Positions 1-64,000 of a DNA stretch of 64,000 nucleotides are shown in pieces. The notes beneath the pieces are model-generated. The model worked only from the letters and a program-made list of their open reading frames with translations. It was not told where the DNA came from and searched no databases. The translations under genes were made by a program, and so were the position numbers. How positions within the stretch are numbered: position 1 is the stretch's first letter; every line of letters begins with the position of its first letter. The stretch comes from Flavobacteriia bacterium (GTDB lineage Bacteria > Bacteroidota > Bacteroidia > Flavobacteriales_D > Crocinitomicaceae): contig CANHQP010000008.1 in assembly GCA_947462925.1 (NCBI GenBank), positions 1-64,000 of the forward strand. The letters are read 5' to 3'.

Positions 1-105
1 CGAAATTAATCCAGATTCAATCTCTTTAACAACTTCTAACTTAAAGGACATTGAATAATCCTTTTGGCTGCGTTTTTCATAAACAACTTTTTCTCTTTTT
101 TCCAT
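1..105 (-). CDS. IS3-type transposase OrfA, N-terminal part (runs off the left edge)
   Basis: Thirty-five codons are visible from an ATG at 105-103 to the window edge. The peptide starts MEKREKVVYEKRSQKDY and continues with SFKLEVVKEIESG, the usual opening of the helix-turn-helix OrfA of IS3-family elements in Bacteroidota. OrfA binds the element's ends and, with OrfB made by frameshifting, carries out transposition. Only the first part of the DNA-binding domain can be seen, so intactness cannot be judged. The open frame and the nearby element end at 144 support the call; another HTH protein is possible but less likely. Confidence 0.72.
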   Translation of the reverse strand, partial: MEKREKVVYEKRSQKDYSMSFKLEVVKEIESGLIS

Positions 106-144
106 AACGATAAATTTTGTGTATCGCTATTTCAGGACTAGACA
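1..144 (-). mobile_element. Terminal part of an IS3-family-like insertion sequence
   Basis: Reading the minus strand from 144, the sequence begins TGTCTAGTCCTGAAATAGCG and reaches the OrfA start codon 39 bases later. A TG-initial terminal repeat just upstream of orfA is the normal layout of an IS3-family left end. The opposite end and any target duplication lie outside the window, so the boundary at 144 is inferred from the TG/CA rule. Confidence 0.6.
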
Positions 145-153
145 TTAGTTCAA

Positions 154-189
154 CAAAAAAACCCCCTGATAAATCAGAGGGTTTTTTTT
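154..189 (-). terminator. Rho-independent terminator of tRNA-Gln
   Basis: A CCCcCTGAT / ATCAGaGGG stem with a two-base loop is flanked by A and T runs. It lies directly after the 3' end of the minus-strand tRNA and has a seven-base T run in that direction. It could work in both directions, which would also shield the tRNA from IS transcription. Confidence 0.8.
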
Positions 190-196
190 CACTTTG

Positions 197-269
197 TTGG
201 CCCACTAGGGCTCGAACCTAGACTCTTCGGTACCAAAAACCGACGTGTTGCCAGTTACACCATGGGCCA
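197..269 (-). tRNA. tRNA-Gln (anticodon TTG)
   Basis: The 73-base minus-strand sequence folds as a complete cloverleaf. The acceptor stem is TGGCCCA with TGGGCCA and discriminator A. The anticodon arm TCGGT-TTTTGGT-ACCGA places TTG at positions 34-36. The T arm is CTAGG-TTCGAGC-CCTAG. The 3' CCA is not encoded. A terminator follows at 189-154. Confidence 0.95.
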
Positions 270-736
270 TCGACGGGTGCAAATTTAGACAATTGTTTTA
301 TTCTGACAAGGAATTTTAAAAAAAAATGAAAAAAAAGTAAACTAAATCGGCCATTTAGAGATGACAAAAACCATTAAATACTATTCTTTCAATTATTTAG
401 TTCTAGATTAATGAACCAATATTTAATTTTTAAAATTTGAAATGAACCTTTAGTTTGACATGGCGTAATCCTTTTGTGATGCTTACAAAGGCATCAAGGA
501 GAAATTAAATTTGAGATATTTTTGATTTTGTAAATTTTAAAAGCGGTAAAAATAAGCGAACAAAACTTGTAAAGTACTATTTAACATCTATTTACTAAGA
601 AAATTTATGATTTTTAAATCTTCAATCATCGAAAGTCTTGATATATTCTTAAATTCGCACGTTAAATTGTGGCTAAAACAGTACTTCAAAGCAATAATAT
701 GCCTTAAATACTGTTAATTCCACCAAAGAAAATCAA
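270..736. other. Gene-free AT-rich spacer
   Basis: This 467-base stretch between tRNA-Gln and the DUF2723 gene has no open frame of believable length (the longest ATG frame noticed, near 361, has 16 codons). A short GATGC/GCATC stem sits near 478-496. No convincing TAnnTTTG promoter box was found just ahead of 737, although the promoters of both flanking genes must lie here. Confidence 0.5.
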
Positions 737-3700
737 ATGAACTACAAAAAGCTGAATGTCTATTTAGGTTGGTTGGTATTTTTAATTGCCACCATTATTT
801 ACTTTATCACCATTGAAGATACGGTGAGTTTATGGGACTGTGGTGAGTATATCACTGCTGCATACAAATTAGAAGTTGGTCACCCTCCTGGCGCACCATT
901 ATTCATGTTGTTGGGAAGATTATTTTCTTTCTTTGCTGACCCTGAAGGTGTAGCAGTTTGGATCAATCGCATGTCTGCATTGTCAAGTTCAGCGACAATT
1001 TTGTTCATGTTTTGGTCGATTACAATGTTGGCTAAGAAAATGGTTTACCAAAAATCTAGAACTTTCTCCAAAGGCGACATGATTGCTGTTTTAGGAAGTG
1101 GTTTAGTTGGTGCATTGGCTTATACTTTTACTGATTCATTCTGGTTTTCAGCAGTTGAGGGTGAGGTTTATGCAATGTCATCTTTGTTTACTGCAATGAT
1201 TTTCTGGGCGATCCTGAAATGGGATGAAGAAATGGAAGCCATCAAACATGGTGAATTAGATGGTTCTCACAGTCCGATGCGTTGGATGATTTTAATCATG
1301 TTCTTGTTTGGTTTGGCAATTGGTGTCCACTTACTAGGATTATTGGCAGTGCCCGCAATCGCTTATGTAATCTACTTTAACCAGTGGAAAACGGTTAATC
1401 TAAAAGGATTCTTTTTAACAGGAATCATCTCGATTTTCGCATTAGGATTCATTCAAGAGGGAATTATTCCTGGAACAATTTCATTGGCTTCTAAGTTCGA
1501 GATTGCTTTCGTGAATAGCATGGGAATGCCATTCTACTTGGGAGGCATGTTCTTTTTCTTTTTGTTGATCATTGGTTGTGTTTTTCTTGTACGTTGGAGC
1601 AGAAAACACAATAAACCTCTTATCAATGCAATTGGCCTTGGATTCATCGTGTTTTTGATTGGATACGGATCTTTTGCAACCATCGTAATTCGTTCAAGTG
1701 CCAATACACCTTTGGATGAAAATGACCCTGAAAACTTGGTTACTTTACATGCTTATTTGAAACGTGAGCAATATGGTAGTTGGCCAATTTTGTACGGTCC
1801 ATATTGGAATTCAGCAACCGATGATGTTGAAAAATTTGGCGATAAATCTAAGTTTTATGCGAGAAGATTCGTTGTTACAAGAGCTGATGCAGATCTTAAA
1901 GCATTCAAAAGTGAGGCGATTGCGACTAAATATGCCCGAAATCTAGGCAGAAATTATGAGGTCGTAGAGAAATATTACGTGACAAACGAAGAATTCAGAA
2001 AACATCAGGAGCCTGTTTATATTCAAAATACATTCTTTCCAAGGATGTTCTGGAATCAAGAATCTGATGCAGCTAAGATTAATGGATACAAAGAATGGTC
2101 TGGCTACAGCGCGAATAATGATGTTGATTTATCCACTGCCGAAATTGGAGTTGATGGAAAAAGACTTCCCACTTTTGGAGAAAACTTAACTTATTTTGCT
2201 CGTTACCAAGTAAATTGGATGTATTGGAGATATTTCATGTGGAATTTCGCTGGACGTCAAAATGACATTCAAGGTCATGGAGATCAAATGAGAGGAAACT
2301 GGTTGTCAGGTATTTCCGCAATTGATGAAATCCGCTTGGGAGCGCAAGGTGAAAACGCACCAACATTTACCGCACACAATGAGGGACACAATACTTTCTT
2401 CTTTTTACCTTTAATCTTAGGATTTATTGGAATGTTCTTTCACTTTTACAGAGCACCAAAAGATGCATTTATTGTTTTATTGACATTCATTTTCACAGGA
2501 ATGGCCATTGTGGTTTACCTGAATCAAAAACCATTTGAACCAAGAGAGAGAGATTACGCCTATGCAGCTTCTTTCTATGCTTTTGCCATGTGGATTGGAT
2601 TGGGCGTATTTGCCCTCTATGAAGCATTCAAATCATTTGGTAAGAAGGAATTTGTTGGATTTGGAATTATTGCCGGTGCAGGAATTCCAGTATGTTTGAT
2701 TTTTGATGTTGCAGCAGGGGAAGGTTATCCAGTGGTAATGTCATGGTTATTCATGGCTTTCGTTGCAATTATTGCACTTGGAATCATGGCAGCATTAGGT
2801 AAAAAATCTAGAAATGAAGCAAATGGCGCTTCGTTGGCAGTGATTTTAACGTTGGGAATTCCACTTTTAATGGCTTTCCAAGGTTGGGACGACCACGACA
2901 GAAGCGACAAAACTTCAGCAAGAGATTTGGCATATAATTACTTGCAGTCTTGTGCTAAAAACGGAATCCTTTTCACCAATGGTGATAATGATACATTCCC
3001 ATTATGGTACTTACAAGAAGTTGAGGGAAAACGCACAGACGTTCGTGTTTGTAACCTTTCATTGATGGGTACAGATTGGTATACAGATCAAATGAAAATG
3101 AAAGCATATGATTCAGATCCACTTCCAATCAAATTTACGGAAGATCAAATCATGATGTATGCTGGAAGTACAGATCAAGTTTACTTCTTGTCGATGTTTG
3201 AAATGATGCGTTTTGGTGTACCTAAAACAAGCATAGAAAATATCTACAACACAAAAATCAAATTCAATAGAGTTCCGTTCAAACAGTCTTTTGAAACATT
3301 GCGTAAAGGAATGTTGGCTGTAGCAAACACATTAAAAGCCAAAGATCCTGAGGCTGAAGGTAAATTGAATACAATCAAAACAAATCTGGGAGTTGTAATT
3401 GAAAATCCAACAGCTGCGGACATCGAAGCAACAATTAATTATGCTTTGGACATTTTCGCTGGCTATTCGGGTGGAACAATTGAAGGTGAACAAGAACCAC
3501 TTCAACAATTGCAATCATCACTAGTTGACTGGGAAAAACCTTGGGATTATTTACCGATAAAAGAAGCAATGGCATTCACAAGAGATGATAACAACATGTT
3601 CTCCACTCGAGGTAGCAGAATGCGTATTTTCCCTAGTAAAGGATTTATTTTGCCAATCAATAAAGAAAATGCTTTAAAATCAGGAATTATTGAAGCAAGT

Positions 3701-4873
3701 GAAGTTTCATCTGTAGCGAAAGAAATAAGATTCAGCATCGACAAGCAATACTTGACAAGAGAACAGTTGATGATGATGGATATTCTTGCTAATAATGAAT
3801 GGAAACGATCTATTTATTTCTCATCTCCTTATGGTTCTAGCGTATCAATTGCGTTATTCCAAGCTGGTTTTGTGAAACAAAATGGAATTGTTTATGAATT
3901 GTCGCCTGTAAAAGCAAAAGACAATAATCCGGTGAACATAGAAAAGATGTACAAAAACATCATGGAAGTGTACGACTATGGTAAAATGAACCAAAAAGGC
4001 GTTCTCACTGACTATTATTCTCGACGTCACACAAGTCAATTCAGAACAAACTTTGCTAAATTGGCTGAAACCTATGTTCGTGATGCTGAATTTGAAATCG
4101 CAAGAAAAGAAAATTATACTTCGCAAATTGCTCGTTTCAGGGCTGCAGGAAATAATAGCACCGCTGATTCACTGACAAATGTGATTGCTGGTGCTGATGA
4201 ACGAGCGGCAAAAAATAACAAAAAAGCCATTGCCTTGATTCAAAAATCATTGAAAGTTATGCCAGTGGAATTGGTGATTGATTATGGTGAACCAAATCCT
4301 GATGGTCGTGAGATGAAAGGTGCCGATGGTGCTTCATACCAAAGTTTTGCTGATGGAAGTTTACATGATTATGTAAGTATTCTATACAGAGCTGGAGATA
4401 AAGCTGGAGCAGAAAAATTAGGCGCTCAAATCGCAGGTGAATTGGAAACAATTTTCAATTATTTCGAAAACAGTTCTGCAGTTATCGTTTCAAGAAATAA
4501 GACAGATCTTGTTTCTGCATTGAGTAACTATATGTCCATTGCAATGATAGCCTCAGATGCTGAACTTGGAAATCCAAATGGAGCTTTGGCAACAAGAATG
4601 AGTAAGAAAATCAGACATCTGTATCAAAATGTTTTTGAACAGAAATACAGAGACTTGAAAGACTTATCTGTTGAAAGCGGTGAAGGTGCTAGAACTGGTT
4701 ACGGATCGATGTTGACAGAATTGAAAGGACATTTGGATGCTGTTGGAATGCAATTCGGATACATTCAAAGACCTGTTGAAACTGCTCCATCACAATCAGC
4801 CGGTGGTGCAAGTGGATTAACTCCTGAGCAAATCAAACAATTGATGGAAGCACAAGGTCAAGCGCAAGAATAA
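737..4873 (+). CDS. DUF2723 / TMEM260-like membrane glycosyltransferase with large C-terminal domain
   Basis: This 1378-residue protein opens with a membrane segment (YLGWLVFLIATIIYFITI) and the family signature around DTVSLWDCGEY, followed by GHPPGAPLF. That is the DUF2723 domain, a GT-C type multi-spanning fold whose human member TMEM260 is a protein O-mannosyltransferase. About a dozen hydrophobic helices occupy the first ~700 residues. The rest is soluble and probably periplasmic, ending in a Gln/Ala-rich tail. In Bacteroidota such proteins are plausible enzymes of O-glycosylation of exported proteins, which is inference. The ATG at 737 is the natural start because the hydrophobic N-terminus follows at once. 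The stop is 8 bases before the deacetylase start, suggesting co-transcription. The donor and acceptor substrates cannot be read from sequence. Confidence 0.88.
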   Translation: MNYKKLNVYLGWLVFLIATIIYFITIEDTVSLWDCGEYITAAYKLEVGHPPGAPLFMLLGRLFSFFADPEGVAVWINRMSALSSSATILFMFWSITMLAKKMVYQKSRTFSKGDMIAVLGSGLVGALAYTFTDSFWFSAVEGEVYAMSSLFTAMIFWAILKWDEEMEAIKHGELDGSHSPMRWMILIMFLFGLAIGVHLLGLLAVPAIAYVIYFNQWKTVNLKGFFLTGIISIFALGFIQEGIIPGTISLASKFEIAFVNSMGMPFYLGGMFFFFLLIIGCVFLVRWSRKHNKPLINAIGLGFIVFLIGYGSFATIVIRSSANTPLDENDPENLVTLHAYLKREQYGSWPILYGPYWNSATDDVEKFGDKSKFYARRFVVTRADADLKAFKSEAIATKYARNLGRNYEVVEKYYVTNEEFRKHQEPVYIQNTFFPRMFWNQESDAAKINGYKEWSGYSANNDVDLSTAEIGVDGKRLPTFGENLTYFARYQVNWMYWRYFMWNFAGRQNDIQGHGDQMRGNWLSGISAIDEIRLGAQGENAPTFTAHNEGHNTFFFLPLILGFIGMFFHFYRAPKDAFIVLLTFIFTGMAIVVYLNQKPFEPRERDYAYAASFYAFAMWIGLGVFALYEAFKSFGKKEFVGFGIIAGAGIPVCLIFDVAAGEGYPVVMSWLFMAFVAIIALGIMAALGKKSRNEANGASLAVILTLGIPLLMAFQGWDDHDRSDKTSARDLAYNYLQSCAKNGILFTNGDNDTFPLWYLQEVEGKRTDVRVCNLSLMGTDWYTDQMKMKAYDSDPLPIKFTEDQIMMYAGSTDQVYFLSMFEMMRFGVPKTSIENIYNTKIKFNRVPFKQSFETLRKGMLAVANTLKAKDPEAEGKLNTIKTNLGVVIENPTAADIEATINYALDIFAGYSGGTIEGEQEPLQQLQSSLVDWEKPWDYLPIKEAMAFTRDDNNMFSTRGSRMRIFPSKGFILPINKENALKSGIIEASEVSSVAKEIRFSIDKQYLTREQLMMMDILANNEWKRSIYFSSPYGSSVSIALFQAGFVKQNGIVYELSPVKAKDNNPVNIEKMYKNIMEVYDYGKMNQKGVLTDYYSRRHTSQFRTNFAKLAETYVRDAEFEIARKENYTSQIARFRAAGNNSTADSLTNVIAGADERAAKNNKKAIALIQKSLKVMPVELVIDYGEPNPDGREMKGADGASYQSFADGSLHDYVSILYRAGDKAGAEKLGAQIAGELETIFNYFENSSAVIVSRNKTDLVSALSNYMSIAMIASDAELGNPNGALATRMSKKIRHLYQNVFEQKYRDLKDLSVESGEGARTGYGSMLTELKGHLDAVGMQFGYIQRPVETAPSQSAGGASGLTPEQIKQLMEAQGQAQE

Positions 4874-4881
4874 ATTAACCA

Positions 4882-5499
4882 ATGAAGTTATATAAAACCC
4901 CACGTTTTTTGCGTTTGATTTTCAAGCGAAGAACGTGGGGTTTTTCTTTGGACAAAAATGCCATTTATCTGACATTTGACGATGGACCTCATCCAGATAT
5001 CACACCTTGGGTTTTGGATTTTTTAAAAGAAAAAAACTTGGTAGCAACTTTCTTTTGTGTGGGTGAAAATGTGGTACGCTATCCTGAAATCTATCAACGG
5101 ATTATTGATGAAGGACATGCAGTAGGAAACCATACTATGAAGCACCTCAACGCACTCAAAGTAAAACCAAAAGATTACTTGAAATCAATTGAAGATGCGC
5201 AGAAAGTGATACAATCCAAACTTTTCAGACCGCCTTATGGGAGACTCACTCCTACTTTAGCAAAAAAAATCAGAAGTAAATACACGATTGTAATGTGGTC
5301 TTGGCTTTCTTATGATTTTGACAAAACCATTTCCGTAGAAAAAATTCTTGAAAAAGGAAAAAAGCAAATCAAAGGCGGAGATATTTTGGTGTTGCACGAC
5401 AATCCAAAAATCACTGAAAGACAAAAAATACTTCTGCCTGCATTGATCTCGATTTTATCCGATAAAAATTTCGAATACAAAATATTGAAACTAGATTAA
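4882..5499 (+). CDS. Polysaccharide deacetylase (NodB domain, carbohydrate esterase 4)
   Basis: The 205-residue protein has the NodB motifs in order: TFDDGPHPD (catalytic Asp and metal Asp), the HxxxH-type metal motif in GNHTMKHLN, RPPYGR, and a late LVLHDN histidine. It should remove N- or O-acetyl groups from a polysaccharide or peptidoglycan-like substrate. There is no clear signal peptide; the N-terminus MKLYKTPRFLRLIF resembles other Bacteroidota members and supports the start at 4882. It begins 8 bases after the DUF2723 gene. Codons 5-21 lie within a strong hairpin with a T run (4894-4944), which may limit read-through from the upstream gene. Confidence 0.9.
   Translation: MKLYKTPRFLRLIFKRRTWGFSLDKNAIYLTFDDGPHPDITPWVLDFLKEKNLVATFFCVGENVVRYPEIYQRIIDEGHAVGNHTMKHLNALKVKPKDYLKSIEDAQKVIQSKLFRPPYGRLTPTLAKKIRSKYTIVMWSWLSYDFDKTISVEKILEKGKKQIKGGDILVLHDNPKITERQKILLPALISILSDKNFEYKILKLD
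4894..4947 (+). terminator. Terminator-like hairpin inside the start of the deacetylase gene
   Basis: AAAACCCCACGTT (4894-4906) and AACGTGGGGTTTT (4932-4944) form a perfect 13-bp stem. An inner stem CGTTTGA/TCAAGCG extends it with one G-T pair, and TTTTT plus a T-rich stretch follows. It looks like an intrinsic terminator for the DUF2723 gene but lies 12 bases past the next start codon, so it is coding sequence as well. Confidence 0.6.
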
Positions 5500-5532
5500 A
5501 TTCTGAATTTTCATTTTTTAAAGAAAAATTCT

Positions 5533-5562
5533 TTGAATACCAAAATTTCTAGTTTACCTTTG
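5533..5562 (+). promoter_or_regulatory. Promoter of the SAM riboswitch-metH unit
   Basis: TTG at 5533-5535 is followed after 19 bases by TACCTTTG at 5555-5562, matching the Bacteroidota -33/-7 consensus TTG-N17-23-TAnnTTTG. Transcription would start about 15 bases before the aptamer. Confidence 0.7.
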
Positions 5563-5581
5563 TGCCAGTTCATTTATATAT

Positions 5582-5691
5582 AACTTATTAAGAAAGGTGG
5601 AGGGACAGGCCCTACGAAACCTTGGCAACCTATCGCAAGAAATTGAGAAAAGGTGCCAAATCCGATCAGTCAATGGCTGAAAAGATAAGTT
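5582..5691 (+). promoter_or_regulatory. SAM-I riboswitch (S-box) upstream of metH
   Basis: The aptamer shows the S-box core in order: P1 strand AACTTAT (5582-5588), GGTGGAGGGA (5596-5605), GGCCC, GAAACC, GGCAACC (5624-5630), GGTGCC (5652-5657), and the closing P1 strand ATAAGTT (5685-5691). It binds S-adenosylmethionine, so the methionine synthase genes downstream should be repressed when SAM is plentiful. A ten-base segment downstream (5709-5718) is exactly complementary to 5587-5596 and could form a competing helix that disrupts P1. A short GTTTG/CAAAC hairpin (5695-5709) lies between. Confidence 0.9.
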
Positions 5692-5781
5692 CATGTTTGT
5701 TTTCCAAACTTTCTTAATGTATTTATTATTTCATTTTTAGTCTCTTAGATTGAACATGAATGAATTTACATTTGAAAAAAC

Positions 5782-6786
5782 ATGAATAAAATTCAAGAAA
5801 TACTCGAAAAAAGAATCCTTGTGCTGGATGGCGCAATGGGTACAATGATTCAACGACACAAACTCGAAGAGGATGATTTTCGCAAAGGTTGGTTTGAAAA
5901 TCACCATAAATCTTTGAAAGGAAACAACGATTTATTGTCCTTGACAAGACCTGAAATTATCGAAGATATTCACAGAAAATATTTTGAAGCAGGCGCCGAT
6001 ATTGCTGAAACCAATACTTTTTCTGGAACAACAGTCGCTCAAGCGGATTACGATTTAGAAGATTTCGTTTATGAAATCAATTATCATTCAGCAAAAATTG
6101 CAAAAAAAGTGGCAGATGAATTTACCGCACTAAATCCTGATAAACCAAGATTTGTTGCTGGATCTATTGGTCCAACAAATAGAACTGCCAGCATCTCACC
6201 TGATGTAAATGACCCTGGATTTAGAGGAATTACATTTGATGAATTGGTTACTGCTTATTATCAGCAAGTTGGTGCATTGATTGATGGCGGTGTTGACATT
6301 TTATTGGTAGAAACCGTTTTTGATACCTTGAATGCAAAAGCGGCCTTGTTTGCAATTGACTCTTACTTTGAAGATAAAAATGTACAATTACCAATCATGG
6401 TTTCTGGAACAATCACGGATCAAAGTGGTAGAACGTTGACGGGTCAAACAACTGAAGCCTTTTTGATATCGGTTTCTCACATGCCCTTATTAAGCATTGG
6501 ATTAAATTGTGCATTAGGCGCTTCAATGATGCGACCATATTTGCAGATTTTAAGTAAACAAGCTCCATTTGGTGTCAGTGCGCACCCAAATGCAGGTTTG
6601 CCGAATGAATTTGGAAAATACGATGAAACGCCCGCGTTAATGGGTGACCAAATCAAAACTTTCCTAGAAGAAAATTTAGTCAACATTATTGGTGGATGCT
6701 GTGGCACAACACCCGATCACATCAAGGTAATTGCAGATTTAGCGAAGGAATATGAACCTAGAAAAGTGCAGTTTACAGAAAATTGA
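5782..6786 (+). CDS. metH: Methionine synthase, homocysteine-binding (N-terminal) subunit
   Basis: The 334 residues form one homocysteine S-methyltransferase barrel, equal to the first module of MetH. LDGAMGTMIQ near the start is the family opening. The zinc and thiol-activating cysteines are visible as Cys243 (NCALG) and Cys306-Cys307 (GGCCGTTP). It binds homocysteine and receives the methyl group from cobalamin held by the partner subunit encoded next. The gene ends where full-length MetH would continue into the folate domain, and the next gene begins with that domain after 143 bases; a split metH is common in Bacteroidota. The upstream SAM-I riboswitch gives its control. Confidence 0.93.
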   Translation: MNKIQEILEKRILVLDGAMGTMIQRHKLEEDDFRKGWFENHHKSLKGNNDLLSLTRPEIIEDIHRKYFEAGADIAETNTFSGTTVAQADYDLEDFVYEINYHSAKIAKKVADEFTALNPDKPRFVAGSIGPTNRTASISPDVNDPGFRGITFDELVTAYYQQVGALIDGGVDILLVETVFDTLNAKAALFAIDSYFEDKNVQLPIMVSGTITDQSGRTLTGQTTEAFLISVSHMPLLSIGLNCALGASMMRPYLQILSKQAPFGVSAHPNAGLPNEFGKYDETPALMGDQIKTFLEENLVNIIGGCCGTTPDHIKVIADLAKEYEPRKVQFTEN

Positions 6787-6929
6787 AAGAGAGAATAAGA
6801 TTGAAAATAAGGTCGTATTGAAATTATTTTTTTTTGAAGTAAAAATTAAAATAAAATTGTAAAATATAGAATGTTAAATTGTTAGGCAAATAATATTTCC
6901 ACTTTTTTTCCTTCACCATCTATAAAAAT

Positions 6930-9596
6930 ATGAGTCTTCCTCCATTAAAATTATCAGGTCTAGAACCATTAATCGTTACTCCAGAATCGAATTTTATCAA
7001 TATCGGAGAACGAACAAATGTTACTGGTTCGCGTGCATTTTTGAGAATGATCAAAGAAGGTCAATACGAAGAAGCATTGTCCGTTGCGCTTGAGCAAGTG
7101 CAAGGAGGTGCGCAGATTATTGATGTGAATATGGACGAAGGAATGATTGATGGTAAAGCTGCCATGATTAAATTTTTGAATTTGATGGCATCCGAACCAG
7201 ACATTTCTAAAATCCCAGTGATGATTGACAGTTCGAAATGGGAAATCATTGAAGCTGGTTTGAAATGCATCCAAGGAAAAGGAATTGTCAATTCGATTTC
7301 TTTGAAGGAAGGTGAAGCAAATTTTATTGAGCAAGCAAAAAAAATCAAACGCTATGGTGCGGCAGTAATTGTGATGGCATTTGATGAAAATGGACAAGCC
7401 GACAGCTATCAAAGAAGAATTGAAATTTGTGAACGTTCGTACAAAATCTTGGTAGAAGTTGTGAAATTTCCTGCGCAAGACATCATTTTCGACCCAAATA
7501 TTTTTCCGGTTGCAACTGGAATGGAAGAACACAATAACAATGCGTTGGATTTTTTCAACGCAACCAAATGGATCCGAGAAAATCTTCCTGGAGCGCATGT
7601 TAGTGGTGGTGTTTCAAATGTTTCTTTTTCATTTAGAGGAAATGACAAAGTGCGTGAAGCGATGCATTCTGTTTTTCTTTACCATGGAATCAAACATGGA
7701 ATGGACATGGGAATTGTGAATCCTTCGATGTTAGAAATTTACGACAACATTGATCCGATTTTATTGGAACATGTTGAAGATGTAATTCTCAACCGAAGAA
7801 GTGATGCCACAGAAAGATTATTGGAATTAGCAGAAACGGTGAAAGGCGATGGTAAAAAGAAAGAAGTTGATTTAAGTTGGCGAGAAAAATCAGTTCAAGA
7901 AAGACTTTCTTATGCATTGGTAAAAGGTATCGTTGAATTTATTGAAGAAGACACCGAAGCTTGCAGACTACTTTATCCAAGACCCATTGAAGTGATTGAG
8001 GGACCGTTAATGGACGGCATGAACATTGTCGGAGATTTATTTGGAAGCGGAAAAATGTTTCTTCCTCAAGTTGTGAAATCAGCCCGTGTAATGAAAAAAG
8101 CTGTTGCAGTTTTGTTGCCATACATTGAATTGGAAAAAGCTGGTGCAAGTTCCTCAGCGGGAAAGGTTTTAATGGCAACTGTCAAAGGAGATGTTCACGA
8201 CATTGGGAAAAATATTGTCGGTGTCGTATTGGGTTGCAACAATTATGAAGTAGTAGATTTAGGCGTCATGGTTCCTGCCGAAAAAATCATTCAAACTGCG
8301 ATTGATGAAAAAGTAGACATTATTGGTTTAAGTGGCTTGATTACGCCTTCTTTAGACGAAATGGTTCATTTGGCTAAAGAAATGGAAAAAGCGAATTTGA
8401 CTATTCCTTTGATGATTGGTGGAGCCACAACTTCCAAAGTGCACACAGCGGTTAAAATTGAACAAAATTATACCAAAGGTCAGACAGTCCATGTTTTGGA
8501 TGCTTCACGTTCTGTGACAGTGGTTGAAAGTTTGCTGGGACAAAGAAAAACTGATTTTGTTGCAGGAATCAAAAGTGAATATCAAAAACTTCGTGAGCAC
8601 CATGAAAAACATAGAAATGCGAAGGTTTTACTTCCGCTCGAAGAAGCAAGAAAGAATGCGTTCCAAATTGAATGGAAAAGCGAAGATATTCACAAACCGA
8701 ATCAACTTGGTATCCAACAATTGATTGACTACCCTTTAAAAAATTTAGTTGATTACATCGATTGGACGCCTTTTTTCCAAACTTGGGAATTACACGGTAA
8801 ATTTCCACAAATTTTAGAAGATAAAATTGTGGGTCGTGAAGCAAAAAGTTTGTTTGAAGACGCACAAAAAATGTTGCAATCCATCGTTTCAGAAAAATGG
8901 TTAACTGCCAAAGCAGTATATGGAATTTTCCCCGCAAATAGCATAGAAGATGATATCGAAATAAAAAATCCGAAGGGAGACGAAATCATTGCGACTCAAT
9001 TTACGTTGAGACAGCAAACACACAAAGCAGCAGGAGTTCCAAATATTGCACTCTCAGATTTTATTGCACCTAAAAATACTGGAATTCAAGATTATATCGG
9101 CGCTTTTGTGGTGACAACCGGAATTGGATTGGACGAAAAAGTGAAACAATTTGAAGCAGATCACGATGATTACAATTCAATTATGTTGAAAGCTTTGGGA
9201 GACCGATTAGCAGAAGCTTTTGCTGAAAAATTACATGAAATTGTCAGAAAAGAAACTTGGGGCTATGCGCAAAATGAAAATTTGGGTAACGCTGATTTGA
9301 TTAAGGAAACATATCAAGGCATTAGACCAGCACCTGGTTATCCAGCTTGTCCAGATCATACTGAAAAAGAAACCATTTTTGAATTGTTAAATGCAACTTC
9401 AATAACTGGAGTAACATTGACAGAAAGTTTAGCCATGTTTCCAACAGCAGCCGTAAGTGGTTGGTATTTTGCACATCCAAAAGCGAAATATTTTGGCCTA
9501 GGTAAAATAACACAAGAACAAGTTGCCTCTATTGCAGAAAGGAAAAATCGAACAAAAGAAGAAATGGAACGTTGGTTAGGAAGTGTAATTCACTAA
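6930..9596 (+). CDS. metH: Methionine synthase, folate/cobalamin/activation (C-terminal) subunit
   Basis: The 888-residue protein carries the remaining MetH modules. A pterin-binding barrel begins at about residue 15 ([11 protein letters not shown]) and continues to about 290. The cobalamin cap and Rossmann domains follow, with DVHDIGKN placing the cobalt-ligating His at residue 423. The SAM-binding activation domain is at about 640-888, with the [12 protein letters not shown] motif. It takes the methyl group from methyltetrahydrofolate to cobalamin and then to homocysteine on the partner protein. The reductive activation domain means it uses SAM to recover from oxidised cobalamin. No metF lies next to it in this window. 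It should share the riboswitch-controlled transcript. Confidence 0.95.
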
Positions 9597-9695
9597 AAAT
9601 TGAAAAAATATTTGATTGATTTTTATTTATAATCAATCTTTTTAGTGGATTATTACGTCTGTTTTAATAGCTTTGATGTAACATTAAGTAATGGT

Positions 9696-12600
9696 ATGAG
9701 GTTTCTTTTTTTATTATTTACTATTTTTTCATTCGTTCTCGGCTATTCCCAAGCTCCCAATGCTGATTTTACAGCTTCACCACTTTCGATATGTTTGGGC
9801 GGAACAATTAATTTTACAAATACCTCAACACCAGGGAATTCAACAATCATTAATTATTCATGGAATTTTGGAAATGGGCAAACAAGTAATGAAATTAATC
9901 CGTCATATACTTATCCTGCACCTGGTACATACACAATCACACTTGCTGTTCAAACAGCAAACGGACAAGCCGATGCAGAAGTTAAGGTTGGGTACATTGT
10001 AATTAACCCTTTGCCTTCAGCTTCATTTAATACCCAAGGAATTGGATGTATTGTGCCTTTTGGAGTTGATTACACAAATACTTCTACAACTGGACCTGGA
10101 ATTACCTACAACTGGAATTTTGGAAATGGACAAACTTCAACCCTTTTGAATCCTGATACCGTAATTTACAACACACCTGGAAATTATACTGCTAGTTTAC
10201 TTGTAACGAACCAAAATTCTGGATGCAATGCAACGTTCAGCGTGCCGATTACAGTTTCGAACTATACAGCTGCCATGATTGCGCCTACAACTGGCTGCAC
10301 TGGAACGCCGATTCAGTTTCAAAATAACTCAACAGTTGGAACCAACTCTTGGAATTGGAATGCTGGAAATACACAGACATCCAACGCACAGAACCCTGTT
10401 TTTACGTATGATACACCTGGAACATATACCGTTACTTTGTTTACTCAAAATACTTCCTCTGCTTGTTCATCTAACACAACACATCAAATCACCATTCTCC
10501 CTTCTCCTACACCATCATTTACGGCAACCTCAACAACTACAGGTTGTTCGCCTTTACCAGTAAGTTTTAGTAATACTTCTACAGGAACTGGAACTTTTGT
10601 TTGGAATTATGGCGATGGATCTACTTTTGCAGGTCAAAATTCTCCAACACATGCATTTCAAGGAAATGGATCTTACTCTGTAACGCTCGTAATGACAGCA
10701 ACTAACGGCTGTAAAGATTCTGTAACGCTGGTCAACTTAATCAATTTGTCAGATCCTGTAGTTCAGTTTTCGGCTCTAACAACAGAAGGATGTGCGCCTT
10801 TAGCTGTGCAATTTACGGAATCCTCGGTTGCACAAAACCCCTCTTCTGATCCAATAACAAGTTGGTCTTGGGCCTTTGGCGATAATACAACTTTTGTTGG
10901 TCAAAACCCACCTATACACAACTACGGAAGCGGAAGTTTTGATGTAACGCTAACTATTTCAACACTTTCAGGATGCATCGCTTCACTGACAATTCCTGAT
11001 TATATTGTAGTTGGAAATATTGATCTAATCAATTTTACTGCAACACCCGCTCAACAATGTGTTAAAACACCTATTCAATTTACAAATCTCACTTCCATTT
11101 CAACACCTCACACACCTAACGAAGTAACTTATAGTTGGGATTTTGGTGATGGAGCAACTGCGTCTGTTACTTCCCCAACACACTCATATACAGCTGACAC
11201 AGGCTTCTTTGATGTAAAACTAATTGTTAGTTTTCGAGGATGTGTTGATTCAGTTACAAAATTCAATATCGTAAAAATTAAAGCACCTATATCTAGATTT
11301 CAACCTTCTTCAAGCTTGTTCTGTAATCCAGGTTCTTTGCCTGTAAACTTGATTGTAAACGACAATTCCTTGATCGGGAAAATCTCTGATGATGTAAAGA
11401 TGATCTGGCGTTGGGGAGATGGAACCTCTATAACCCTTGAAGATCCTACACTTGATGATGCCAATTTGGGAACTTCGTCACATACTTATTCAAATTACGG
11501 TTCTTATTTATTAACCCAAGTCATTTTTAACTATACAACAGGTTGTGCAGACAGCTCACAGACAACCATATACGTTTCTCAAACCAATGCAGTTTTAAGT
11601 TTAGCAAATGACTCTATTTGCAAAAGCTCAAATCTTATTTTGGATGGAAGTGCAAGTACATCATCTAGCACCATTACTTCATGGCTTTACGATATGGGAA
11701 ATGGCGATTTTGCAAATGGACAAAACACAGCTTATTCATACACGATTCCAGGGACTTATGATGTAAGTTTGATTGCAACCAATAATGTAGGATGTAAAGA
11801 TACGGTTGTCATTAGTCCTCTACATGTGCTAGAATTACCAATTGCGCAAATAAGCTCCGACTTAAATATCGGATGTGCGCCCTTACTTGTAAATTTCACA
11901 AACTCTTCCACAACTCAGGGTTCTAGTTTGCCTTTAGACTATTATACTTGGACTTTTCCTGATGACAATTCAACGCAAACAACCACAAATGTAAATACTT
12001 CAGTAAACCACACTTTTCAATCTCAGGGAAATTTCAATGTTAGTCTAGTTGCTACTGATATCTTTGGATGTAATTCTGTTCCCGCAACTACTCCTGTTCT
12101 AGTAACAAAGCCAAATGCGAATTTTTTGATTGATTCCATTATTTGCGATTTAGAAACTTATGTAACGCAAAATACAACCACTGGAGTTGGCCCACTTTCA
12201 TATCAATGGTATTTGGATGGAAATATCGATTCAACAACAACCAATGTTAACGGATTTTTTGATGAAGTACCAAGTAATTCATATACACATGTTGATCATC
12301 AATTAACGCTTGTTGCCACCGATGGAAATGGTTGTAAAGATACGAATACAGTCACATTAGTCGTTTCAATGCCAGTAGCTGGTATCAGTTATACAATGAC
12401 AGGAGGAGCAGTAAACTCGCTTGGAGAATACACTTGTCCGCCCGTATTTGTTGACTTTGAAAATCAAACAGAAAGTTTAGGGGAAATACTTTTCTGGGAA
12501 TGGAATTTTGGCGACAATGCAAATTTGTCAACTACTGAGAACCCAAGTAACATTTATGTTTTTCCGGGTGTTTATAGTACTTCATTGCACATTATAGATG

Positions 12601-13451
12601 AATTTGGATGTAATTCGGATACAACACTGTTCAATTATTTAACCATTTTCGGACCAACAGGAGATCCGTCTTTTGTCCAATCATCTCAATTTTGTGGTCA
12701 ATTTGTAGAATTTGATATCGATGATGTAACTGATGCAGCTTCATTAGTTTGGAATTTGGGTGATGGTCAATCATTCAGTGATTCTTTAAATTTCGTTTAT
12801 AACTATACAGATTTTGGAACTTTTATTCCTACTGTAACATTAACTGATTCAAACAATTGCGTCGTTGTTTATCCATTAGATACCATCTTCATTTTGGATA
12901 ACGGTTTGAATGCCTTTTATACCGCAAATCCAAATCCGGCAAATTTAGGAGAAGCAATTACTTTCATAGATGGTTCAACTTTTAATACATCACCTATTGT
13001 TAATTGGTTGTGGCAAATTGGCACTGATACGACCATTTCCAACAACACAAATGCAAATATTTATCAAGGGATTTATTCAACAGGATTTCAAAATACAACA
13101 TTGATTGTAACGGATCAAGATGGATGTAAATCGAAATATTCTATACCCATTTTTGTCAATGCAGACTTTGACATGCCCAACGTTTTTACCCCCAATGGCG
13201 ATAATTCAAACGATCTATTTGTCATTTTTGAAGACATTTTTAATTCGTTTGATGTAGTAATTCAAAATCGTTGGGGAAATGTGGTTTGGAAAAAATCAAA
13301 CCAAACAGGTGTTTTAATTTGGGATGGGACAGACAATGGAAACGAAAAGTGTGGTGATGGGGTTTACTTCTATCAAATAGAAGGTGTTTTGAATGACAAT
13401 GTCACTACTTTCAAAAAATCTGGATTTGTTACTTTGTTGGATTCCAAATAA
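9696..13451 (+). CDS. Giant PKD-repeat surface protein with T9SS gliding-type C-terminal domain
   Basis: About 1251 residues. The start at 9696 puts a signal peptide (MRFLFLLFTIFSFVLGYSQ) at the N-terminus; an in-frame GTG at 9645 would place 17 polar residues before it and was rejected. About 13 PKD-like beta domains of 80-100 residues follow, each with a WxFGDG-type core (YSWDFGDG, VWNYGDG) and mostly a conserved Cys near each domain end. The last ~95 residues (MPNVFTPNGDNSNDLF to the end) are the gliding motility-associated C-terminal domain, a type B sorting signal that sends the protein through T9SS to the cell surface. PKD domains usually bind polysaccharide or protein partners; the role is probably adhesion or matrix binding. 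A possible -7 box, TAGCTTTG, is at 9668-9675. Confidence 0.9.
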   Translation: MRFLFLLFTIFSFVLGYSQAPNADFTASPLSICLGGTINFTNTSTPGNSTIINYSWNFGNGQTSNEINPSYTYPAPGTYTITLAVQTANGQADAEVKVGYIVINPLPSASFNTQGIGCIVPFGVDYTNTSTTGPGITYNWNFGNGQTSTLLNPDTVIYNTPGNYTASLLVTNQNSGCNATFSVPITVSNYTAAMIAPTTGCTGTPIQFQNNSTVGTNSWNWNAGNTQTSNAQNPVFTYDTPGTYTVTLFTQNTSSACSSNTTHQITILPSPTPSFTATSTTTGCSPLPVSFSNTSTGTGTFVWNYGDGSTFAGQNSPTHAFQGNGSYSVTLVMTATNGCKDSVTLVNLINLSDPVVQFSALTTEGCAPLAVQFTESSVAQNPSSDPITSWSWAFGDNTTFVGQNPPIHNYGSGSFDVTLTISTLSGCIASLTIPDYIVVGNIDLINFTATPAQQCVKTPIQFTNLTSISTPHTPNEVTYSWDFGDGATASVTSPTHSYTADTGFFDVKLIVSFRGCVDSVTKFNIVKIKAPISRFQPSSSLFCNPGSLPVNLIVNDNSLIGKISDDVKMIWRWGDGTSITLEDPTLDDANLGTSSHTYSNYGSYLLTQVIFNYTTGCADSSQTTIYVSQTNAVLSLANDSICKSSNLILDGSASTSSSTITSWLYDMGNGDFANGQNTAYSYTIPGTYDVSLIATNNVGCKDTVVISPLHVLELPIAQISSDLNIGCAPLLVNFTNSSTTQGSSLPLDYYTWTFPDDNSTQTTTNVNTSVNHTFQSQGNFNVSLVATDIFGCNSVPATTPVLVTKPNANFLIDSIICDLETYVTQNTTTGVGPLSYQWYLDGNIDSTTTNVNGFFDEVPSNSYTHVDHQLTLVATDGNGCKDTNTVTLVVSMPVAGISYTMTGGAVNSLGEYTCPPVFVDFENQTESLGEILFWEWNFGDNANLSTTENPSNIYVFPGVYSTSLHIIDEFGCNSDTTLFNYLTIFGPTGDPSFVQSSQFCGQFVEFDIDDVTDAASLVWNLGDGQSFSDSLNFVYNYTDFGTFIPTVTLTDSNNCVVVYPLDTIFILDNGLNAFYTANPNPANLGEAITFIDGSTFNTSPIVNWLWQIGTDTTISNNTNANIYQGIYSTGFQNTTLIVTDQDGCKSKYSIPIFVNADFDMPNVFTPNGDNSNDLFVIFEDIFNSFDVVIQNRWGNVVWKKSNQTGVLIWDGTDNGNEKCGDGVYFYQIEGVLNDNVTTFKKSGFVTLLDSK

Positions 13452-13561
13452 TAGTAATAAATTCCTAAGTGCTTTACCTTTGGTCTCAAAAGCCAGTTTC
13501 AATGTTCATAAATTGACAAGGAAAAATAGTCAGCACTATCGGAAACTTTAGAGATACTGAT

Positions 13562-13569
13562 TAACTTTG
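13562..13569 (+). promoter_or_regulatory. -7 box of the pcrA promoter
   Basis: TAACTTTG fits TAnnTTTG and ends only five bases before the ATG at 13575. The transcript would begin at or next to the start codon, giving a nearly leaderless mRNA. No TTG box is seen at the right distance. Confidence 0.5.
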
Positions 13570-13574
13570 TATTT

Positions 13575-15857
13575 ATGGAATATTTGAACGGACTGAATGA
13601 AAGTCAGCGCGCTGCTGTGGAACATATCGAAGGACCCACAATGGTAATTGCTGGCGCTGGTTCAGGGAAAACAAGGGTTTTGACTTACCGAATTGCGCAC
13701 ATGATGCGATTAGGAATAGATCCGTTCAATATTTTGGCTTTGACTTTTACCAACAAAGCTGCCAAAGAAATGACCGAAAGAATCAACAATATTGTTGGTG
13801 GAGGTGAATCAAAAAACATCACGATGGGTACATTTCACTCTGTCTTTTCACGCATTTTAAGATTTAACGCTGATAAACTTGGTTATCCTCAAAATTTCAC
13901 CATCTACGATACGCAGGATTCTAAAAGTTTGTTGAAAGATGTCATCAAAGAATTGAGTTTAGATGATAAAGTTTATAAACCTAGTATGGTTTTGGGTCGT
14001 ATTTCTTCTGCAAAAAACAATTTAATTTCTCCCGATGCTTATGCACAAAATGTGGAGATTATGTCCGAAGACACGATGAGCAAAAGACCAGAAATGGGAC
14101 GCATTTATAAAACTTATGCCAATCGCTGTTTCAATGCTGGTGCGATGGACTTTGATGATTTATTGTATCAAACAAACGTTCTATTGCGCGATTTCCCAGA
14201 GGCTTTGCAATACTATCAGCATAAATTCAAGTACATTTTAGTAGATGAGTACCAAGATACAAACTACGCCCAATATTTGATTGTCAAAAAGTTAGCAGCA
14301 GTTTATGAAAACATTTGCGTGGTGGGCGATGATGCACAAAGTATCTATTCATTCCGCGGTGCAAACATTCAAAATATCTTAAATTTTAAAAAAGATTATC
14401 CTGATTTTCAACTTTTTAAATTGGAACAGAATTACCGTTCCACAAAATCCATTGTTGAAGCGGCGAATAGTGTCATTGCGAGAAACAAAGATCAAATTCA
14501 AAAAGATGTTTGGACTGACAATGAATTAGGGAAACCAATTACGATCCTCAAAACGATGACAGACAATGAGGAAGGAAAAGTAATTGCCAACAAAATTTAT
14601 GATTTAAAGCAAGGTGCAGGATTGGCTTTCAATGATTTTGCTATTTTATATCGTACAAATAGACAGTCACGTGCTTTTGAGGAAGCGTTGCGAAAGTTAA
14701 ACATGCCGTACAAAATTTATGGTGGTCTTTCGTTCTATCAACGCAAGGAAATTAAGGATTTATTGGCTTATTTTCGATTAACTGCCAATCCAAAAGATGA
14801 GGAAGCACTCAAAAGAGTCATCAATTATCCCAAAAGAGGTATAGGTAAAACATCAATAGAAAATATTGTCATCGCTGCCAATCAAAATGGTGTGAGCATG
14901 TGGGACATTATTTCTGATTTTGGCAGGTATTCCGTTTCCATAAATGGTCCGACCAAAACCAAATTGTTTGAATTTGTGACGATGATTCGCAGTTTTTCAG
15001 CGCAATTGGAAACTTTGCCTGCCTACGAAATGGCGCATCACATCGCTAAAGCTTCAGGTGTCTTAAAAGACCTTTACAACGAAAAAGAAAAGGGTCCTGA
15101 GGAAGTAGAAAGATATCAAAACATTGAAGAGCTTTTGAGTGGTATTCGTGCTTTTTCAAGTGACCATGAAGCGACTGAATTGAAAACACTTTCAGAATTC
15201 ATGATCGATGTAGCACTTTTGACAGATGCTGATTTGACCAAAGATGAAGACAAAAACAAAGTTACTTTGATGACCATTCACTCTAGTAAAGGTTTGGAAT
15301 TTAAGCATGTTTATTTGGTCGGTTTAGAAGAAAATCTTTTCCCTTCACAAATGGTTTTACATTCCAGAAGTGAATTGGAAGAAGAACGCCGTTTGTTTTA
15401 TGTTGCCATTACTCGAGCAGAACAGACTTGCACCATTTCTTACGCCGTTTCTCGTTTTGTATTCGGCAATTTACAATCATCAGAACCAAGTCGCTTTATT
15501 TCTGAAATCAGCAAAGAATTTATCACATACGAAAATCCTTACGGAGAAAGAAGTGGCGGAAGATCTTTGAATGCCAGACCTGGAATGAATGAAAAAGCAT
15601 ACATTGGCGGACTGAATAGAATGCCAACTCAACCAACAAACCTGCGCTCACTTTCAGATTTAGGCGCTTCAAAAGGAAAAGGTTCAAGCGCCTTGGAATT
15701 GAAAGTTGGTTACAACGTCATGCACGAGCGATTTGGCAAAGGTAAAGTGATGAAAATTGACGGAACTGGCGACGACAAGAAGGCTACTATTTTCTTCCCA
15801 AAAGAAGGTTCAAAAACGCTTTTGATGAAGTTTGCCAAATTAGAAGTTGTTGAATGA
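13575..15857 (+). CDS. pcrA: UvrD/PcrA-type superfamily 1 DNA helicase
   Basis: The 760-residue protein has the SF1A helicase motifs: Q motif (LNESQRAAV), Walker A GAGSGKT with Lys32, motif Ia TFTNKAAKEM, Walker B DEYQDTN, motif III GDDAQSIYSFRGA, motif IV QNYRST, motif V TIHSSKGLEF and motif VI VAITRAEQ. The C-terminal Tudor-like tail ends in GYNVMHERFGKGKV, typical of PcrA. It unwinds DNA 3' to 5' in nucleotide excision repair and clears obstacles from replication forks. Length and order are normal. The gene converges with the efflux operon, with stops 28 bases apart. PcrA and UvrD cannot be told apart reliably; the tail favours PcrA. Confidence 0.95.
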   Translation: MEYLNGLNESQRAAVEHIEGPTMVIAGAGSGKTRVLTYRIAHMMRLGIDPFNILALTFTNKAAKEMTERINNIVGGGESKNITMGTFHSVFSRILRFNADKLGYPQNFTIYDTQDSKSLLKDVIKELSLDDKVYKPSMVLGRISSAKNNLISPDAYAQNVEIMSEDTMSKRPEMGRIYKTYANRCFNAGAMDFDDLLYQTNVLLRDFPEALQYYQHKFKYILVDEYQDTNYAQYLIVKKLAAVYENICVVGDDAQSIYSFRGANIQNILNFKKDYPDFQLFKLEQNYRSTKSIVEAANSVIARNKDQIQKDVWTDNELGKPITILKTMTDNEEGKVIANKIYDLKQGAGLAFNDFAILYRTNRQSRAFEEALRKLNMPYKIYGGLSFYQRKEIKDLLAYFRLTANPKDEEALKRVINYPKRGIGKTSIENIVIAANQNGVSMWDIISDFGRYSVSINGPTKTKLFEFVTMIRSFSAQLETLPAYEMAHHIAKASGVLKDLYNEKEKGPEEVERYQNIEELLSGIRAFSSDHEATELKTLSEFMIDVALLTDADLTKDEDKNKVTLMTIHSSKGLEFKHVYLVGLEENLFPSQMVLHSRSELEEERRLFYVAITRAEQTCTISYAVSRFVFGNLQSSEPSRFISEISKEFITYENPYGERSGGRSLNARPGMNEKAYIGGLNRMPTQPTNLRSLSDLGASKGKGSSALELKVGYNVMHERFGKGKVMKIDGTGDDKKATIFFPKEGSKTLLMKFAKLEVVE

Positions 15858-15885
15858 AATTTAAAATTGTCTCTCATTGAAGAAC

Positions 15886-17346
15886 CTATTCCCATCCCCC
15901 TCCAAGTGATTTATATAAACTAATCTGATTAATCAAATTATTATAATTGATATCTAACAATTCAATTTGAGATTGAAGATAATTCTTTTGAGAGGTTATG
16001 ATTTCCAGATAATTTGCTCTTCCTGTGATAAACAGTTCTTGAGAAGTTCCAATAGATTTCTTTAAAACTTCCACCTCTTCCATTTTTAAAGATTGCATAT
16101 TTTTTAAATTTTCCAGCAACTGCATTACTTCAAAAACTTCAGTAAAAGATTTTACGACTGTTCTCTCATAATTCAAGTATGCTGTTTTATGACTGGCTTT
16201 AGTCATCATTAAATCAGCTTTTAGAGCACGTCTATTAAGAATTGGACTTGCAATACCTCCTAAAAATGAGTAAGCAAATGATCCTGGATCAAAAAATAAA
16301 GCAGCCCGAAAAGCCTGAAACCCCATGTTTCCATTAATAGTAAGATTTGGATAAAATGCCGCTTTTGCAGCCCGAAGGTCGGCATTTTGAGCTAACACCT
16401 CGAAACAAGCAGCTTGGATATCAGGTCTGTTTTCTAATAAGCTTGATGGAACTACTGTATTGGTAATTTGACCTAGACTATTATTCATTTGCAATGGTGA
16501 ACGAGTGATGGATTGAGGATATCTTCCTACTAGAAAATTAAGCTTATTTTCAGATTGAATGATAAGTTGTTTAATATCAAACAAAAGGACTTTGGCATTT
16601 AAAAGTTGGGCCGACATCATTTCTATTGCAAGTTCATTCGACTTCCCTGTCTCTTTTTGTGCCGAAACAACCATTAGTGCATTTTCTTGAAGTTCTATGT
16701 TTTCTTCAATAATTATTACTTCACGATCAAAAACAACAAGCTTATAGTAAGTTTCAGCTATCTCTGAAATTAACTGGGTAGTCATCAAGTTTATTCCTTG
16801 TTCTTGCGCTAAAAATCTAGCTATGGAGGCTCTTTTTTTATCTTTTAATTTGCCCCATAAATCAACTTCCCAACTAGAATAAACTCCTGCATAGAAGTCT
16901 GGAACGTGCGCTGGAATCCTTTGTTTTGAGTTAAGATTCGGTGAAAATTGAGTGTCATAATTCCCAACACCATCGATTGTATAATCTCCAAATTTCTCTT
17001 GTCCTGCATTTAGATTCAATCCTAATTCTGGTAATCTTATCCCACGTGTAAATTGGATTCCAGATCTAGTTTGTTGCAATTTTTGAAAAACCAATTGCAT
17101 ATCAAAATTATTGATTACTGCCTCATCAATTAAAGCTATCAAATTAGAATCTTTAAAAAACTCCTTTCTACTTTGCAAATATAAATTGCTGTCTTTTTTA
17201 ATTTCGTTGAAGTTAATTCTTGAGGAATTTAGCTCAAATTTTTCTGGAATTTGTATCTCTGTTTTGAAAGTTTCTTGTGTCACCTTGCAGGATAAAAGTG
17301 AAAAGATTAAGATAACAAGAGTTGAAAGTATAGATAATTTAATCAT
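15886..17346 (-). CDS. RND efflux outer-membrane channel lipoprotein (OprM/NodT family)
   Basis: The 486 residues start with a lipoprotein signal peptide ending in LLSC (acylated Cys at about residue 20). Two repeats of outer-membrane efflux protein follow, with long coiled helices and the typical GxFYPNL-like segment AAFYPNLTING. It forms the TolC-like trimeric duct across the outer membrane for the pump encoded upstream. Its ATG lies within the last codons of the pump gene (8-base overlap, 17339-17346), so the two are translationally coupled. It is the last gene of the minus-strand efflux operon. Confidence 0.92.
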   Translation of the reverse strand: MIKLSILSTLVILIFSLLSCKVTQETFKTEIQIPEKFELNSSRINFNEIKKDSNLYLQSRKEFFKDSNLIALIDEAVINNFDMQLVFQKLQQTRSGIQFTRGIRLPELGLNLNAGQEKFGDYTIDGVGNYDTQFSPNLNSKQRIPAHVPDFYAGVYSSWEVDLWGKLKDKKRASIARFLAQEQGINLMTTQLISEIAETYYKLVVFDREVIIIEENIELQENALMVVSAQKETGKSNELAIEMMSAQLLNAKVLLFDIKQLIIQSENKLNFLVGRYPQSITRSPLQMNNSLGQITNTVVPSSLLENRPDIQAACFEVLAQNADLRAAKAAFYPNLTINGNMGFQAFRAALFFDPGSFAYSFLGGIASPILNRRALKADLMMTKASHKTAYLNYERTVVKSFTEVFEVMQLLENLKNMQSLKMEEVEVLKKSIGTSQELFITGRANYLEIITSQKNYLQSQIELLDINYNNLINQISLYKSLGGGWE

Positions 17347-20300
17347 TTTTCTTAAGTTTTAATTTAATTGATGCAAAAATTACGTAGAGGCCTGGTATAA
17401 CAATAACTCCGAAAATTGTTCCAAAAAGCATTCCGCCAGCTGCTGCTGAACCGATTGTTTTATTTCCAATCGCCCCCGCACCAGAGGCTAAAATCAGCGG
17501 AATCAATCCAGCGGTAAATGCGAATGAAGTCATTAGAATTGGTCTTAATCTGGCAACTGCACCATCTTTTGCGGCCTGAATCACAGATTTGCCTTCGGAC
17601 TGTTTAAGAATTGCAAACTCGATTATCAAAATTGCATTTTTACCTAAAAGACCAATAAGCATAATCATTGCAACTTGTGCATACACGTTGTTTTCCAAAC
17701 CAAACAATAGCAAAAATAAAAAGGACCCGAAAATTCCGATCGGAAGAAAAAGTAAAACTGGGAGAGGCAATAAAAAACTCTCATATTGAGCTGCAAGTAG
17801 CAGGTAAACAAACAACAAACAAATTCCAAAAATATAAACTACTTGGTTGCCTGATTTTATCTCTTCTCTTGTCATTCCTGACCATTCATAATCATATCCA
17901 CGAGGTAAAAATTTTTCAGCTGTTTCGTCAATAGCTTTAATGGCGTCACCACTGCTGTAGCCTGAGGCTGCCTCACCATTCAGCATGGCAGATATGTACA
18001 TATTGTATCTAGTCAATTGCTCTGGACCATATACTCTTTCAATTCTTGTAAAAGAACTATAGGGGACCATTTCACCATCTGAATTCTTAATCCTAAGTTT
18101 TAAAATGTCCTCTGGTTGAGAACGATACTTGGGATCAGCCTGAACCATCACTTTATACATCTGTCCATATCTGATAAAATTTGTTGCGTAAAAACTTCCC
18201 ATCAAAGTTTGAAGATTAAAAAGAGCATTTTCAGGCGTAATTTTTTTTCTGGCTGCAATATCTTTATCTACATGAATTAAATATTGAGGAAATGAAGCGT
18301 TGAAGCTAGAGAAAACCTCTCTGATTTCTGGTCTTTTTTGCAAAGCATCAATAAACTTTTCTGTAATTTGTGCTGTTTCATTTAAGTCCCCTTTTCCTGA
18401 CTTATCTAGCAATCGCAATTCAAATCCGCTGGCATTTCCAAATCCAGGCACAGATGGGGGTGGAAAAAACTGGAGTTCAGCATCTTTGATGTGTTTGGTT
18501 TTTTCAGTCAATTCTTCAATAATCTGATTTGCATCAATTTCTCTATCATCCCATGACTTTAAATTTATTGTACTCATTCCAAAGGAAGAGCCAACACCTT
18601 CAGTCATCATGCTATAACCTGATAAACTAGAAATCGACTCTACCTCTTTTATTTTTAGGGATACTCGATCGATTTCATCCATCACAGCCTCGGTTCTTTC
18701 AAGTGTTGAACCTACTGGAGTAGTAACATTTAAATAAACAGTACCTTGATCTTCAGTTGGAATAAATCCTGTAGGCAATATCTTACCAAGTCCCCAAGTT
18801 CCAAGAATAAAAATCAATAAGACAGTAAAAGTGATAACTTTTCGATTTACAATTAAACCAAGTAATCTTACATACTTATCTGAAATTCTGTTGTATCCGT
18901 TATTAAATCTATCAAAAAAACGTTGCAATAAATTCTTTTTCGTATGTAAATCAATAGGTTTAAGAAACATGGCACAAAGCGCAGGTGTCAATGTTAAAGC
19001 ATTTATTCCAGAAATAATAATTGCGATAGCCATGGTAACAGAAAACTGTCTGTAAAATACACCTACTGGACCGGACAAAAAAGCAACGGGAATAAAAACT
19101 GCGGACATAACCAACGTTATTGCTAAAATAGCTCCTGTTATTTCACTCATTGCTTCTATGGTTGCTGCCTTTGCATCCAAATGTTTTTCGTGCATTTTAG
19201 CATGAACCGCTTCTACAACTACAATGGCATTGTCGACGACTATTCCAATCGCTAAAACTAGCGCAAAAAGTGTTAGTAAATTGATAGAGAAACCAAATAA
19301 TTGCATAAAAGCAAAAGTTCCAACTAGCGAAACAGGCACAGCAAGAATAGGAATTAATGTCGAACGAAAATCTTGTAAAAAAATAAAAACTACAAGTGCG
19401 ACCAATAAAAAAGCTTCCAAAAGTGTTTTTATTACTTCATGTATTGAGGCATCTAAAAATTTAGAAACATCGTAACTCAAATTATAGTCCATTCCAGGTG
19501 GAAAATTGGTTTTTTTCATTTCCTCTAATCGCAGCTTAACTTGATTTATAACATTACTAGCATTGGAGCCTGGTCGTTGCTTCAACACTATTGCTGCTGA
19601 AGGTCTTCCATTTTCTTTTGAAAGAACATCATATTCAAGAGAACCAAATTCAACTTCAGCAACATCTTTCAAACGAATCATTTCACCTGTTTCAGTAACT
19701 TTGATTACAACATTTTCATATTGCTCTTTCTCGGTTAACTTTCCTGTATATCTTAGGACATATTGTAAAGATTGTGCTTTTTTACCTGAACTTTCTCCAA
19801 TTTTTCCTGGAGCTGCTTCTAAATTTTGTGCTTTCAACGCATGAATAACATCCTCAGATGAAAGCTCATAACTGTCTAGGCGATTTGGTTTCAACCATAT
19901 ACGCATTGCATATTCACGATTTCCCAAAATATCTGCAAATCCAACACCTTCAATCCTTTTAAGTTCAGGCAGTACGTTGATATCAGCAAAATTATAAATG
20001 AATTTTTCATCTAAACTTTCATCAGTGCTTTTTAAGTTGATATATAACAACATGCTATTTATCTCTTTTTCAGTCGAAACTCCAGCTTTTATTACCTCTT
20101 CTGGTAATTCGTCAAGAACCGTAGAAACTCTGTTTTGAACATTCACAGCAGCTAAATCAGGATCAGTACCAACTTCAAAGTAAATTTGAATTACGCTTGT
20201 ACCGTCATTACCTGATACCGAACTCATGTAGGTCATACCAGGGACACCATTTATTGCTCTTTCAAGAGGTGTTACTACAGCTTTTGAGCAAACTTCGGCA

Positions 20301-20458
20301 TTGGCACCGATATACTTTGTTATTACTGAGACAGCTGGGGGAGCAATATCTGGATATTGAGTGACTGGCAAAGTAAACAATGCAAGAATTCCGAGTAAAA
20401 CAATAAATACAGAAATGACCAGCGACAAGATAGGTCGTTCAATAAATTTCTTAATCAT
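17339..20458 (-). CDS. RND multidrug efflux permease, HAE-1 family (AcrB-like)
   Basis: The 1039-residue length and pattern fit AcrB/MexB. The first helix is MIKKFIERPILSLVISVF, followed by a large periplasmic loop, then TM helices including the proton-relay helix GIVVDNAIVVVEA with paired Asp residues. A second periplasmic loop and a second helix bundle (GLLGKNAILIIEFA) follow. It exports hydrophobic drugs, dyes or bile-like compounds using the proton gradient, as a trimer docked to the MFP and the channel. The loop signatures are of the hydrophobe type, not the metal-transporting CusA/CzcA type. Its start is 34 bases after the MFP stop. Confidence 0.95.
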   Translation of the reverse strand: MIKKFIERPILSLVISVFIVLLGILALFTLPVTQYPDIAPPAVSVITKYIGANAEVCSKAVVTPLERAINGVPGMTYMSSVSGNDGTSVIQIYFEVGTDPDLAAVNVQNRVSTVLDELPEEVIKAGVSTEKEINSMLLYINLKSTDESLDEKFIYNFADINVLPELKRIEGVGFADILGNREYAMRIWLKPNRLDSYELSSEDVIHALKAQNLEAAPGKIGESSGKKAQSLQYVLRYTGKLTEKEQYENVVIKVTETGEMIRLKDVAEVEFGSLEYDVLSKENGRPSAAIVLKQRPGSNASNVINQVKLRLEEMKKTNFPPGMDYNLSYDVSKFLDASIHEVIKTLLEAFLLVALVVFIFLQDFRSTLIPILAVPVSLVGTFAFMQLFGFSINLLTLFALVLAIGIVVDNAIVVVEAVHAKMHEKHLDAKAATIEAMSEITGAILAITLVMSAVFIPVAFLSGPVGVFYRQFSVTMAIAIIISGINALTLTPALCAMFLKPIDLHTKKNLLQRFFDRFNNGYNRISDKYVRLLGLIVNRKVITFTVLLIFILGTWGLGKILPTGFIPTEDQGTVYLNVTTPVGSTLERTEAVMDEIDRVSLKIKEVESISSLSGYSMMTEGVGSSFGMSTINLKSWDDREIDANQIIEELTEKTKHIKDAELQFFPPPSVPGFGNASGFELRLLDKSGKGDLNETAQITEKFIDALQKRPEIREVFSSFNASFPQYLIHVDKDIAARKKITPENALFNLQTLMGSFYATNFIRYGQMYKVMVQADPKYRSQPEDILKLRIKNSDGEMVPYSSFTRIERVYGPEQLTRYNMYISAMLNGEAASGYSSGDAIKAIDETAEKFLPRGYDYEWSGMTREEIKSGNQVVYIFGICLLFVYLLLAAQYESFLLPLPVLLFLPIGIFGSFLFLLLFGLENNVYAQVAMIMLIGLLGKNAILIIEFAILKQSEGKSVIQAAKDGAVARLRPILMTSFAFTAGLIPLILASGAGAIGNKTIGSAAAGGMLFGTIFGVIVIPGLYVIFASIKLKLKKND

Positions 20459-20492
20459 AATATTTTAAATAAACTAAGGTTTAAATGTGCAG

Positions 20493-21611
20493 CTAAAAGT
20501 CAGATAAATCTTTGATGATTTTCTTAATAGAAATATACTGTGGCTTGATGATCATGCCGTCTCTAACTCTCTGAATTCCTTCAAAAATCAGCGTACTTTT
20601 TGAATTAAGCCCTTTTGAAACAATGTAAAAATTTGGTATCCTATTTTTGATATAAATCTGTTGTACTTTAACTTTATTATTTCTATCGACCAAATAAACA
20701 AAGGTTCGATCTTGAATATCGAAAGTAGATTTTTGTGGAACTATCAATGCTCCATTCAAATCCTTTTCTATTCTAATTTTACCACTTGCTCCATGCTTGA
20801 GCAAAAATCCAGGATTTTTGAATCGAGCGCGAAATGCAATATTTCCTGTTTTTTCATCAATCTGTCCATCCATTGTCTCAATAAACCCACTAATTTTGTG
20901 AGTATTACCATTAGCTAAAATCAGTTTAACTTCTCTATTTGTGATTTTATCTAAGTTGGAATTTGACATTAAATCCAAATATTCTTTTTCAGAAATATCA
21001 AAATAAACAAACACTTCATCATCTTTAGATAATTGAGTTAGAAGTGTACCTTGCTCTATTAGGCTTCCGATTTTATGAGGAATTCTATTTATTCTTCCAC
21101 TAAAGGGTGCTCTTATATCAGTGTATGATAACATTTGTTTTGCGTGAGCTTCATTCGCATAAGCTTCTTCAACTTTCGCATTTGCAGCCTGCAATTTGTT
21201 TTGAGCAAATTGAAGTTCAATCTTAGAAACAATATTCTTCTCTACTAACTTTTTTGAATTCAATAATTCCAACTCCGCATTTCTTGCTTCTGCTTGAGCC
21301 AACTTTCGCATTGCCCTGCATTTAGTTAGTGATTCTGCATATTCTCTATTATTGATGCTATAAAGTAAAGCTCCTTCCTTTACAAAAGAACCTTCATCAA
21401 CATGAACTTTTTCAAGATATCCCTGTGCTTTTGCACGAATTTCGATATTCTGAATTGCAGAAATCTCTGCCACATAATCTACTGCAATACTTGTATCAAG
21501 TACAGCAGGCGTTGTAATTGGATAAGTTTCAATCGACTCAATTTCTTGTTTGTTTTGACAAGAATATATAAAAGAGCTAACTCCCAAAAGGAGAATACAG
21601 CAATATCTCAT
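20493..21611 (-). CDS. RND efflux periplasmic adaptor (membrane fusion protein, AcrA-like)
   Basis: The 372 residues start with a lipoprotein signal peptide (ILLLGVSSFIYSC, Cys at about residue 18). A barrel-sandwich lipoyl half (IEIRAKAQGYLEKVHVDEGS), an alpha-helical hairpin (residues ~95-160), the second lipoyl half (YTDIRAPFSGRINR) and beta-barrel/membrane-proximal domains follow. It links the inner-membrane pump to the outer-membrane channel. It is the first large gene of the efflux operon, 60 bases downstream of a small secreted-protein gene. No local TetR or AraC regulator is adjacent, so the regulator is not identified. Confidence 0.93.
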   Translation of the reverse strand: MRYCCILLLGVSSFIYSCQNKQEIESIETYPITTPAVLDTSIAVDYVAEISAIQNIEIRAKAQGYLEKVHVDEGSFVKEGALLYSINNREYAESLTKCRAMRKLAQAEARNAELELLNSKKLVEKNIVSKIELQFAQNKLQAANAKVEEAYANEAHAKQMLSYTDIRAPFSGRINRIPHKIGSLIEQGTLLTQLSKDDEVFVYFDISEKEYLDLMSNSNLDKITNREVKLILANGNTHKISGFIETMDGQIDEKTGNIAFRARFKNPGFLLKHGASGKIRIEKDLNGALIVPQKSTFDIQDRTFVYLVDRNNKVKVQQIYIKNRIPNFYIVSKGLNSKSTLIFEGIQRVRDGMIIKPQYISIKKIIKDLSDF

Positions 21612-21652
21612 ATTTTTTTATTTAAAAATTCAAATTTTTTGTAAAGCACTAT

Positions 21653-21675
21653 TTAAACGGATTTAAAACGTTTAA
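21653..21675. repeat. Inverted repeat between the small gene and the efflux operon
   Basis: TTAAACG (21653-21659) and CGTTTAA (21669-21675) flank a nine-base spacer. The repeat overlaps the stop codon of the small gene and sits ~45 bases upstream of the adaptor start. It could be an operator or a weak processing hairpin; there is no T run to make it a terminator. Confidence 0.35.
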
Positions 21676-21998
21676 TACTTTGGCGGTGGGCTTTGAATTT
21701 TTAAAGAAAAAAGTGTTTCAAATAAACTATAGAAAAATACATTGCTAACCTTTGTTTGTGTCAAAGCGAAAACAAAGGGGCTATTAATGAAATGGTCAAT
21801 TGTTTCAATATCTGATTCATCATAATCAACGATATTTTGACGATCATCCTCAAAATCTCTTGACATTTGTTTTTCGATTGAGGAAATATTGCAGTGATAG
21901 TAACTGGCATTACTCAAAAAAATGAAAAAAAAGCAAACAAATACAGTTATCCATTTTTGGAAAATAGTAAAGCTCATATTTATTTTGACTTTATTCAT
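21672..21998 (-). CDS. Small secreted or membrane-anchored protein heading the efflux operon
   Basis: Unrecognised. With the start at 21998 the product has 108 residues: MNKVKINMSFTIFQ, a hydrophobic stretch (WITVFVCFFFIFLSNAS) that acts as a signal peptide or anchor, then a charged, acidic middle (SRDFEDDRQNIVDYDESD) and a C-terminus ending SPPPKY. A longer frame from 22061 adds a second hydrophobic stretch ahead of the signal and is less likely; 21977 is also possible. The gene runs in the same direction as the efflux genes and its stop lies 60 bases before them. A small exported protein at the head of an efflux operon suggests a role in sensing or envelope stress, which is only inference. 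Confidence 0.55.
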   Translation of the reverse strand: MNKVKINMSFTIFQKWITVFVCFFFIFLSNASYYHCNISSIEKQMSRDFEDDRQNIVDYDESDIETIDHFINSPFVFALTQTKVSNVFFYSLFETLFSLKIQSPPPKY

Positions 21999-22341
21999 CT
22001 TGTCTTTAAGAATATTCAAAAATATGCAAAGAAATCTACCGAATACGTTAATCAAATTCAAAACTTAATGTAAAAACAAAATAAAAATTTATAAATCAAG
22101 CGTTTAAACAATATAATATGAAAGAAAAATTTAAAAAAATTAACATTCGACAAAACGCGCATAGCTTACATTCATCTGTTTTCAATAGAAAAGAACTAGA
22201 AAATAAATTAAGAAATACTGATAGGGTTCAACTTAAAAAATAGAGTTTAATTCGAAAGACGAAAAATCTATAACCATAGATTTAAGCATTTGAAGAAGAC
22301 TAAAAGAAAATCTCCAAATTATCACTGTAATTTTTTAATTC
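21999..22341. other. Spacer between the efflux operon head and fumC
   Basis: Very AT-rich. It holds an AAATCTA/TAGATTT inverted repeat (22264-22283) and a 41-codon plus-strand frame (22118-22243), which has a Lys-rich product and no supporting features. The promoter of the efflux operon should lie here, but no clean TAnnTTTG box stands out. Confidence 0.4.
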
Positions 22342-23730
22342 TTAACCAATCATCTTTTTGGGATCAACCCACAAATCATATTCTTCAGCTGTAACATATC
22401 CTAGATGTAATGCAGCTTCCTTCAAAGTCGAATCATTTTTGTATGCAAACTTTGCAATTTCAGCCGCTTTACTATAACCAATGTGCGGATTGAGCGCAGT
22501 CACCAACATCAATGAATTTTCAAGATTTCTTTGGATATTCGGCAAATTCGGTTCGATTCCAACGACACAATTCTTGGCAAATGAAACACAAGCATCACCA
22601 ATCAATCTAGCTGATTCCAAAACATTCGCAACAATGACAGGTTTAAAAACGTTCAATTGAAAATGTCCGTTCGAACCAGCAATTGAAACTGTTACGTCAT
22701 TTCCCATCACTTGAGCGCAAACCATTGTCAAGGCTTCTGGTTGTGTCGGATTGACTTTTCCAGGCATGATAGATGAACCGGGCTCATTGTCAGGAATGTG
22801 TATTTCACCAATCCCACTTCGAGGACCAGAGGAAAGCATGCGGATATCATTTCCGATTTTCATCAAAGTTACCGCCGTTTTTTTCAAAGCGCCAGAAAGT
22901 TCTACCATTGCATCATTGGTCGCCAACGCTTCAAATTTATTTTCGGCAGTTTTAAAAGGAAATCCAGTTGATTCAGCAATTTTCTCAGCAACCAAAACAG
23001 CATAATTCTCTGGCGCATTTAATCCTGTTCCGACCGCGGTTCCGCCAATCGCTAATTCACCTACAAAGATTAAGGCATTTTCAATCGAGCAGATTGCGTG
23101 CTCAATTTGAGCGACATACGCACTAAATTCTTGACCTAAACTCAAAGGCGTAGCGTCCATGAAATGTGTTCGTCCTGTTTTTATAATATCTCTGAATTTA
23201 TTTGACTTTTCTGTAAAAGCATCCTTCAACAACTTTAATCCTTTTAGTGTATTTTCGGAAACCAATTGATAACAAGCAATATGCATCGCTGTCGGAAATG
23301 TATCATTAGACGATTGAGATTTATTCACATCATCATTTGGATTTAAAAATTTAACCTCATCAGATAGACTTCCACCATAAATCACTTGTCCACGGTTAGA
23401 AATTACTTCATTGACATTCATGTTTGTTTGCGTTCCTGAGCCCGTTTGCCAAATCACTAATGGAAATTCATTGTCCCACATTCCAATTAAAATTTCATCA
23501 CATACTTTTGAAATAAGTTCGTTTTTTTCAGAAGAAAGTATGCCCAAATCACAATTTACCTGCGCTGCAGATTTTTTTACATGTGCGAATGCATGAATTA
23601 CTTCAATCGGCATGGAAGCACTTTTTCCAATTTTGAAATTATTTCTTGAACGTTCAGTTTGTGCTCCCCAATAGCGATTAATGGGAACTTTAACTTCTCC
23701 CATTGTATCTTTTTCAATTCTAAATTCCAT
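22342..23730 (-). CDS. fumC: Fumarate hydratase class II
   Basis: The 462-residue protein has class II fumarase/aspartase motifs: a [11 protein letters not shown] segment, and the superfamily signature [13 protein letters not shown] that carries the catalytic Ser loop. The opening ([11 protein letters not shown], then [13 protein letters not shown]) is typical of FumC. It interconverts fumarate and malate in the citric acid cycle without an iron-sulfur cluster. The length is normal (E. coli FumC has 467 residues). It stands alone, 280 or more bases from the efflux operon, with its own upstream region. Aspartase and argininosuccinate lyase are related but the N-terminus excludes them. Confidence 0.95.
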
Positions 23731-23926
23731 GTTTTGAATTATTTAATTTGAATTGGGCGCGAAAGCTAAAAACCCAATTTCAATGTTAAAAGGTAAGCTT
23801 TTTCAAACGAAACTATTTATAATGTTTATAAAAAAGAAAAAACTGAAAAATGAAGGTGTAAAAAGTTTCAATTAATAATTTATTTATTACTTTTACAACG
23901 TTAAATAGACTTTAAAAAACGAAGAT

Positions 23927-24088
23927 ATGAGTGGTTTAGGTATAACTATATTTCTTTTGATTGGCGGAATGGCTTTTTGGGTGCTTTTATTCCTTTTAAC
24001 TTTCATCGTTCCTTTTTGGATTTCATTGGGAGTTTTCGACAAAATTAGACCAAAAAGAGTTTTCGAAGACGAGAAAACAAATCACTAA
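23927..24088 (+). CDS. Small membrane protein of 53 residues, unknown function
   Basis: The frame runs from an ATG at 23927 to a TAA at 24086-24088. The peptide starts MSGLGITIFLLIGG, continues with a second hydrophobic stretch (FWVLLFLLTFIVPFWIS), then has a charged tail (DKIRPKRVFEDEKTNH). It may have one long helix or a hairpin of two. An intrinsic terminator follows 20 bases after the stop and the gene is isolated on both sides, so it appears to be a separate short transcription unit. That combination makes a real gene likely. No family is recognised. Confidence 0.65.
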   Translation: MSGLGITIFLLIGGMAFWVLLFLLTFIVPFWISLGVFDKIRPKRVFEDEKTNH

Positions 24089-24107
24089 GATTTCGTTCAA
24101 CATATTT

Positions 24108-24141
24108 CAAAGACTGTCAGTAAACTGACGGTCTTTTTTTG
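24108..24141 (+). terminator. Rho-independent terminator of the small membrane protein gene
   Basis: AAAGACTGTCAG, a TAAA loop, then CTGACGGTCTTTTTTT form a stem of nine or more pairs (one G-T) followed by a seven-base T run. It is 20 bases after the stop at 24088. Confidence 0.9.
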
Positions 24142-24234
24142 TTTTGATAATTTTTGAACACCACCAAAATTAAACGAAACAAATTATGCCCATCTAACTT
24201 CATTTCAATTATATTTACATCATAAATATTTTCC

Positions 24235-26304
24235 ATGAAATCACTTATTACTACTTTCTTTTTTTGCTTTGGACTTTATTCAATCCATTTTGGACAAAAC
24301 GAACTTCACTGTGGAACTGATGAAATGCATCAAAAATTGTTTTTGGAACACCCAGAATATAATGCTGGCATAATCAACGCCAACAATAGATTGCAACAAT
24401 TCACACATGAATTCAGTCAAAATCCCCCGATGAAAACTGGACCTTATATCATTCCAGTGGTTTTTCATATCATCCATAATTATGGCCCAGAAAACATCAA
24501 TGATGACCAAGTGCATGATGCAATCAGACAATTAAATATACAATACCGAAAATTGAATGATGACACAACAGATATTGTTCAACTCTTCAAGTCTCGTGCT
24601 GCTGATTGTGGAATTGAATTTCGTTTGGCACAATTAGATCCAAATGGAAATTGCACTAGCGGAATTACACGAACTGTTTCAGATTTAACTTCGATAGGTG
24701 ATCATCAAGTAAAAAGTTTGATTCATTGGCCGCCAAATAAATATTTGAACGTTTACATTTGCGCAGAGGCAGCGAGCTTGGCTGGTCATGCACTTTTGCC
24801 ATCAGCCGCAGATACAATTCCTGAGTGGGATGGTATTGTAATGCAACATTCCTACATCGGGACAATCGGAACATCAGATTATTTTAGAAGAACTGTTTTA
24901 TCACACGAAGTTGGACACTTTTTAAATTTACAGCACATTTGGGGAGGAAACAATGTTCCAAATTACTATTATTTACCTTGTGGAGACGCGGGAAATTGTG
25001 CATTTGATGATGACGTAACGGATACACCAAATACAATTGGTTGGCAATCTTGCAATTTAAGTGGTCAATCTTGCGGCGAATTGGATAATGTGCAAAATTA
25101 CATGGATTACGCCTATTGCGCATTGATGTTTACCGAAGGACAAAAAACAAGAATGCATGCTGCTTTAAATTCAACAGTTGCGAATCGAAATAATTTATGG
25201 CAACCTGCAAATTTAGCTGCGACAGGAACTGATGATGTGACCAATTATCTATGTGGTGCGAAATTGCAAGCTGACAAAAGAATTGTTTGTGTGGGTGATA
25301 CTGTTCATTTCACAGATGTTTCCTACCACGGAATCACGGCCAGAAATTGGACTTTTGAAGGAGGAAATTCTCTTACCACAGCAGATTCACTTTCTTCGGC
25401 TGTTTACGACCAAGTTGGAAAATATGATGTGACACTCAAAGTTAGCAATGGTGTGGATACAATTGATGTGGTTTTGAATGATTACATAACTGTTTTGCCT
25501 GCGCAAGGAGCAATTGCAGGAATTGATCAGGCATTTGAAAATGACCAATCGTATTACGACAATTGGATTACAGTTGAAGGAGCAGCGCCATACAATTGGG
25601 ATTTCACCAACATCGGTTTTCAAAGCAATCGATCTTTTAAATTGAATAACTTCGATAATCCAATTGCTTCTACTTATGATTTCCAAAGTTACCCGATGGA
25701 TGCAAGTGGTTTGACAAGTTTGGCGATTTCATTTGATTGGGCATATGGCCGAATTGAAGGAACATTGGTAGATATTTTAGAAGTTGCAGTTTCTTCCAAT
25801 TGTGGCGAATCTTGGTTCACTGTAAAATCTTATTTAGGTGGAAGTTCTTTGAAAACGGTGACCGATTTTGTGACTGGTCCTTTCACACCAGCAGACGAAA
25901 CTCAATGGAAAAACGCCTTGATTACCACAGTGCCAGCTTCTTATTGGACTTCAAATTTAATGGTGCGTTTCCGATTCAAGAACAAAGGAAACAACAATTT
26001 ATATATCGACAATATTCAATTGGGGAACTTAAATGAATTGGGTGTAAATCAATTGTCCAAAAACAATGTGGAGATTTATCCAAATCCAGCGAACGACCAG
26101 ATCACTTTTGACTTGGGAATGAACCACGAAGTTGAAAATATCAATGTGTATGATTTAACCGGAAAATTGATTCAAACTTTTTCAAATATTGACCAATCTC
26201 CAAGTTTTGACTTAGATGTAAAATCGCTCAATGAAGGATTTTATTTGTTTAAAATTGAGAGTAAAAATGGTGAGATTGTGACTTCGCAGGTGATAGAGAG
26301 ATAA
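24235..26304 (+). CDS. Secreted M43 (pappalysin-type) zinc metalloprotease with PKD and T9SS type A domains
   Basis: The 689 residues contain a signal peptide (to about residue 20) and a metalloprotease domain with HEVGHFLNLQH (zinc ligands His224, His228, His234; catalytic Glu225) followed by a Met-turn region near NYMDYA. A PKD-like domain (ARNWTFEGG), a jelly-roll or MAM-like segment at about 425-610, and a type A T9SS sorting domain (NVEIYPNPANDQITFDL to the end) follow. It should digest proteins outside the cell, secreted or anchored through T9SS. The inserted cysteines between the zinc site and Met-turn fit M43 cytophagalysin-type enzymes. It converges with the DUF5686 gene. Confidence 0.92.
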   Translation: MKSLITTFFFCFGLYSIHFGQNELHCGTDEMHQKLFLEHPEYNAGIINANNRLQQFTHEFSQNPPMKTGPYIIPVVFHIIHNYGPENINDDQVHDAIRQLNIQYRKLNDDTTDIVQLFKSRAADCGIEFRLAQLDPNGNCTSGITRTVSDLTSIGDHQVKSLIHWPPNKYLNVYICAEAASLAGHALLPSAADTIPEWDGIVMQHSYIGTIGTSDYFRRTVLSHEVGHFLNLQHIWGGNNVPNYYYLPCGDAGNCAFDDDVTDTPNTIGWQSCNLSGQSCGELDNVQNYMDYAYCALMFTEGQKTRMHAALNSTVANRNNLWQPANLAATGTDDVTNYLCGAKLQADKRIVCVGDTVHFTDVSYHGITARNWTFEGGNSLTTADSLSSAVYDQVGKYDVTLKVSNGVDTIDVVLNDYITVLPAQGAIAGIDQAFENDQSYYDNWITVEGAAPYNWDFTNIGFQSNRSFKLNNFDNPIASTYDFQSYPMDASGLTSLAISFDWAYGRIEGTLVDILEVAVSSNCGESWFTVKSYLGGSSLKTVTDFVTGPFTPADETQWKNALITTVPASYWTSNLMVRFRFKNKGNNNLYIDNIQLGNLNELGVNQLSKNNVEIYPNPANDQITFDLGMNHEVENINVYDLTGKLIQTFSNIDQSPSFDLDVKSLNEGFYLFKIESKNGEIVTSQVIER

Positions 26305-26381
26305 AGAAAATGAAGAAAGTAGAATGCAGAATTAAATCTGAATAGTGAAACAATTCTGCATTCTTAATTCTATATTCTAAA
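26305..26381. repeat. Heptad-phased complementary arrays filling a convergent intergenic gap
   Basis: The right arm repeats ATTCT every seven bases at 26353, 26360, 26367 and 26374, with a degenerate fifth unit (ATTAA) at 26381. The left arm has AGAAA, AGAAT and AGAAT at 26314, 26321 and 26328, also every seven bases. The arms include a perfect 13-bp inverted repeat, AGAATGCAGAATT (26321-26333) and AATTCTGCATTCT (26352-26364). The element occupies the whole gap between two convergent genes and may act as a bidirectional transcription end, although T runs are weak. A similar design occurs at 40626-40726. Confidence 0.6.
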
Positions 26382-28787
26382 TTAAATATTAAACCCTAAA
26401 CTAATCTTAAAAGTCAAATTCTTCTCAAATCTAGGCTGTGCATAAGCGCCGTAGTTGGTAAAAACGCCCAAACCGAAGGTTGAAAATCCTGAAATGTAGA
26501 GTTTATCTAAAATAATTCCACTTTCGTAATAGCCTTTTTCCATGGTTTTAAAATCTGCAAGATGTTGCGTTCTATTTTGCATCGAACCAACTCCCATCGC
26601 ATGATGAATGGATAATTGAGGAGCAAACCATTTCAATTTGGTTTTCCAATTTAGGAAAGTCATTCTGGTGAATAAACTCACTTGTTGGTCGTTGAAAAAT
26701 GCGGATGGCAAAATCGTTTCAAAAGAATTGGGTACAGACAAACGCCAATTTCCGCCCGTTCCATTTACAGCTTGCAATAAAAACAAAGGCGTATTTCCAA
26801 TGGTTTTCGAACCACGAATCATCCAAACAAATTTTCCGACACCGCGCAAAGAAACGTTTTGAGAAATTTCCGCCAACACACGTGAATAATTGTAATTATC
26901 AATTGAATTCACCGATTTTCCTTGTGTAAATTTGACAGCCAATTTTGGATATTTTGATCCCATGGAAACGCGATTGTCGCCCAATTGCATCACTTTTTCA
27001 CCCAATTGCCAGGTGAACTCCCCTCCTATTTCAGTCAAATCTAAACTTGAACTGAGTAACAATTGATTGGTGTCAAAAGGAATGAATTGATAACCTTCGG
27101 TTAAAGTAACTCTTTGATAATTTCCGATTAACGCCACTTTAAATGCAGGTGCTACATAACCTGACAAAATGATTTCTGCCAAACGCTGCTTTTCCATGTT
27201 TCTCACATACAATTGTTGGTACAAATCACTCGTGTTAAACGACTTGCTATTCGCTCTAAATTCATTTCCACCGCGTTGCAATAAATCTTGCTGATAAACC
27301 AAACGCAATTTAAAATCCTTTTTTGGATACAATTTGAACTCAGAAAATCCGCCATATTTCCAAGCTTTATCTTTGGTTGCCCAACCAAAATATCCCCCAA
27401 TGGTAGCGCGTTTCATTAGTTTTTTAGAAGTTTCCAAGCCCAATCCAAATCGATAACCTTCGTACAAATTGAAATTCATCAAACGTTTGATATCCAAATT
27501 GAAATTTCCCAAAGGAATTTTTCCATCAGCCAAAGCCGTGAGCAACATCAATTTTTGTTCTAATTTGTTTTCCTTAGAAATGCTATCAATCACTTGATAG
27601 GTTTTTCTCTCTTGCGTGTTCAAATCGTAAAAACGCGTGGTGTCCCAATCTTTTTCCGTCTTTTCACCAGCATCGTTTGCAGTTTCAATGGCGATACTTC
27701 CAAATTCTCGCTTTTTCAAATCTGGATCTAAGACGATGTTACTGATATACGTATTTCCTTTTCCAACGATGGATGAATTGTCTAATTTCGAATCCAGTTT
27801 AATAATTGGCATCAACAATTCTGAACTCAATTTCACTGGAAACCATTTTTTTCCCTCGATGAAAGCGTATTCTTGAATCACTTTGATGGAAATATTGTCA
27901 GAAACTTCATTCGGCTCAGAAATTACTTTTTCGACCGCAAATCCATTGGTATTGATAAACAATTGACCTTTCAAGCCATCAAAATTCTTTCCTTTTCGCG
28001 GACGAAAAGAAATGGTGAAAGTGGTATCGTTTCCTACAACTGTCGTATCTTCCAACAAAAATAAATAACGACGCGTTCCGCCCAAAGCAATTGGATTGAT
28101 GTACGTTTTTCCAAGCAACTGAAATTGATTTTCGTAAAAACTAAAAGACTGCATTTCATTGGCGAAAGTCGAAAACATCGGGTCTTTGAAACCAGAAACT
28201 TTATAAGCAGTAATCGTTTCCTTGTCGCGACTTGGTGGCATAAATTTTCTCGTTGAACTACTTTCCAAAAGGAACAAATATTGACTGTCAAAAAAAGTTT
28301 TCAACGAAAGTAAATTGCTGTCTTTCGTATCCGCAGGAATTTTCTCCAAGGCTTTTGGATCCATCGTAAAGTAAAACTTGCTGTAACTTTCATATTGAAA
28401 AGCATTGTTTTCCGTCGGACTGTTATTCTTTCTATTCGCAATCACTTGATCCATGATTCGATGCGCAGGATTTTCGCCCGGAAGCACTATGACTGCATCC
28501 AACATTTCAACTTCAGCTTGGATGTAAATCGTGCGTTCATTTCCTAAACTACTGATAAAAATCGTTGTGTCTTTGTAACCCAAAAATTTCAATTGAAAAC
28601 TTGAAATTGCATTTATATCCAGCGAAAAATAGCCATCTAAATCTGCCAAAATTGCTGGTTTACCTGCTGGAATCACTTTCACAAAAGGAACGGATTCTTG
28701 TGTTGAATTGTCTTTGATTTGGAATTTTTCTTGAGCGGAAAGTGTCAGGAAACTCAATAAAAAAGTGAATAGTAAAGTTAATCTCAT
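26382..28787 (-). CDS. DUF5686 family outer-membrane protein with carboxypeptidase-like regulatory domain
   Basis: The 801 residues start with a signal peptide (to about SAQ, residue 19), then a CarboxypepD-regulatory-like beta-sandwich (ESVPFVKVIPAGKPAILADLDGYFSL, through LGYKDTTIFI). The long DUF5686 region follows and ends in an aromatic-rich stretch with alternating polar and hydrophobic residues typical of an outer-membrane barrel. The last residues are FKISLGFNI, compatible with a barrel end strand. Members are frequent in Bacteroidota and of unknown role, sometimes near SusC-like receptors. The gene is alone on its strand here, 65 bases downstream of the DUF4143 ATPase gene and possibly read through from it. 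Confidence 0.85.
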   Translation of the reverse strand: MRLTLLFTFLLSFLTLSAQEKFQIKDNSTQESVPFVKVIPAGKPAILADLDGYFSLDINAISSFQLKFLGYKDTTIFISSLGNERTIYIQAEVEMLDAVIVLPGENPAHRIMDQVIANRKNNSPTENNAFQYESYSKFYFTMDPKALEKIPADTKDSNLLSLKTFFDSQYLFLLESSSTRKFMPPSRDKETITAYKVSGFKDPMFSTFANEMQSFSFYENQFQLLGKTYINPIALGGTRRYLFLLEDTTVVGNDTTFTISFRPRKGKNFDGLKGQLFINTNGFAVEKVISEPNEVSDNISIKVIQEYAFIEGKKWFPVKLSSELLMPIIKLDSKLDNSSIVGKGNTYISNIVLDPDLKKREFGSIAIETANDAGEKTEKDWDTTRFYDLNTQERKTYQVIDSISKENKLEQKLMLLTALADGKIPLGNFNLDIKRLMNFNLYEGYRFGLGLETSKKLMKRATIGGYFGWATKDKAWKYGGFSEFKLYPKKDFKLRLVYQQDLLQRGGNEFRANSKSFNTSDLYQQLYVRNMEKQRLAEIILSGYVAPAFKVALIGNYQRVTLTEGYQFIPFDTNQLLLSSSLDLTEIGGEFTWQLGEKVMQLGDNRVSMGSKYPKLAVKFTQGKSVNSIDNYNYSRVLAEISQNVSLRGVGKFVWMIRGSKTIGNTPLFLLQAVNGTGGNWRLSVPNSFETILPSAFFNDQQVSLFTRMTFLNWKTKLKWFAPQLSIHHAMGVGSMQNRTQHLADFKTMEKGYYESGIILDKLYISGFSTFGLGVFTNYGAYAQPRFEKNLTFKISLGFNI

Positions 28788-28852
28788 AGCTCAAAAATAC
28801 AATTAATGTTGGTAAGACTTGCGCCGAAAGCGATTGTTACACCGAAAAGCGA

Positions 28853-30070
28853 TTATTGAGTTAAAAATTCACGCAAAGTTTGATGCAAAATTCCTTCGTA
28901 AGTATTTCCCGAAAAATCATCTAAAGTGATGACCATTTTGGGATAATTGTCTTTGATTTTCATCAAATTTCCAAATTCTCGTTCAATCGTTTGTTTTTCA
29001 TTCAGTGTAAGTGCAACTTGAACATAGATTTTTTCTCCGTCTTTTTCACAAACGAAATCTATTTCTCCATTTGGAATCACGCCCACCTTTACTTTATATC
29101 CTTTGTAAACCAAATGATTGTAAACAATATTTTCTACAATTTTGGCTCGGTCTTCAATGCGATAACCCCAAATTGAATTTCTAATTCCCAAATTTTCGAA
29201 ATAATACTTTTCTCCAATTTCAAAAACACGCTTTCCTACAATGTCATATCGCTCAACTTTGTGAATAATAAAGGCATTTTCTAAATGATGCAAGTATGTT
29301 TGAACTTGATTCGGCGCCATGTTGATTTTTTGTGATTTTAAAAAATCACTTATTTTCTTGGCGGAAAACAAACTTCCCGTATTGTCTGCTAAAAAAAGTA
29401 CCAATTGCTCTAAAAAGCGAATATTTCTGACCGCAAATCGCTGAATAATATCTCGATAAATAATGGTTGTGTAGATGTTTTTCAAATATTCGAAAACCAC
29501 TTCATCTGCTTTTGGCAAATGAATCAAATAAGGCAAACCGCCCCATTTCATATACATTTCAAGTGATTTTGTTGTGTCTTTCAATTTGTGAAAAATCAAA
29601 AATTCTGTATATGACAAACTGTAAACCGTTATTTCAATAAATCGACCGCTTAGGACAGTAGCCAATTCACCAGATAATAAATTTGCGTTACTTCCAGTGC
29701 AGTAAATGTCTAAATTTTCTTTCAACACCAAAGAGCGAAGCGCCTTTTCAAAATCTTGAATTTCTTGAATTTCATCAATAAAAACATAGGTTTTTCCAGT
29801 CTTTGATTGATTTGACAGTACATAATCATTCAACTCAATTGCTGTTTGGAGATGCGAAAATGCCAAATCTTCTAAATTGATATATAGAATAGTTGCTTCT
29901 GAATCTTCTTTTTGTATGAATTCAATCAACTGAAATAACAAATAACTTTTTCCAACCCTTCGCTGACCTGTCAAAGCCTTAATGATTTGCTTTCCAATAA
30001 AAGACTTTACCCGATTGATGTATGAATCTCGAGCAACCAAGTTTTGTGGAAAATTCTTAAAAGTTGACAT
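28853..30070 (-). CDS. AAA ATPase with DUF4143 domain
   Basis: The 405-residue protein begins with the AAA_14 ATPase domain: Walker A in GQRRVGKSYLL at about residue 38 and Walker B FIDEIQEI. A Ser/Asn sensor segment (CTGSNANLLSGEL) and a winged-helix region (residues ~220-270) follow. The C-terminus is a DUF4143 nuclease-like fold with ENIVYNHL and GEIDFVCEKDGEKIYVQVA, which resembles PD-(D/E)xK restriction-like domains. The function of this common bacterial family is not settled; many are in accessory or mobile regions. Direct repeats of CCGAAA(A)GCGATT lie at its 3' end (28824-28854). Confidence 0.88.
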   Translation of the reverse strand: MSTFKNFPQNLVARDSYINRVKSFIGKQIIKALTGQRRVGKSYLLFQLIEFIQKEDSEATILYINLEDLAFSHLQTAIELNDYVLSNQSKTGKTYVFIDEIQEIQDFEKALRSLVLKENLDIYCTGSNANLLSGELATVLSGRFIEITVYSLSYTEFLIFHKLKDTTKSLEMYMKWGGLPYLIHLPKADEVVFEYLKNIYTTIIYRDIIQRFAVRNIRFLEQLVLFLADNTGSLFSAKKISDFLKSQKINMAPNQVQTYLHHLENAFIIHKVERYDIVGKRVFEIGEKYYFENLGIRNSIWGYRIEDRAKIVENIVYNHLVYKGYKVKVGVIPNGEIDFVCEKDGEKIYVQVALTLNEKQTIEREFGNLMKIKDNYPKMVITLDDFSGNTYEGILHQTLREFLTQ

Positions 30071-30153
30071 TGTATTTATAATTTTACATCAAAAATACAA
30101 AAGTTATCGTTATGATTACAACTTTTACCTAAAATTAAAATACTTTAAAGTAC

Positions 30154-30190
30154 AATTATAAAAAAAGTCGACCTGAAACAGATCGACTTT
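30154..30190 (-). terminator. Rho-independent terminator of the aldehyde dehydrogenase gene
   Basis: On the minus strand AAAGTCGATCTG, a TTT loop and CAGGTCGACTTT form a stem with one mismatch, followed by a T run. It starts 25 bases after the stop at 30215. Confidence 0.88.
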
Positions 30191-30214
30191 CCTCAATAGA
30201 ATAAAGATACTTGA

Positions 30215-31708
30215 TTAAAAGAAACCTAATTTCTTTTTGTTATAAGAAATCAACATGTTTTTTGTTTGACGATAATGTTCAAGCATCATTTTGTGATTTT
30301 CTCTTCCGAATCCAGATTTTTTATACCCTCCAAATGGTGCGTGCGCTGGATAAGCGTGGTAATTATTCACCCAAACACGTCCTGCTTGAATTGCACGCGG
30401 CACTTGATACAATTCATGTGCATCACGCGTCCAAACACCTGCTCCTAAACCATACAATGTGTCATTTGCAATTTCAATCGCTTCTTCAGTCGTTTTGAAA
30501 GTTGTCACACAAACAACTGGTCCAAAAATTTCTTCTTGGAAAATACGCATTTTGTTGTGTCCTTTGAAAATCGTTGGTTGAATGTAATATCCACCAGCCA
30601 AATCTCCTTCTTGTTGGTAAACTTCTCCACCCAACAAAACTTCAGCACCTTCTTCTTTTCCGATTTTCAAGTAAGACTGAATTTTTTCATATTGATCGTT
30701 AGAAGCTTGCGCACCCATCATCGTAGTTCCATCCAAAGGATCGCCCATGATGATTGCTTTAGTGCGTTCAATTACTCGTTCCATGAATTTGTCATAAATC
30801 GATTCGTGTACCAAAATTCTTGACGGACAAGTACAAACTTCGCCTTGATTCAAGGCAAACAAAACAGCACCTTCAATGGCTTTGTCGAAGAAATCATCGT
30901 CTGCATCTGCGATTGATGGGAAGAAAATATTTGGTGATTTTCCACCTAATTCCATGGTTGCAGGAATGATATTTTCAGAAGCATATTGCAAAATCAATCT
31001 TCCTGTAGTCGTTTCTCCTGTGAAAGAAATTTTTGAAATTCTTGGTGATTGAGCCAATGGTTTTCCTGTTTCCAAACCAAATCCAGAAACAACGTTCAAC
31101 ACACCTGCTGGAAGAATGTCGCCAATCAATTCCATCAACACCATGATCGATGTTGGTGTTTGTTCTGCTGGTTTTACAACAACACAACATCCTGCTGCCA
31201 ACGCTGGAGCAATTTTCCAAGTCGCCATCAACAATGGGAAATTCCATGGAATAATTTGTCCAACTACTCCCAATGGTTCGTGCAATACAATACTTGTAGT
31301 GAATTCGTCATGTTCTGAAATTGTTCCTTCTTCAGCACGAATAACGCCCGCAAAATAACGGAAATGATCGATACATAAAGGTAAATCAGCGGCTCTTGTT
31401 TCACGAATTGCTTTACCATTGTCGATGGTTTCAACAGTTGCTAAATATTCTAAATTAGCTTCCATCGCATCAGCAATTTTCAACAAAATGTTACTTCTTT
31501 CAGTAACCGATGTTTTACTCCAAGTTTTAAATGCGTCATGCGCAGCATCTAATGCCAATTCAATATCTTCTTTTCCAGAGCGTGCAGCTTTGGTAAATAC
31601 TTTTCCGTCGATTGGTGAAATATTGTCGAAATATTCTCCATTTACAGGGGCAACAAATTTTCCGCCGATAAAATTGTCATAGTGACTTTTAAATTCTGGT
31701 CGTTTCAT
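30215..31708 (-). CDS. NAD(P)+-dependent aldehyde dehydrogenase
   Basis: The 497 residues match the class I/II ALDH fold. They include the cofactor site ([21 protein letters not shown]), the general-base Glu in MELGGKSPN (residue about 253), the catalytic Cys in [10 protein letters not shown] (about 292) and the C-terminal [13 protein letters not shown] loop. It oxidises aliphatic aldehydes to acids, for instance acetaldehyde. The pairing with an AraC-type regulator and a DUF779 protein is the arrangement seen for AcoD/ExaC-like enzymes. It diverges from the araC gene, and a candidate 21-bp direct-repeat operator lies between them. A terminator follows. The true substrate is not readable from sequence. 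Confidence 0.94.
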
Positions 31709-31764
31709 ATTAATAGCTTTAAATAATTTATGGGGCTAAGGTATTTGGATTAAGTTCTTGACGC

Positions 31765-31793
31765 TAGCACAAATTTGTCATTCAATAGCACAA
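31765..31793. promoter_or_regulatory. Candidate AraC-type operator: TAGCACAA direct repeat with 21-bp period
   Basis: TAGCACAA occurs at 31765-31772 and 31786-31793, exactly 21 bases apart, and matches continue outside the eight-base core (TnTnTCAnT after it). AraC-family proteins bind such direct half-sites two helical turns apart. The site lies between the divergent aldehyde dehydrogenase and araC genes. An ACAAATTTGT palindrome (31769-31778) overlaps the first half-site. Confidence 0.55.
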
Positions 31794-31871
31794 TTCTCTC
31801 AATCTCATTTTCGACTGCTTTTTGAATGAATTTTTATATGTACCTTAACATTCTGAAAATTTGTTTGGACT

Positions 31872-32789
31872 ATGAATTCAATCATCAAACCCCAGTTAAC
31901 AAACGAGAAATCACTCAAAACTTTGGTCGAAAACCGAACGCTTTATGCTTTGGATAAGTGTGAGTTAAATGTTTTTGAAACGCATCAAGCAGCTTCACAA
32001 GTGCCATTGACTTTCGGTGATTTGGTAGTTACAAGCATGGTTCGCGGCAAAAAGATTATGCAATTGGATGATGATCCGTCCTTCACCTATTTGCCTGGCG
32101 AAACAGTGATTGTTCCTCCAAACGTAACGATGAAAATCGATTTTCCAGAAGCATCCTTTTATACTCCTACACAGTGCATCGCATTAGCAATTGATCACGA
32201 ACACATCGCAAGAACATTGGAATTTTTGAATTACAAATATCCACGCGAAGGCAAAAATTCTTGGGAATTGAAAATGAATGACTACTTCTTTTACAACACA
32301 GCTGAATTGACGGAAGTAATCAATAAGCTGATGTTTGTTTGCATGGACAACAACCAAATGAAAGATGTAATTGCTGATTTGACCTTGCAAGAATTATTGG
32401 TTCGACTCATTCAACTGCAACACCGAAATATGTTGGAGGTGGACGCCAAAGAAAATCATGGAAAAAACGCGATAACATTTACCGTAAATTACATCAAGGA
32501 AAATGTGCTCAATAAAATCACGATTGAAGAATTATGTAAATTGGCTTGCATGAGTAAAGCGACTTTTTACAGGGTTTTCAAACGAGAATTAGGAATGAGT
32601 CCGAATGAATTTTTGATTTTAGAACGCATTAAAATAGCCAAAAAATTTATCCGCGAAACCTCTGTCAGCATCAATCAAATCGCTTACGAAGTTGGTTTTG
32701 AAGATGTCAATTATTTCTGCAGAACATTCAGAAAATTGGAGCAAATTTCTCCAACGCAATACAGATTATTACACAACGGAATCGCCTAA
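31872..32789 (+). CDS. AraC-family transcriptional regulator
   Basis: The 305-residue protein has a C-terminal pair of helix-turn-helix motifs from about residue 205: ITIEELCKLACMSKATFYRVF and, after ELGMSPNEF, SVSINQIAYEVGFEDVNYFCR followed by RTFRKLEQISPTQYR. The N-terminal ~190 residues form a sensory domain with a GETVIVPPN segment of cupin type. It most likely activates the divergent aldehyde dehydrogenase gene and possibly its own operon with the DUF779 gene 7 bases downstream. The ligand is probably an aldehyde or alcohol-derived signal, by context only. Confidence 0.92.
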   Translation: MNSIIKPQLTNEKSLKTLVENRTLYALDKCELNVFETHQAASQVPLTFGDLVVTSMVRGKKIMQLDDDPSFTYLPGETVIVPPNVTMKIDFPEASFYTPTQCIALAIDHEHIARTLEFLNYKYPREGKNSWELKMNDYFFYNTAELTEVINKLMFVCMDNNQMKDVIADLTLQELLVRLIQLQHRNMLEVDAKENHGKNAITFTVNYIKENVLNKITIEELCKLACMSKATFYRVFKRELGMSPNEFLILERIKIAKKFIRETSVSINQIAYEVGFEDVNYFCRTFRKLEQISPTQYRLLHNGIA

Positions 32790-32796
32790 TAATTAA

Positions 32797-33174
32797 ATGA
32801 TGACACCAAGAGTTACCGTTTCAGAAAATGCCAAAAACGTGATCAATCAATTGAAATCAAAATATGGTGAATTGATGTTTCACCAAAGTGGTGGATGTTG
32901 TGATGGTTCACAGCCCATGTGCTATGAAAAAGGAGATTTCAAGTTGGGAAATAGCGATATTTGTTTGGGTGAAATCGAAGGTTGTGAATTTTGGATGAGC
33001 AAGGATCAATTTGAATATTGGCAACACACGCAACTAAATATTAATATTACTGAAGGTCGAGGTTCTAGTTTTTCAATAGAAATTCCAATGGGAATGCGTT
33101 TCTTGACTGAATCAAGAATGTTTACCGAGGCAGAAACTGCTGACTTGAATCCATTGCGTGTGATTGAAGATTAA
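32797..33174 (+). CDS. DUF779 family protein
   Basis: The 125-residue protein has the Cys-rich family core FHQSGGCCDGSQPMCY and a later GCEFWMSKDQFEYW segment. DUF779 proteins are found beside aldehyde or alcohol dehydrogenase genes in many bacteria, so a link with aldehyde metabolism is likely, but the biochemical role is unknown. The Cys pair and the following Cys could bind metal. The gene starts seven bases after araC and is probably in the same transcript. Confidence 0.9.
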   Translation: MMTPRVTVSENAKNVINQLKSKYGELMFHQSGGCCDGSQPMCYEKGDFKLGNSDICLGEIEGCEFWMSKDQFEYWQHTQLNINITEGRGSSFSIEIPMGMRFLTESRMFTEAETADLNPLRVIED

Positions 33175-33200
33175 CAAATTGCTTTTTAATTAAAACATTA

Positions 33201-33303
33201 TTGTAATAATATTACAGGATAATCGGATAAAAACCGATTAACATATATAATATTTACATAAATTTGTAATAATATTATACTTTAATCGGAAAATTACCGA
33301 TTA
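33201..33303. promoter_or_regulatory. Duplicated composite palindromic operator of the abiE promoter
   Basis: Two copies of a composite element lie exactly 63 bases apart (33201-33240 and 33264-33303). Each has TTGTAATAATATTA(C/T)A, itself palindromic, then three bases, then TAATCGG and CCGATTA as an inverted repeat with a seven-base spacer. The second copy ends eight bases before the -7 box at 33311, so a bound protein would cover the -33 region. AbiEi antitoxins are known to autorepress by binding paired inverted repeats, which fits this design. Confidence 0.72.
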
Positions 33304-33310
33304 TAATATC

Positions 33311-33318
33311 TAAATTTG
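33311..33318 (+). promoter_or_regulatory. -7 box of the abiE promoter
   Basis: TAAATTTG matches TAnnTTTG and ends five bases before the ATG at 33324, so the mRNA would be nearly leaderless. A second TAAATTTG at 33259-33266 lies between the two operator copies and could be an extra start point. Confidence 0.5.
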
Positions 33319-33323
33319 ACATT

Positions 33324-33959
33324 ATGTTCAGGTCTCAGATTAAAAATTTCACCAACGCACCTATTGCACATCACGTTGCAATAAAATTACTTCATGAATA
33401 TGATCGTCCTAATGATAAAATCAGTGAATTAATAAAAAATAAAGAACTCATTTCAATCCGAAGAGGATTTTATATTCCTGGACCAAAAATTGATTTGCCA
33501 ACTCCAAATAATTTTCTCATCGCCAATCATTTACGGGGACCAAGTTATGTTTCACTTGAGTCAGCATTGTCATTTTGGGGCATGATTCCAGAAAGGGTAT
33601 TTGAAATTACTTCAGTCACTTTAAAAACATCCAAAAAATACAGCACTCCGATTGGGAGATTTAGTTATCAGCATGTTAATTCTCCATACTATTCTTTTGG
33701 AATAGAAAGTGTTACACTAGAACCACTTCAAACTGCAATGATCGCAACACGCGAAAAAGCAATTTGTGATAAAATCATTCTCACCTGTGGTGTTTTGCTT
33801 CGAAGCATTTCCCAAACAACGGATTTCCTCTTAGAAGACCTGCGCATAGATGAAGATGCGCTAAAAACACTGAATTGCCAGATGATTAATACTTGGATTG
33901 ATGATGCCCCTAAAAAAAGCAGTTTAAAAATGCTGATAAAAACCTTGGAAACCTTATGA
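33324..33959 (+). CDS. abiEi: Type IV toxin-antitoxin system antitoxin, AbiEi family
   Basis: The 211-residue protein has an N-terminal winged-helix region (KISELIKNKELISIRRGFYI) and the AbiEi core with the YVSLESALSFWGMIPERV signature, then a C-terminal part involved in neutralisation. AbiEi proteins repress their own promoter and block the partner nucleotidyltransferase. The gene overlaps the toxin gene by four bases (ATGA at 33956-33959), giving coupled translation. The duplicated palindromes just upstream are the expected binding sites. The combination of partner, overlap and operator makes the call firm. Confidence 0.9.
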   Translation: MFRSQIKNFTNAPIAHHVAIKLLHEYDRPNDKISELIKNKELISIRRGFYIPGPKIDLPTPNNFLIANHLRGPSYVSLESALSFWGMIPERVFEITSVTLKTSKKYSTPIGRFSYQHVNSPYYSFGIESVTLEPLQTAMIATREKAICDKIILTCGVLLRSISQTTDFLLEDLRIDEDALKTLNCQMINTWIDDAPKKSSLKMLIKTLETL

Positions 33960-34822
33960 TTAAAAACTGGATAGCACAATACAATCCTCAAAACGAAGAC
34001 GAAGTCTTATCGGCCATGCGAGAAATTATGCAAGAAATAGTTTTGGCAGGACTTTCTCGAACAGACTTTTTCGATAAAGCGGCATTTTATGGTGGAACTG
34101 CTCTGCGAATATTCTACGGTTTAGATCGGTTTTCTGAAGATTTAGATTTTTCATTGTTGGAAATTGATTTAAACTTTACGCTAGAACCTTATTTCCTAGC
34201 AATCACTGAAGAATTTGAATCTCAAGGGATTAAAATAAGCATTCGCGAAAAAGACAAAAAGACGAAAACTTCTATTGAATCTGCATTTTTAAAAACAGAA
34301 ACGATTTGGAAAGAATTAATCTTAGAAGATATTGTCAAACAAGCTGGCATAAAATCGAATAAAACTGTCAAAATAAAAATCGAAGTAGATCGAAATCCGC
34401 CATCAAAATTTGAAACTGAAGAAAAATTATTAATTAGACCATTCTCATTTTACGTGAATTGTTTTTCACCTTCAAGTCTATTTGCTGGAAAAATGCATGC
34501 TTTGTTATTTAGAAAATGGAAAAACAGAGTAAAAGGTAGAGATTGGTACGATATGGAATGGTATATTAAACAAGGAATTCCTTTGAATATTGAACATTTT
34601 TTACAACGTGCGAAAGATACTGGTGATTGGAAAGCTAAAACTATATCTTCTGATCAAATCTTGAAATTACTCCAAGAAAAAATTCAGCTAGTAAAAATGG
34701 AAACTGTGAAAGAAGATGTAATTCGATTTATTCCAGACGAAAAGAAAATTGAAATTTGGAGTGAGAAATATTTTGAAGAATTGATTACCAAAATAAAATT
34801 TGAACCCAATTCAATCCTCTAA
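33956..34822 (+). CDS. abiEii: Type IV toxin, AbiEii-family nucleotidyltransferase
   Basis: The 288-residue protein contains the DNA polymerase beta-like nucleotidyltransferase signature GGTALR, followed by RFSEDLDFSLLE with the catalytic Asp pair, and a downstream FAGKMHALLFRKWKNRVKGRDWYD segment typical of AbiEii. Related toxins transfer nucleotides to tRNA or other targets and stop growth, giving phage abortive infection or plasmid/island stabilisation. The key residues are present, so it looks active. The last 12 bases overlap the end of topB on the other strand. Confidence 0.92.
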   Translation: MIKNWIAQYNPQNEDEVLSAMREIMQEIVLAGLSRTDFFDKAAFYGGTALRIFYGLDRFSEDLDFSLLEIDLNFTLEPYFLAITEEFESQGIKISIREKDKKTKTSIESAFLKTETIWKELILEDIVKQAGIKSNKTVKIKIEVDRNPPSKFETEEKLLIRPFSFYVNCFSPSSLFAGKMHALLFRKWKNRVKGRDWYDMEWYIKQGIPLNIEHFLQRAKDTGDWKAKTISSDQILKLLQEKIQLVKMETVKEDVIRFIPDEKKIEIWSEKYFEELITKIKFEPNSIL

Positions 34823-36931
34823 CTCCAAATTAAAAGTTCCATCCATTACCAATTTTTTGTCCACTGGTACTGGATTTCCTGGAATCATAAATCCTTTGAT
34901 TTTAGCTGTTTTACCTTTGGAAAGCAATTCAAACACTTGCTTTTCAGTCAATTTTTTACCCAACATTTCAAATGGAAGTTTGAACCCACAAACCGCGAAA
35001 TTGGAGCATCCGTAGGCCGAATTTCCTTTTTTCAATAAATGTTGTTTGCACTTAGGACAAGTCATTGCCTCAATGTTGATTTCTTCTTTCGGTTTGACTT
35101 CTCTTGGTTTGCGTACTTTTTCAACTTCTTGTTCGACTGGCTTTTCTGGAGCTATGGAAATGACACGTTGTGTGTTAAAAATCACTTCATTGGTCAAATC
35201 AACCACCATTTGAATCAATTCTTTTTTGAAAGTTTCAGCGGCGTATTCTCCCTTTTCGATTAAGCGCAATTTGCGTTCCCAATCACCCGTCAATTCAGGA
35301 CTTTTGAGCAATTCATTTTGAATCGTGTCAATCAAATCCATTCCCGTTTGGGTCGCGTATAAATTCTTCTTTTTCTTTTCAATATATCTTCTTCGAAACA
35401 AAGTTTCAATGATATTTGCACGTGTAGATGGTCGACCGATTCCATTGTCTTTCAACAACTCGCGCATCTCTTCATCTTCCACTTGTTTACCAGCGGTTTC
35501 CATCGCGCGTAGCAAAGTCGCTTCTGTAAATGCTTTCGGTGGTGAAGTTTTTCCTTGGTGAATTTTGGGCTCATGTGGTCCACTTTCTCCTTCAGTAAAA
35601 TGGGGCATTACTTTCTCTTCTTCGCCTTCCTTTTTAGCAGAAACATCTCCCGCATACACTTCTCGCCAACCTGGTTCGATGATTTGTTTTCCTGTAGCTT
35701 TGAATTCTAAAGTTCCGACTTTTCCCAAAACGGTTGTATTGGAAACCTTACATTCTGGATAAAATGCAGCAATGAATCTCTTTGCTATTAAATCATAAAT
35801 ATGTTGTTCTTGTGGCGTAATTCCTGACGGTACAATTCCTGTTGGAATAATCGCATGGTGATCTGTTACTTTTTTATCGTCAAAAACCGTTTTTGATTTC
35901 GGAATTGGTTTTGCCAACAAAGGCGCAGTCAATTGACTGTAATATTTCATTCCACTCAAAATCCCAGGAATCTTTGGGTGCAAATCTTCGGAAAGATAAG
36001 TTGTATCAACACGTGGATAGGTAACTAATTTCCCTTCATATAAGCGTTGAATCAATTTCAAAGTTTCTTCAGCCGAATAACCGTATTTTCGATTCGATTC
36101 AACTTGCAAACCAGTCAAATCAAACAATCTGGGATTTCCCTCTTTTCCTTCTTTTTGCTCAAATGAAGTGATTTCAAACGGATGTTCTATCAAATAAGCC
36201 AATCCTTTTTCCGCTTTTTCTTGAGAAGTCAACCTGTCAATGGAAGCCGAAAATTCTGTTTCCTTGAAAGTTGTTTTCAATTCCCAATAATCTTCAGATT
36301 TGAAAGCGTCCATTTCTTTTTGACGTTGCACAAGCATTGCCAAAGTTGGCGTTTGCACACGACCGATAGACAATGTTGCTTTTCCTTGACCGAATTTCTT
36401 GGTGAACAAACGTGTTGCATTCATTCCCAACAACCAATCGCCAATTGCACGCGCACTTCCTGCAGCGTATAAATTATTGTATTGATTTCCGTCTCTCAAT
36501 TTCTGAAAACCTTCACGAATCGCTTCTTCCGTCAAAGAAGAAATCCACAATCTTTTGATGGGCGCTGTGCATTTTGCTTTCAATAAAACCCAGCGTTGGA
36601 TCAATTCTCCTTCTTGTCCAGCATCCCCGCAATTGATAACCTCATCAGCGCCTTGAACTAATCTTGAAATGACATGAAATTGTTTCTGAACGCCAGAATC
36701 TTCCATCACTTTCACCCCAAAACTGGATGGAATCATGGGCAAATCTTCCAAACGCCAATATTTCCATTTTTCGGTATAATCGTGTGGTTCTTTGAGTGTA
36801 CAAAGGTGCCCGAAAGTCCAAGTAACTTGATAGCCGTTTCCTTCCATGTAACCGTCCTTCGCTTGCGTAGCACCGATTACTTTGGCAATATCACGTGCCA
36901 CACTTGGCTTTTCTGCTATACAAACTTTCAT
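34811..36931 (-). CDS. topB: DNA topoisomerase III (type IA)
   Basis: The 706 residues begin with the Toprim domain (MKVCIAEKPSVARDIAKVIG; acidic NCGDAGQEGELI). The type IA domain follows, with the active-site Tyr in LVTYPRVDTTYLSEDL (residue about 305) and the DNA-gate segment GIGRPSTRANIIETLFRR. A C-terminal zinc ribbon (CPKCKQHLL, then CSNFAVCG) and a short topoisomerase C-terminal repeat (LTEKQVFELLSKGKT) end the protein. It decatenates DNA by single-strand passage. Genomic context (beside a TA module) leaves open whether it is the chromosomal or an element-borne copy; composition and codon use look like the surroundings. Confidence 0.94.
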   Translation of the reverse strand: MKVCIAEKPSVARDIAKVIGATQAKDGYMEGNGYQVTWTFGHLCTLKEPHDYTEKWKYWRLEDLPMIPSSFGVKVMEDSGVQKQFHVISRLVQGADEVINCGDAGQEGELIQRWVLLKAKCTAPIKRLWISSLTEEAIREGFQKLRDGNQYNNLYAAGSARAIGDWLLGMNATRLFTKKFGQGKATLSIGRVQTPTLAMLVQRQKEMDAFKSEDYWELKTTFKETEFSASIDRLTSQEKAEKGLAYLIEHPFEITSFEQKEGKEGNPRLFDLTGLQVESNRKYGYSAEETLKLIQRLYEGKLVTYPRVDTTYLSEDLHPKIPGILSGMKYYSQLTAPLLAKPIPKSKTVFDDKKVTDHHAIIPTGIVPSGITPQEQHIYDLIAKRFIAAFYPECKVSNTTVLGKVGTLEFKATGKQIIEPGWREVYAGDVSAKKEGEEEKVMPHFTEGESGPHEPKIHQGKTSPPKAFTEATLLRAMETAGKQVEDEEMRELLKDNGIGRPSTRANIIETLFRRRYIEKKKKNLYATQTGMDLIDTIQNELLKSPELTGDWERKLRLIEKGEYAAETFKKELIQMVVDLTNEVIFNTQRVISIAPEKPVEQEVEKVRKPREVKPKEEINIEAMTCPKCKQHLLKKGNSAYGCSNFAVCGFKLPFEMLGKKLTEKQVFELLSKGKTAKIKGFMIPGNPVPVDKKLVMDGTFNLELED

Positions 36932-37031
36932 TCGATTTTCACCCGATTTTTGAGAGGGCTAAAGATAGTCAAAATGCGCCAAAAGGAAAGTAGAAATCAT
37001 TCGAAAACAAGAAAAATATCAACAAGTCAGT

Positions 37032-37538
37032 TTATTTCTTGTCATATCGATTTACCACGAAATCAAAAGGATTTTTTTCATCTTTTGGTCTATTCATAAT
37101 TTCTTCTGAGTTCCAAGAATTTTTGTCAAATTCAGGAAAAAATGTATCCGCATCAAAAGTATGATTGACAGTGGTAATAAACATTTCATCAACTACGTTT
37201 TCATCCAAAGCTTCTTTGTAAATCTGTCCGCCGCCGATAATGAAAATTTTGCGTTCAGTTTCGTTTTTGAAATGTTCCAAGCAATCTTTGAGATTGTGGA
37301 AAACCAAACAATTCTCCGCCTTGAAATCTGTATTTCTAGTTAAAATAACATTCAATCGATTGGGAAGTGGTCTGTATTTTTCTGGAACGGAATCATAGTT
37401 TTTTCTACCCATGATCACCACTTGTCCTGCGGTAGTATTTTTGAAAAACTGCATGTCGGCTGGCAAATTCCACATCAAATCATTGTTTTTACCAATGCCT
37501 CTTTCTAAATCTGTTGCGACGATTAAACTTACTTTCAT
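37032..37538 (-). CDS. folA: Dihydrofolate reductase
   Basis: The start at 37538 is chosen because a -7 box (37563-37556) lies inside the longer frame from 37568 and the family begins MKVSLIVATDLERGIGKNNDL. That gives 168 residues. Visible motifs are LMWNLPADMQFFKNTT (with the active-site acid), VIMGRKNYDSVP and IIGGGQIYKEAL. It reduces dihydrofolate to tetrahydrofolate with NADPH, feeding one-carbon and thymidylate synthesis. It lies between a SirB1-like gene and topB on the same strand and has its own promoter. Confidence 0.95.
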   Translation of the reverse strand: MKVSLIVATDLERGIGKNNDLMWNLPADMQFFKNTTAGQVVIMGRKNYDSVPEKYRPLPNRLNVILTRNTDFKAENCLVFHNLKDCLEHFKNETERKIFIIGGGQIYKEALDENVVDEMFITTVNHTFDADTFFPEFDKNSWNSEEIMNRPKDEKNPFDFVVNRYDKK

Positions 37539-37555
37539 CTGATTGAATTGAAATC

Positions 37556-37587
37556 CAAAAGTAAGCACTTAAATGATGCTTAACCAA
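37556..37587 (-). promoter_or_regulatory. folA promoter
   Basis: On the minus strand TTG at 37587-37585 and TACTTTTG at 37563-37556, 21 bases apart, match the Bacteroidota consensus. The promoter lies partly over the end of the upstream gene (stop at 37580). Confidence 0.6.
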
Positions 37588-38455
37588 ATAAATTTCTCAA
37601 AATCACCAATTCATTTACTTTGTCCACATTTCCAACTTGTTGAAACGCGGAAATTAAATTGGTCAACATGCGTTGAATGATTTTGGTATTTGGACAAGGC
37701 TCAAAAAATCCGCGTTCAGCAGGCAATTTGATTTGCTCTAAAAATTGATGAATGTCTTTTTCTTGAAAGATCGTTCCTTTTGAAAATGCATTGATGTAAA
37801 ACAAAACGCCATAAGGATTTGGATTTCCTGTCATGACATTGATTCGGTATTCATCCATGTATGCCAACACAAAATGATTTGGCAAATTGACGCCATAAAC
37901 AGGAATTTTCAAAGATTGAGCGATGATGCTGTAAATCAAACTCAAGCTCAACGGATTTCCCTTGCGTGTTTCGAGCACCGTATTGATATATGAATTCAAG
38001 GGCGAATGAAAAGATTTTGCGTTCCCTTGAAAATGGTGGTGTTCGAAAAACACTTTGTTGAAAGTCATGATTTTTTCAAATGCCGTTTGACTCGGACTCA
38101 ATTCCAACCAAATGTCTTTCCTGATTTTTTCGATTTCCGCGTGAATCAATGATTCATCTAATCCAGGATATTGATAACGTGCAACAATAATTGCACCTTG
38201 CAACAAATCTTTTTCTTCGGAAGCAATCCAATTTTGAAGCAAAAATTTCAGATCTTCAAATTGAATTTCGTGAATCAAATTTTCGATTCTATTTTGAAAC
38301 AACAATCCAAAATCTCGAGATTCCCAAGAATTTTCCAAAAATGGAATCGCCTCAGGACCGTACGATTTTAATTTGTCATGAACATGCGCATAAACGTGAT
38401 CATCTGGATCGTCTATGAGCTGTATCAACGCTTGAACCGATTGTATATTCAACAT
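37580..38455 (-). CDS. SirB1-like transglutaminase-fold protein
   Basis: With the start at 38455 (MLNIQSVQALIQLIDD) the product has 291 residues. A helical N-terminal half (residues ~1-100) precedes a transglutaminase-like core: TRKGNPLSLSLIYSIIAQSL and then VNLPNHFVLAYMD, the SirB1/YchA-type signature. The usual catalytic Cys is not present in the GNPLSL segment, as in many members, so enzymatic activity is doubtful. The frame upstream to 38491 was rejected because a -7 box lies just ahead of 38455. The role is unknown; E. coli SirB1 has been linked to regulation. Confidence 0.85.
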   Translation of the reverse strand: MLNIQSVQALIQLIDDPDDHVYAHVHDKLKSYGPEAIPFLENSWESRDFGLLFQNRIENLIHEIQFEDLKFLLQNWIASEEKDLLQGAIIVARYQYPGLDESLIHAEIEKIRKDIWLELSPSQTAFEKIMTFNKVFFEHHHFQGNAKSFHSPLNSYINTVLETRKGNPLSLSLIYSIIAQSLKIPVYGVNLPNHFVLAYMDEYRINVMTGNPNPYGVLFYINAFSKGTIFQEKDIHQFLEQIKLPAERGFFEPCPNTKIIQRMLTNLISAFQQVGNVDKVNELVILRNLFG

Positions 38456-38459
38456 GTTG

Positions 38460-38491
38460 CAAAGATACAACAGAGAATCAGGCACTTTCAA
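38460..38491 (-). promoter_or_regulatory. Promoter of the SirB1-like gene
   Basis: TTG at 38491-38489 and TATCTTTG at 38467-38460, separated by 21 bases, match the consensus. The -7 box ends four bases before the ATG at 38455, so a leaderless or nearly leaderless mRNA is predicted. Confidence 0.6.
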
Positions 38492-38555
38492 TACAATCCT
38501 TTTGACTTTTTAAGGTCAAATTGTTAATTCAAGTTATTTTTCAAAATTAGAATGC

Positions 38556-38592
38556 AAAAAAAATCCCAAATTCGAGTTGAATCTGGGATTTG
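38556..38592 (-). terminator. Rho-independent terminator of pdhB
   Basis: On the minus strand AAATCCCAGATTC, a short loop and GAATTTGGGATTT form a 13-bp stem with one mismatch, followed by a T run (38560 downwards). It begins about 20 bases after the pdhB stop. Confidence 0.88.
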
Positions 38593-38612
38593 AAAATCGA
38601 TATTTGAATTTC

Positions 38613-39593
38613 TTAGTTTCTGTATAAAGTTGCTTTAACCGCATTGATTAATCGAGCAACATTTGGCAACGCTTCATCAATCAAAGTTGGTGAAAAAGCG
38701 AATGGAGTGTCAGTTTGAGTTACACGCATAACTGGAGCATCTAAATGATCAAAAGCATAACGTTGCAAGTGGTAAGAAATTTCAGATGAAATAGATGCCA
38801 ATGGCCAAGATTCTTCTAATACTACACAACGATTTGTTTTCTTCACTGATTCAACCACACAAGCGTAATCGATAGGACGAACAGTTCTTAAGTCGATGAT
38901 TTCGCAAGAAATTCCTTCTTTTTCCAACAATTCAGCTGCTTCGAAAGCTACTTTCAAAATTTTCCCGAAAGAAACAATAGTTACATCTGTACCAGCTCTT
39001 TTGATATCAGCCACCCCGATTGGAATGATGTATTCTCCTTCTGGAATTTCGCCTTTATCTCCGTACATTTTTTCTGATTCCAAGAAAACAACAGGGTCAT
39101 TGTCACGAATAGCCGCTTTCAACAAACCTTTCGCATCGTAAGGATTTGAAGGTGTGATTACTTTCAAACCAGGAACGTGCGCATAAAACGCTTCAAAGCT
39201 TTGAGAGTGCGTTGCAGCCAATTGACCAGCAGTACCATTTCCTCCTCGGAAAACGATTGGACAGTGATATTGACCACCAGACATTTGCAACATTTTCGCA
39301 GCACTGTTGATGATTTGGTCAGCAGCCAAAATCGCAAAGTTCCAAGTCATAAATTCAACAATCGGACGCAAACCATTCATCGAAGCACCTACCGCAATAC
39401 CAGCAAAACCAAGTTCTGCAATCGGTGTATCAATTACTCTTTTTGGACCAAATTCATCCAACATCCCTTGAGAAACTTTGTAAGCACCGTTATATTCGGC
39501 TACTTCTTCACCTAAAAGAAATACACTTTTGTCTCTGCGCATTTCCTCAGACATTGCTTCACGAAGTGCTTCTCTAAATTGTACTGTTTTCAT
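38613..39593 (-). CDS. pdhB: Pyruvate dehydrogenase E1 component, beta subunit
   Basis: The 326 residues match E1 beta of 2-oxoacid dehydrogenases: RDKSVFLLGEEVAEYNGAYK, RVIDTPIAELGFAGIAVG, THSQSFEAFYAHVPGLKV and DAPVMRVTQTDTPF. It forms the thiamine-diphosphate enzyme with an alpha subunit, decarboxylating pyruvate and acetylating E2. The N-terminus MKTVQFREALREAMSEEMRR is almost that of Flavobacteriales PdhB. No alpha subunit or E2 gene is next to it; in this order the subunits are often scattered. A branched-chain E1 beta is the main alternative. Confidence 0.92.
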   Translation of the reverse strand: MKTVQFREALREAMSEEMRRDKSVFLLGEEVAEYNGAYKVSQGMLDEFGPKRVIDTPIAELGFAGIAVGASMNGLRPIVEFMTWNFAILAADQIINSAAKMLQMSGGQYHCPIVFRGGNGTAGQLAATHSQSFEAFYAHVPGLKVITPSNPYDAKGLLKAAIRDNDPVVFLESEKMYGDKGEIPEGEYIIPIGVADIKRAGTDVTIVSFGKILKVAFEAAELLEKEGISCEIIDLRTVRPIDYACVVESVKKTNRCVVLEESWPLASISSEISYHLQRYAFDHLDAPVMRVTQTDTPFAFSPTLIDEALPNVARLINAVKATLYRN

Positions 39594-39649
39594 ATGTAGA
39601 TAATTTCTTGAATTCTAATTTCACTTACCGATTATCGTGATAAGGATGC

Positions 39650-39657
39650 CAAAAATA
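39650..39657 (-). promoter_or_regulatory. -7 box of the pdhB promoter
   Basis: On the minus strand TATTTTTG (39657-39650) matches TAnnTTTG and is 56 bases upstream of the pdhB start. No well-spaced TTG was identified. Confidence 0.45.
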
Positions 39658-39842
39658 CAAAATTAAAAGTGAATTGAATTTCATTTTGAAGCATTAAAGT
39701 TGCAAAAATTTGGCGTTTTTTAACTTCGTGTCATAAATACACTAAGTATAGCAAGCAAAGTCAATCTCTTACATCCTAAGCACGCATAATAAAATATTCA
39801 AAAAAAGAGTCCTTTGAACATTAAGAAAACAGTTTTGTTTAG

Positions 39843-39850
39843 TAAATTTG
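39843..39850 (+). promoter_or_regulatory. -7 box of the etf operon promoter
   Basis: TAAATTTG fits TAnnTTTG and lies 29 bases before the etfB start. The nearest upstream TTG (39814-39816) is 26 bases away, longer than usual. Confidence 0.5.
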
Positions 39851-39879
39851 CAACGATTTAAGATTAAAATTCTGATAAA

Positions 39880-40620
39880 ATGAAGATATTAGTATGTATC
39901 AGTAAGTCACCAGACACGACTTCAAAAATTGCATTCACAGATGGCAACACTAAATTTGATGAAAATGGTGTGCAATACATTGTGAATCCTTATGACGAGT
40001 GGTATGCTTTGGTGCGTGCACTTGAAATTAAAGAAACAAGTGGTGGAAATGTGACCATCATTACAGTTGGAACCGCAGCTGATGACGCTGTGATTCGCAA
40101 AGCTTTGGCTATTGGAGCTGATGATGCAGTAAGAATTGACGCTGAAGCAACGGATGCCTATTTTGCAGCTGCTCAAATTGCAGCTTATGCAAAAGCAAAC
40201 AATTTTGATCTTATTTTAACTGGTAAAGAAACCATCAATTACAACGGTTCGCAAGTTGCGGGAATGATCGCTGAAGATTTAGATCTTCCTTTCGTTTCTT
40301 TGGCTACGAAATTGGATGTAAACGGTTCAACTTTGCGTCTAGAACAAGAAATTGTTGGTGGTTTACAAATCGTTGAAGCAAATTTACCTTTGGTGGTAAG
40401 TTGTGCTAAAGGTATGGCTGAGCAAAGAATTCCAAACATGCGTGGAATCATGGCGGCAAGAACAAAACCTTTGCAAATCGTTCCTGCTATTGCTGTTGAC
40501 GCATTCACGGTGTACGAAAGTTACACTTTGCCAGATGCGAAAAAAGCGTGCACAATGATTGATCCAAACAATATGGATGAATTGGTTAATTTGTTGCACA
40601 CAGAAGCGAAAGTTATTTAG
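39880..40620 (+). CDS. etfB: Electron transfer flavoprotein, beta subunit
   Basis: The 246 residues start MKILVCISKSPDTTSKI and contain the domain III fold with the AMP-binding region (ADDAVIRKALAIGADDAVRI) and the recognition segment VSCAKGMAEQRIPNMRGIM that docks to acyl-CoA dehydrogenases. With EtfA it carries electrons from acyl-CoA dehydrogenases to the respiratory chain through ETF-quinone oxidoreductase. Length and order are typical. A 119-base spacer containing the phased arrays (40626-40726) separates it from etfA, which is unusual because the two are often closely linked. Confidence 0.95.
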   Translation: MKILVCISKSPDTTSKIAFTDGNTKFDENGVQYIVNPYDEWYALVRALEIKETSGGNVTIITVGTAADDAVIRKALAIGADDAVRIDAEATDAYFAAAQIAAYAKANNFDLILTGKETINYNGSQVAGMIAEDLDLPFVSLATKLDVNGSTLRLEQEIVGGLQIVEANLPLVVSCAKGMAEQRIPNMRGIMAARTKPLQIVPAIAVDAFTVYESYTLPDAKKACTMIDPNNMDELVNLLHTEAKVI

Positions 40621-40625
40621 TTCAT

Positions 40626-40726
40626 AGACAAAAGACATTAGACAGAAGACAATAGACTTTAGACTTGACAAATTTCTTTAGTCTTAACATCCTAAAATCT
40701 TGACATCTTAATATCTTAAAGTCTAA
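40626..40726. repeat. Phased complementary arrays (7-bp and 8-bp period) between etfB and etfA
   Basis: The left array has AGAC six times at an exact seven-base period (40626, 40633, 40640, 40647, 40654, 40661). After a short spacer the right array has an (A/G)TCTTA-like unit six times at an exact eight-base period (40681, 40689, 40697, 40705, 40713, 40721). GTCT is the complement of AGAC, so the arms can pair in several registers. It fills almost the whole spacer between two genes of one operon. A related arrangement is at 26305-26381. Confidence 0.7.
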
Positions 40727-40739
40727 AAAATATAAAAAT

Positions 40740-41681
40740 ATGAAAACATTAGTATACATAAACGGCAATCATGCGCATGCGAAGGCGTCCTTTGAGGCGG
40801 TAACTTACGCTAAAAAATTAGGCGGTGAAGTGATTGTGATTGCTTCTGGAAATGGAAGTGATTTAGCCAAATTGGGCGAATACGGAGCATCAAAAGTAAT
40901 GGTTGACAAATCATTAGATCATGGAGATGCGCAACAAATTACAAAACTAATCGCTGCTGCTGCAGAAGCAACTGGCGCTGAAGTGATTGTTTTTTCTCAC
41001 GATTTAGTAGCAAAAGCAGTAGCTCCTCGTCTCTCTGTAAGATTGAAAGCTGGTTTGATTTCTGGTGCAATTGCTTTGCCTGAAACTTCAAATGGTTTCT
41101 CTTGCAAAGTGAACGTTTTTTCTGGAAAAGCATTCGGTTTGGTTTCTGTGAAAACAGCTACTAAAATCATTTCTTTGCTTCCTAATTCAATTCAACCAGA
41201 ATTAAATGGTAGTGCTTGTGCAGTGGAAGATTTCAACGGAAATGTTGGTGCTGCTGCAATCAAAATCATCGACACTAAAATTCCTGAAGGAAATATTCCT
41301 TTGCCAGAGGCTGAATTGGTTGTTTCTGCAGGACGTGGTTTGAAAGGACCAGAGAACTGGGGAATGATTGAAGAATTGGCAAACAATTTAGGTGCTGCAA
41401 CAGCTTGTTCTCGACCAGTAGCAGATATTGGCTGGAGACCTCACCATGAGCATGTTGGTCAAACAGGAGTAGCTATTCGTCCAAATTTATACATCGCAGT
41501 TGGAATTTCTGGTGCGATTCAACACTTGGCAGGTGTGAACGGTTCTAAGGTGATTGTGGTTGTAAACACAGATCCTGAAGCGCCATTTTTCAAAGCTGCT
41601 GACTACGGAATTATTGGAGATGCGTTCGATGTAATTCCAAAATTAAACGAAGCTGTTAAAAAATTCAAAGCTGCACATTAG
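40740..41681 (+). CDS. etfA: Electron transfer flavoprotein, alpha subunit
   Basis: The 313 residues start MKTLVYINGNHAHAKASFEAV. The FAD-binding signature is in the C-terminal half: SAGRGLKGPENW, ATACSRPVADIGWRPHHEHVGQTG and LYIAVGISGAIQHLAGVNGSKVIVVVN, with EAPFFKAADYGIIGD near the end. It binds FAD at the interface with EtfB and completes the ETF dimer. It follows etfB on the same strand and is closed by a terminator at 41721-41751. Confidence 0.96.
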   Translation: MKTLVYINGNHAHAKASFEAVTYAKKLGGEVIVIASGNGSDLAKLGEYGASKVMVDKSLDHGDAQQITKLIAAAAEATGAEVIVFSHDLVAKAVAPRLSVRLKAGLISGAIALPETSNGFSCKVNVFSGKAFGLVSVKTATKIISLLPNSIQPELNGSACAVEDFNGNVGAAAIKIIDTKIPEGNIPLPEAELVVSAGRGLKGPENWGMIEELANNLGAATACSRPVADIGWRPHHEHVGQTGVAIRPNLYIAVGISGAIQHLAGVNGSKVIVVVNTDPEAPFFKAADYGIIGDAFDVIPKLNEAVKKFKAAH

Positions 41682-41720
41682 TAAGTTCGCTTAGAATCAT
41701 TACTTTTACATCGATATAGA

Positions 41721-41751
41721 AATTAGGGAAGCAGCAATTGCTTCCCTAATT
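41721..41751 (+). terminator. Strong hairpin terminator after etfA
   Basis: AATTAGGGAAGCA (41721-41733) and TGCTTCCCTAATT (41739-41751) are a perfect 13-bp stem with a five-base loop, followed by GTTTCTAA. The T run is short, so termination may need other factors. It also lies just ahead of the DUF151 gene. Confidence 0.75.
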
Positions 41752-41785
41752 GTTTCTAAACTATTCAGAAACAGCATCTAAAAGC

Positions 41786-42373
41786 ATGGACAAAGTAAAA
41801 CTCGAAATCGTTGGATTATCCTACAGTCAAACACAATCAGGGGCATATGCCTTGGTTTTGGCTGAAGTTGGTGGAAAAAGAAGCTTACCTATCATTATTG
41901 GTGGATTCGAAGCGCAAGCAATTGCAATCGAATTAGAAAAAATGACCCCTACTCGACCGTTGACACACGATTTATTTAAAAGTTTTGCGCTTTCTTTCGG
42001 AATCAAAGTGAAAGAAATTGTCATTTACAATTTGAACGAAGGCATTTTCTACTCAAAATTGATTTGCGAAAAAGAAGGTCAATTGAGTGAAATCGATGCG
42101 CGTACATCAGATGCAATCGCTTTGGGAGTTCGATTTAAATGTCCAATTTATACCTATGAAAATATTTTGGCAAGTGCAGGAGTTGAATTAGATGAAAACA
42201 GTGATTTTGCATCAGATTTCGAAGATGAAATCGAAAAAAAGCCAGCTGAAAATTCATTGAACAGCTTGAGCATTGAAGAACTTCAACAGCAACTGAATAC
42301 CGCATTGGAAGACGAGGAATATGAATTGGCTTCTAAAATCAGAGATGAAATCTCAAAAAGAAGCGAAAACTAA
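41786..42373 (+). CDS. DUF151 bifunctional-nuclease-like protein with UvrB/UvrC motif
   Basis: The start at 41786 (MDKVKLEIVGLSYSQTQSG) gives 195 residues; the frame from 41750 uses a TTG and would overlap the terminator. The first ~140 residues are the DUF151 fold (LPIIIGGFEAQAIAIELE, RPLTHDLF, DARTSDAIALGVRFKCPIY), known in plants and archaea as a bifunctional nuclease. The C-terminal ~35 residues (IEELQQQLNTALEDEEYELA, then SKIRDEISKR) form a UvrB/UvrC-type helical hairpin, a protein-interaction motif found in this combination in Bacteroidota. The nucleoside transporter gene follows 30 bases later. Confidence 0.9.
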   Translation: MDKVKLEIVGLSYSQTQSGAYALVLAEVGGKRSLPIIIGGFEAQAIAIELEKMTPTRPLTHDLFKSFALSFGIKVKEIVIYNLNEGIFYSKLICEKEGQLSEIDARTSDAIALGVRFKCPIYTYENILASAGVELDENSDFASDFEDEIEKKPAENSLNSLSIEELQQQLNTALEDEEYELASKIRDEISKRSEN

Positions 42374-42403
42374 ATAAACTAAGCTCAAAACTATCAACAT
42401 TCT

Positions 42404-43858
42404 ATGGATCGATTTACAGGTATAATTGGAATTTTTGTAATCCTTGGGATTGCTTTTTTGGTTTCAAACAATAGAAAAAGGATTAATTTAAGATTGGTTT
42501 TCAGTGGACTTGCTCTACAAATCTTAATCGCTGTTTTGGTTCTCAAAGTTCCACCTGTAAAAAGCTTCTTCCAAACCTTGGGAAAAGGAATGCAACACAT
42601 TGAAGAGTTCGCTAGAACAGGCGCTGCATTTGTTTACAGCGGTATTTCAACTGAAAATGAAGTTTACAATGCTAGAATTTTAAAATCTGACACAATCGTT
42701 GCTGAAGATGGAAGAAAAACCATCCACCTTTCAGCGATTTATGGCGGACCAAAAGATGACAAATTAACGCCTTTGGTTTATAAAGCAGATTCACCCAAAA
42801 TTCATTACAATTACCAATTAGTCACTTTTGACGAAAAAACACACAAAGCAGACGGAAAAATTCCGATTTATTTTGTGCAAGGCGTTCCAAAAATTCAAAG
42901 TGATTTTGCAAGAAGCGGTTTCGTTTTCGCCTTTAATATTACTGCAACGATCATTTTGGTGTGTATTCTAGTTGCCATTTTGTATCACATCGGTTTCATG
43001 CAACGCATCGTTTCAATTATTGCTCGAGCAATGAACACCATCATGCGCGTTAGTGGTGCAGAAGCTTTGAGTAACGTTGCAAGTGCTTTCGTAGGTCAAG
43101 TTGAAGCGCAAGTAATGATTCGTCCTTACCTGAAAGGCATGACCAAAAGTGAGTTACTAGCTTCCATGAGTGGAAGTTTGGCATGTATTGCAGGAGGAAT
43201 TTTAGTTGTTTACACCACAATGGGCGCACCGGCAGAATATCTAATCGCTGCAAGTTTGATGGCTGCTCCTGGCGCTTTGATTATTTCCAAAATCATTTAT
43301 CCGGAAACGGAAGAATCTCAAACCATGGGAACGGTTAAATTAGCAGTCAAAAAAGAACACGTAAATTTGATTGACGCCATTAGTCACGGTGCAACAGACG
43401 GTTTCAAAATATCAATGAATGTAATCGCCATGTTGATTGGTTTCTTGGCATTGATTGCCATGATCAATTGGATGTTTGGATTAATCAATCCAGGATTGAC
43501 TTTAGACGTAATTTTCGCGAAAATTTTCTATCCAATGGCTTGGAGTATGGGCGTTCCTGCCCAAGACGTGAACAATGTGGCAACACTTCTTGGACAAAAA
43601 TTGACAATCAATGAATTCGTAGCGTTCAAAAACTTAACGAGCGATGCTATTCCGGTCTACAGTGAAAAAGCTAATTTGATTGCAAGTATTGCGATTTGTG
43701 GTTTTGCAAATTTCAGCAGTGTCGGAATGCAAATCGGTGGAATTGGTGCTTTGGCTCCAGAACGACGAGCAGACTTAGCTAAACTAGGAATGCGCGCACT
43801 GTTGGCTGGTACACTTGCGTCGTATCTTTCTGCGACGATTGCGGGAATCCTTTTTTAA
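42404..43858 (+). CDS. Concentrative nucleoside transporter (CNT, NupC family)
   Basis: The 484 residues carry the CNT core: gate/transport segments in GAEALSNVASAFVGQVEAQV, SELLASMSGSLACIAGGIL, a long helix near MNVIAMLIGFLALIAMINW, and the C-terminal SIAICGFANFSSVGMQIGGIGALAPERR motif that binds nucleoside and Na+. About ten membrane helices are visible. A ~100-residue soluble insert (residues ~75-165) lies between the first helices and the core and is larger than in E. coli NupC. It imports nucleosides with Na+ or H+. It follows the DUF151 gene on the same strand, with no terminator between. Confidence 0.94.
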   Translation: MDRFTGIIGIFVILGIAFLVSNNRKRINLRLVFSGLALQILIAVLVLKVPPVKSFFQTLGKGMQHIEEFARTGAAFVYSGISTENEVYNARILKSDTIVAEDGRKTIHLSAIYGGPKDDKLTPLVYKADSPKIHYNYQLVTFDEKTHKADGKIPIYFVQGVPKIQSDFARSGFVFAFNITATIILVCILVAILYHIGFMQRIVSIIARAMNTIMRVSGAEALSNVASAFVGQVEAQVMIRPYLKGMTKSELLASMSGSLACIAGGILVVYTTMGAPAEYLIAASLMAAPGALIISKIIYPETEESQTMGTVKLAVKKEHVNLIDAISHGATDGFKISMNVIAMLIGFLALIAMINWMFGLINPGLTLDVIFAKIFYPMAWSMGVPAQDVNNVATLLGQKLTINEFVAFKNLTSDAIPVYSEKANLIASIAICGFANFSSVGMQIGGIGALAPERRADLAKLGMRALLAGTLASYLSATIAGILF

Positions 43859-44001
43859 GTTTGGAAATTTGATTTAGATTAATAGATTATTGGACAAACC
43901 AATAAGTCTTTGAAAAAAAGGTTTACTGTGCAATCTAAAAGTAAAGAAAATACCACTGACTATCTTTGAAACTTCTTCGCTGATAGGGATTATTAGAATC
44001 A

Positions 44002-44211
44002 ATTCGAAATATTGCAATATTTGATTATCTGGGATTTTTCTTCCTCATTCGAAATATGGCTATATTTCTTCCTCATTCGAAATATAGCGATATTTCATTT
44101 TTAACCACATTGACTGAAAAATACAACAATTTTCGCATTCCATTCGAAATATTGCAATATTTGATTTCCGAGGTTTTACATGATTTATTCGAAATATAGC
44201 GATATTTCATT
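44002..44211. repeat. Cluster of five palindromic repeats (ATTCGAAATAT-NGCN-ATATTT)
   Basis: Copies start at 44002, 44047, 44075, 44142 and 44187, each about 25 bases. All share ATTCGAAATAT, a four-base NGCN centre, and ATATTT followed by (G/C) and usually ATT. Copies 1 and 4 have TGCA centres and are identical; copies 3 and 5 have AGCG and are identical; copy 2 has GGCT. Each can form a hairpin. They sit in the 457-base gap (43859-44315) between the convergent CNT transporter and small secreted-protein genes; nothing else is seen in that gap. The spacing is irregular (45, 28, 67, 45), so it is not a CRISPR. Confidence 0.85.
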
Positions 44212-44315
44212 TTGAATAATATCGAAAAAGGGAGTTTTACTTTTTAAAATAGTGAATAAAAGAACGACATAAAATCTTCAAAATAAAAGTAAACCACATT
44301 CAAACCATCCAATAA

Positions 44316-44705
44316 TCAATTTCTCCTCGCTTTCTTCAACATCACATCCGGTTGCGGGCGAATACCTTCTCTGACGATTTTCTTGCCTTTTTTGTAAATC
44401 AAGATTTTTTCTGTAGCAGATGAGTTGTCCATTTTTCCCTCGATGACGAAGTTGGTTTTATTTTCTGAAACCAAAGTCCAAATTCCTTTGTTGGTTTTTG
44501 TGCCAATTACTACCACGATTTCTTTGGCTGACAATTGAATTTCAATCGCAGAAGTTCCAATTTGGATGCGCTCACTTGCGCCGGCACTCATTTCGTAGGC
44601 CGCAATTGTTCCGACATATTTCCCAAAATAAGATTTCTTAACCTGCGCTGAAACATTCGAATGCAAAAACAAACAAACTAAAATAAAAGCAAATTGACGC
44701 ACCAT
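44316..44705 (-). CDS. Small secreted protein of unknown function
   Basis: The 129 residues begin with a clear signal peptide (MVRQFAFILVCLFLHSNVSA). The mature part is beta-rich with alternating polar and hydrophobic stretches (ERIQIGTSAIEIQLSAKEIV, GIWTLVSENKTNFVIEGK) and a basic C-terminus ending VMLKKARRN. It looks like a small lipocalin- or streptavidin-like periplasmic barrel, but no family is recognised. The start codon overlaps the ATG of a longer, rejected form of the divergent radical SAM frame (CATG at 44703-44706). The likely radical SAM start is 118 bases further on. Confidence 0.7.
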   Translation of the reverse strand: MVRQFAFILVCLFLHSNVSAQVKKSYFGKYVGTIAAYEMSAGASERIQIGTSAIEIQLSAKEIVVVIGTKTNKGIWTLVSENKTNFVIEGKMDNSSATEKILIYKKGKKIVREGIRPQPDVMLKKARRN

Positions 44706-44823
44706 GAATTTTGATTTAGATTCAAATGTAAGGAAAAATGAGTCGCAAATCCAAATTCAAAAACTTTCTAGAAACAGAAGGTTTTTCAATCAATTACTTT
44801 TTCTCGTACCTTTATCCCAATAC

Positions 44824-45843
44824 ATGGCGACTTTCAAAGACAATTTTCAAATTTTGCGTCACCTTACGTTTGCACGTTTGGCGAATTTGGTATTGTTGCG
44901 TTTTTCTTACCGCATTTCTAGAATTTTGAAGCGCAGCATCGTTTGGGGAAAACCGTTTACAGTGAGTATTGAACCAACGACTGCTTGCAATTTAGGTTGT
45001 TCAGAATGTCCGAGCGGGTTGAAAAATTTCACGCGACCCACTGGAAAATTAGACTTGGAACTCAACCGACAATTGATTCAACAATTGGGAAAACAGCTTT
45101 TTTACATCAATTATTATTTTCAAGGCGAACCATTTTTGCATCCGCAGTTTTTAGACTTGATCAAAGATGCGAAAAAGCAACACATTTATACGGCTACTTC
45201 CACCAACGCACATTTTATCACGCCGCAAAAAGCAACGGAGATTGTCGCTTCTGGTTTAGATCGATTAATTATTTCCATTGATGGTTTGACACAAAAAACG
45301 TATGAAAGCTATCGCGTTCACGGAACTTTGAGTAAAGTGATTGAAGGTGCCAAATTATTGGTCGAAGCCAAAAAAGCTGCCAATTCGGCAACACCGCATT
45401 TGATTTTTCAATTCTTGGTCGTGAAACCGAATGAACATGAAATTGACGGCGTTTTTGATTTGGCGAAAACGTTGGAAATTGATGAAGTGCGTCTGAAATC
45501 TGCGCAAGTGTACGATTACCAAAACGGCCACGAATTGATTCCTGAAAATGAAAAATATGCGCGCTACAAACGCCAAAAAGACGGAACGTATCGTTTGAAA
45601 TACAAAACCGGAAATCATTGTTGGCGCATGTGGTCGTCGTGTGTTTTGACTTGGGACGCACAAGTGGTGCCTTGCTGTTTCGACAAAGATGCCAAATACG
45701 TATTGGGCTCAGCAGTGACTGAAAATTTCGACCAACTCTGGAAATCCAAAAAATACAACGATTTCAGATTGGCAGTATTGACCAAAAGAAATCAAATCGA
45801 TATTTGTCAGAATTGCTCTGAGGGAACCAAAGTTTGGGTTTAA
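44824..45843 (+). CDS. Radical SAM protein with SPASM-type C-terminal domain
   Basis: With the start at 44824 the product has 339 residues. The radical SAM cluster motif is CxxxCxxC in TTACNLGCSECPSG at about residue 57-68. The TIM-barrel core follows (YFQGEPFLHPQFLDLI, ATSTNAHFIT, LIISIDGLTQKTYESYR). The C-terminal Cys cluster (CVLTWDAQVVPCCFDKD, then ICQNC) is of the SPASM type, which binds auxiliary clusters. It may modify a peptide or a lipid/sugar intermediate. No precursor peptide gene is visible nearby. The longer frame from 44704 adds a poorly conserved N-terminus and is rejected. Its stop overlaps that of the AI-2E gene on the other strand. Confidence 0.87.
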   Translation: MATFKDNFQILRHLTFARLANLVLLRFSYRISRILKRSIVWGKPFTVSIEPTTACNLGCSECPSGLKNFTRPTGKLDLELNRQLIQQLGKQLFYINYYFQGEPFLHPQFLDLIKDAKKQHIYTATSTNAHFITPQKATEIVASGLDRLIISIDGLTQKTYESYRVHGTLSKVIEGAKLLVEAKKAANSATPHLIFQFLVVKPNEHEIDGVFDLAKTLEIDEVRLKSAQVYDYQNGHELIPENEKYARYKRQKDGTYRLKYKTGNHCWRMWSSCVLTWDAQVVPCCFDKDAKYVLGSAVTENFDQLWKSKKYNDFRLAVLTKRNQIDICQNCSEGTKVWV

Positions 45844-46964
45844 TCCAGTTTATCTCCCTTGGAAGTTGGCTTGTTGAAATTGTCAGTAAAGAAGAAAATC
45901 TTGTTCAGCAATTGCATCATAACATTTTTATCGTTTTCTTCCGTTTCCTCTATTTCTTCAATCGTTTTGGTTTTGTAGTTGTCATGATACAATTTGATCA
46001 TCAATAGAAAGTAAGAAATCAGCAAAGGACCAAAAACCAATCCTGTTAAACCGAAAAATTTTAGTCCGAAAATTACTCCTAGCACGGTAGTTACTGGATG
46101 TACATCTCCGATTTTCTTCGAAACGTACATGCGCACCAAATTATCCAAATTAGTTAAAACCAAAAGACAAAAAACAATGACAAAAATTCCTTGCCAATTG
46201 TGATTGATGGCAAACAAATAAATCGCTACTGGTATCCAAATAACTGCTGTTCCCACCAAAGGAATGATGGATGCAAATCCCGTCAAAATCGCATAAATTC
46301 CTGCGTCTGGAATTCCAGCAATTAAAAAAGCAATGTAAGCCGCAATTCCTTGCGCGGTCGCAACTGCGGGAACACCAATCGCATTTCCGTAAGTTTGATC
46401 GACCAATTCTTTTCCAAACAAACTAATTTTATCGTCCTCGAATGGCAAATAATAATTCAATTTCATTTCGAGCTTCTTAACATTGACCAATAGAAAGTAC
46501 AACAAAAAGTACATCATCAATAGCGTTGCCGCAATGCTCAAGGAGGAACTCAAAAAATCTCCTGCGTGTTGTGAAACAAATTTAGTGATGTTTGTCACCA
46601 CGTTTTGCGCTGAGATATGAATGTGGTATTGCTCCAGTTTTAATGAAAACGCATTGACGTAATCTTTGATTAAATCGGTATTCGCTGATAAAGAAGAAAC
46701 CTTCCCTAAAATCATGGTCACCAGAATACCAATGGGCAAAACCACGATTAGAAATGAGATGATAATGATAATGATGGCTGCAAATGATTTCTTGAATTTC
46801 TTTTGAAAAACCAAAAAAGCCATGAATTTTCTAAAAAGAATATAGAAAATAATCGCGCCCAGAAAAGAACTCAAAAACTCAGATAAGCCGAAAAGCAGGA
46901 AAGCTGCAGTCACAAAAATTAAAAATCCTGCGAGGTATTTATTTATCAGTTCACTTGGTTGCAT
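45840..46964 (-). CDS. AI-2E family (PerM-like) permease
   Basis: The 374-residue protein has about eight membrane helices arranged as in PerM/YdiK: a first pair of helices, a basic loop (FQKKFKKSF), a large extracytoplasmic loop (residues ~75-145), then the C-terminal core with a GLTGLVFGPLLISYFLLM segment typical of the family. Some members export autoinducer-2 or work as Na+/H+ antiporters; the substrate here is unknown. The charged tail (residues ~340-374) is cytoplasmic. A good promoter lies at 47036-47008. Confidence 0.9.
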   Translation of the reverse strand: MQPSELINKYLAGFLIFVTAAFLLFGLSEFLSSFLGAIIFYILFRKFMAFLVFQKKFKKSFAAIIIIIISFLIVVLPIGILVTMILGKVSSLSANTDLIKDYVNAFSLKLEQYHIHISAQNVVTNITKFVSQHAGDFLSSSLSIAATLLMMYFLLYFLLVNVKKLEMKLNYYLPFEDDKISLFGKELVDQTYGNAIGVPAVATAQGIAAYIAFLIAGIPDAGIYAILTGFASIIPLVGTAVIWIPVAIYLFAINHNWQGIFVIVFCLLVLTNLDNLVRMYVSKKIGDVHPVTTVLGVIFGLKFFGLTGLVFGPLLISYFLLMIKLYHDNYKTKTIEEIEETEENDKNVMMQLLNKIFFFTDNFNKPTSKGDKLD

Positions 46965-47007
46965 GTCCTTCTATTTTTTTAGGTTCATCCCAAAAGAGGG
47001 CTTTTAC

Positions 47008-47036
47008 CAAAGATACAACTATTGCGGTCAGTTCAA
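47008..47036 (-). promoter_or_regulatory. Promoter of the AI-2E permease gene
   Basis: On the minus strand TTG (47036-47034) and TATCTTTG (47015-47008), 18 bases apart, match TTG-N17-23-TAnnTTTG. The start codon is 43 bases downstream. Confidence 0.7.
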
Positions 47037-47049
47037 GTCATATTGTCAA

Positions 47050-47082
47050 AAATAAAAAAAGGCCAACCTATGTTGACCTTCA
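47050..47082 (-). terminator. Rho-independent terminator after the T9SS cargo gene
   Basis: On the minus strand AAGGTCAAC, a four-base loop and GTTGGCCTT form a stem with one mismatch, followed by TTTTTTTATTTTT. It is 24 bases after the stop at 47106. Confidence 0.87.
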
Positions 47083-47105
47083 TATTTTAAGAAAAGCTTT
47101 AAAAA

Positions 47106-48191
47106 CTATTTCACGAAATTCTTCATTGAAACACCCGAAATTGAATTGAGTTGAATCATGTACGATCCACTTTTCAAACTAGAAACATCAACCATTTGCT
47201 GCGCGCCATTGGCAAGTTTTCCATTCAAAATCAATTTTCCATCTGTTGAGAAAATACTGAAATCATCAAACTTTGTTGGAGATTGAATCACCATCAAATC
47301 TTGCACTGGATTTGGGTAAATTGAAACAGAAATCATTTCATTCTCCTTTATTCCAACGACGTAGTCATTTTTATATTCTACAGAAGTTACTGTTTCACTT
47401 CCTTGCGTAACGCTTGTTTTAACTAACAAAATCGGTTCTTTTTCTTCAACAGCTCTCCATTCATATTCGTGACTTTCAGGAACAGGAATTGGGACCCAAA
47501 ATGCAAAACCATTGAAAGAAACATAAAATGAATCAGACTCAGTAATTCTATGGTGAATTCTCAAAGCTTCGAAAGAGCCCAAAGGCGTTGTAATTTGTCC
47601 CCAACCATCCACATCCGTTTGACGCGTTCTATGTTGAATCCAAATTCCATCGTAAATAGGATTTAAATCCAATTTGGTATACCCTCTCGAAAAGTGCGTA
47701 TTCCCGTACTCAAGAGGGAACTTGTATTTCGTTTCAATCGTATCTGATTTAGCAGGAATTTCTTGACCATTCACCGACAATTTCAATCCAACCATGGTCA
47801 GGGAATCCGTTCTTAATTTATAAAATTGACTGATATCTGAAATCGTAATAGGCAATTGTGCTGGTAAATTATTCAATGGCAAACCATTTGTAGCCACATA
47901 ATAAGAAGCCCTGTAATTTTGTGGAACGGCACTTCCAAAAACAAATTGAATATACAAACCTGCTGAAGTTACTGGTTGATACTCGTTTAATTTTTGGCCG
48001 TTAAATTCTAAATTTGAGAAATCCCAAGTATAATCTGCGCCAGTGGAAATAAAATCCATATTGTTATCAATGACTGCGTCAGAAACTCTGAGCGTATCAT
48101 CTGTTTGAGGTACGTGCGTTGAATTAATAGTAATCTGAGAGAATCCCAGGAATGAAAAGCCAATCATGGAGAGTAGTAGACATTTTTTCAT
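47106..48191 (-). CDS. Secreted protein with T9SS type A sorting domain
   Basis: The 361 residues have a signal peptide (MKKCLLLSMIGFSFLGFSQ), a beta-rich middle of unrecognised type (with YTWDFSNLEFNG near residue 55), and a C-terminal type A sorting domain from about residue 282 (ISVSIYPNPVQDLMV through SGSYMIQLNS). T9SS will export it and attach or release it at the surface. It has its own -7 box (48222-48215), so it may be independent of the upstream lipoprotein gene, which ends 62 bases before its start. The role is unknown. Confidence 0.85.
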   Translation of the reverse strand: MKKCLLLSMIGFSFLGFSQITINSTHVPQTDDTLRVSDAVIDNNMDFISTGADYTWDFSNLEFNGQKLNEYQPVTSAGLYIQFVFGSAVPQNYRASYYVATNGLPLNNLPAQLPITISDISQFYKLRTDSLTMVGLKLSVNGQEIPAKSDTIETKYKFPLEYGNTHFSRGYTKLDLNPIYDGIWIQHRTRQTDVDGWGQITTPLGSFEALRIHHRITESDSFYVSFNGFAFWVPIPVPESHEYEWRAVEEKEPILLVKTSVTQGSETVTSVEYKNDYVVGIKENEMISVSIYPNPVQDLMVIQSPTKFDDFSIFSTDGKLILNGKLANGAQQMVDVSSLKSGSYMIQLNSISGVSMKNFVK

Positions 48192-48214
48192 ATTTTCGAT
48201 TTTATAGTTTTACA

Positions 48215-48222
48215 CAAATATA
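48215..48222 (-). promoter_or_regulatory. -7 box upstream of the T9SS cargo gene
   Basis: On the minus strand TATATTTG (48222-48215) matches TAnnTTTG and sits 23 bases upstream of the start at 48191. No good TTG box was found. Confidence 0.45.
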
Positions 48223-48253
48223 CAATTCATTTTTAGATGAATTTTCTTATTAG

Positions 48254-49336
48254 TTATTTCAATGAAATTCCGAATGAAAGATCCAAATCTAAAGGAATGA
48301 TAGCAAGAGAAGCATTGCTTTTCAAATTTACATGCACATGTCCTTTCAGGATGTAAACCTGTTTTCCAAGTGGATTCAATCCAAAATATTTTACTTCATC
48401 CACTATGATTTTATTTCCAGCATTGGGAGTAATATGAGAGAAATAATCAATGCCGTTTTTCCTTACTTTTATTTTTGAGTGAAAATCCCATTCAATTGGA
48501 TAAACTGCGCAAGATTGAGAAAAATCAAAAAAGTTTTTTCCTGTTAAATCGGCATCCACAATAATGCTTCTTAAACTTCTTACTCCGTTCGTAAAAATGA
48601 CTTCCGCTTGTATCAAATGACTTCCGTTTTGAATATATTTATTCAACTGATTCATATCGCTTATCTGCGTACCATTTTGAAACCACTTTACAGACTCTAC
48701 AACACCAACTTGGGGTTCAATCCAAGCCATTAAATTATGATCTTGTCCGATAACAAATTCTAAGTCAAAAAGTGCATTGGGTTTAAATCCAACAATCACT
48801 TCATTACAAAGTGTTTTTTCAGAATAATCAATAAAAGTTATATGTGCGCAAACTTGATATTTTCCTGGGTCGCGAATTTGAAGATTGTCTTCAAAAGGTT
48901 GCATAACACCATCCACTTCCCAATCTATCTTGAGTATATTGGCACTATTTGGTAACGAATCTTTTTTGATCTCGAACAAAGGAGGTTGTTGAGCCAAATA
49001 AGCAAAAGAAATGGTTGATTGATTTGCAAACTCTGGCAATGGAGGATTTTGTATATCTACATCTCCCCCAAAAACTCCAATTTCAATGCTGAATGCCTCA
49101 TTTCCCAAACTTCCTTTGAAAAAATCAATACCATTCAACAAAGCAGATTCTGTAGTCATTACCACATTATCATCACCTGCCCTTAAATTAATAACTTCAT
49201 TTCCAAAAGTTCCTACCGCAGTAAAAACCGGAGTTGAAGAACCTGGAGGGGGAATAATTTCATTTTTCTTACAAGCAGTGAGAATCAGTATCAATGCGAC
49301 TGTAAAAAAACCCGCTATATTTCTGAATTTAAACAT
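48254..49336 (-). CDS. Lipoprotein of unknown function linked to the sigma-factor operon
   Basis: The 360 residues begin with a lipoprotein signal peptide (VALILILTACKKN; Cys at about residue 22). The remainder is beta-rich with Ig- or PKD-like stretches (NILKIDWEVDGVMQPFED, VVESVKWFQNGTQIS) and ends LDLSFGISLK. No known family is recognised. It starts two bases after the stop of the membrane-anchored barrel gene and is almost surely in one transcript with it and the sigma factor. Context suggests it is a partner or sensor of that system at the outer membrane, which is inference. Confidence 0.8.
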   Translation of the reverse strand: MFKFRNIAGFFTVALILILTACKKNEIIPPPGSSTPVFTAVGTFGNEVINLRAGDDNVVMTTESALLNGIDFFKGSLGNEAFSIEIGVFGGDVDIQNPPLPEFANQSTISFAYLAQQPPLFEIKKDSLPNSANILKIDWEVDGVMQPFEDNLQIRDPGKYQVCAHITFIDYSEKTLCNEVIVGFKPNALFDLEFVIGQDHNLMAWIEPQVGVVESVKWFQNGTQISDMNQLNKYIQNGSHLIQAEVIFTNGVRSLRSIIVDADLTGKNFFDFSQSCAVYPIEWDFHSKIKVRKNGIDYFSHITPNAGNKIIVDEVKYFGLNPLGKQVYILKGHVHVNLKSNASLAIIPLDLDLSFGISLK

Positions 49337-49337
49337 T

Positions 49338-50531
49338 TTAAAATTTCATTATTGTTTTTCGAATGGTAATTTGCCCGCTCAAAGGATTATTTCTAATTGT
49401 ACCAACAAACTGAGAATCATCAACTTGATTCATCAACTGCGCACTTAGTTGTATTCCTACATTCCAGCCTTTAGTTAATTCCAATTGGTAACCTAAGCTT
49501 GGTTTCAATCCAAAATGACTTAAACCGACTTTTTGTCCGATGTAATATTCATCTTGGCTTAAATTCCCATTTTCCAACTGTGAAAACCTCATCAAAGAGC
49601 CCGCGATAAAAGTTGGTGCAATACCTAAAGAAAAAGTCTGTCTGTTTTTTCTAAAATCTACACTTACAGGCAATTCTAAGGTGTAAATTTGTTTATAAAT
49701 GAAATTTTGCTCATAATTGGTTGAACCGAAATTATAGACTTTAGATTTTCGATTGATTTCCAAATTGTCAGAAAAAGATGTATTCAAATTTAATCCGGCG
49801 CTGAAACCGAATCCTTGCGGACTGTATTGATAACCAGCACCAATATTGATTGTTGGCATCCAATTGCCCTCACTTGTTTGCATGAAAGACTCACTCAAAC
49901 CTGCCCCCATCTGTAGGAACAATGAATGAGATTTACGTTTCGAAAAGTTGTTTTTAAAATTCGATGAAATCAAAAAGTTTTCTTGCTTGAAAATCGGAGT
50001 TACAGGCAACTTTTGCATCGAAACTAATTCGTAATCTGCTGATTGACTTGGGGAAGCAACTTCATTTTCTTGTACGTTAAATTTGTGCGAAACATCACTA
50101 ATTTGTTCACTTCCATCCAAAACTTCACTACTCGCTAGTTTTTGAAAACTCTTAAATTGAGGATCATTGGTAATGCTTTTAACTTTGTTTGTTTTGCTAT
50201 GTTTGTCTGTAATTTGAATAATTTCTTGTGATTGATTTTTAGTCGTTACATCAGCGGTTTGATGAACTAATTTTTCAATATTTTTGATTTGATTGTAGGC
50301 AGTTTGATTTACATTATTTTTAGTTTCTGCGCCATTTTCAGGGAAAAAGAAAGTTGAAATCAACGCCAAACAAGCAATGGTTCCACCAAAAATCCATCCC
50401 AAACCTTTTTTCTTTTTTGTTTGAGGCAACAACGCTTCCATTTCAGTCCAATAGGATTCCTGAAAAGGCACATTCAGCTGATTTGCTGAATCCTTAAACA
50501 ATTGATCTATATCTTCTTCCGTCCAGTTCAT
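49338..50531 (-). CDS. Membrane-anchored protein with outer-membrane-type beta-barrel; putative anti-sigma partner
   Basis: The 397 residues show three parts. Residues 1-41 are soluble and end in KKKK. A single helix (GLGWIFGGTIACLALISTFFF) spans about 42-62; the basic cluster before it predicts a cytoplasmic N-terminus. After a ~140-residue polar linker rich in Asn, Gln, Lys and Thr, residues ~200-397 are alternating strands with aromatic ends (LFLQMGAGLSESF, LGYQLELTKGWNVGIQLSAQ) ending in Phe (IRKTIMKF), as in PorT-like outer-membrane barrels. It follows the ECF sigma gene with an ATGA overlap (50528-50531), so the N-terminal head may bind the sigma factor. The head has no recognised zinc-binding anti-sigma motif. 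Anti-sigma role is by context. Confidence 0.75.
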   Translation of the reverse strand: MNWTEEDIDQLFKDSANQLNVPFQESYWTEMEALLPQTKKKKGLGWIFGGTIACLALISTFFFPENGAETKNNVNQTAYNQIKNIEKLVHQTADVTTKNQSQEIIQITDKHSKTNKVKSITNDPQFKSFQKLASSEVLDGSEQISDVSHKFNVQENEVASPSQSADYELVSMQKLPVTPIFKQENFLISSNFKNNFSKRKSHSLFLQMGAGLSESFMQTSEGNWMPTINIGAGYQYSPQGFGFSAGLNLNTSFSDNLEINRKSKVYNFGSTNYEQNFIYKQIYTLELPVSVDFRKNRQTFSLGIAPTFIAGSLMRFSQLENGNLSQDEYYIGQKVGLSHFGLKPSLGYQLELTKGWNVGIQLSAQLMNQVDDSQFVGTIRNNPLSGQITIRKTIMKF

Positions 50532-51103
50532 ATAACCATTTTTTGTGGTAAACTCGCGTTCATTTTTTCTAATTTTTCTCTCAACAGTTTTCTAGCAGTT
50601 GACAAATGCCATTTAGATGTCCCCTCTGATATTTCCAATTTTTCACCAATTTCTTTGTGGCTATATCCATCAATCACATAAAGATTAAAGACATGCGCAC
50701 TTACAGCCGGAATTTGGGTTAGCAATTTCATGATAGAAGCACAACCAAAGTCACTTTCCGCATCATTCTGAATAACTTCTGCGTGAAAATCTAATTCTCT
50801 TTCAGTCTCTTTTCCTTGGTAATGTGTGAGGTGTGTTTTTGATTTTCGATATTCATCAATCAAAGTGTTCGTCGTAATTTTTTTGATCCAAGCATTAAAA
50901 TTAACAGCTTCAACATCAATCGTTTCAATTCCTTTAATAATTTTAAGAAAAGCAATATTCAAAGAGGATCTTGCATCTTCATCATTGTTGTGATAACGCA
51001 AACAAAGAGGCATCAAAAATTTGAAACAATACTCATAGAGCTGTTTCTGTGCTTTTCGATCGTTGCTGGCACAAGCTTTAAGTATGTCTGAATTTATGTG
51101 CAT
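50528..51103 (-). CDS. ECF-type RNA polymerase sigma factor
   Basis: Start at 51103 (ATG, MHINSDILKACASNDRK) gives 191 residues; a longer frame from a TTG at 51142 was rejected. Region 2 is at about residues 20-85 (KQLYEYCFKFLMPLCLRYH, FNAWIKKITTNTLIDEYRK). Region 4 is at about 130-180 (YVIDGYSHKEIGEKLEISEG, TSKWHLSTARKLLREKL), with a helix-turn-helix. It should direct transcription of a regulon, probably including its own operon (barrel protein and lipoprotein). The stop overlaps the barrel gene start in ATGA, so the sigma factor and its likely regulator are made in fixed ratio. Confidence 0.92.
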   Translation of the reverse strand: MHINSDILKACASNDRKAQKQLYEYCFKFLMPLCLRYHNNDEDARSSLNIAFLKIIKGIETIDVEAVNFNAWIKKITTNTLIDEYRKSKTHLTHYQGKETERELDFHAEVIQNDAESDFGCASIMKLLTQIPAVSAHVFNLYVIDGYSHKEIGEKLEISEGTSKWHLSTARKLLREKLEKMNASLPQKMVI

Positions 51104-51265
51104 GCCAATTCCAATCTTTCTAATGTTTTCGTTTCCGCGCAAGTTACAATTTTTTTTCTACTTGATTACATTTCGATCTTCACCTGAACTTACAAACGTC
51201 CCCGTTCACTAAATGGTTGGTGAAAATTCAATTTAATATTGCGATATTAGCAACAAATATCAATA

Positions 51266-51748
51266 ATGAAATTGCACATCTTAAGACACGCGAAAACACA
51301 AGTAATTGCGCCCTCACAAAAAGACTTTGACCGCGTTTTACTCCCCAAAGGAATTGAACAATCGAAAAAAATGGGCGTTTACCTGAATGAAAAACTTTCT
51401 AGGAAAATAACAGTCTACTGTTCGACCAGTGCAAGAACCCAACAAACGGCAAAAATTGTTCAAGAAAACTTTGAATTTCGAGATTTGAGATTGACCGATC
51501 AACTTTACCATGCTGACTTAATGTCGCTTTTAGATTTCATTTGGAAACTAGAGGGTAAAGAAGACCTTTTAATAATTGGTCACAACGATGGAATTTCTGA
51601 TCTCGCAAGCTATTTTACTGATGAATATATCGGTTTACAAACTTGCGGATATTGCTGTATTGAATTTGAAGCTGACACTTGGAAAAATACTTCTAAAGGT
51701 TTGGGTCGATTGGTAGATTCTTTTCGTCCGAAGGTGATTTTGGAGTAG
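51266..51748 (+). CDS. sixA: Phosphohistidine phosphatase SixA
   Basis: The 160 residues begin with the histidine phosphatase motif LRHAKTQ (RHG-like, with the catalytic His) at about residue 6. The second conserved His is in LIIGHNDGISDLA, and CSTSARTQQTAKIV is the arginine-containing segment. SixA removes phosphate from histidine phosphotransfer domains; other small RHG-family phosphatases are possible. Its last 56 bases overlap the 3' end of the rhomboid gene on the opposite strand. Confidence 0.9.
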   Translation: MKLHILRHAKTQVIAPSQKDFDRVLLPKGIEQSKKMGVYLNEKLSRKITVYCSTSARTQQTAKIVQENFEFRDLRLTDQLYHADLMSLLDFIWKLEGKEDLLIIGHNDGISDLASYFTDEYIGLQTCGYCCIEFEADTWKNTSKGLGRLVDSFRPKVILE

Positions 51749-52499
51749 CTTCTTGATTAGAAACATAATCGTAAACAATCTTAAAATCTTCCTGCTGACG
51801 CTTAATTTCGGCTGCCCGTTCATTTGCCAAACGGATATTTTCTAACCATTGTCCTTCTAAGTCTGGCGGTTCAATACCCAATTCTTTTTCAATTTCGTAT
51901 TGGTACTTCGGCGCTTGTGGACCCTTAGATTTATATAAAAAAGCCAAAGTAACACCTGTTATAAGTCCTGCCAAATGTCCTTCCCACGAAACTTTGGCTT
52001 GCATGGGGAAAATCCCCCAAATCAAACTTCCATAAACAAAAATAACGAAAAGTGAAATTCCTTGTAAGGGCCTATATTTTCGAATTGTTCCACTGACGAA
52101 AAGAAATCCAGCCAATGCATAAATCACACTGCTCATCCCGATATGATATGAACCTGTATTTATGGCAAAAACCCAGACAAACAAGCCAGTTACAAACCAA
52201 CTGTAGAAAAATATTTGCGCTGCAATTTCTCTGTAGAAATAAATCAAAGCGCCAAAAAGAATGGCAATTGGACCTGAATTGTTTAAAATATGACCAAAAT
52301 CTGAAGGCGAATGTAAAAGCGGTGAAAAAATGATTCCGCGCAATCCCAACAAATCTTTCGGGAAAATTCCCCATTTGTAAAAATCAAAGGAAGAAATTCT
52401 TTCCAATAAGTAAAAAGACCACATCAAAATCAATAGCAAAGCTGGATACATGACTGTCTCCAAATTATTTCCAAATTGATGTTGATTTTTATTTTGCAT
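51693..52499 (-). CDS. Rhomboid-family intramembrane serine protease
   Basis: The 268-residue protein has six or so membrane helices. The catalytic Ser is in SYHIGMSSVIYALAG (GxSx type) and the catalytic His is in WEGHLAGLITG; the HxxxN-like segment GHILNNSGPI holds the oxyanion Asn. All catalytic parts are present, so it should cleave membrane-bound substrates. A ~75-residue polar C-terminal tail (from about PQAPKYQYEIEK) is cytoplasmic and of unknown role. The gene overlaps sixA by 56 bases in convergent orientation. Confidence 0.92.
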   Translation of the reverse strand: MQNKNQHQFGNNLETVMYPALLLILMWSFYLLERISSFDFYKWGIFPKDLLGLRGIIFSPLLHSPSDFGHILNNSGPIAILFGALIYFYREIAAQIFFYSWFVTGLFVWVFAINTGSYHIGMSSVIYALAGFLFVSGTIRKYRPLQGISLFVIFVYGSLIWGIFPMQAKVSWEGHLAGLITGVTLAFLYKSKGPQAPKYQYEIEKELGIEPPDLEGQWLENIRLANERAAEIKRQQEDFKIVYDYVSNQEATPKSPSDEKNLPIDPNL

Positions 52500-52626
52500 T
52501 TCTCAACTGCTTTCAAACAACGTGCCTGATGAAAATGGCTGACAAGCTGACAGAAAATGTTTTTGGAATAATATCAAACATTGCAGTTAAACAACACTTA
52601 ATTTGATTTACAACAGAAATTATTTT

Positions 52627-52656
52627 TTGAAAAACGAAAAATAATACATACTTTTC
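52627..52656 (+). promoter_or_regulatory. Promoter of the CotH-GH13-GH31 operon
   Basis: TTG at 52627-52629 and TACTTTTC at 52649-52656 (seven of eight matches to TAnnTTTG) are separated by 19 bases. The start codon is 46 bases downstream. Confidence 0.5.
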
Positions 52657-52702
52657 GACAATCTAAGTGTAATTTTAACACTAAGGTTTTAAATGTGCCA
52701 GC

Positions 52703-54133
52703 ATGATAAAAAAACTACTTATCGCATTCATTTTCTTCGTAACTTTTCTGCAATCTCTTATTGCACAAACTGTTCATCCTGCCGATAATTTGGCTTTCTT
52801 ACAAAATGAAGTTGCTTCCATTTACATTACCATTGATGCTGACAGCATGGCGAATATGTTACTTCAATCCAACCTGAGTTCGGATCACGAATATCCTGCA
52901 GATTTTGAATACATCAGCACACAAGGTACAACCGCCATTAGCAACGTAGGTTTTAGATTGCGTGGAAATACCTCAAGATATGCTGAAAAAAAATCTTTCA
53001 AAATTTCGTTTAACTCTTTCGTTTCGGGCCTAAAATGGCAAGGATTAGAAAAATTAAATCTAAACGGTCAACACAATGATGTTTCGATTTTGAGAAATGA
53101 CCTTGCACTGGATTTATTAAAATCAGCTGAACTTCCAGCCTCACGCAAAAGCTTTGTGAAGCTCTTCATCAATAATGAGTACAAAGGACTTTATTTGAAT
53201 ACAGAGCACATTGATGAAGAATTTATCCAATCGCGTTTTCCGCAAAACGATACCGGCAATCTTTACAAAGCAATTTATGGTGCCAACATGCTTTATTCGG
53301 GTTCAAATCAAGCACCTTATGAAAATTTATATGAACTGAGCACCAACAAAAGCGCCAATGATTATAGCGGATTAATTCAATTTTTGAACGTTTTAAACAA
53401 CACCAACTCAGCAGATTTTGCATGTGAAATTGAGGCAGTTTTTGATGTAGATATGTATTTGAGAACGTTAGCAATAGAAGTTTTAACTGGACATTGGGAC
53501 GGTTATGCGTACAACAAAAACAACTATTACTTATATCAACGTCCTTCCGACCAGAAATTTGTTTTTATCGAATATGACATGGACAATACTTTTGGCATCG
53601 ACTGGTCAGGAATAGATTGGGCAAATAGAAATATTTACAATTGGGCGTCAACCAACGATCCACGTCCACTTTACACCAAAATATTGAATGTTCCTTATTA
53701 CAGAAATCAATTCTCCTTGTACATCGATAATTATTTATCTACGTTTTTTAATCCAGCAAATTTGGTTACGGGATTGGAAGTAAAACAAGCCATGATTGAG
53801 CAAGCAGCATACGACGATAACTATCGAACATTAGATTACGGATTCAATAATTTTGATTTTCAATATGCCATTACAGACGCTTGGGGCGCACACATCACCT
53901 CTTCAATTGAATCATTTTTATATGAACGAAAAACTTCTGCAAATCAACAAACATTAACCACAACCATGCAAAACCCTTGTTTTAATAGCATTGAAAATGC
54001 AACATTAGAAACGCCTTTAAAATTTGTAAAGGCATTCAATTTATTGGGGCAAGAAATTGATTTAAATGTATCCAACCAATGGTTAATCGTTGAAGATCAG
54101 TTCGGAAATCACCACAAAATATTCGCCAATTAA
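52703..54133 (+). CDS. Secreted CotH kinase family protein
   Basis: The 476 residues start with a signal peptide (to about QSLIAQ, residue 22). The CotH core follows: NVGFRLRGNTSRYAEKKSFK, LNLNGQHNDVSILRNDLA, NTEHIDEEFI and FIEYDMDNTFGIDWSG. CotH of Bacillus phosphorylates spore coat proteins; bacterial relatives are often exported. The last ~40 residues (FVKAFNLLGQEIDLNVSNQW) resemble the second half of a type A T9SS sorting domain, but the YPNP start is missing, so the sorting signal may be reduced or degenerate. It heads a cluster of glycoside hydrolase genes with only 12 bases before the next gene. Confidence 0.88.
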   Translation: MIKKLLIAFIFFVTFLQSLIAQTVHPADNLAFLQNEVASIYITIDADSMANMLLQSNLSSDHEYPADFEYISTQGTTAISNVGFRLRGNTSRYAEKKSFKISFNSFVSGLKWQGLEKLNLNGQHNDVSILRNDLALDLLKSAELPASRKSFVKLFINNEYKGLYLNTEHIDEEFIQSRFPQNDTGNLYKAIYGANMLYSGSNQAPYENLYELSTNKSANDYSGLIQFLNVLNNTNSADFACEIEAVFDVDMYLRTLAIEVLTGHWDGYAYNKNNYYLYQRPSDQKFVFIEYDMDNTFGIDWSGIDWANRNIYNWASTNDPRPLYTKILNVPYYRNQFSLYIDNYLSTFFNPANLVTGLEVKQAMIEQAAYDDNYRTLDYGFNNFDFQYAITDAWGAHITSSIESFLYERKTSANQQTLTTTMQNPCFNSIENATLETPLKFVKAFNLLGQEIDLNVSNQWLIVEDQFGNHHKIFAN

Positions 54134-54145
54134 TATTTAAATAGC

Positions 54146-56008
54146 ATGAAAACAAACATCTTTCTATTCTTAATTTCTTTTTTGACTTTCAATAGTTTTG
54201 CGCAAAAAAATCAAACTTTGGCTCATGTCGAACCACCCAATTGGTGGGCAAACATGGAACATCATCAAGTTGAAGTCATGTTGCACGGAAAAAACATTAG
54301 TCATTTAACTGTTGAAGCAAAAGGTTTAACCATCTTAGGAATTCAGAAAACGGAAAATCCAAATTATATTTTTGTCACGATTGAAACAAAAGATGTTGTA
54401 GCAGGGAAATATACTTTTCTTTTGTCCGAAAACAAAAAAGTCAAATACCAATTTGATTATGAGATTAAAGCTAGAAGTGCTCAATCAAAAGAGCGCATAG
54501 GTTTCAATACAGCTGATGTATTATATCTGTTGATGCCAGATCGATTTGCGAATGGAAAACAAACAAATGACAGTGATCCATCCGTGGCAGAAAAAATGAA
54601 CCGAGCACTTCCCGGCGGTCGTCATGGCGGTGATATTCAAGGAATTGTTGACCATTTAGATTATATCAAAGAATTAGGTGCAACTACCATTTGGCCAACC
54701 CCTATGATGGAAGACAATGATTCAGCCTACAGTTATCATACTTATGGACAAAGTGATTTGTATCGCGTTGATCCACGCTATGGAACGAATGAAGAATATA
54801 AAAATTTAGTTGCTGAAGCGCACAAAAGAAAATTAAAAGTGATTCAAGATGTTGTACCAAATCACTGGGGTGCGAATCATTGGATGATGAAGGATCTACC
54901 CACTTATACTTGGTTCCATCAATTTCCAGGATATGCACAAACGAATTACAGAATGTCCACACAAATGGATCCAAATACATCTCAAATCGACCAAAAAATG
55001 TGCGCAGATGGTTGGTTTGTGAAATCAATGCCAGACTTAAATCAAAGCAATCCTTTGGTTTTAAATTATTTAATTCAAAATACCATTTGGTGGATGGAAT
55101 ATGCCGATTTAGATGGTTTGCGTGTTGATACCTATAGTTATAACGACAAAGAAGGAATTGCAAAATGGACTCAAAAAATCATGGAGGAATATCCTAACAC
55201 CAATGTAGTAGGCGAAGTATGGATGCATGATCAAGCGCATCAATCCTATTGGCAAAAAAACAGTCCAATTGCGGCTATTCAATCCTACAATTCATATTTG
55301 CCATCTGTAATGGATTTCACACTACTTGATGCTTTTAATCAGGCTTTCAATGAAAAAAATCAAAATTGGGACCAAGGAATGATTCGTGTTTATGACAATT
55401 TTGTAAATGATTTCATGTATGCCAATCCAAACAATATTTTGCTATTTATGGAAAACCATGATACGCAAAGATTCAATGAAATTTATTCCAACATCAAGGA
55501 TTATAAATTGGCGCTAACGATTTTAGCTACTGTGCGCGGAATTCCTCAAATCTATTACGGTACGGAAATCGGGATGAAAGGAAATAAAAATTTGGGTGAT
55601 GCAGATATAAGAAGAGATTTTCCTGGCGGTTGGAAAGACGATAAAGAAAATGCATTCAATCCAATTGGAACCGAAAATGGTAGAAATCAAGATCAAGAAG
55701 AATACTTTAATTTTACCAAAAAAATCTTAAATTGGCGCTTAAATAACAAAGCTGTTCAGGAAGGTAAAACGATTCAATTTATTCCCGAAAACAATGTGTA
55801 TGTCTTTTTTAGAATTTTACCAAATGAAAAAGTAATGGTGATAGTAAACAATTCAGAATCAGAACAAATGTTGAATCTGAATCGTTTTAGAGAAGTAATA
55901 TCAACAGGTAAAATATGTAAAGATTTGATCTCTGGTAACAACATCAATTTAGAAAACGAAAAAATAAATGTTGGAGCGAAAACCTCTATGATTATTGAAA
56001 TTAAATAA
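54146..56008 (+). CDS. GH13 alpha-amylase / neopullulanase-like enzyme
   Basis: The 620 residues start with a signal peptide (FLFLISFLTFNSFAQ). An N-terminal cyclomaltodextrinase-type beta domain follows (VEPPNWWANMEHHQVEVMLH). The catalytic barrel begins near residue 130 and contains GLRVDTYSY (nucleophile Asp about 328), VVGEVW (acid Glu about 356) and MENHDTQRF (Asp about 439). A C-terminal beta domain ends the protein. It should hydrolyse alpha-1,4 bonds of starch or cyclodextrins outside the inner membrane, similar in role to SusA. It is 12 bases after the CotH gene and two bases before the GH31 gene. Confidence 0.93.
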   Translation: MKTNIFLFLISFLTFNSFAQKNQTLAHVEPPNWWANMEHHQVEVMLHGKNISHLTVEAKGLTILGIQKTENPNYIFVTIETKDVVAGKYTFLLSENKKVKYQFDYEIKARSAQSKERIGFNTADVLYLLMPDRFANGKQTNDSDPSVAEKMNRALPGGRHGGDIQGIVDHLDYIKELGATTIWPTPMMEDNDSAYSYHTYGQSDLYRVDPRYGTNEEYKNLVAEAHKRKLKVIQDVVPNHWGANHWMMKDLPTYTWFHQFPGYAQTNYRMSTQMDPNTSQIDQKMCADGWFVKSMPDLNQSNPLVLNYLIQNTIWWMEYADLDGLRVDTYSYNDKEGIAKWTQKIMEEYPNTNVVGEVWMHDQAHQSYWQKNSPIAAIQSYNSYLPSVMDFTLLDAFNQAFNEKNQNWDQGMIRVYDNFVNDFMYANPNNILLFMENHDTQRFNEIYSNIKDYKLALTILATVRGIPQIYYGTEIGMKGNKNLGDADIRRDFPGGWKDDKENAFNPIGTENGRNQDQEEYFNFTKKILNWRLNNKAVQEGKTIQFIPENNVYVFFRILPNEKVMVIVNNSESEQMLNLNRFREVISTGKICKDLISGNNINLENEKINVGAKTSMIIEIK

Positions 56009-56010
56009 AA

Positions 56011-58401
56011 ATGAAATTGAAAAGCGCTTTTTTCACATGTTGCTTTTTGGCAATATATACTTCTTTTTTTGGTCAAAATAGCACGCGTAAATTTGTCAGC
56101 TATCAAAAAACTGACAAAGGAATGGAGGTAAAAACCAACGATGGAAAGTATATTTTCTCAGCTTTCAGACCATCTGTTATTCAAACAACTTTCATTCCAA
56201 CAGGTGAAACAGCTGATGCAAAATCACACGCAGTTATTCAACCACTTTCGAAAGATCAATTTAAAAGTACAGACAGTGATTCTGTTTTAATTTTAAGCAA
56301 TGGAAGAATTGAAATTCAAATTCAAAAAAAACCATTTCAGGTAAAATATTTACAGGCGGGAAAAATAGTTGTTTCTGAAAAAACAGGTTACTACAAAACA
56401 GCAACGCATGATGCCATTGATTTCAACATCAACGAAACTGAAATTTTGTATGGCGGTGGCGCTCGTGCTTTGGGAATGAACCGTCGAGGAAATCGATTGG
56501 AACTTTACAACAAGGCAAATTATGGATATGAATCGACTTCGGCATTGATGAATTTTTGTATGCCAATTGTACTATCTTCTGAAAAATATATGATTCATTT
56601 CGACAATCCTGAAACTGGATTTCTAGATTTAGATTCGAAAAAAGACAATACAATTGCCTACGAAACTACTGGTGGAAATAAAACCTACCAAATCATTTTT
56701 GGAAATAGTTGGAATGAAATGATTTTCAATTATACACAATTAACAGGTTCACAACCGCTCCCACCAAGATGGGCGTTTGGTAACTTTTCATCTCGATTTG
56801 GCTACCATTCTCAAAAAGAAACGGAAGAAACAGTGAATAAATTTATAGAAGATTCCATTCCGTTGGACGCCGTAATTTTGGATTTATATTGGTTTGGAAA
56901 AGAAATTCAAGGCACCATGGGAAATTTAGAATTTTACAAAGATTCCTTTCCTACTCCTTTAAAAATGATTTCAGATTTTAACCAAAAAGGAATCAAAACG
57001 GTTTTGATTTCTGAGCCATTTATTTTAAATACTTCAAACCGCTGGAATGAGGCGGTTTCCAAAAATATTTTAGCCAAAGACAGCCTTGGAAATCCCTTTG
57101 TTTACAATTTCTATTTTGGAAATACTGGCTTGATTGACATTTATTCTAAACCGGGAAATGAATGGTTTTGGAATATTTACAAAGGAATGCATGACCAAGG
57201 AGTGAGGGGTTTTTGGGGCGATTTAGGAGAACCCGAAGTTCATCCAAAAGATTTGATTCACGCAGTAGGAAAAGCAACAAAAGTGCACAATATTTATGGG
57301 CACGATTGGGCAAAATTGATTCAAGAAGGGTATCAAAAAAACTATCCAACAGAACGACCTTTTATTTTGATGCGCGCAGGATATTCAGGTTCTCAAAGAT
57401 TTGGCATGATTCCTTGGTCGGGAGATGTCAACAGAACCTGGGGAGGACTGCAAGCACAACCAGAAATTGCACTTCAAATGGGAATACAAGGAATTGGCTA
57501 TATGCACTCAGACTTAGGAGGCTTTGCAGGAACTTACGACGACAATGAATTGTATATCAGATGGCTGCAATATGGTGTATTCCAGCCAATTTTCAGGCCA
57601 CATGCACAAGAGCAAGTAGCTTCAGAGCCAGTTTTTAAAGATGAAAACACAAAAAGAATTGTCAAAAATGCGATACAATTGCGCTATGATTTGTTGCCTT
57701 ACAATTACACGATGGCATATTTAAATAGCAAATATGGCTTGCCTTTGATGCGCCCTTTGATGTTTGAGGAAAACAACAATCCCAACTTATTGACCAATAA
57801 GGAAAATTATTTGTGGGGAAATGAAATTTTAGTTGCTCCCATCCTAGAAAAAGGAAAAATAAGCCAAGAAGTTTATTTTCCAAAGACCTCAGACTGGTTT
57901 GATTTTTACACTGGCGAATTGCACAAAAAAGGTTCCACTGCAGAAATCAAAACAAACATTGAATACATCCCAACCTTCGTGAGAGCCGGAGCATTCATCC
58001 CCATGTCGAAAGGTTTAAAAAACACAGATGATTTTGATAATCACAAAGTGTCAATTCATTTTTATTATCATGAAGATTTGGGAATGAGCAATGGACTTTA
58101 TTTCAATGATGATGGAAAAACTCCAACGTTGAATAAAGACTATCAATCAAAAATTGAATATTTCAAATACAAAAAGGAAGGAGTAACATCTTCCATTGTT
58201 TTTGAACAGAAAACCACTGAGAAAATCAAAGTCTCACCGGAAAGAAGCTACGAAATGGTCATTCACAATGTAAAAAATGAACCAAAATCAGTTTTTTTAG
58301 CTAAAAAAGAAATAAAATATCAATTTGATAAAAACGCTAAAACATTAACAATCATCACAAATATCAAAGAAACTATTGAAGAAATTAAAATAAATTGGTG
58401 A
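56011..58401 (+). CDS. GH31 alpha-glucosidase
   Basis: The 796-residue protein has a signal peptide (to about TSFFGQ, residue 22), an N-terminal beta-sandwich, and the GH31 barrel. The barrel shows the FSSRFGYHSQKE and LDLYWFGKE segments, the catalytic nucleophile Asp404 in FWGDLGEP and the acid/base Asp472 in SGDVNRTWGGL. A proximal and distal C-terminal beta domain follow. It releases glucose from malto-oligosaccharides produced by the GH13 enzyme. Two bases separate it from the GH13 stop. Confidence 0.94.
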   Translation: MKLKSAFFTCCFLAIYTSFFGQNSTRKFVSYQKTDKGMEVKTNDGKYIFSAFRPSVIQTTFIPTGETADAKSHAVIQPLSKDQFKSTDSDSVLILSNGRIEIQIQKKPFQVKYLQAGKIVVSEKTGYYKTATHDAIDFNINETEILYGGGARALGMNRRGNRLELYNKANYGYESTSALMNFCMPIVLSSEKYMIHFDNPETGFLDLDSKKDNTIAYETTGGNKTYQIIFGNSWNEMIFNYTQLTGSQPLPPRWAFGNFSSRFGYHSQKETEETVNKFIEDSIPLDAVILDLYWFGKEIQGTMGNLEFYKDSFPTPLKMISDFNQKGIKTVLISEPFILNTSNRWNEAVSKNILAKDSLGNPFVYNFYFGNTGLIDIYSKPGNEWFWNIYKGMHDQGVRGFWGDLGEPEVHPKDLIHAVGKATKVHNIYGHDWAKLIQEGYQKNYPTERPFILMRAGYSGSQRFGMIPWSGDVNRTWGGLQAQPEIALQMGIQGIGYMHSDLGGFAGTYDDNELYIRWLQYGVFQPIFRPHAQEQVASEPVFKDENTKRIVKNAIQLRYDLLPYNYTMAYLNSKYGLPLMRPLMFEENNNPNLLTNKENYLWGNEILVAPILEKGKISQEVYFPKTSDWFDFYTGELHKKGSTAEIKTNIEYIPTFVRAGAFIPMSKGLKNTDDFDNHKVSIHFYYHEDLGMSNGLYFNDDGKTPTLNKDYQSKIEYFKYKKEGVTSSIVFEQKTTEKIKVSPERSYEMVIHNVKNEPKSVFLAKKEIKYQFDKNAKTLTIITNIKETIEEIKINW

Positions 58402-58418
58402 TATTTCTTAGTGTCATT

Positions 58419-58448
58419 TTGACGTTTAATAATATTTGTATAAATTTG
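58419..58448 (+). promoter_or_regulatory. Promoter of susC
   Basis: TTG at 58419-58421 is followed after 19 bases by TAAATTTG (58441-58448), an exact match to the Bacteroidota consensus. The susC start is 45 bases downstream. It suggests the transport pair can be expressed apart from the enzyme operon. Confidence 0.75.
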
Positions 58449-58493
58449 GTCAGTTGATTTGTTAAAAAACCATAAATTAATAATTAAATTGCT

Positions 58494-61400
58494 ATGAAAA
58501 GAAAAGTTACAAATGCTTTGCTTTTACTATCTCTCATCCTGTTTTCAGTTGGAACGACATTCAGTCAAACCTCCACTGTGAAAGGGATGATTAGAGATTT
58601 GGAAGGAAAGCCGATTGATCAAGCTCAGGCTACACTTGAAGGAAAATTCAAAGGAGCCACTTCGAATGCTACCGGTTACTATGAAATCAAAACAGTGGAA
58701 GCAGGAGAATACAATTTGGTATTTAAAGCTGCTGGATTTGGTACAATTACACAAAAAATCACTGTAGTTTCAGGCAAGGATTTGGTAGTTGATGCAAGCA
58801 TGAAAGAAGACATTGAAGAAGTTGAAGAATTGGTTGTCATCGGTTATGGATCTACAAGAACGAAAGATCTAACTGGTTCTGCAACTGTAATTAGTGAGAA
58901 AGACTTCGCTTCTGGTTCAGTGGCAACGCCAGAGCAATTGATCAGAGGTAAAGTAGCCGGAGTTAAAATCAATTCAAACGATGGTGCTCCAGGTTCAGGA
59001 AGTACAATTCGATTGAGAGGTGGAACTTCGATTAATGCAAGTAATGACCCTTTGATTGTTGTTGATGGTGTACCATTAGATAACGGAGGAATTTCAGGAG
59101 CTGCTAATCCACTTTCATTGATAAACCCAAATGACATTGCATCGTTTGTGATTTTGAAAGATGCATCTGCAACTGCCATCTACGGGTCAAGAGCTGCCAA
59201 TGGTGTAATCCTTATTACAACCAAAAAAGGAGATGGTGGAAATAGCAAATTGAGTGTTGTTTTAGATACAAAACAATCGATTTCAACCATTGCCAAATAC
59301 GCAGACGTATTAACTGGTGATGAATATAGAGAATTGGTAAATTCAAAAGGAACGCAAGCACAAAAAGATCTTTTGGGTGATGCGAATACCAATTGGCAAA
59401 AAGAAGTTTTCAGAGCAGCTTTCGTTACTGACAACAATGTTTCTGTAACTGGAGGAATTAAAAAATTGCCTTACCGTTTGTCATTTGGTTCAAGATTAGA
59501 AAATGGATTGTTGTTGAGAGATAAATTCAACAGAACATCTGTTTCTTTAAACCTTACACCTTCATTTTTTGACAAGCATTTACAACTTGAATTCAATAAC
59601 CGTATTGTTCAAACAAATTCATTTTTCGCTGATAGAGGTGCATTGGGCGCTGCTTATTTCGACCCTACGCAAGAGGTTAGAAGAGGTGATGAATCAGTTG
59701 GTGGATATTTTGAATGGATGAAGGCGGGTAAACCAAACGATTTGGCTCCTAAAAATCCACTTGGCTTAATCAATCAAAGAAATGACGAAAGCAAAGTAAA
59801 TAGATACATTGGAAATGCGAAATTGACTTACAAATTGCATTTCTTCCCACAAATCAAAGCAGTTGTAAGCGTGGGCGCTGATTATTCTGAAGGTAGTGGC
59901 GAAGTCTCTGTAAATGCAAATTCTGCGGCAGGTTTTTTCTCAAAAGGCAGTTACAGTGTTTACAGGTCATCAAAATCAAACAATGTGATTGAAGCATATT
60001 TGAACTACAACAATGCTGATAAAAAATCCAAACATTACATTGACATCACTGGAGGATATTCTTACCAACATTGGCAATCTTCAAGTCCGAACAATGCTAC
60101 TTACAACTTAGCGCAAGATTCAATTATCGGAATACCTGCTGCTAATCCATTCTTCACTGAAAATGCTTTATTGTCGTTTTATGGTCGTGGAATTTACACC
60201 TACAACAACAAATATGTAATCAATGCAACATTGAGAAGAGATGGTTCTTCAAGATTTGGTCCTGATACACGTTGGGGATTCTTTCCATCAGTTTCTGCCG
60301 CTTGGATTGTTTCAAACGAAAAATTCATGCAAAAAGCGAAATGGTTGAACATGTTGAAAGTTAGAGCTGGTTATGGTGTTGTTGGACAACAAGATGGAAT
60401 CGGTGATTACTCGTATATTTCCAATTATTTTGAAGGAGCAACAACTGCTCAATATGCATTTGGTGGACAATATTACACAGTTTTCAGACCAAGTGGATTT
60501 GATAGCAAATTGAAATGGGAAGAAACTGAAAGTATCAATTTAGGAATCGATTTCGGTTTTAAAAATGACAGAATTAGCGGTGCGATTGATGTTTACCAAA
60601 AATCAACTTATGACTTATTAGCGGTTGTTCCTGTTCCTGCGGGTACAAACTTCACCAATCAAATTTTAACAAACGTGGGTGGAATGAGAAACCGCGGTAT
60701 TGAAATCAGTGGTAACTTTGGTTTAATTGCTAAAAAAGACTTGAGATTAGATTTAAGTGCAAACGCAACTTACAACCAAAATACAATCACAAAGCTTTCT
60801 CAAATCGACGATCCAAATTCTCCAGGTCTTTTAACAGGTGGCATCCAAGGTGGAGTTGGAAATACGATTCAAGCAAATAAAGTAGGAAATGCAACGTTTA
60901 CTTATTTTGTATATGAGCAAATTTATGATGCAAATGGCAAACCAATTGAAGTTGGTCAGCAAGCGACGGTAGACATCAATGGTGATGGAAGTATTACTGC
61001 TGCTGATAAATGGAAAGACAAAAATGCTTTTGTTGATAGAAATGGAGATGGAATCATCAATATAGATGACAGATATCTTTTTGATCAGGCAGCACCAAAA
61101 ATGTTTTTTGGATTGAATTTGAATTTGACCTACAAAAAATGGTTCTTCGGACTTTCAGGTCGTGCAGAAATGGGTGGATACAATTACAACAACATCCACT
61201 CAAACAACGGAACTTTCCAATCAATTAACGGTACACAAGGTTTCTTGACTAACATTTCAAATTTGTATTATGAAGAAGAAATGCAAAAAACAACAGAGCG
61301 TCAATTGCTAAGTGACCACTATATAGAAAAATCAAATTTCTTTAGAATGGATTACATCAATCTTGGATACAAATTTGGAAAAATGAAATGGACTAAAAAC

Positions 61401-61550
61401 AAAATTGGTTTGAATACAGCGCTTACTGTTCAAAACGTATTTGTTGTTACGAAATATTCAGGTCAAGATCCAGAGGTAAATGGTGGTATTGATAACAATC
61501 TTTACCCAAGACCAAGAGTTTACTCATTGAATTTAACATTTGATTTTTAA
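58494..61550 (+). CDS. susC: SusC/RagA-type TonB-dependent outer-membrane receptor
   Basis: The 1018 residues start with a signal peptide (LLLLSLILFSVGTTFSQ). A carboxypeptidase-like regulatory domain follows (TVKGMIRDLEGKPIDQAQAT, about residues 28-108). The plug is at about 115-235 (EELVVIGYGSTRTKDLTGS) and the 22-stranded barrel ends in LNLTFDF. Two Ca-type loops (DINGDGSITAADK and DRNGDGIINIDDR) are near residue 825-860, a typical SusC feature. It imports oligosaccharides with the SusD lipoprotein and TonB energy. The neighbours (GH13, GH31) point to malto-oligosaccharides. Confidence 0.95.
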   Translation: MKRKVTNALLLLSLILFSVGTTFSQTSTVKGMIRDLEGKPIDQAQATLEGKFKGATSNATGYYEIKTVEAGEYNLVFKAAGFGTITQKITVVSGKDLVVDASMKEDIEEVEELVVIGYGSTRTKDLTGSATVISEKDFASGSVATPEQLIRGKVAGVKINSNDGAPGSGSTIRLRGGTSINASNDPLIVVDGVPLDNGGISGAANPLSLINPNDIASFVILKDASATAIYGSRAANGVILITTKKGDGGNSKLSVVLDTKQSISTIAKYADVLTGDEYRELVNSKGTQAQKDLLGDANTNWQKEVFRAAFVTDNNVSVTGGIKKLPYRLSFGSRLENGLLLRDKFNRTSVSLNLTPSFFDKHLQLEFNNRIVQTNSFFADRGALGAAYFDPTQEVRRGDESVGGYFEWMKAGKPNDLAPKNPLGLINQRNDESKVNRYIGNAKLTYKLHFFPQIKAVVSVGADYSEGSGEVSVNANSAAGFFSKGSYSVYRSSKSNNVIEAYLNYNNADKKSKHYIDITGGYSYQHWQSSSPNNATYNLAQDSIIGIPAANPFFTENALLSFYGRGIYTYNNKYVINATLRRDGSSRFGPDTRWGFFPSVSAAWIVSNEKFMQKAKWLNMLKVRAGYGVVGQQDGIGDYSYISNYFEGATTAQYAFGGQYYTVFRPSGFDSKLKWEETESINLGIDFGFKNDRISGAIDVYQKSTYDLLAVVPVPAGTNFTNQILTNVGGMRNRGIEISGNFGLIAKKDLRLDLSANATYNQNTITKLSQIDDPNSPGLLTGGIQGGVGNTIQANKVGNATFTYFVYEQIYDANGKPIEVGQQATVDINGDGSITAADKWKDKNAFVDRNGDGIINIDDRYLFDQAAPKMFFGLNLNLTYKKWFFGLSGRAEMGGYNYNNIHSNNGTFQSINGTQGFLTNISNLYYEEEMQKTTERQLLSDHYIEKSNFFRMDYINLGYKFGKMKWTKNKIGLNTALTVQNVFVVTKYSGQDPEVNGGIDNNLYPRPRVYSLNLTFDF

Positions 61551-61561
61551 TTTTTAGAATC

Positions 61562-63145
61562 ATGAAAAAAATAACACAAATTTTATTGGTAGCAGTCACA
61601 CTAGGTGGGATTGTAGGATTGAATTCTTGTAAAAAACAACTCAATTTAAAACCGAAATATGGATTAAACACAGAAACTGTTTATGGAAATCCAGATAATT
61701 ACATTCATGTGGTTGCGAAATTGTATTCTGGCTTGTCTATGACAGGTTTGCAAGGACCTGCTGGAAATGGTGATATCGCTGGAATTGATGAAGGTTTCTC
61801 TGCTTATGTGCGCGTTTTATTCAATTTGCAAGAATTACCAACTGACGAAGTTGTTTGTGGATGGAACGATCCAGGAATTCCAGAAATGAACAAAATGAAC
61901 TGGTCTCCAGAAACTTCATTTGTAAAAGGAATGTACTACAGAATTTTTTACCAAATCACTTTGTGTAATGAATTCATCAGAGAAACTTCTGAAGCTAAAA
62001 TGGACGAAAGAGGTTTTACAGAAGCACAAAAAGCAACAATTAGAGTTTATCAAAGTGAAGCTCGTTTCTTAAGATCATTGAGTTATTACCACGCAATGGA
62101 CTTGTTTGGAAATGTTCCTTTTGTGACGGAAGAAGATGAAGTTGGTGCATTCCAACCAAAGAGAATCACTCGTTCTGAATTGTTTTCATATGTTGAATCA
62201 GAGTTATTGGCAATCGAAGGTTCGCTTTTATCGCCAAGTGCAGCGCCTTATGGAAGAGCGAATAAAGTAGCGGCTCAATTTTTACTTGCGAAACTTTATT
62301 TGAACGCTGAAGTTTACACTGGTATTGCTAAAAACACTGAATGTGCAAACTACAGTTTAAAAGTAATTAATTCAGGTGCTTATTCTTTGGATGACAATTA
62401 CCAAGATCTTTTCTTGGCTGACAACAATACTTCACCAGAAATCATTTTCCCAGTCATTTATGATGGAATTAATGCACAAAGTTGGGGAGGTACAACATTC
62501 CTAGTGAATGCCGCAATTGGAGGTAGTATGGTTCCTGCTGACTATGGTGTAAACGGAGGTTGGGGAGGTTTAAGAACGACTTCTGCATTTGTAAATAAAT
62601 TTCCAGATTCTACTTTAGATAGCAGATATTTGTTTTACAGAGATGGACAATCTAAGGAAATTACGAATTTGTCAACTTTTGCTGAAGGGTATGCTTTTCC
62701 AAAATTCAAAAACAAAACTTCAACGGGTGCTAATGGATCTGCAAATGCATTGACTGCTCAAGCTGATATCGACTTCCCAATGTTTAGATTGGCTGATGCA
62801 TACTTAATGTATGCTGAAGCAGCTTTAAGAGGAGGTGGTGATATTAGCCAAGGATTAGGTTATGTAAATCAATTGCGTCAAAGAGCTTATGGAAATACAA
62901 CATTTAATCTTGCTTCAATTACATTGGATGATATCATTGACGAAAGAGCAAGAGAATTGAGTTGGGAATGTACAAGAAGAACCGATTTGATTCGTTTCAA
63001 CTTGTTTACAACTTCCACTTATGTTTGGCCTTTCAAAGGAGGAGATTTAACAGGAGTTGGAGTTTCATCAATATACAATCTTTACCCAATTCCAACGGCG
63101 GATATTGTTTTAAATCCAAATTTAATTCAGAATAGCGGTTATTAA
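61562..63145 (+). CDS. susD: SusD/RagB-type surface glycan-binding lipoprotein
   Basis: The 527 residues start with a lipoprotein signal peptide (LGGIVGLNSCKKQ; Cys at about residue 21). The SusD domain with tetratricopeptide helices follows (ARFLRSLSYYHAMDLFGNVPF, YVNQLRQRAYG), then LDDIIDERARELSWECTRR and the SusD C-terminal segment LYPIPTADIVLNPNLIQNSGY. It lids the SusC channel and binds the glycan on the cell surface. It starts 11 bases after susC and is closed by a terminator. No separate SusE/SusF or GH97 gene is in the window. Confidence 0.95.
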   Translation: MKKITQILLVAVTLGGIVGLNSCKKQLNLKPKYGLNTETVYGNPDNYIHVVAKLYSGLSMTGLQGPAGNGDIAGIDEGFSAYVRVLFNLQELPTDEVVCGWNDPGIPEMNKMNWSPETSFVKGMYYRIFYQITLCNEFIRETSEAKMDERGFTEAQKATIRVYQSEARFLRSLSYYHAMDLFGNVPFVTEEDEVGAFQPKRITRSELFSYVESELLAIEGSLLSPSAAPYGRANKVAAQFLLAKLYLNAEVYTGIAKNTECANYSLKVINSGAYSLDDNYQDLFLADNNTSPEIIFPVIYDGINAQSWGGTTFLVNAAIGGSMVPADYGVNGGWGGLRTTSAFVNKFPDSTLDSRYLFYRDGQSKEITNLSTFAEGYAFPKFKNKTSTGANGSANALTAQADIDFPMFRLADAYLMYAEAALRGGGDISQGLGYVNQLRQRAYGNTTFNLASITLDDIIDERARELSWECTRRTDLIRFNLFTTSTYVWPFKGGDLTGVGVSSIYNLYPIPTADIVLNPNLIQNSGY

Positions 63146-63165
63146 TTTAAGTTTTCTCATAATTT

Positions 63166-63202
63166 AAAATGGCGGTTGAAAATTTCAACCGCCATTTTTT
63201 TT
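63166..63202 (+). terminator. Rho-independent terminator after susD
   Basis: AAAATGGCGGTTGAAA and TTTCAACCGCCATTTT form a stem of about 16 pairs with almost no loop, followed by TTTT. It is 21 bases after the susD stop and closes the sus operon. Confidence 0.93.
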
Positions 63203-63341
63203 ACACTTTAACCTAGATCAAAAAACTTCTTTGTAGTTACTGATGATTTACCTAAACTCTTTCGAGTACATTGCGGGAAACAAAGTAAAACATCGTTGTA
63301 AAAATGTCACGAAATCAACCATTTTTACATTTTCTACCAGA

Positions 63342-63905
63342 CTATTTCATCATCCAAGATCCTCCAACGCTAATCACGTTTTGTAATTGTAAATATTCTT
63401 CATAAGTATTTCCATCTATCCCTCCTGTTGGACAAAAAGTAATCGATGGAAAAACTTGTCCATACGTTTTCAATGCACCAATTCCACCAAATAGATTAGC
63501 TGGAAAAAATTTAAATACATTCCAACCCAATTGCATTCCAGCGATAATATCACTTGGTGTAGCAACTCCTGGAATAAATGCAATTCCTGAATTGACTAAA
63601 TCATCTGCTAACAAAGGACTAATTCCTGGGCTAACGATAAAATCAACGCCAATTTCTTTTACTTTTTGAATTTGATCTTTGTTCACAACAGTTCCTACCC
63701 CAACCGAAATTTGATTTCCATACTTAGATTTGATAATTTCAAGCGCTTCAAAGGCAAAATCAGTTCTCAAAGTCACCTCGATGCAAAAAATATTTTTTGA
63801 AATCAATGATTCAATGATCCCATCAATTTCCTCAGCTGAATGAATTGTCACAACTGGCACGATTGAATGTTTTGCTAAAATATTTTGAATGTTATTTTGT
63901 ATCAT
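63342..63905 (-). CDS. eda: KDPG/KHG aldolase (Entner-Doudoroff)
   Basis: The 187-residue protein is a class I aldolase of the Eda family. The family motifs are IEVTLRTDFAFEAL, VGVGTVVNK, FIVSPGISP, and VFKFFPANLFGGIGALK with the Schiff-base Lys, then TGGIDGNTYEEYL. It cleaves 2-keto-3-deoxy-6-phosphogluconate to pyruvate and glyceraldehyde-3-phosphate. The protein stops at VGGSWMMK, about 20-25 residues before the usual end, so the last helix seen in E. coli Eda is missing. The reading frame to that point is intact. It starts 11 bases after the upstream dehydratase gene. A TGTAAAAATG/CATTTTTACA hairpin lies just after the stop (63297-63329). Confidence 0.9.
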   Translation of the reverse strand: MIQNNIQNILAKHSIVPVVTIHSAEEIDGIIESLISKNIFCIEVTLRTDFAFEALEIIKSKYGNQISVGVGTVVNKDQIQKVKEIGVDFIVSPGISPLLADDLVNSGIAFIPGVATPSDIIAGMQLGWNVFKFFPANLFGGIGALKTYGQVFPSITFCPTGGIDGNTYEEYLQLQNVISVGGSWMMK

Positions 63906-63916
63906 TTCAACTTCAA

Positions 63917-64000
63917 TTAAATAAAACTTGCACCCTCTTCACTAGAAGTTACGATTGTTCTCATGTTGGCAAACATTTCTCTTCCTAGTCCAAAAACCTC
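63917..64000 (-). CDS. edd: C-terminal end of a probable phosphogluconate dehydratase (runs off the right edge)
   Basis: Twenty-seven codons and a TAA stop are visible, with a C-terminus (GLGREMFANMRTIVTSSEEG then ASFI) like that of Edd, the 6-phosphogluconate dehydratase. The gene lies directly upstream of eda, the usual edd-eda arrangement, which supports the call more than the short sequence does. Together the two enzymes form the Entner-Doudoroff branch from 6-phosphogluconate to pyruvate. Confidence 0.6.
   Translation of the reverse strand, partial: EVFGLGREMFANMRTIVTSSEEGASFI

Follow-up and report, generated by a model that had tools for sequence, protein, structure and literature searches.

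A family of dual membrane-spanning anti-sigma factors, Dma, has been described in Bacteroides thetaiotaomicron (Pardue 2026, PMC13088901). In Dma2, an anti-sigma domain at the N-terminus is followed by a transmembrane helix and a long disordered tether that leads to a C-terminal barrel, and the protein is encoded with an ECF21 sigma factor and a downstream gene (PMC13088901). The phenotype of a dma2 deletion requires the partner sigma gene, das2 (PMC13088901). The Dma architecture dates from a 2024 publication and is widespread in Bacteroidota (PMC13088901). A sequence-only reading of the locus studied here had set the same layout against the classic pairing of a FecR-type anti-sigma factor with a separate TonB receptor; as an alternative to that pairing the layout is not new, having already been published as Dma.

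Sigma factors have also been connected to the type IX secretion system (T9SS). In Porphyromonas gingivalis, the CTD protein PorA acts upstream of the sigma factor SigP (PMC7712824). In Flavobacterium psychrophilum, a promoter set named SM6 is induced by low nutrients and by freshwater, and its sigma factor was not identified (PMC9723704). Apart from P. gingivalis, little is known of how Bacteroidota tune the synthesis of T9SS cargo to events at the cell surface. Here we describe an operon found in the window, by which we mean the whole 64,000-nucleotide stretch of DNA that was analyzed. We consider it rather likely that, in this freshwater Flavobacteriales lineage, a self-activating sigma factor is held by an envelope-spanning, Dma-type anti-sigma factor and drives surface cargo.

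A conserved unit of four predicted genes

The operon consists of four genes, all on the minus strand. The first encodes an ECF sigma factor (Das-like; 50528..51103) of 191 aa, counted from its ATG, that matches TIGR02937 (E 4.6e-22), PF08281, and PF04542. As first read, it shares an ATGA overlap with the second gene (49338..50531), which encodes a 397-aa protein that we describe, on the basis of its anatomy, its synteny, and the homology of its head, as a head-TM-tether-beta protein. The third gene (48254..49336) encodes a 360-aa lipoprotein with the lipobox LTAC within LILTACKKNE; the gap that separates it from the 397-aa gene is one base and not two, as had been stated. The fourth gene (47106..48191) encodes a 361-aa T9SS type A cargo protein. 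Its C-terminal sorting domain scores above cut-off (PF18962, E 7e-12; TIGR04183, E 4e-9), and its hydrophobic N-terminus was judged by eye only.

We found that the sigma and head-barrel genes have the same order and strand in 21 loci, one per genome, of the family, with sigma orthologues in 20 genomes sharing 52-97% identity. Because it is syntenic across 21 genomes, the arrangement is not due to chance. The lipoprotein gene is present in 18 of the 21 loci, and among these 21 it was not found in the Fluviicola loci. The T9SS cargo gene, which had been assigned to the cluster from the window alone, keeps its position in 20/21. In three further genera, the sigma, head-barrel, and lipoprotein genes adjoin the same divergent histidine-phosphatase-like gene. 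These data show that the genes predicted to encode the sigma factor, the head-TM-tether-beta protein, the lipoprotein, and the T9SS cargo are a conserved same-strand unit.

Two members of the operon are less well defined. The start of the sigma gene is ambiguous (51103-51146), as a TTG lies 13 codons upstream of the ATG at a distance of 39 nt that is fixed in most orthologues, and in three orthologues (L037, L040, and L042) the corresponding position holds no ATG. In the lipoprotein of the window, Pfam found no domain; a weak Ig-like match (PF17957) was seen in 3/18 members, and an AlphaFold2 model built from three sequences had a pLDDT of 42. Sequence-profile searches of the PDB returned nothing useful.

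The whole operon is also carried by CAMDFX010000008.1 (locus L002), which belongs to a MAG deposited as Chryseobacterium gleum. This MAG groups in the genus of the window genome, and its label is probably wrong.

The predicted anti-sigma protein and its head

The 397-aa protein divides into four parts, each encoded on the minus strand. Residues 1-41 (50409..50531) make up a cytoplasmic head, which its conservation and a profile-profile match predict to be a sigma-binding domain. The inner-membrane helix, residues 44-62 (50346..50402), follows KKKK, with the top-scoring Kyte-Doolittle window beginning at residue 44. Residues 64-200 (49932..50342) are a low-complexity periplasmic tether rich in N, S, T, E, and K. 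Residues 201-397 (49341..49931) form a C-terminal beta domain that we predict to be an outer-membrane barrel. The mean identity of the orthologues to the window protein is 44% in the head, 28% in the helix, 12% in the tether, and 28% in the beta part, with the head the best conserved of the four. The tether is 139 residues long in the window protein and 128 to 252 in the orthologues, never shorter than 128.

We found strong beta-strand alternation in the C-terminal part in 21/21 orthologues (mean z, 2.9), and the same test found none in the tether. The Pfam family OMP_b-brl was matched only below its cut-off (E 3e-4 in the window protein), with such matches in 6/21 orthologues. Two distant barrel-bearing relatives with a homologous head scored above the cut-off of OMP_b-brl_2. 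The sequence-only reading had proposed a head, a helix, a linker, and a barrel ending in Phe. The helix, the linker, and the beta alternation fit this anatomy. The terminal Phe carries less weight: it is present in the window protein and in only 6/21 orthologues, so it is weak evidence for a barrel.

To follow the head outside the family, we searched a phylum-wide sample with a profile of the 21 orthologues and found 29 loci. An ECF sigma gene lies directly upstream of the head-bearing protein in all 29 of these distant loci, as it does in 21/21 orthologues; the first reading had suggested looking for the pairing across Bacteroidota. In a profile-profile comparison, the heads of the window family and those of sigma-linked proteins of other families matched over 40 columns (99% probability, E 3e-18). 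Seven of the 29 distant proteins (L256, L260, L262, L264, L269, L274, and L277) are short, at about 240-317 aa, and have a head and a TM helix and apparently no barrel; each is encoded directly downstream of an ECF sigma gene. The head can therefore stand alone as a sigma partner, and it seems to be a modular anti-sigma domain.

Some orthologues have more than one head. Three of them (L338:1801-3495, L339:3055-4725, and L340:2132-3703) contain tandem repeats, with a cytoplasmic part of ~150 residues and three or more heads, and a fourth (L043:5231-6694) has two copies. These repeats suggest multivalent sigma binding. If each head binds a sigma factor, the multi-headed Dma variants would be multivalent brakes.

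In a different model, the 397-aa protein is no anti-sigma factor but an outer-membrane protein under regulation whose gene adjoins that of a sigma factor, and its N-terminal helix serves only as a signal anchor. The binding of the head to the sigma factor is a prediction, and the AlphaFold2 model of the protein, built from three sequences, had a pLDDT of 30, which leaves room for this model. We nevertheless regard it as very improbable, as the 40-residue cytoplasmic head is the part under the strongest conservation and is repeated in some orthologues, and heads also occur beside sigma genes in the short proteins described above. We infer instead that the head binds the sigma factor and that the C-terminus is an outer-membrane barrel. 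The proposed link between the outer membrane and the ECF sigma factor through a single polypeptide fits the anatomy and the published Dma family, with these two steps as its inferred parts.

A second ECF sigma-Dma pair (L336:1889-3695) is present on contig C13 of the window's own genome, and a T9SS cargo gene (L336:524-1435) lies close to it. We also inspected a suspected natural fusion of a sigma factor and a Dma protein in genome G179 and found that the two genes are adjacent and not fused.

A promoter element, its putative targets, and its candidate reader

Box pairs such as CCAACC and CGTT are typical of ECF promoters. Upstream of the operon we found a predicted ECF-type promoter, CCAACC-N16-CGTT (51195..51220, minus strand), with the -35 box CCAACC at 51220-51215 and the -10 box CGTT at 51198-51195. 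CCAACC-N16-CGT(T), with a spacing of exactly 16, precedes 19/21 orthologous sigma genes and lies 93-158 nt before the sigma ATG, and the form CAACC-N16-CGT occurs in three more loci. Among the distant sigma-Dma loci, CAACC-N15-17-CGT is found upstream in 6/29, against 0.13 expected. The T9SS cargo gene of the operon, which starts after a gap of 62 nt behind the lipoprotein gene, has no separate copy of the element before it.

A second conserved box, TAACTTGC (TAnnTTGC; 51139..51146, minus strand), lies 43 nt before the ATG. As TAnnTT(G/A)C, it is kept at -43/-44 in 19/21 loci. This box may be a -7 box of the housekeeping type, or it may belong to the context of the upstream TTG start. The SM5 promoters of F. 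psychrophilum have a similar box, TAnnTTGY (PMC9723704).

We searched ten genomes for CCAACC-N16-CGTT, leaving out the operon's own sites and using a sampled reversed pattern as the control. Regulon counts were taken from genome stretches retrieved around the sites. The element was intergenic at 37/56 sites and the reversed control at 3/40 (Fisher p 4e-9). T9SS sorting-domain genes lay downstream of 18/35 intergenic sites that had a gene within 400 nt, compared with 15/253 in the background (p 1e-10). When the targets were collapsed to gene families, 7/17 were T9SS cargo (p 3e-5). One recurrent target, present in seven of the ten genomes, encodes a 344-aa T9SS cargo protein; compared with the sorting domain removed, its N-terminal part is distantly related to the cargo protein of the operon (96%, E 4e-9). 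Further recurrent targets encode a 600-650-aa T9SS cargo protein, a 530-aa lipoprotein, a DUF5777 outer-membrane protein, and a 198-aa ECF sigma factor. The window genome has about 120 T9SS cargo genes, of which just 3 have the strict element upstream, either directly or as later genes of the operon; the regulon is therefore a subset of the cargo and not the secretion system. The operon's own cargo gene, which had been read as the gene that completes the cluster, is more than a neighbor: its position is conserved, and most of the predicted promoters precede other T9SS cargo genes.

In the Fluviicola genus (L092 and L093), two copies of a giant, secreted-looking protein of ~1400 aa lie a few kilobases apart, each after CCAACC-N16-CGTT.

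The same target list bears on whether the Dma/Das pair might be a general sensor of outer-membrane or vesicle stress, a role put forward for the pair in Bacteroides. T9SS cargo genes are common in these genomes, and so their presence among the targets would be incidental under that explanation. Mutants lacking Dma1 or Dma2 release more vesicles and show altered PUL expression (PMC13088901). The putative targets that are not T9SS cargo are the DUF5777 barrel, the 530-aa lipoprotein, another ECF sigma factor, and an LpxD-like gene; of these, the outer-membrane barrels, the lipoproteins, and the LpxD-like gene would suit such a sensor. However, T9SS cargo makes up 18/35 of the downstream genes against 6% of the background, and loci without the lipoprotein gene still retain the cargo gene in the operon. 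We therefore view the stress sensor as a doubtful explanation, and we prefer the reading in which the sigma factor drives surface cargo.

We next compared these genomes with 15 genomes of the same family that have no sigma orthologue (best identity, 40% or less). In the 15 genomes without the sigma factor, of which 11 belong to one genus, the element was rarer than the reversed control (43 versus 118), and in 17 genomes with the locus it was more frequent (165 versus 123); orthologous genomes are not independent samples in this comparison. Intergenic sites accounted for 4/30 in genomes without the sigma factor and 21/30 in genomes with it. The 344-aa cargo gene carries the element in 15/20 genomes with the locus (8/13 plus 7) and in 0/10 orthologues from genomes without the sigma factor. 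Likewise, the gene for the 198-aa ECF sigma factor has the element upstream in 9/18 genomes with the Dma locus and in 0/14 without it.

The last gene suggests another candidate: the element could be read by the 198-aa ECF sigma factor itself, and the window operon would be merely one of its targets. In nine genomes the element stands at a nearly fixed place before this gene (L061:2508-3296 and orthologues), about 160-190 nt from its start, as such a model would allow. But where the Dma locus is missing, the 198-aa sigma gene has no element and the element is rarely intergenic, which makes this model quite improbable. Since the element pattern, the sites of the 344-aa cargo, and those of the 198-aa sigma gene all track the locus, the data point to the Dma-linked sigma factor as the reader of CCAACC-N16-CGTT. 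The element upstream of the 198-aa sigma gene is a possible sign of a sigma cascade. Taken together, the comparisons show that the predicted promoter lies upstream of a few genes for T9SS cargo, lipoproteins, and outer-membrane proteins, and that it does so only where the genome also encodes the sigma factor.

According to our model, the head (residues 1-41) would hold the sigma factor at the inner membrane, and the C-terminal barrel would lie in the outer membrane; the tether, which in every orthologue is long enough to span the periplasm, would let one chain touch both. Some change in the outer membrane, in which the lipoprotein may assist, would free the sigma factor, possibly by pulling, proteolysis, or a conformational change. 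The free sigma factor would activate its own operon and the regulon, and the cell would therefore make surface cargo in response to conditions at its outer surface.

Comparison with known systems

As far as the literature we searched shows, the T9SS-linked operon, the promoter with its small regulon, the finding that these occur together with the sigma factor, and the multi-headed variants are new. They would extend the Dma idea from the control of gut vesicles and PULs to that of T9SS cargo and add variants with repeated predicted sigma-binding heads. How cargo synthesis follows the surface becomes a testable question, since the promoter is defined, its reader and the brake are predicted, and the targets are few; the relatives that carry the locus appear to include a cultured freshwater bacterium, Fluviicola taffensis.

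Like FecI/FecR/FecA, the proposed system has an ECF sigma factor controlled from the outer membrane via an inner-membrane anti-sigma factor. Unlike that system, it joins the head and the predicted barrel in a single polypeptide and has no TonB-dependent receptor of its own; none of the four gene products matched FecR or a TonB receptor. PorXY-SigP/PorA of P. gingivalis is similar in that an ECF sigma factor serves T9SS and a surface CTD protein feeds in (PMC4800418, PMC7712824). There, however, a two-component system activates SigP and the targets are T9SS machinery genes, whereas the predicted targets here are cargo and a predicted anti-sigma factor is encoded next to the sigma factor. The SM6 set shares a CGT -10 box, and its members include T9SS genes and an ECF sigma/anti-sigma gene pair (PMC9723704); in contrast to our predicted cargo regulon, its listed targets are T9SS components.

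The closest system is Dma. The window protein, which we matched to Dma1 and Dma2 by description, resembles them in its predicted sigma-binding head, its single TM helix, its long disordered tether, and its predicted C-terminal barrel, as well as in the adjacent ECF sigma gene, the operon with a downstream gene, and the restriction to Bacteroidota. It differs in its partners, which are T9SS cargo and a lipoprotein that Pfam matches to neither NigD nor DUF4943, and in its predicted regulon, which is T9SS cargo and not NigD1 or PULs. Several of its orthologues also differ from the described Dma proteins in having two or more heads.
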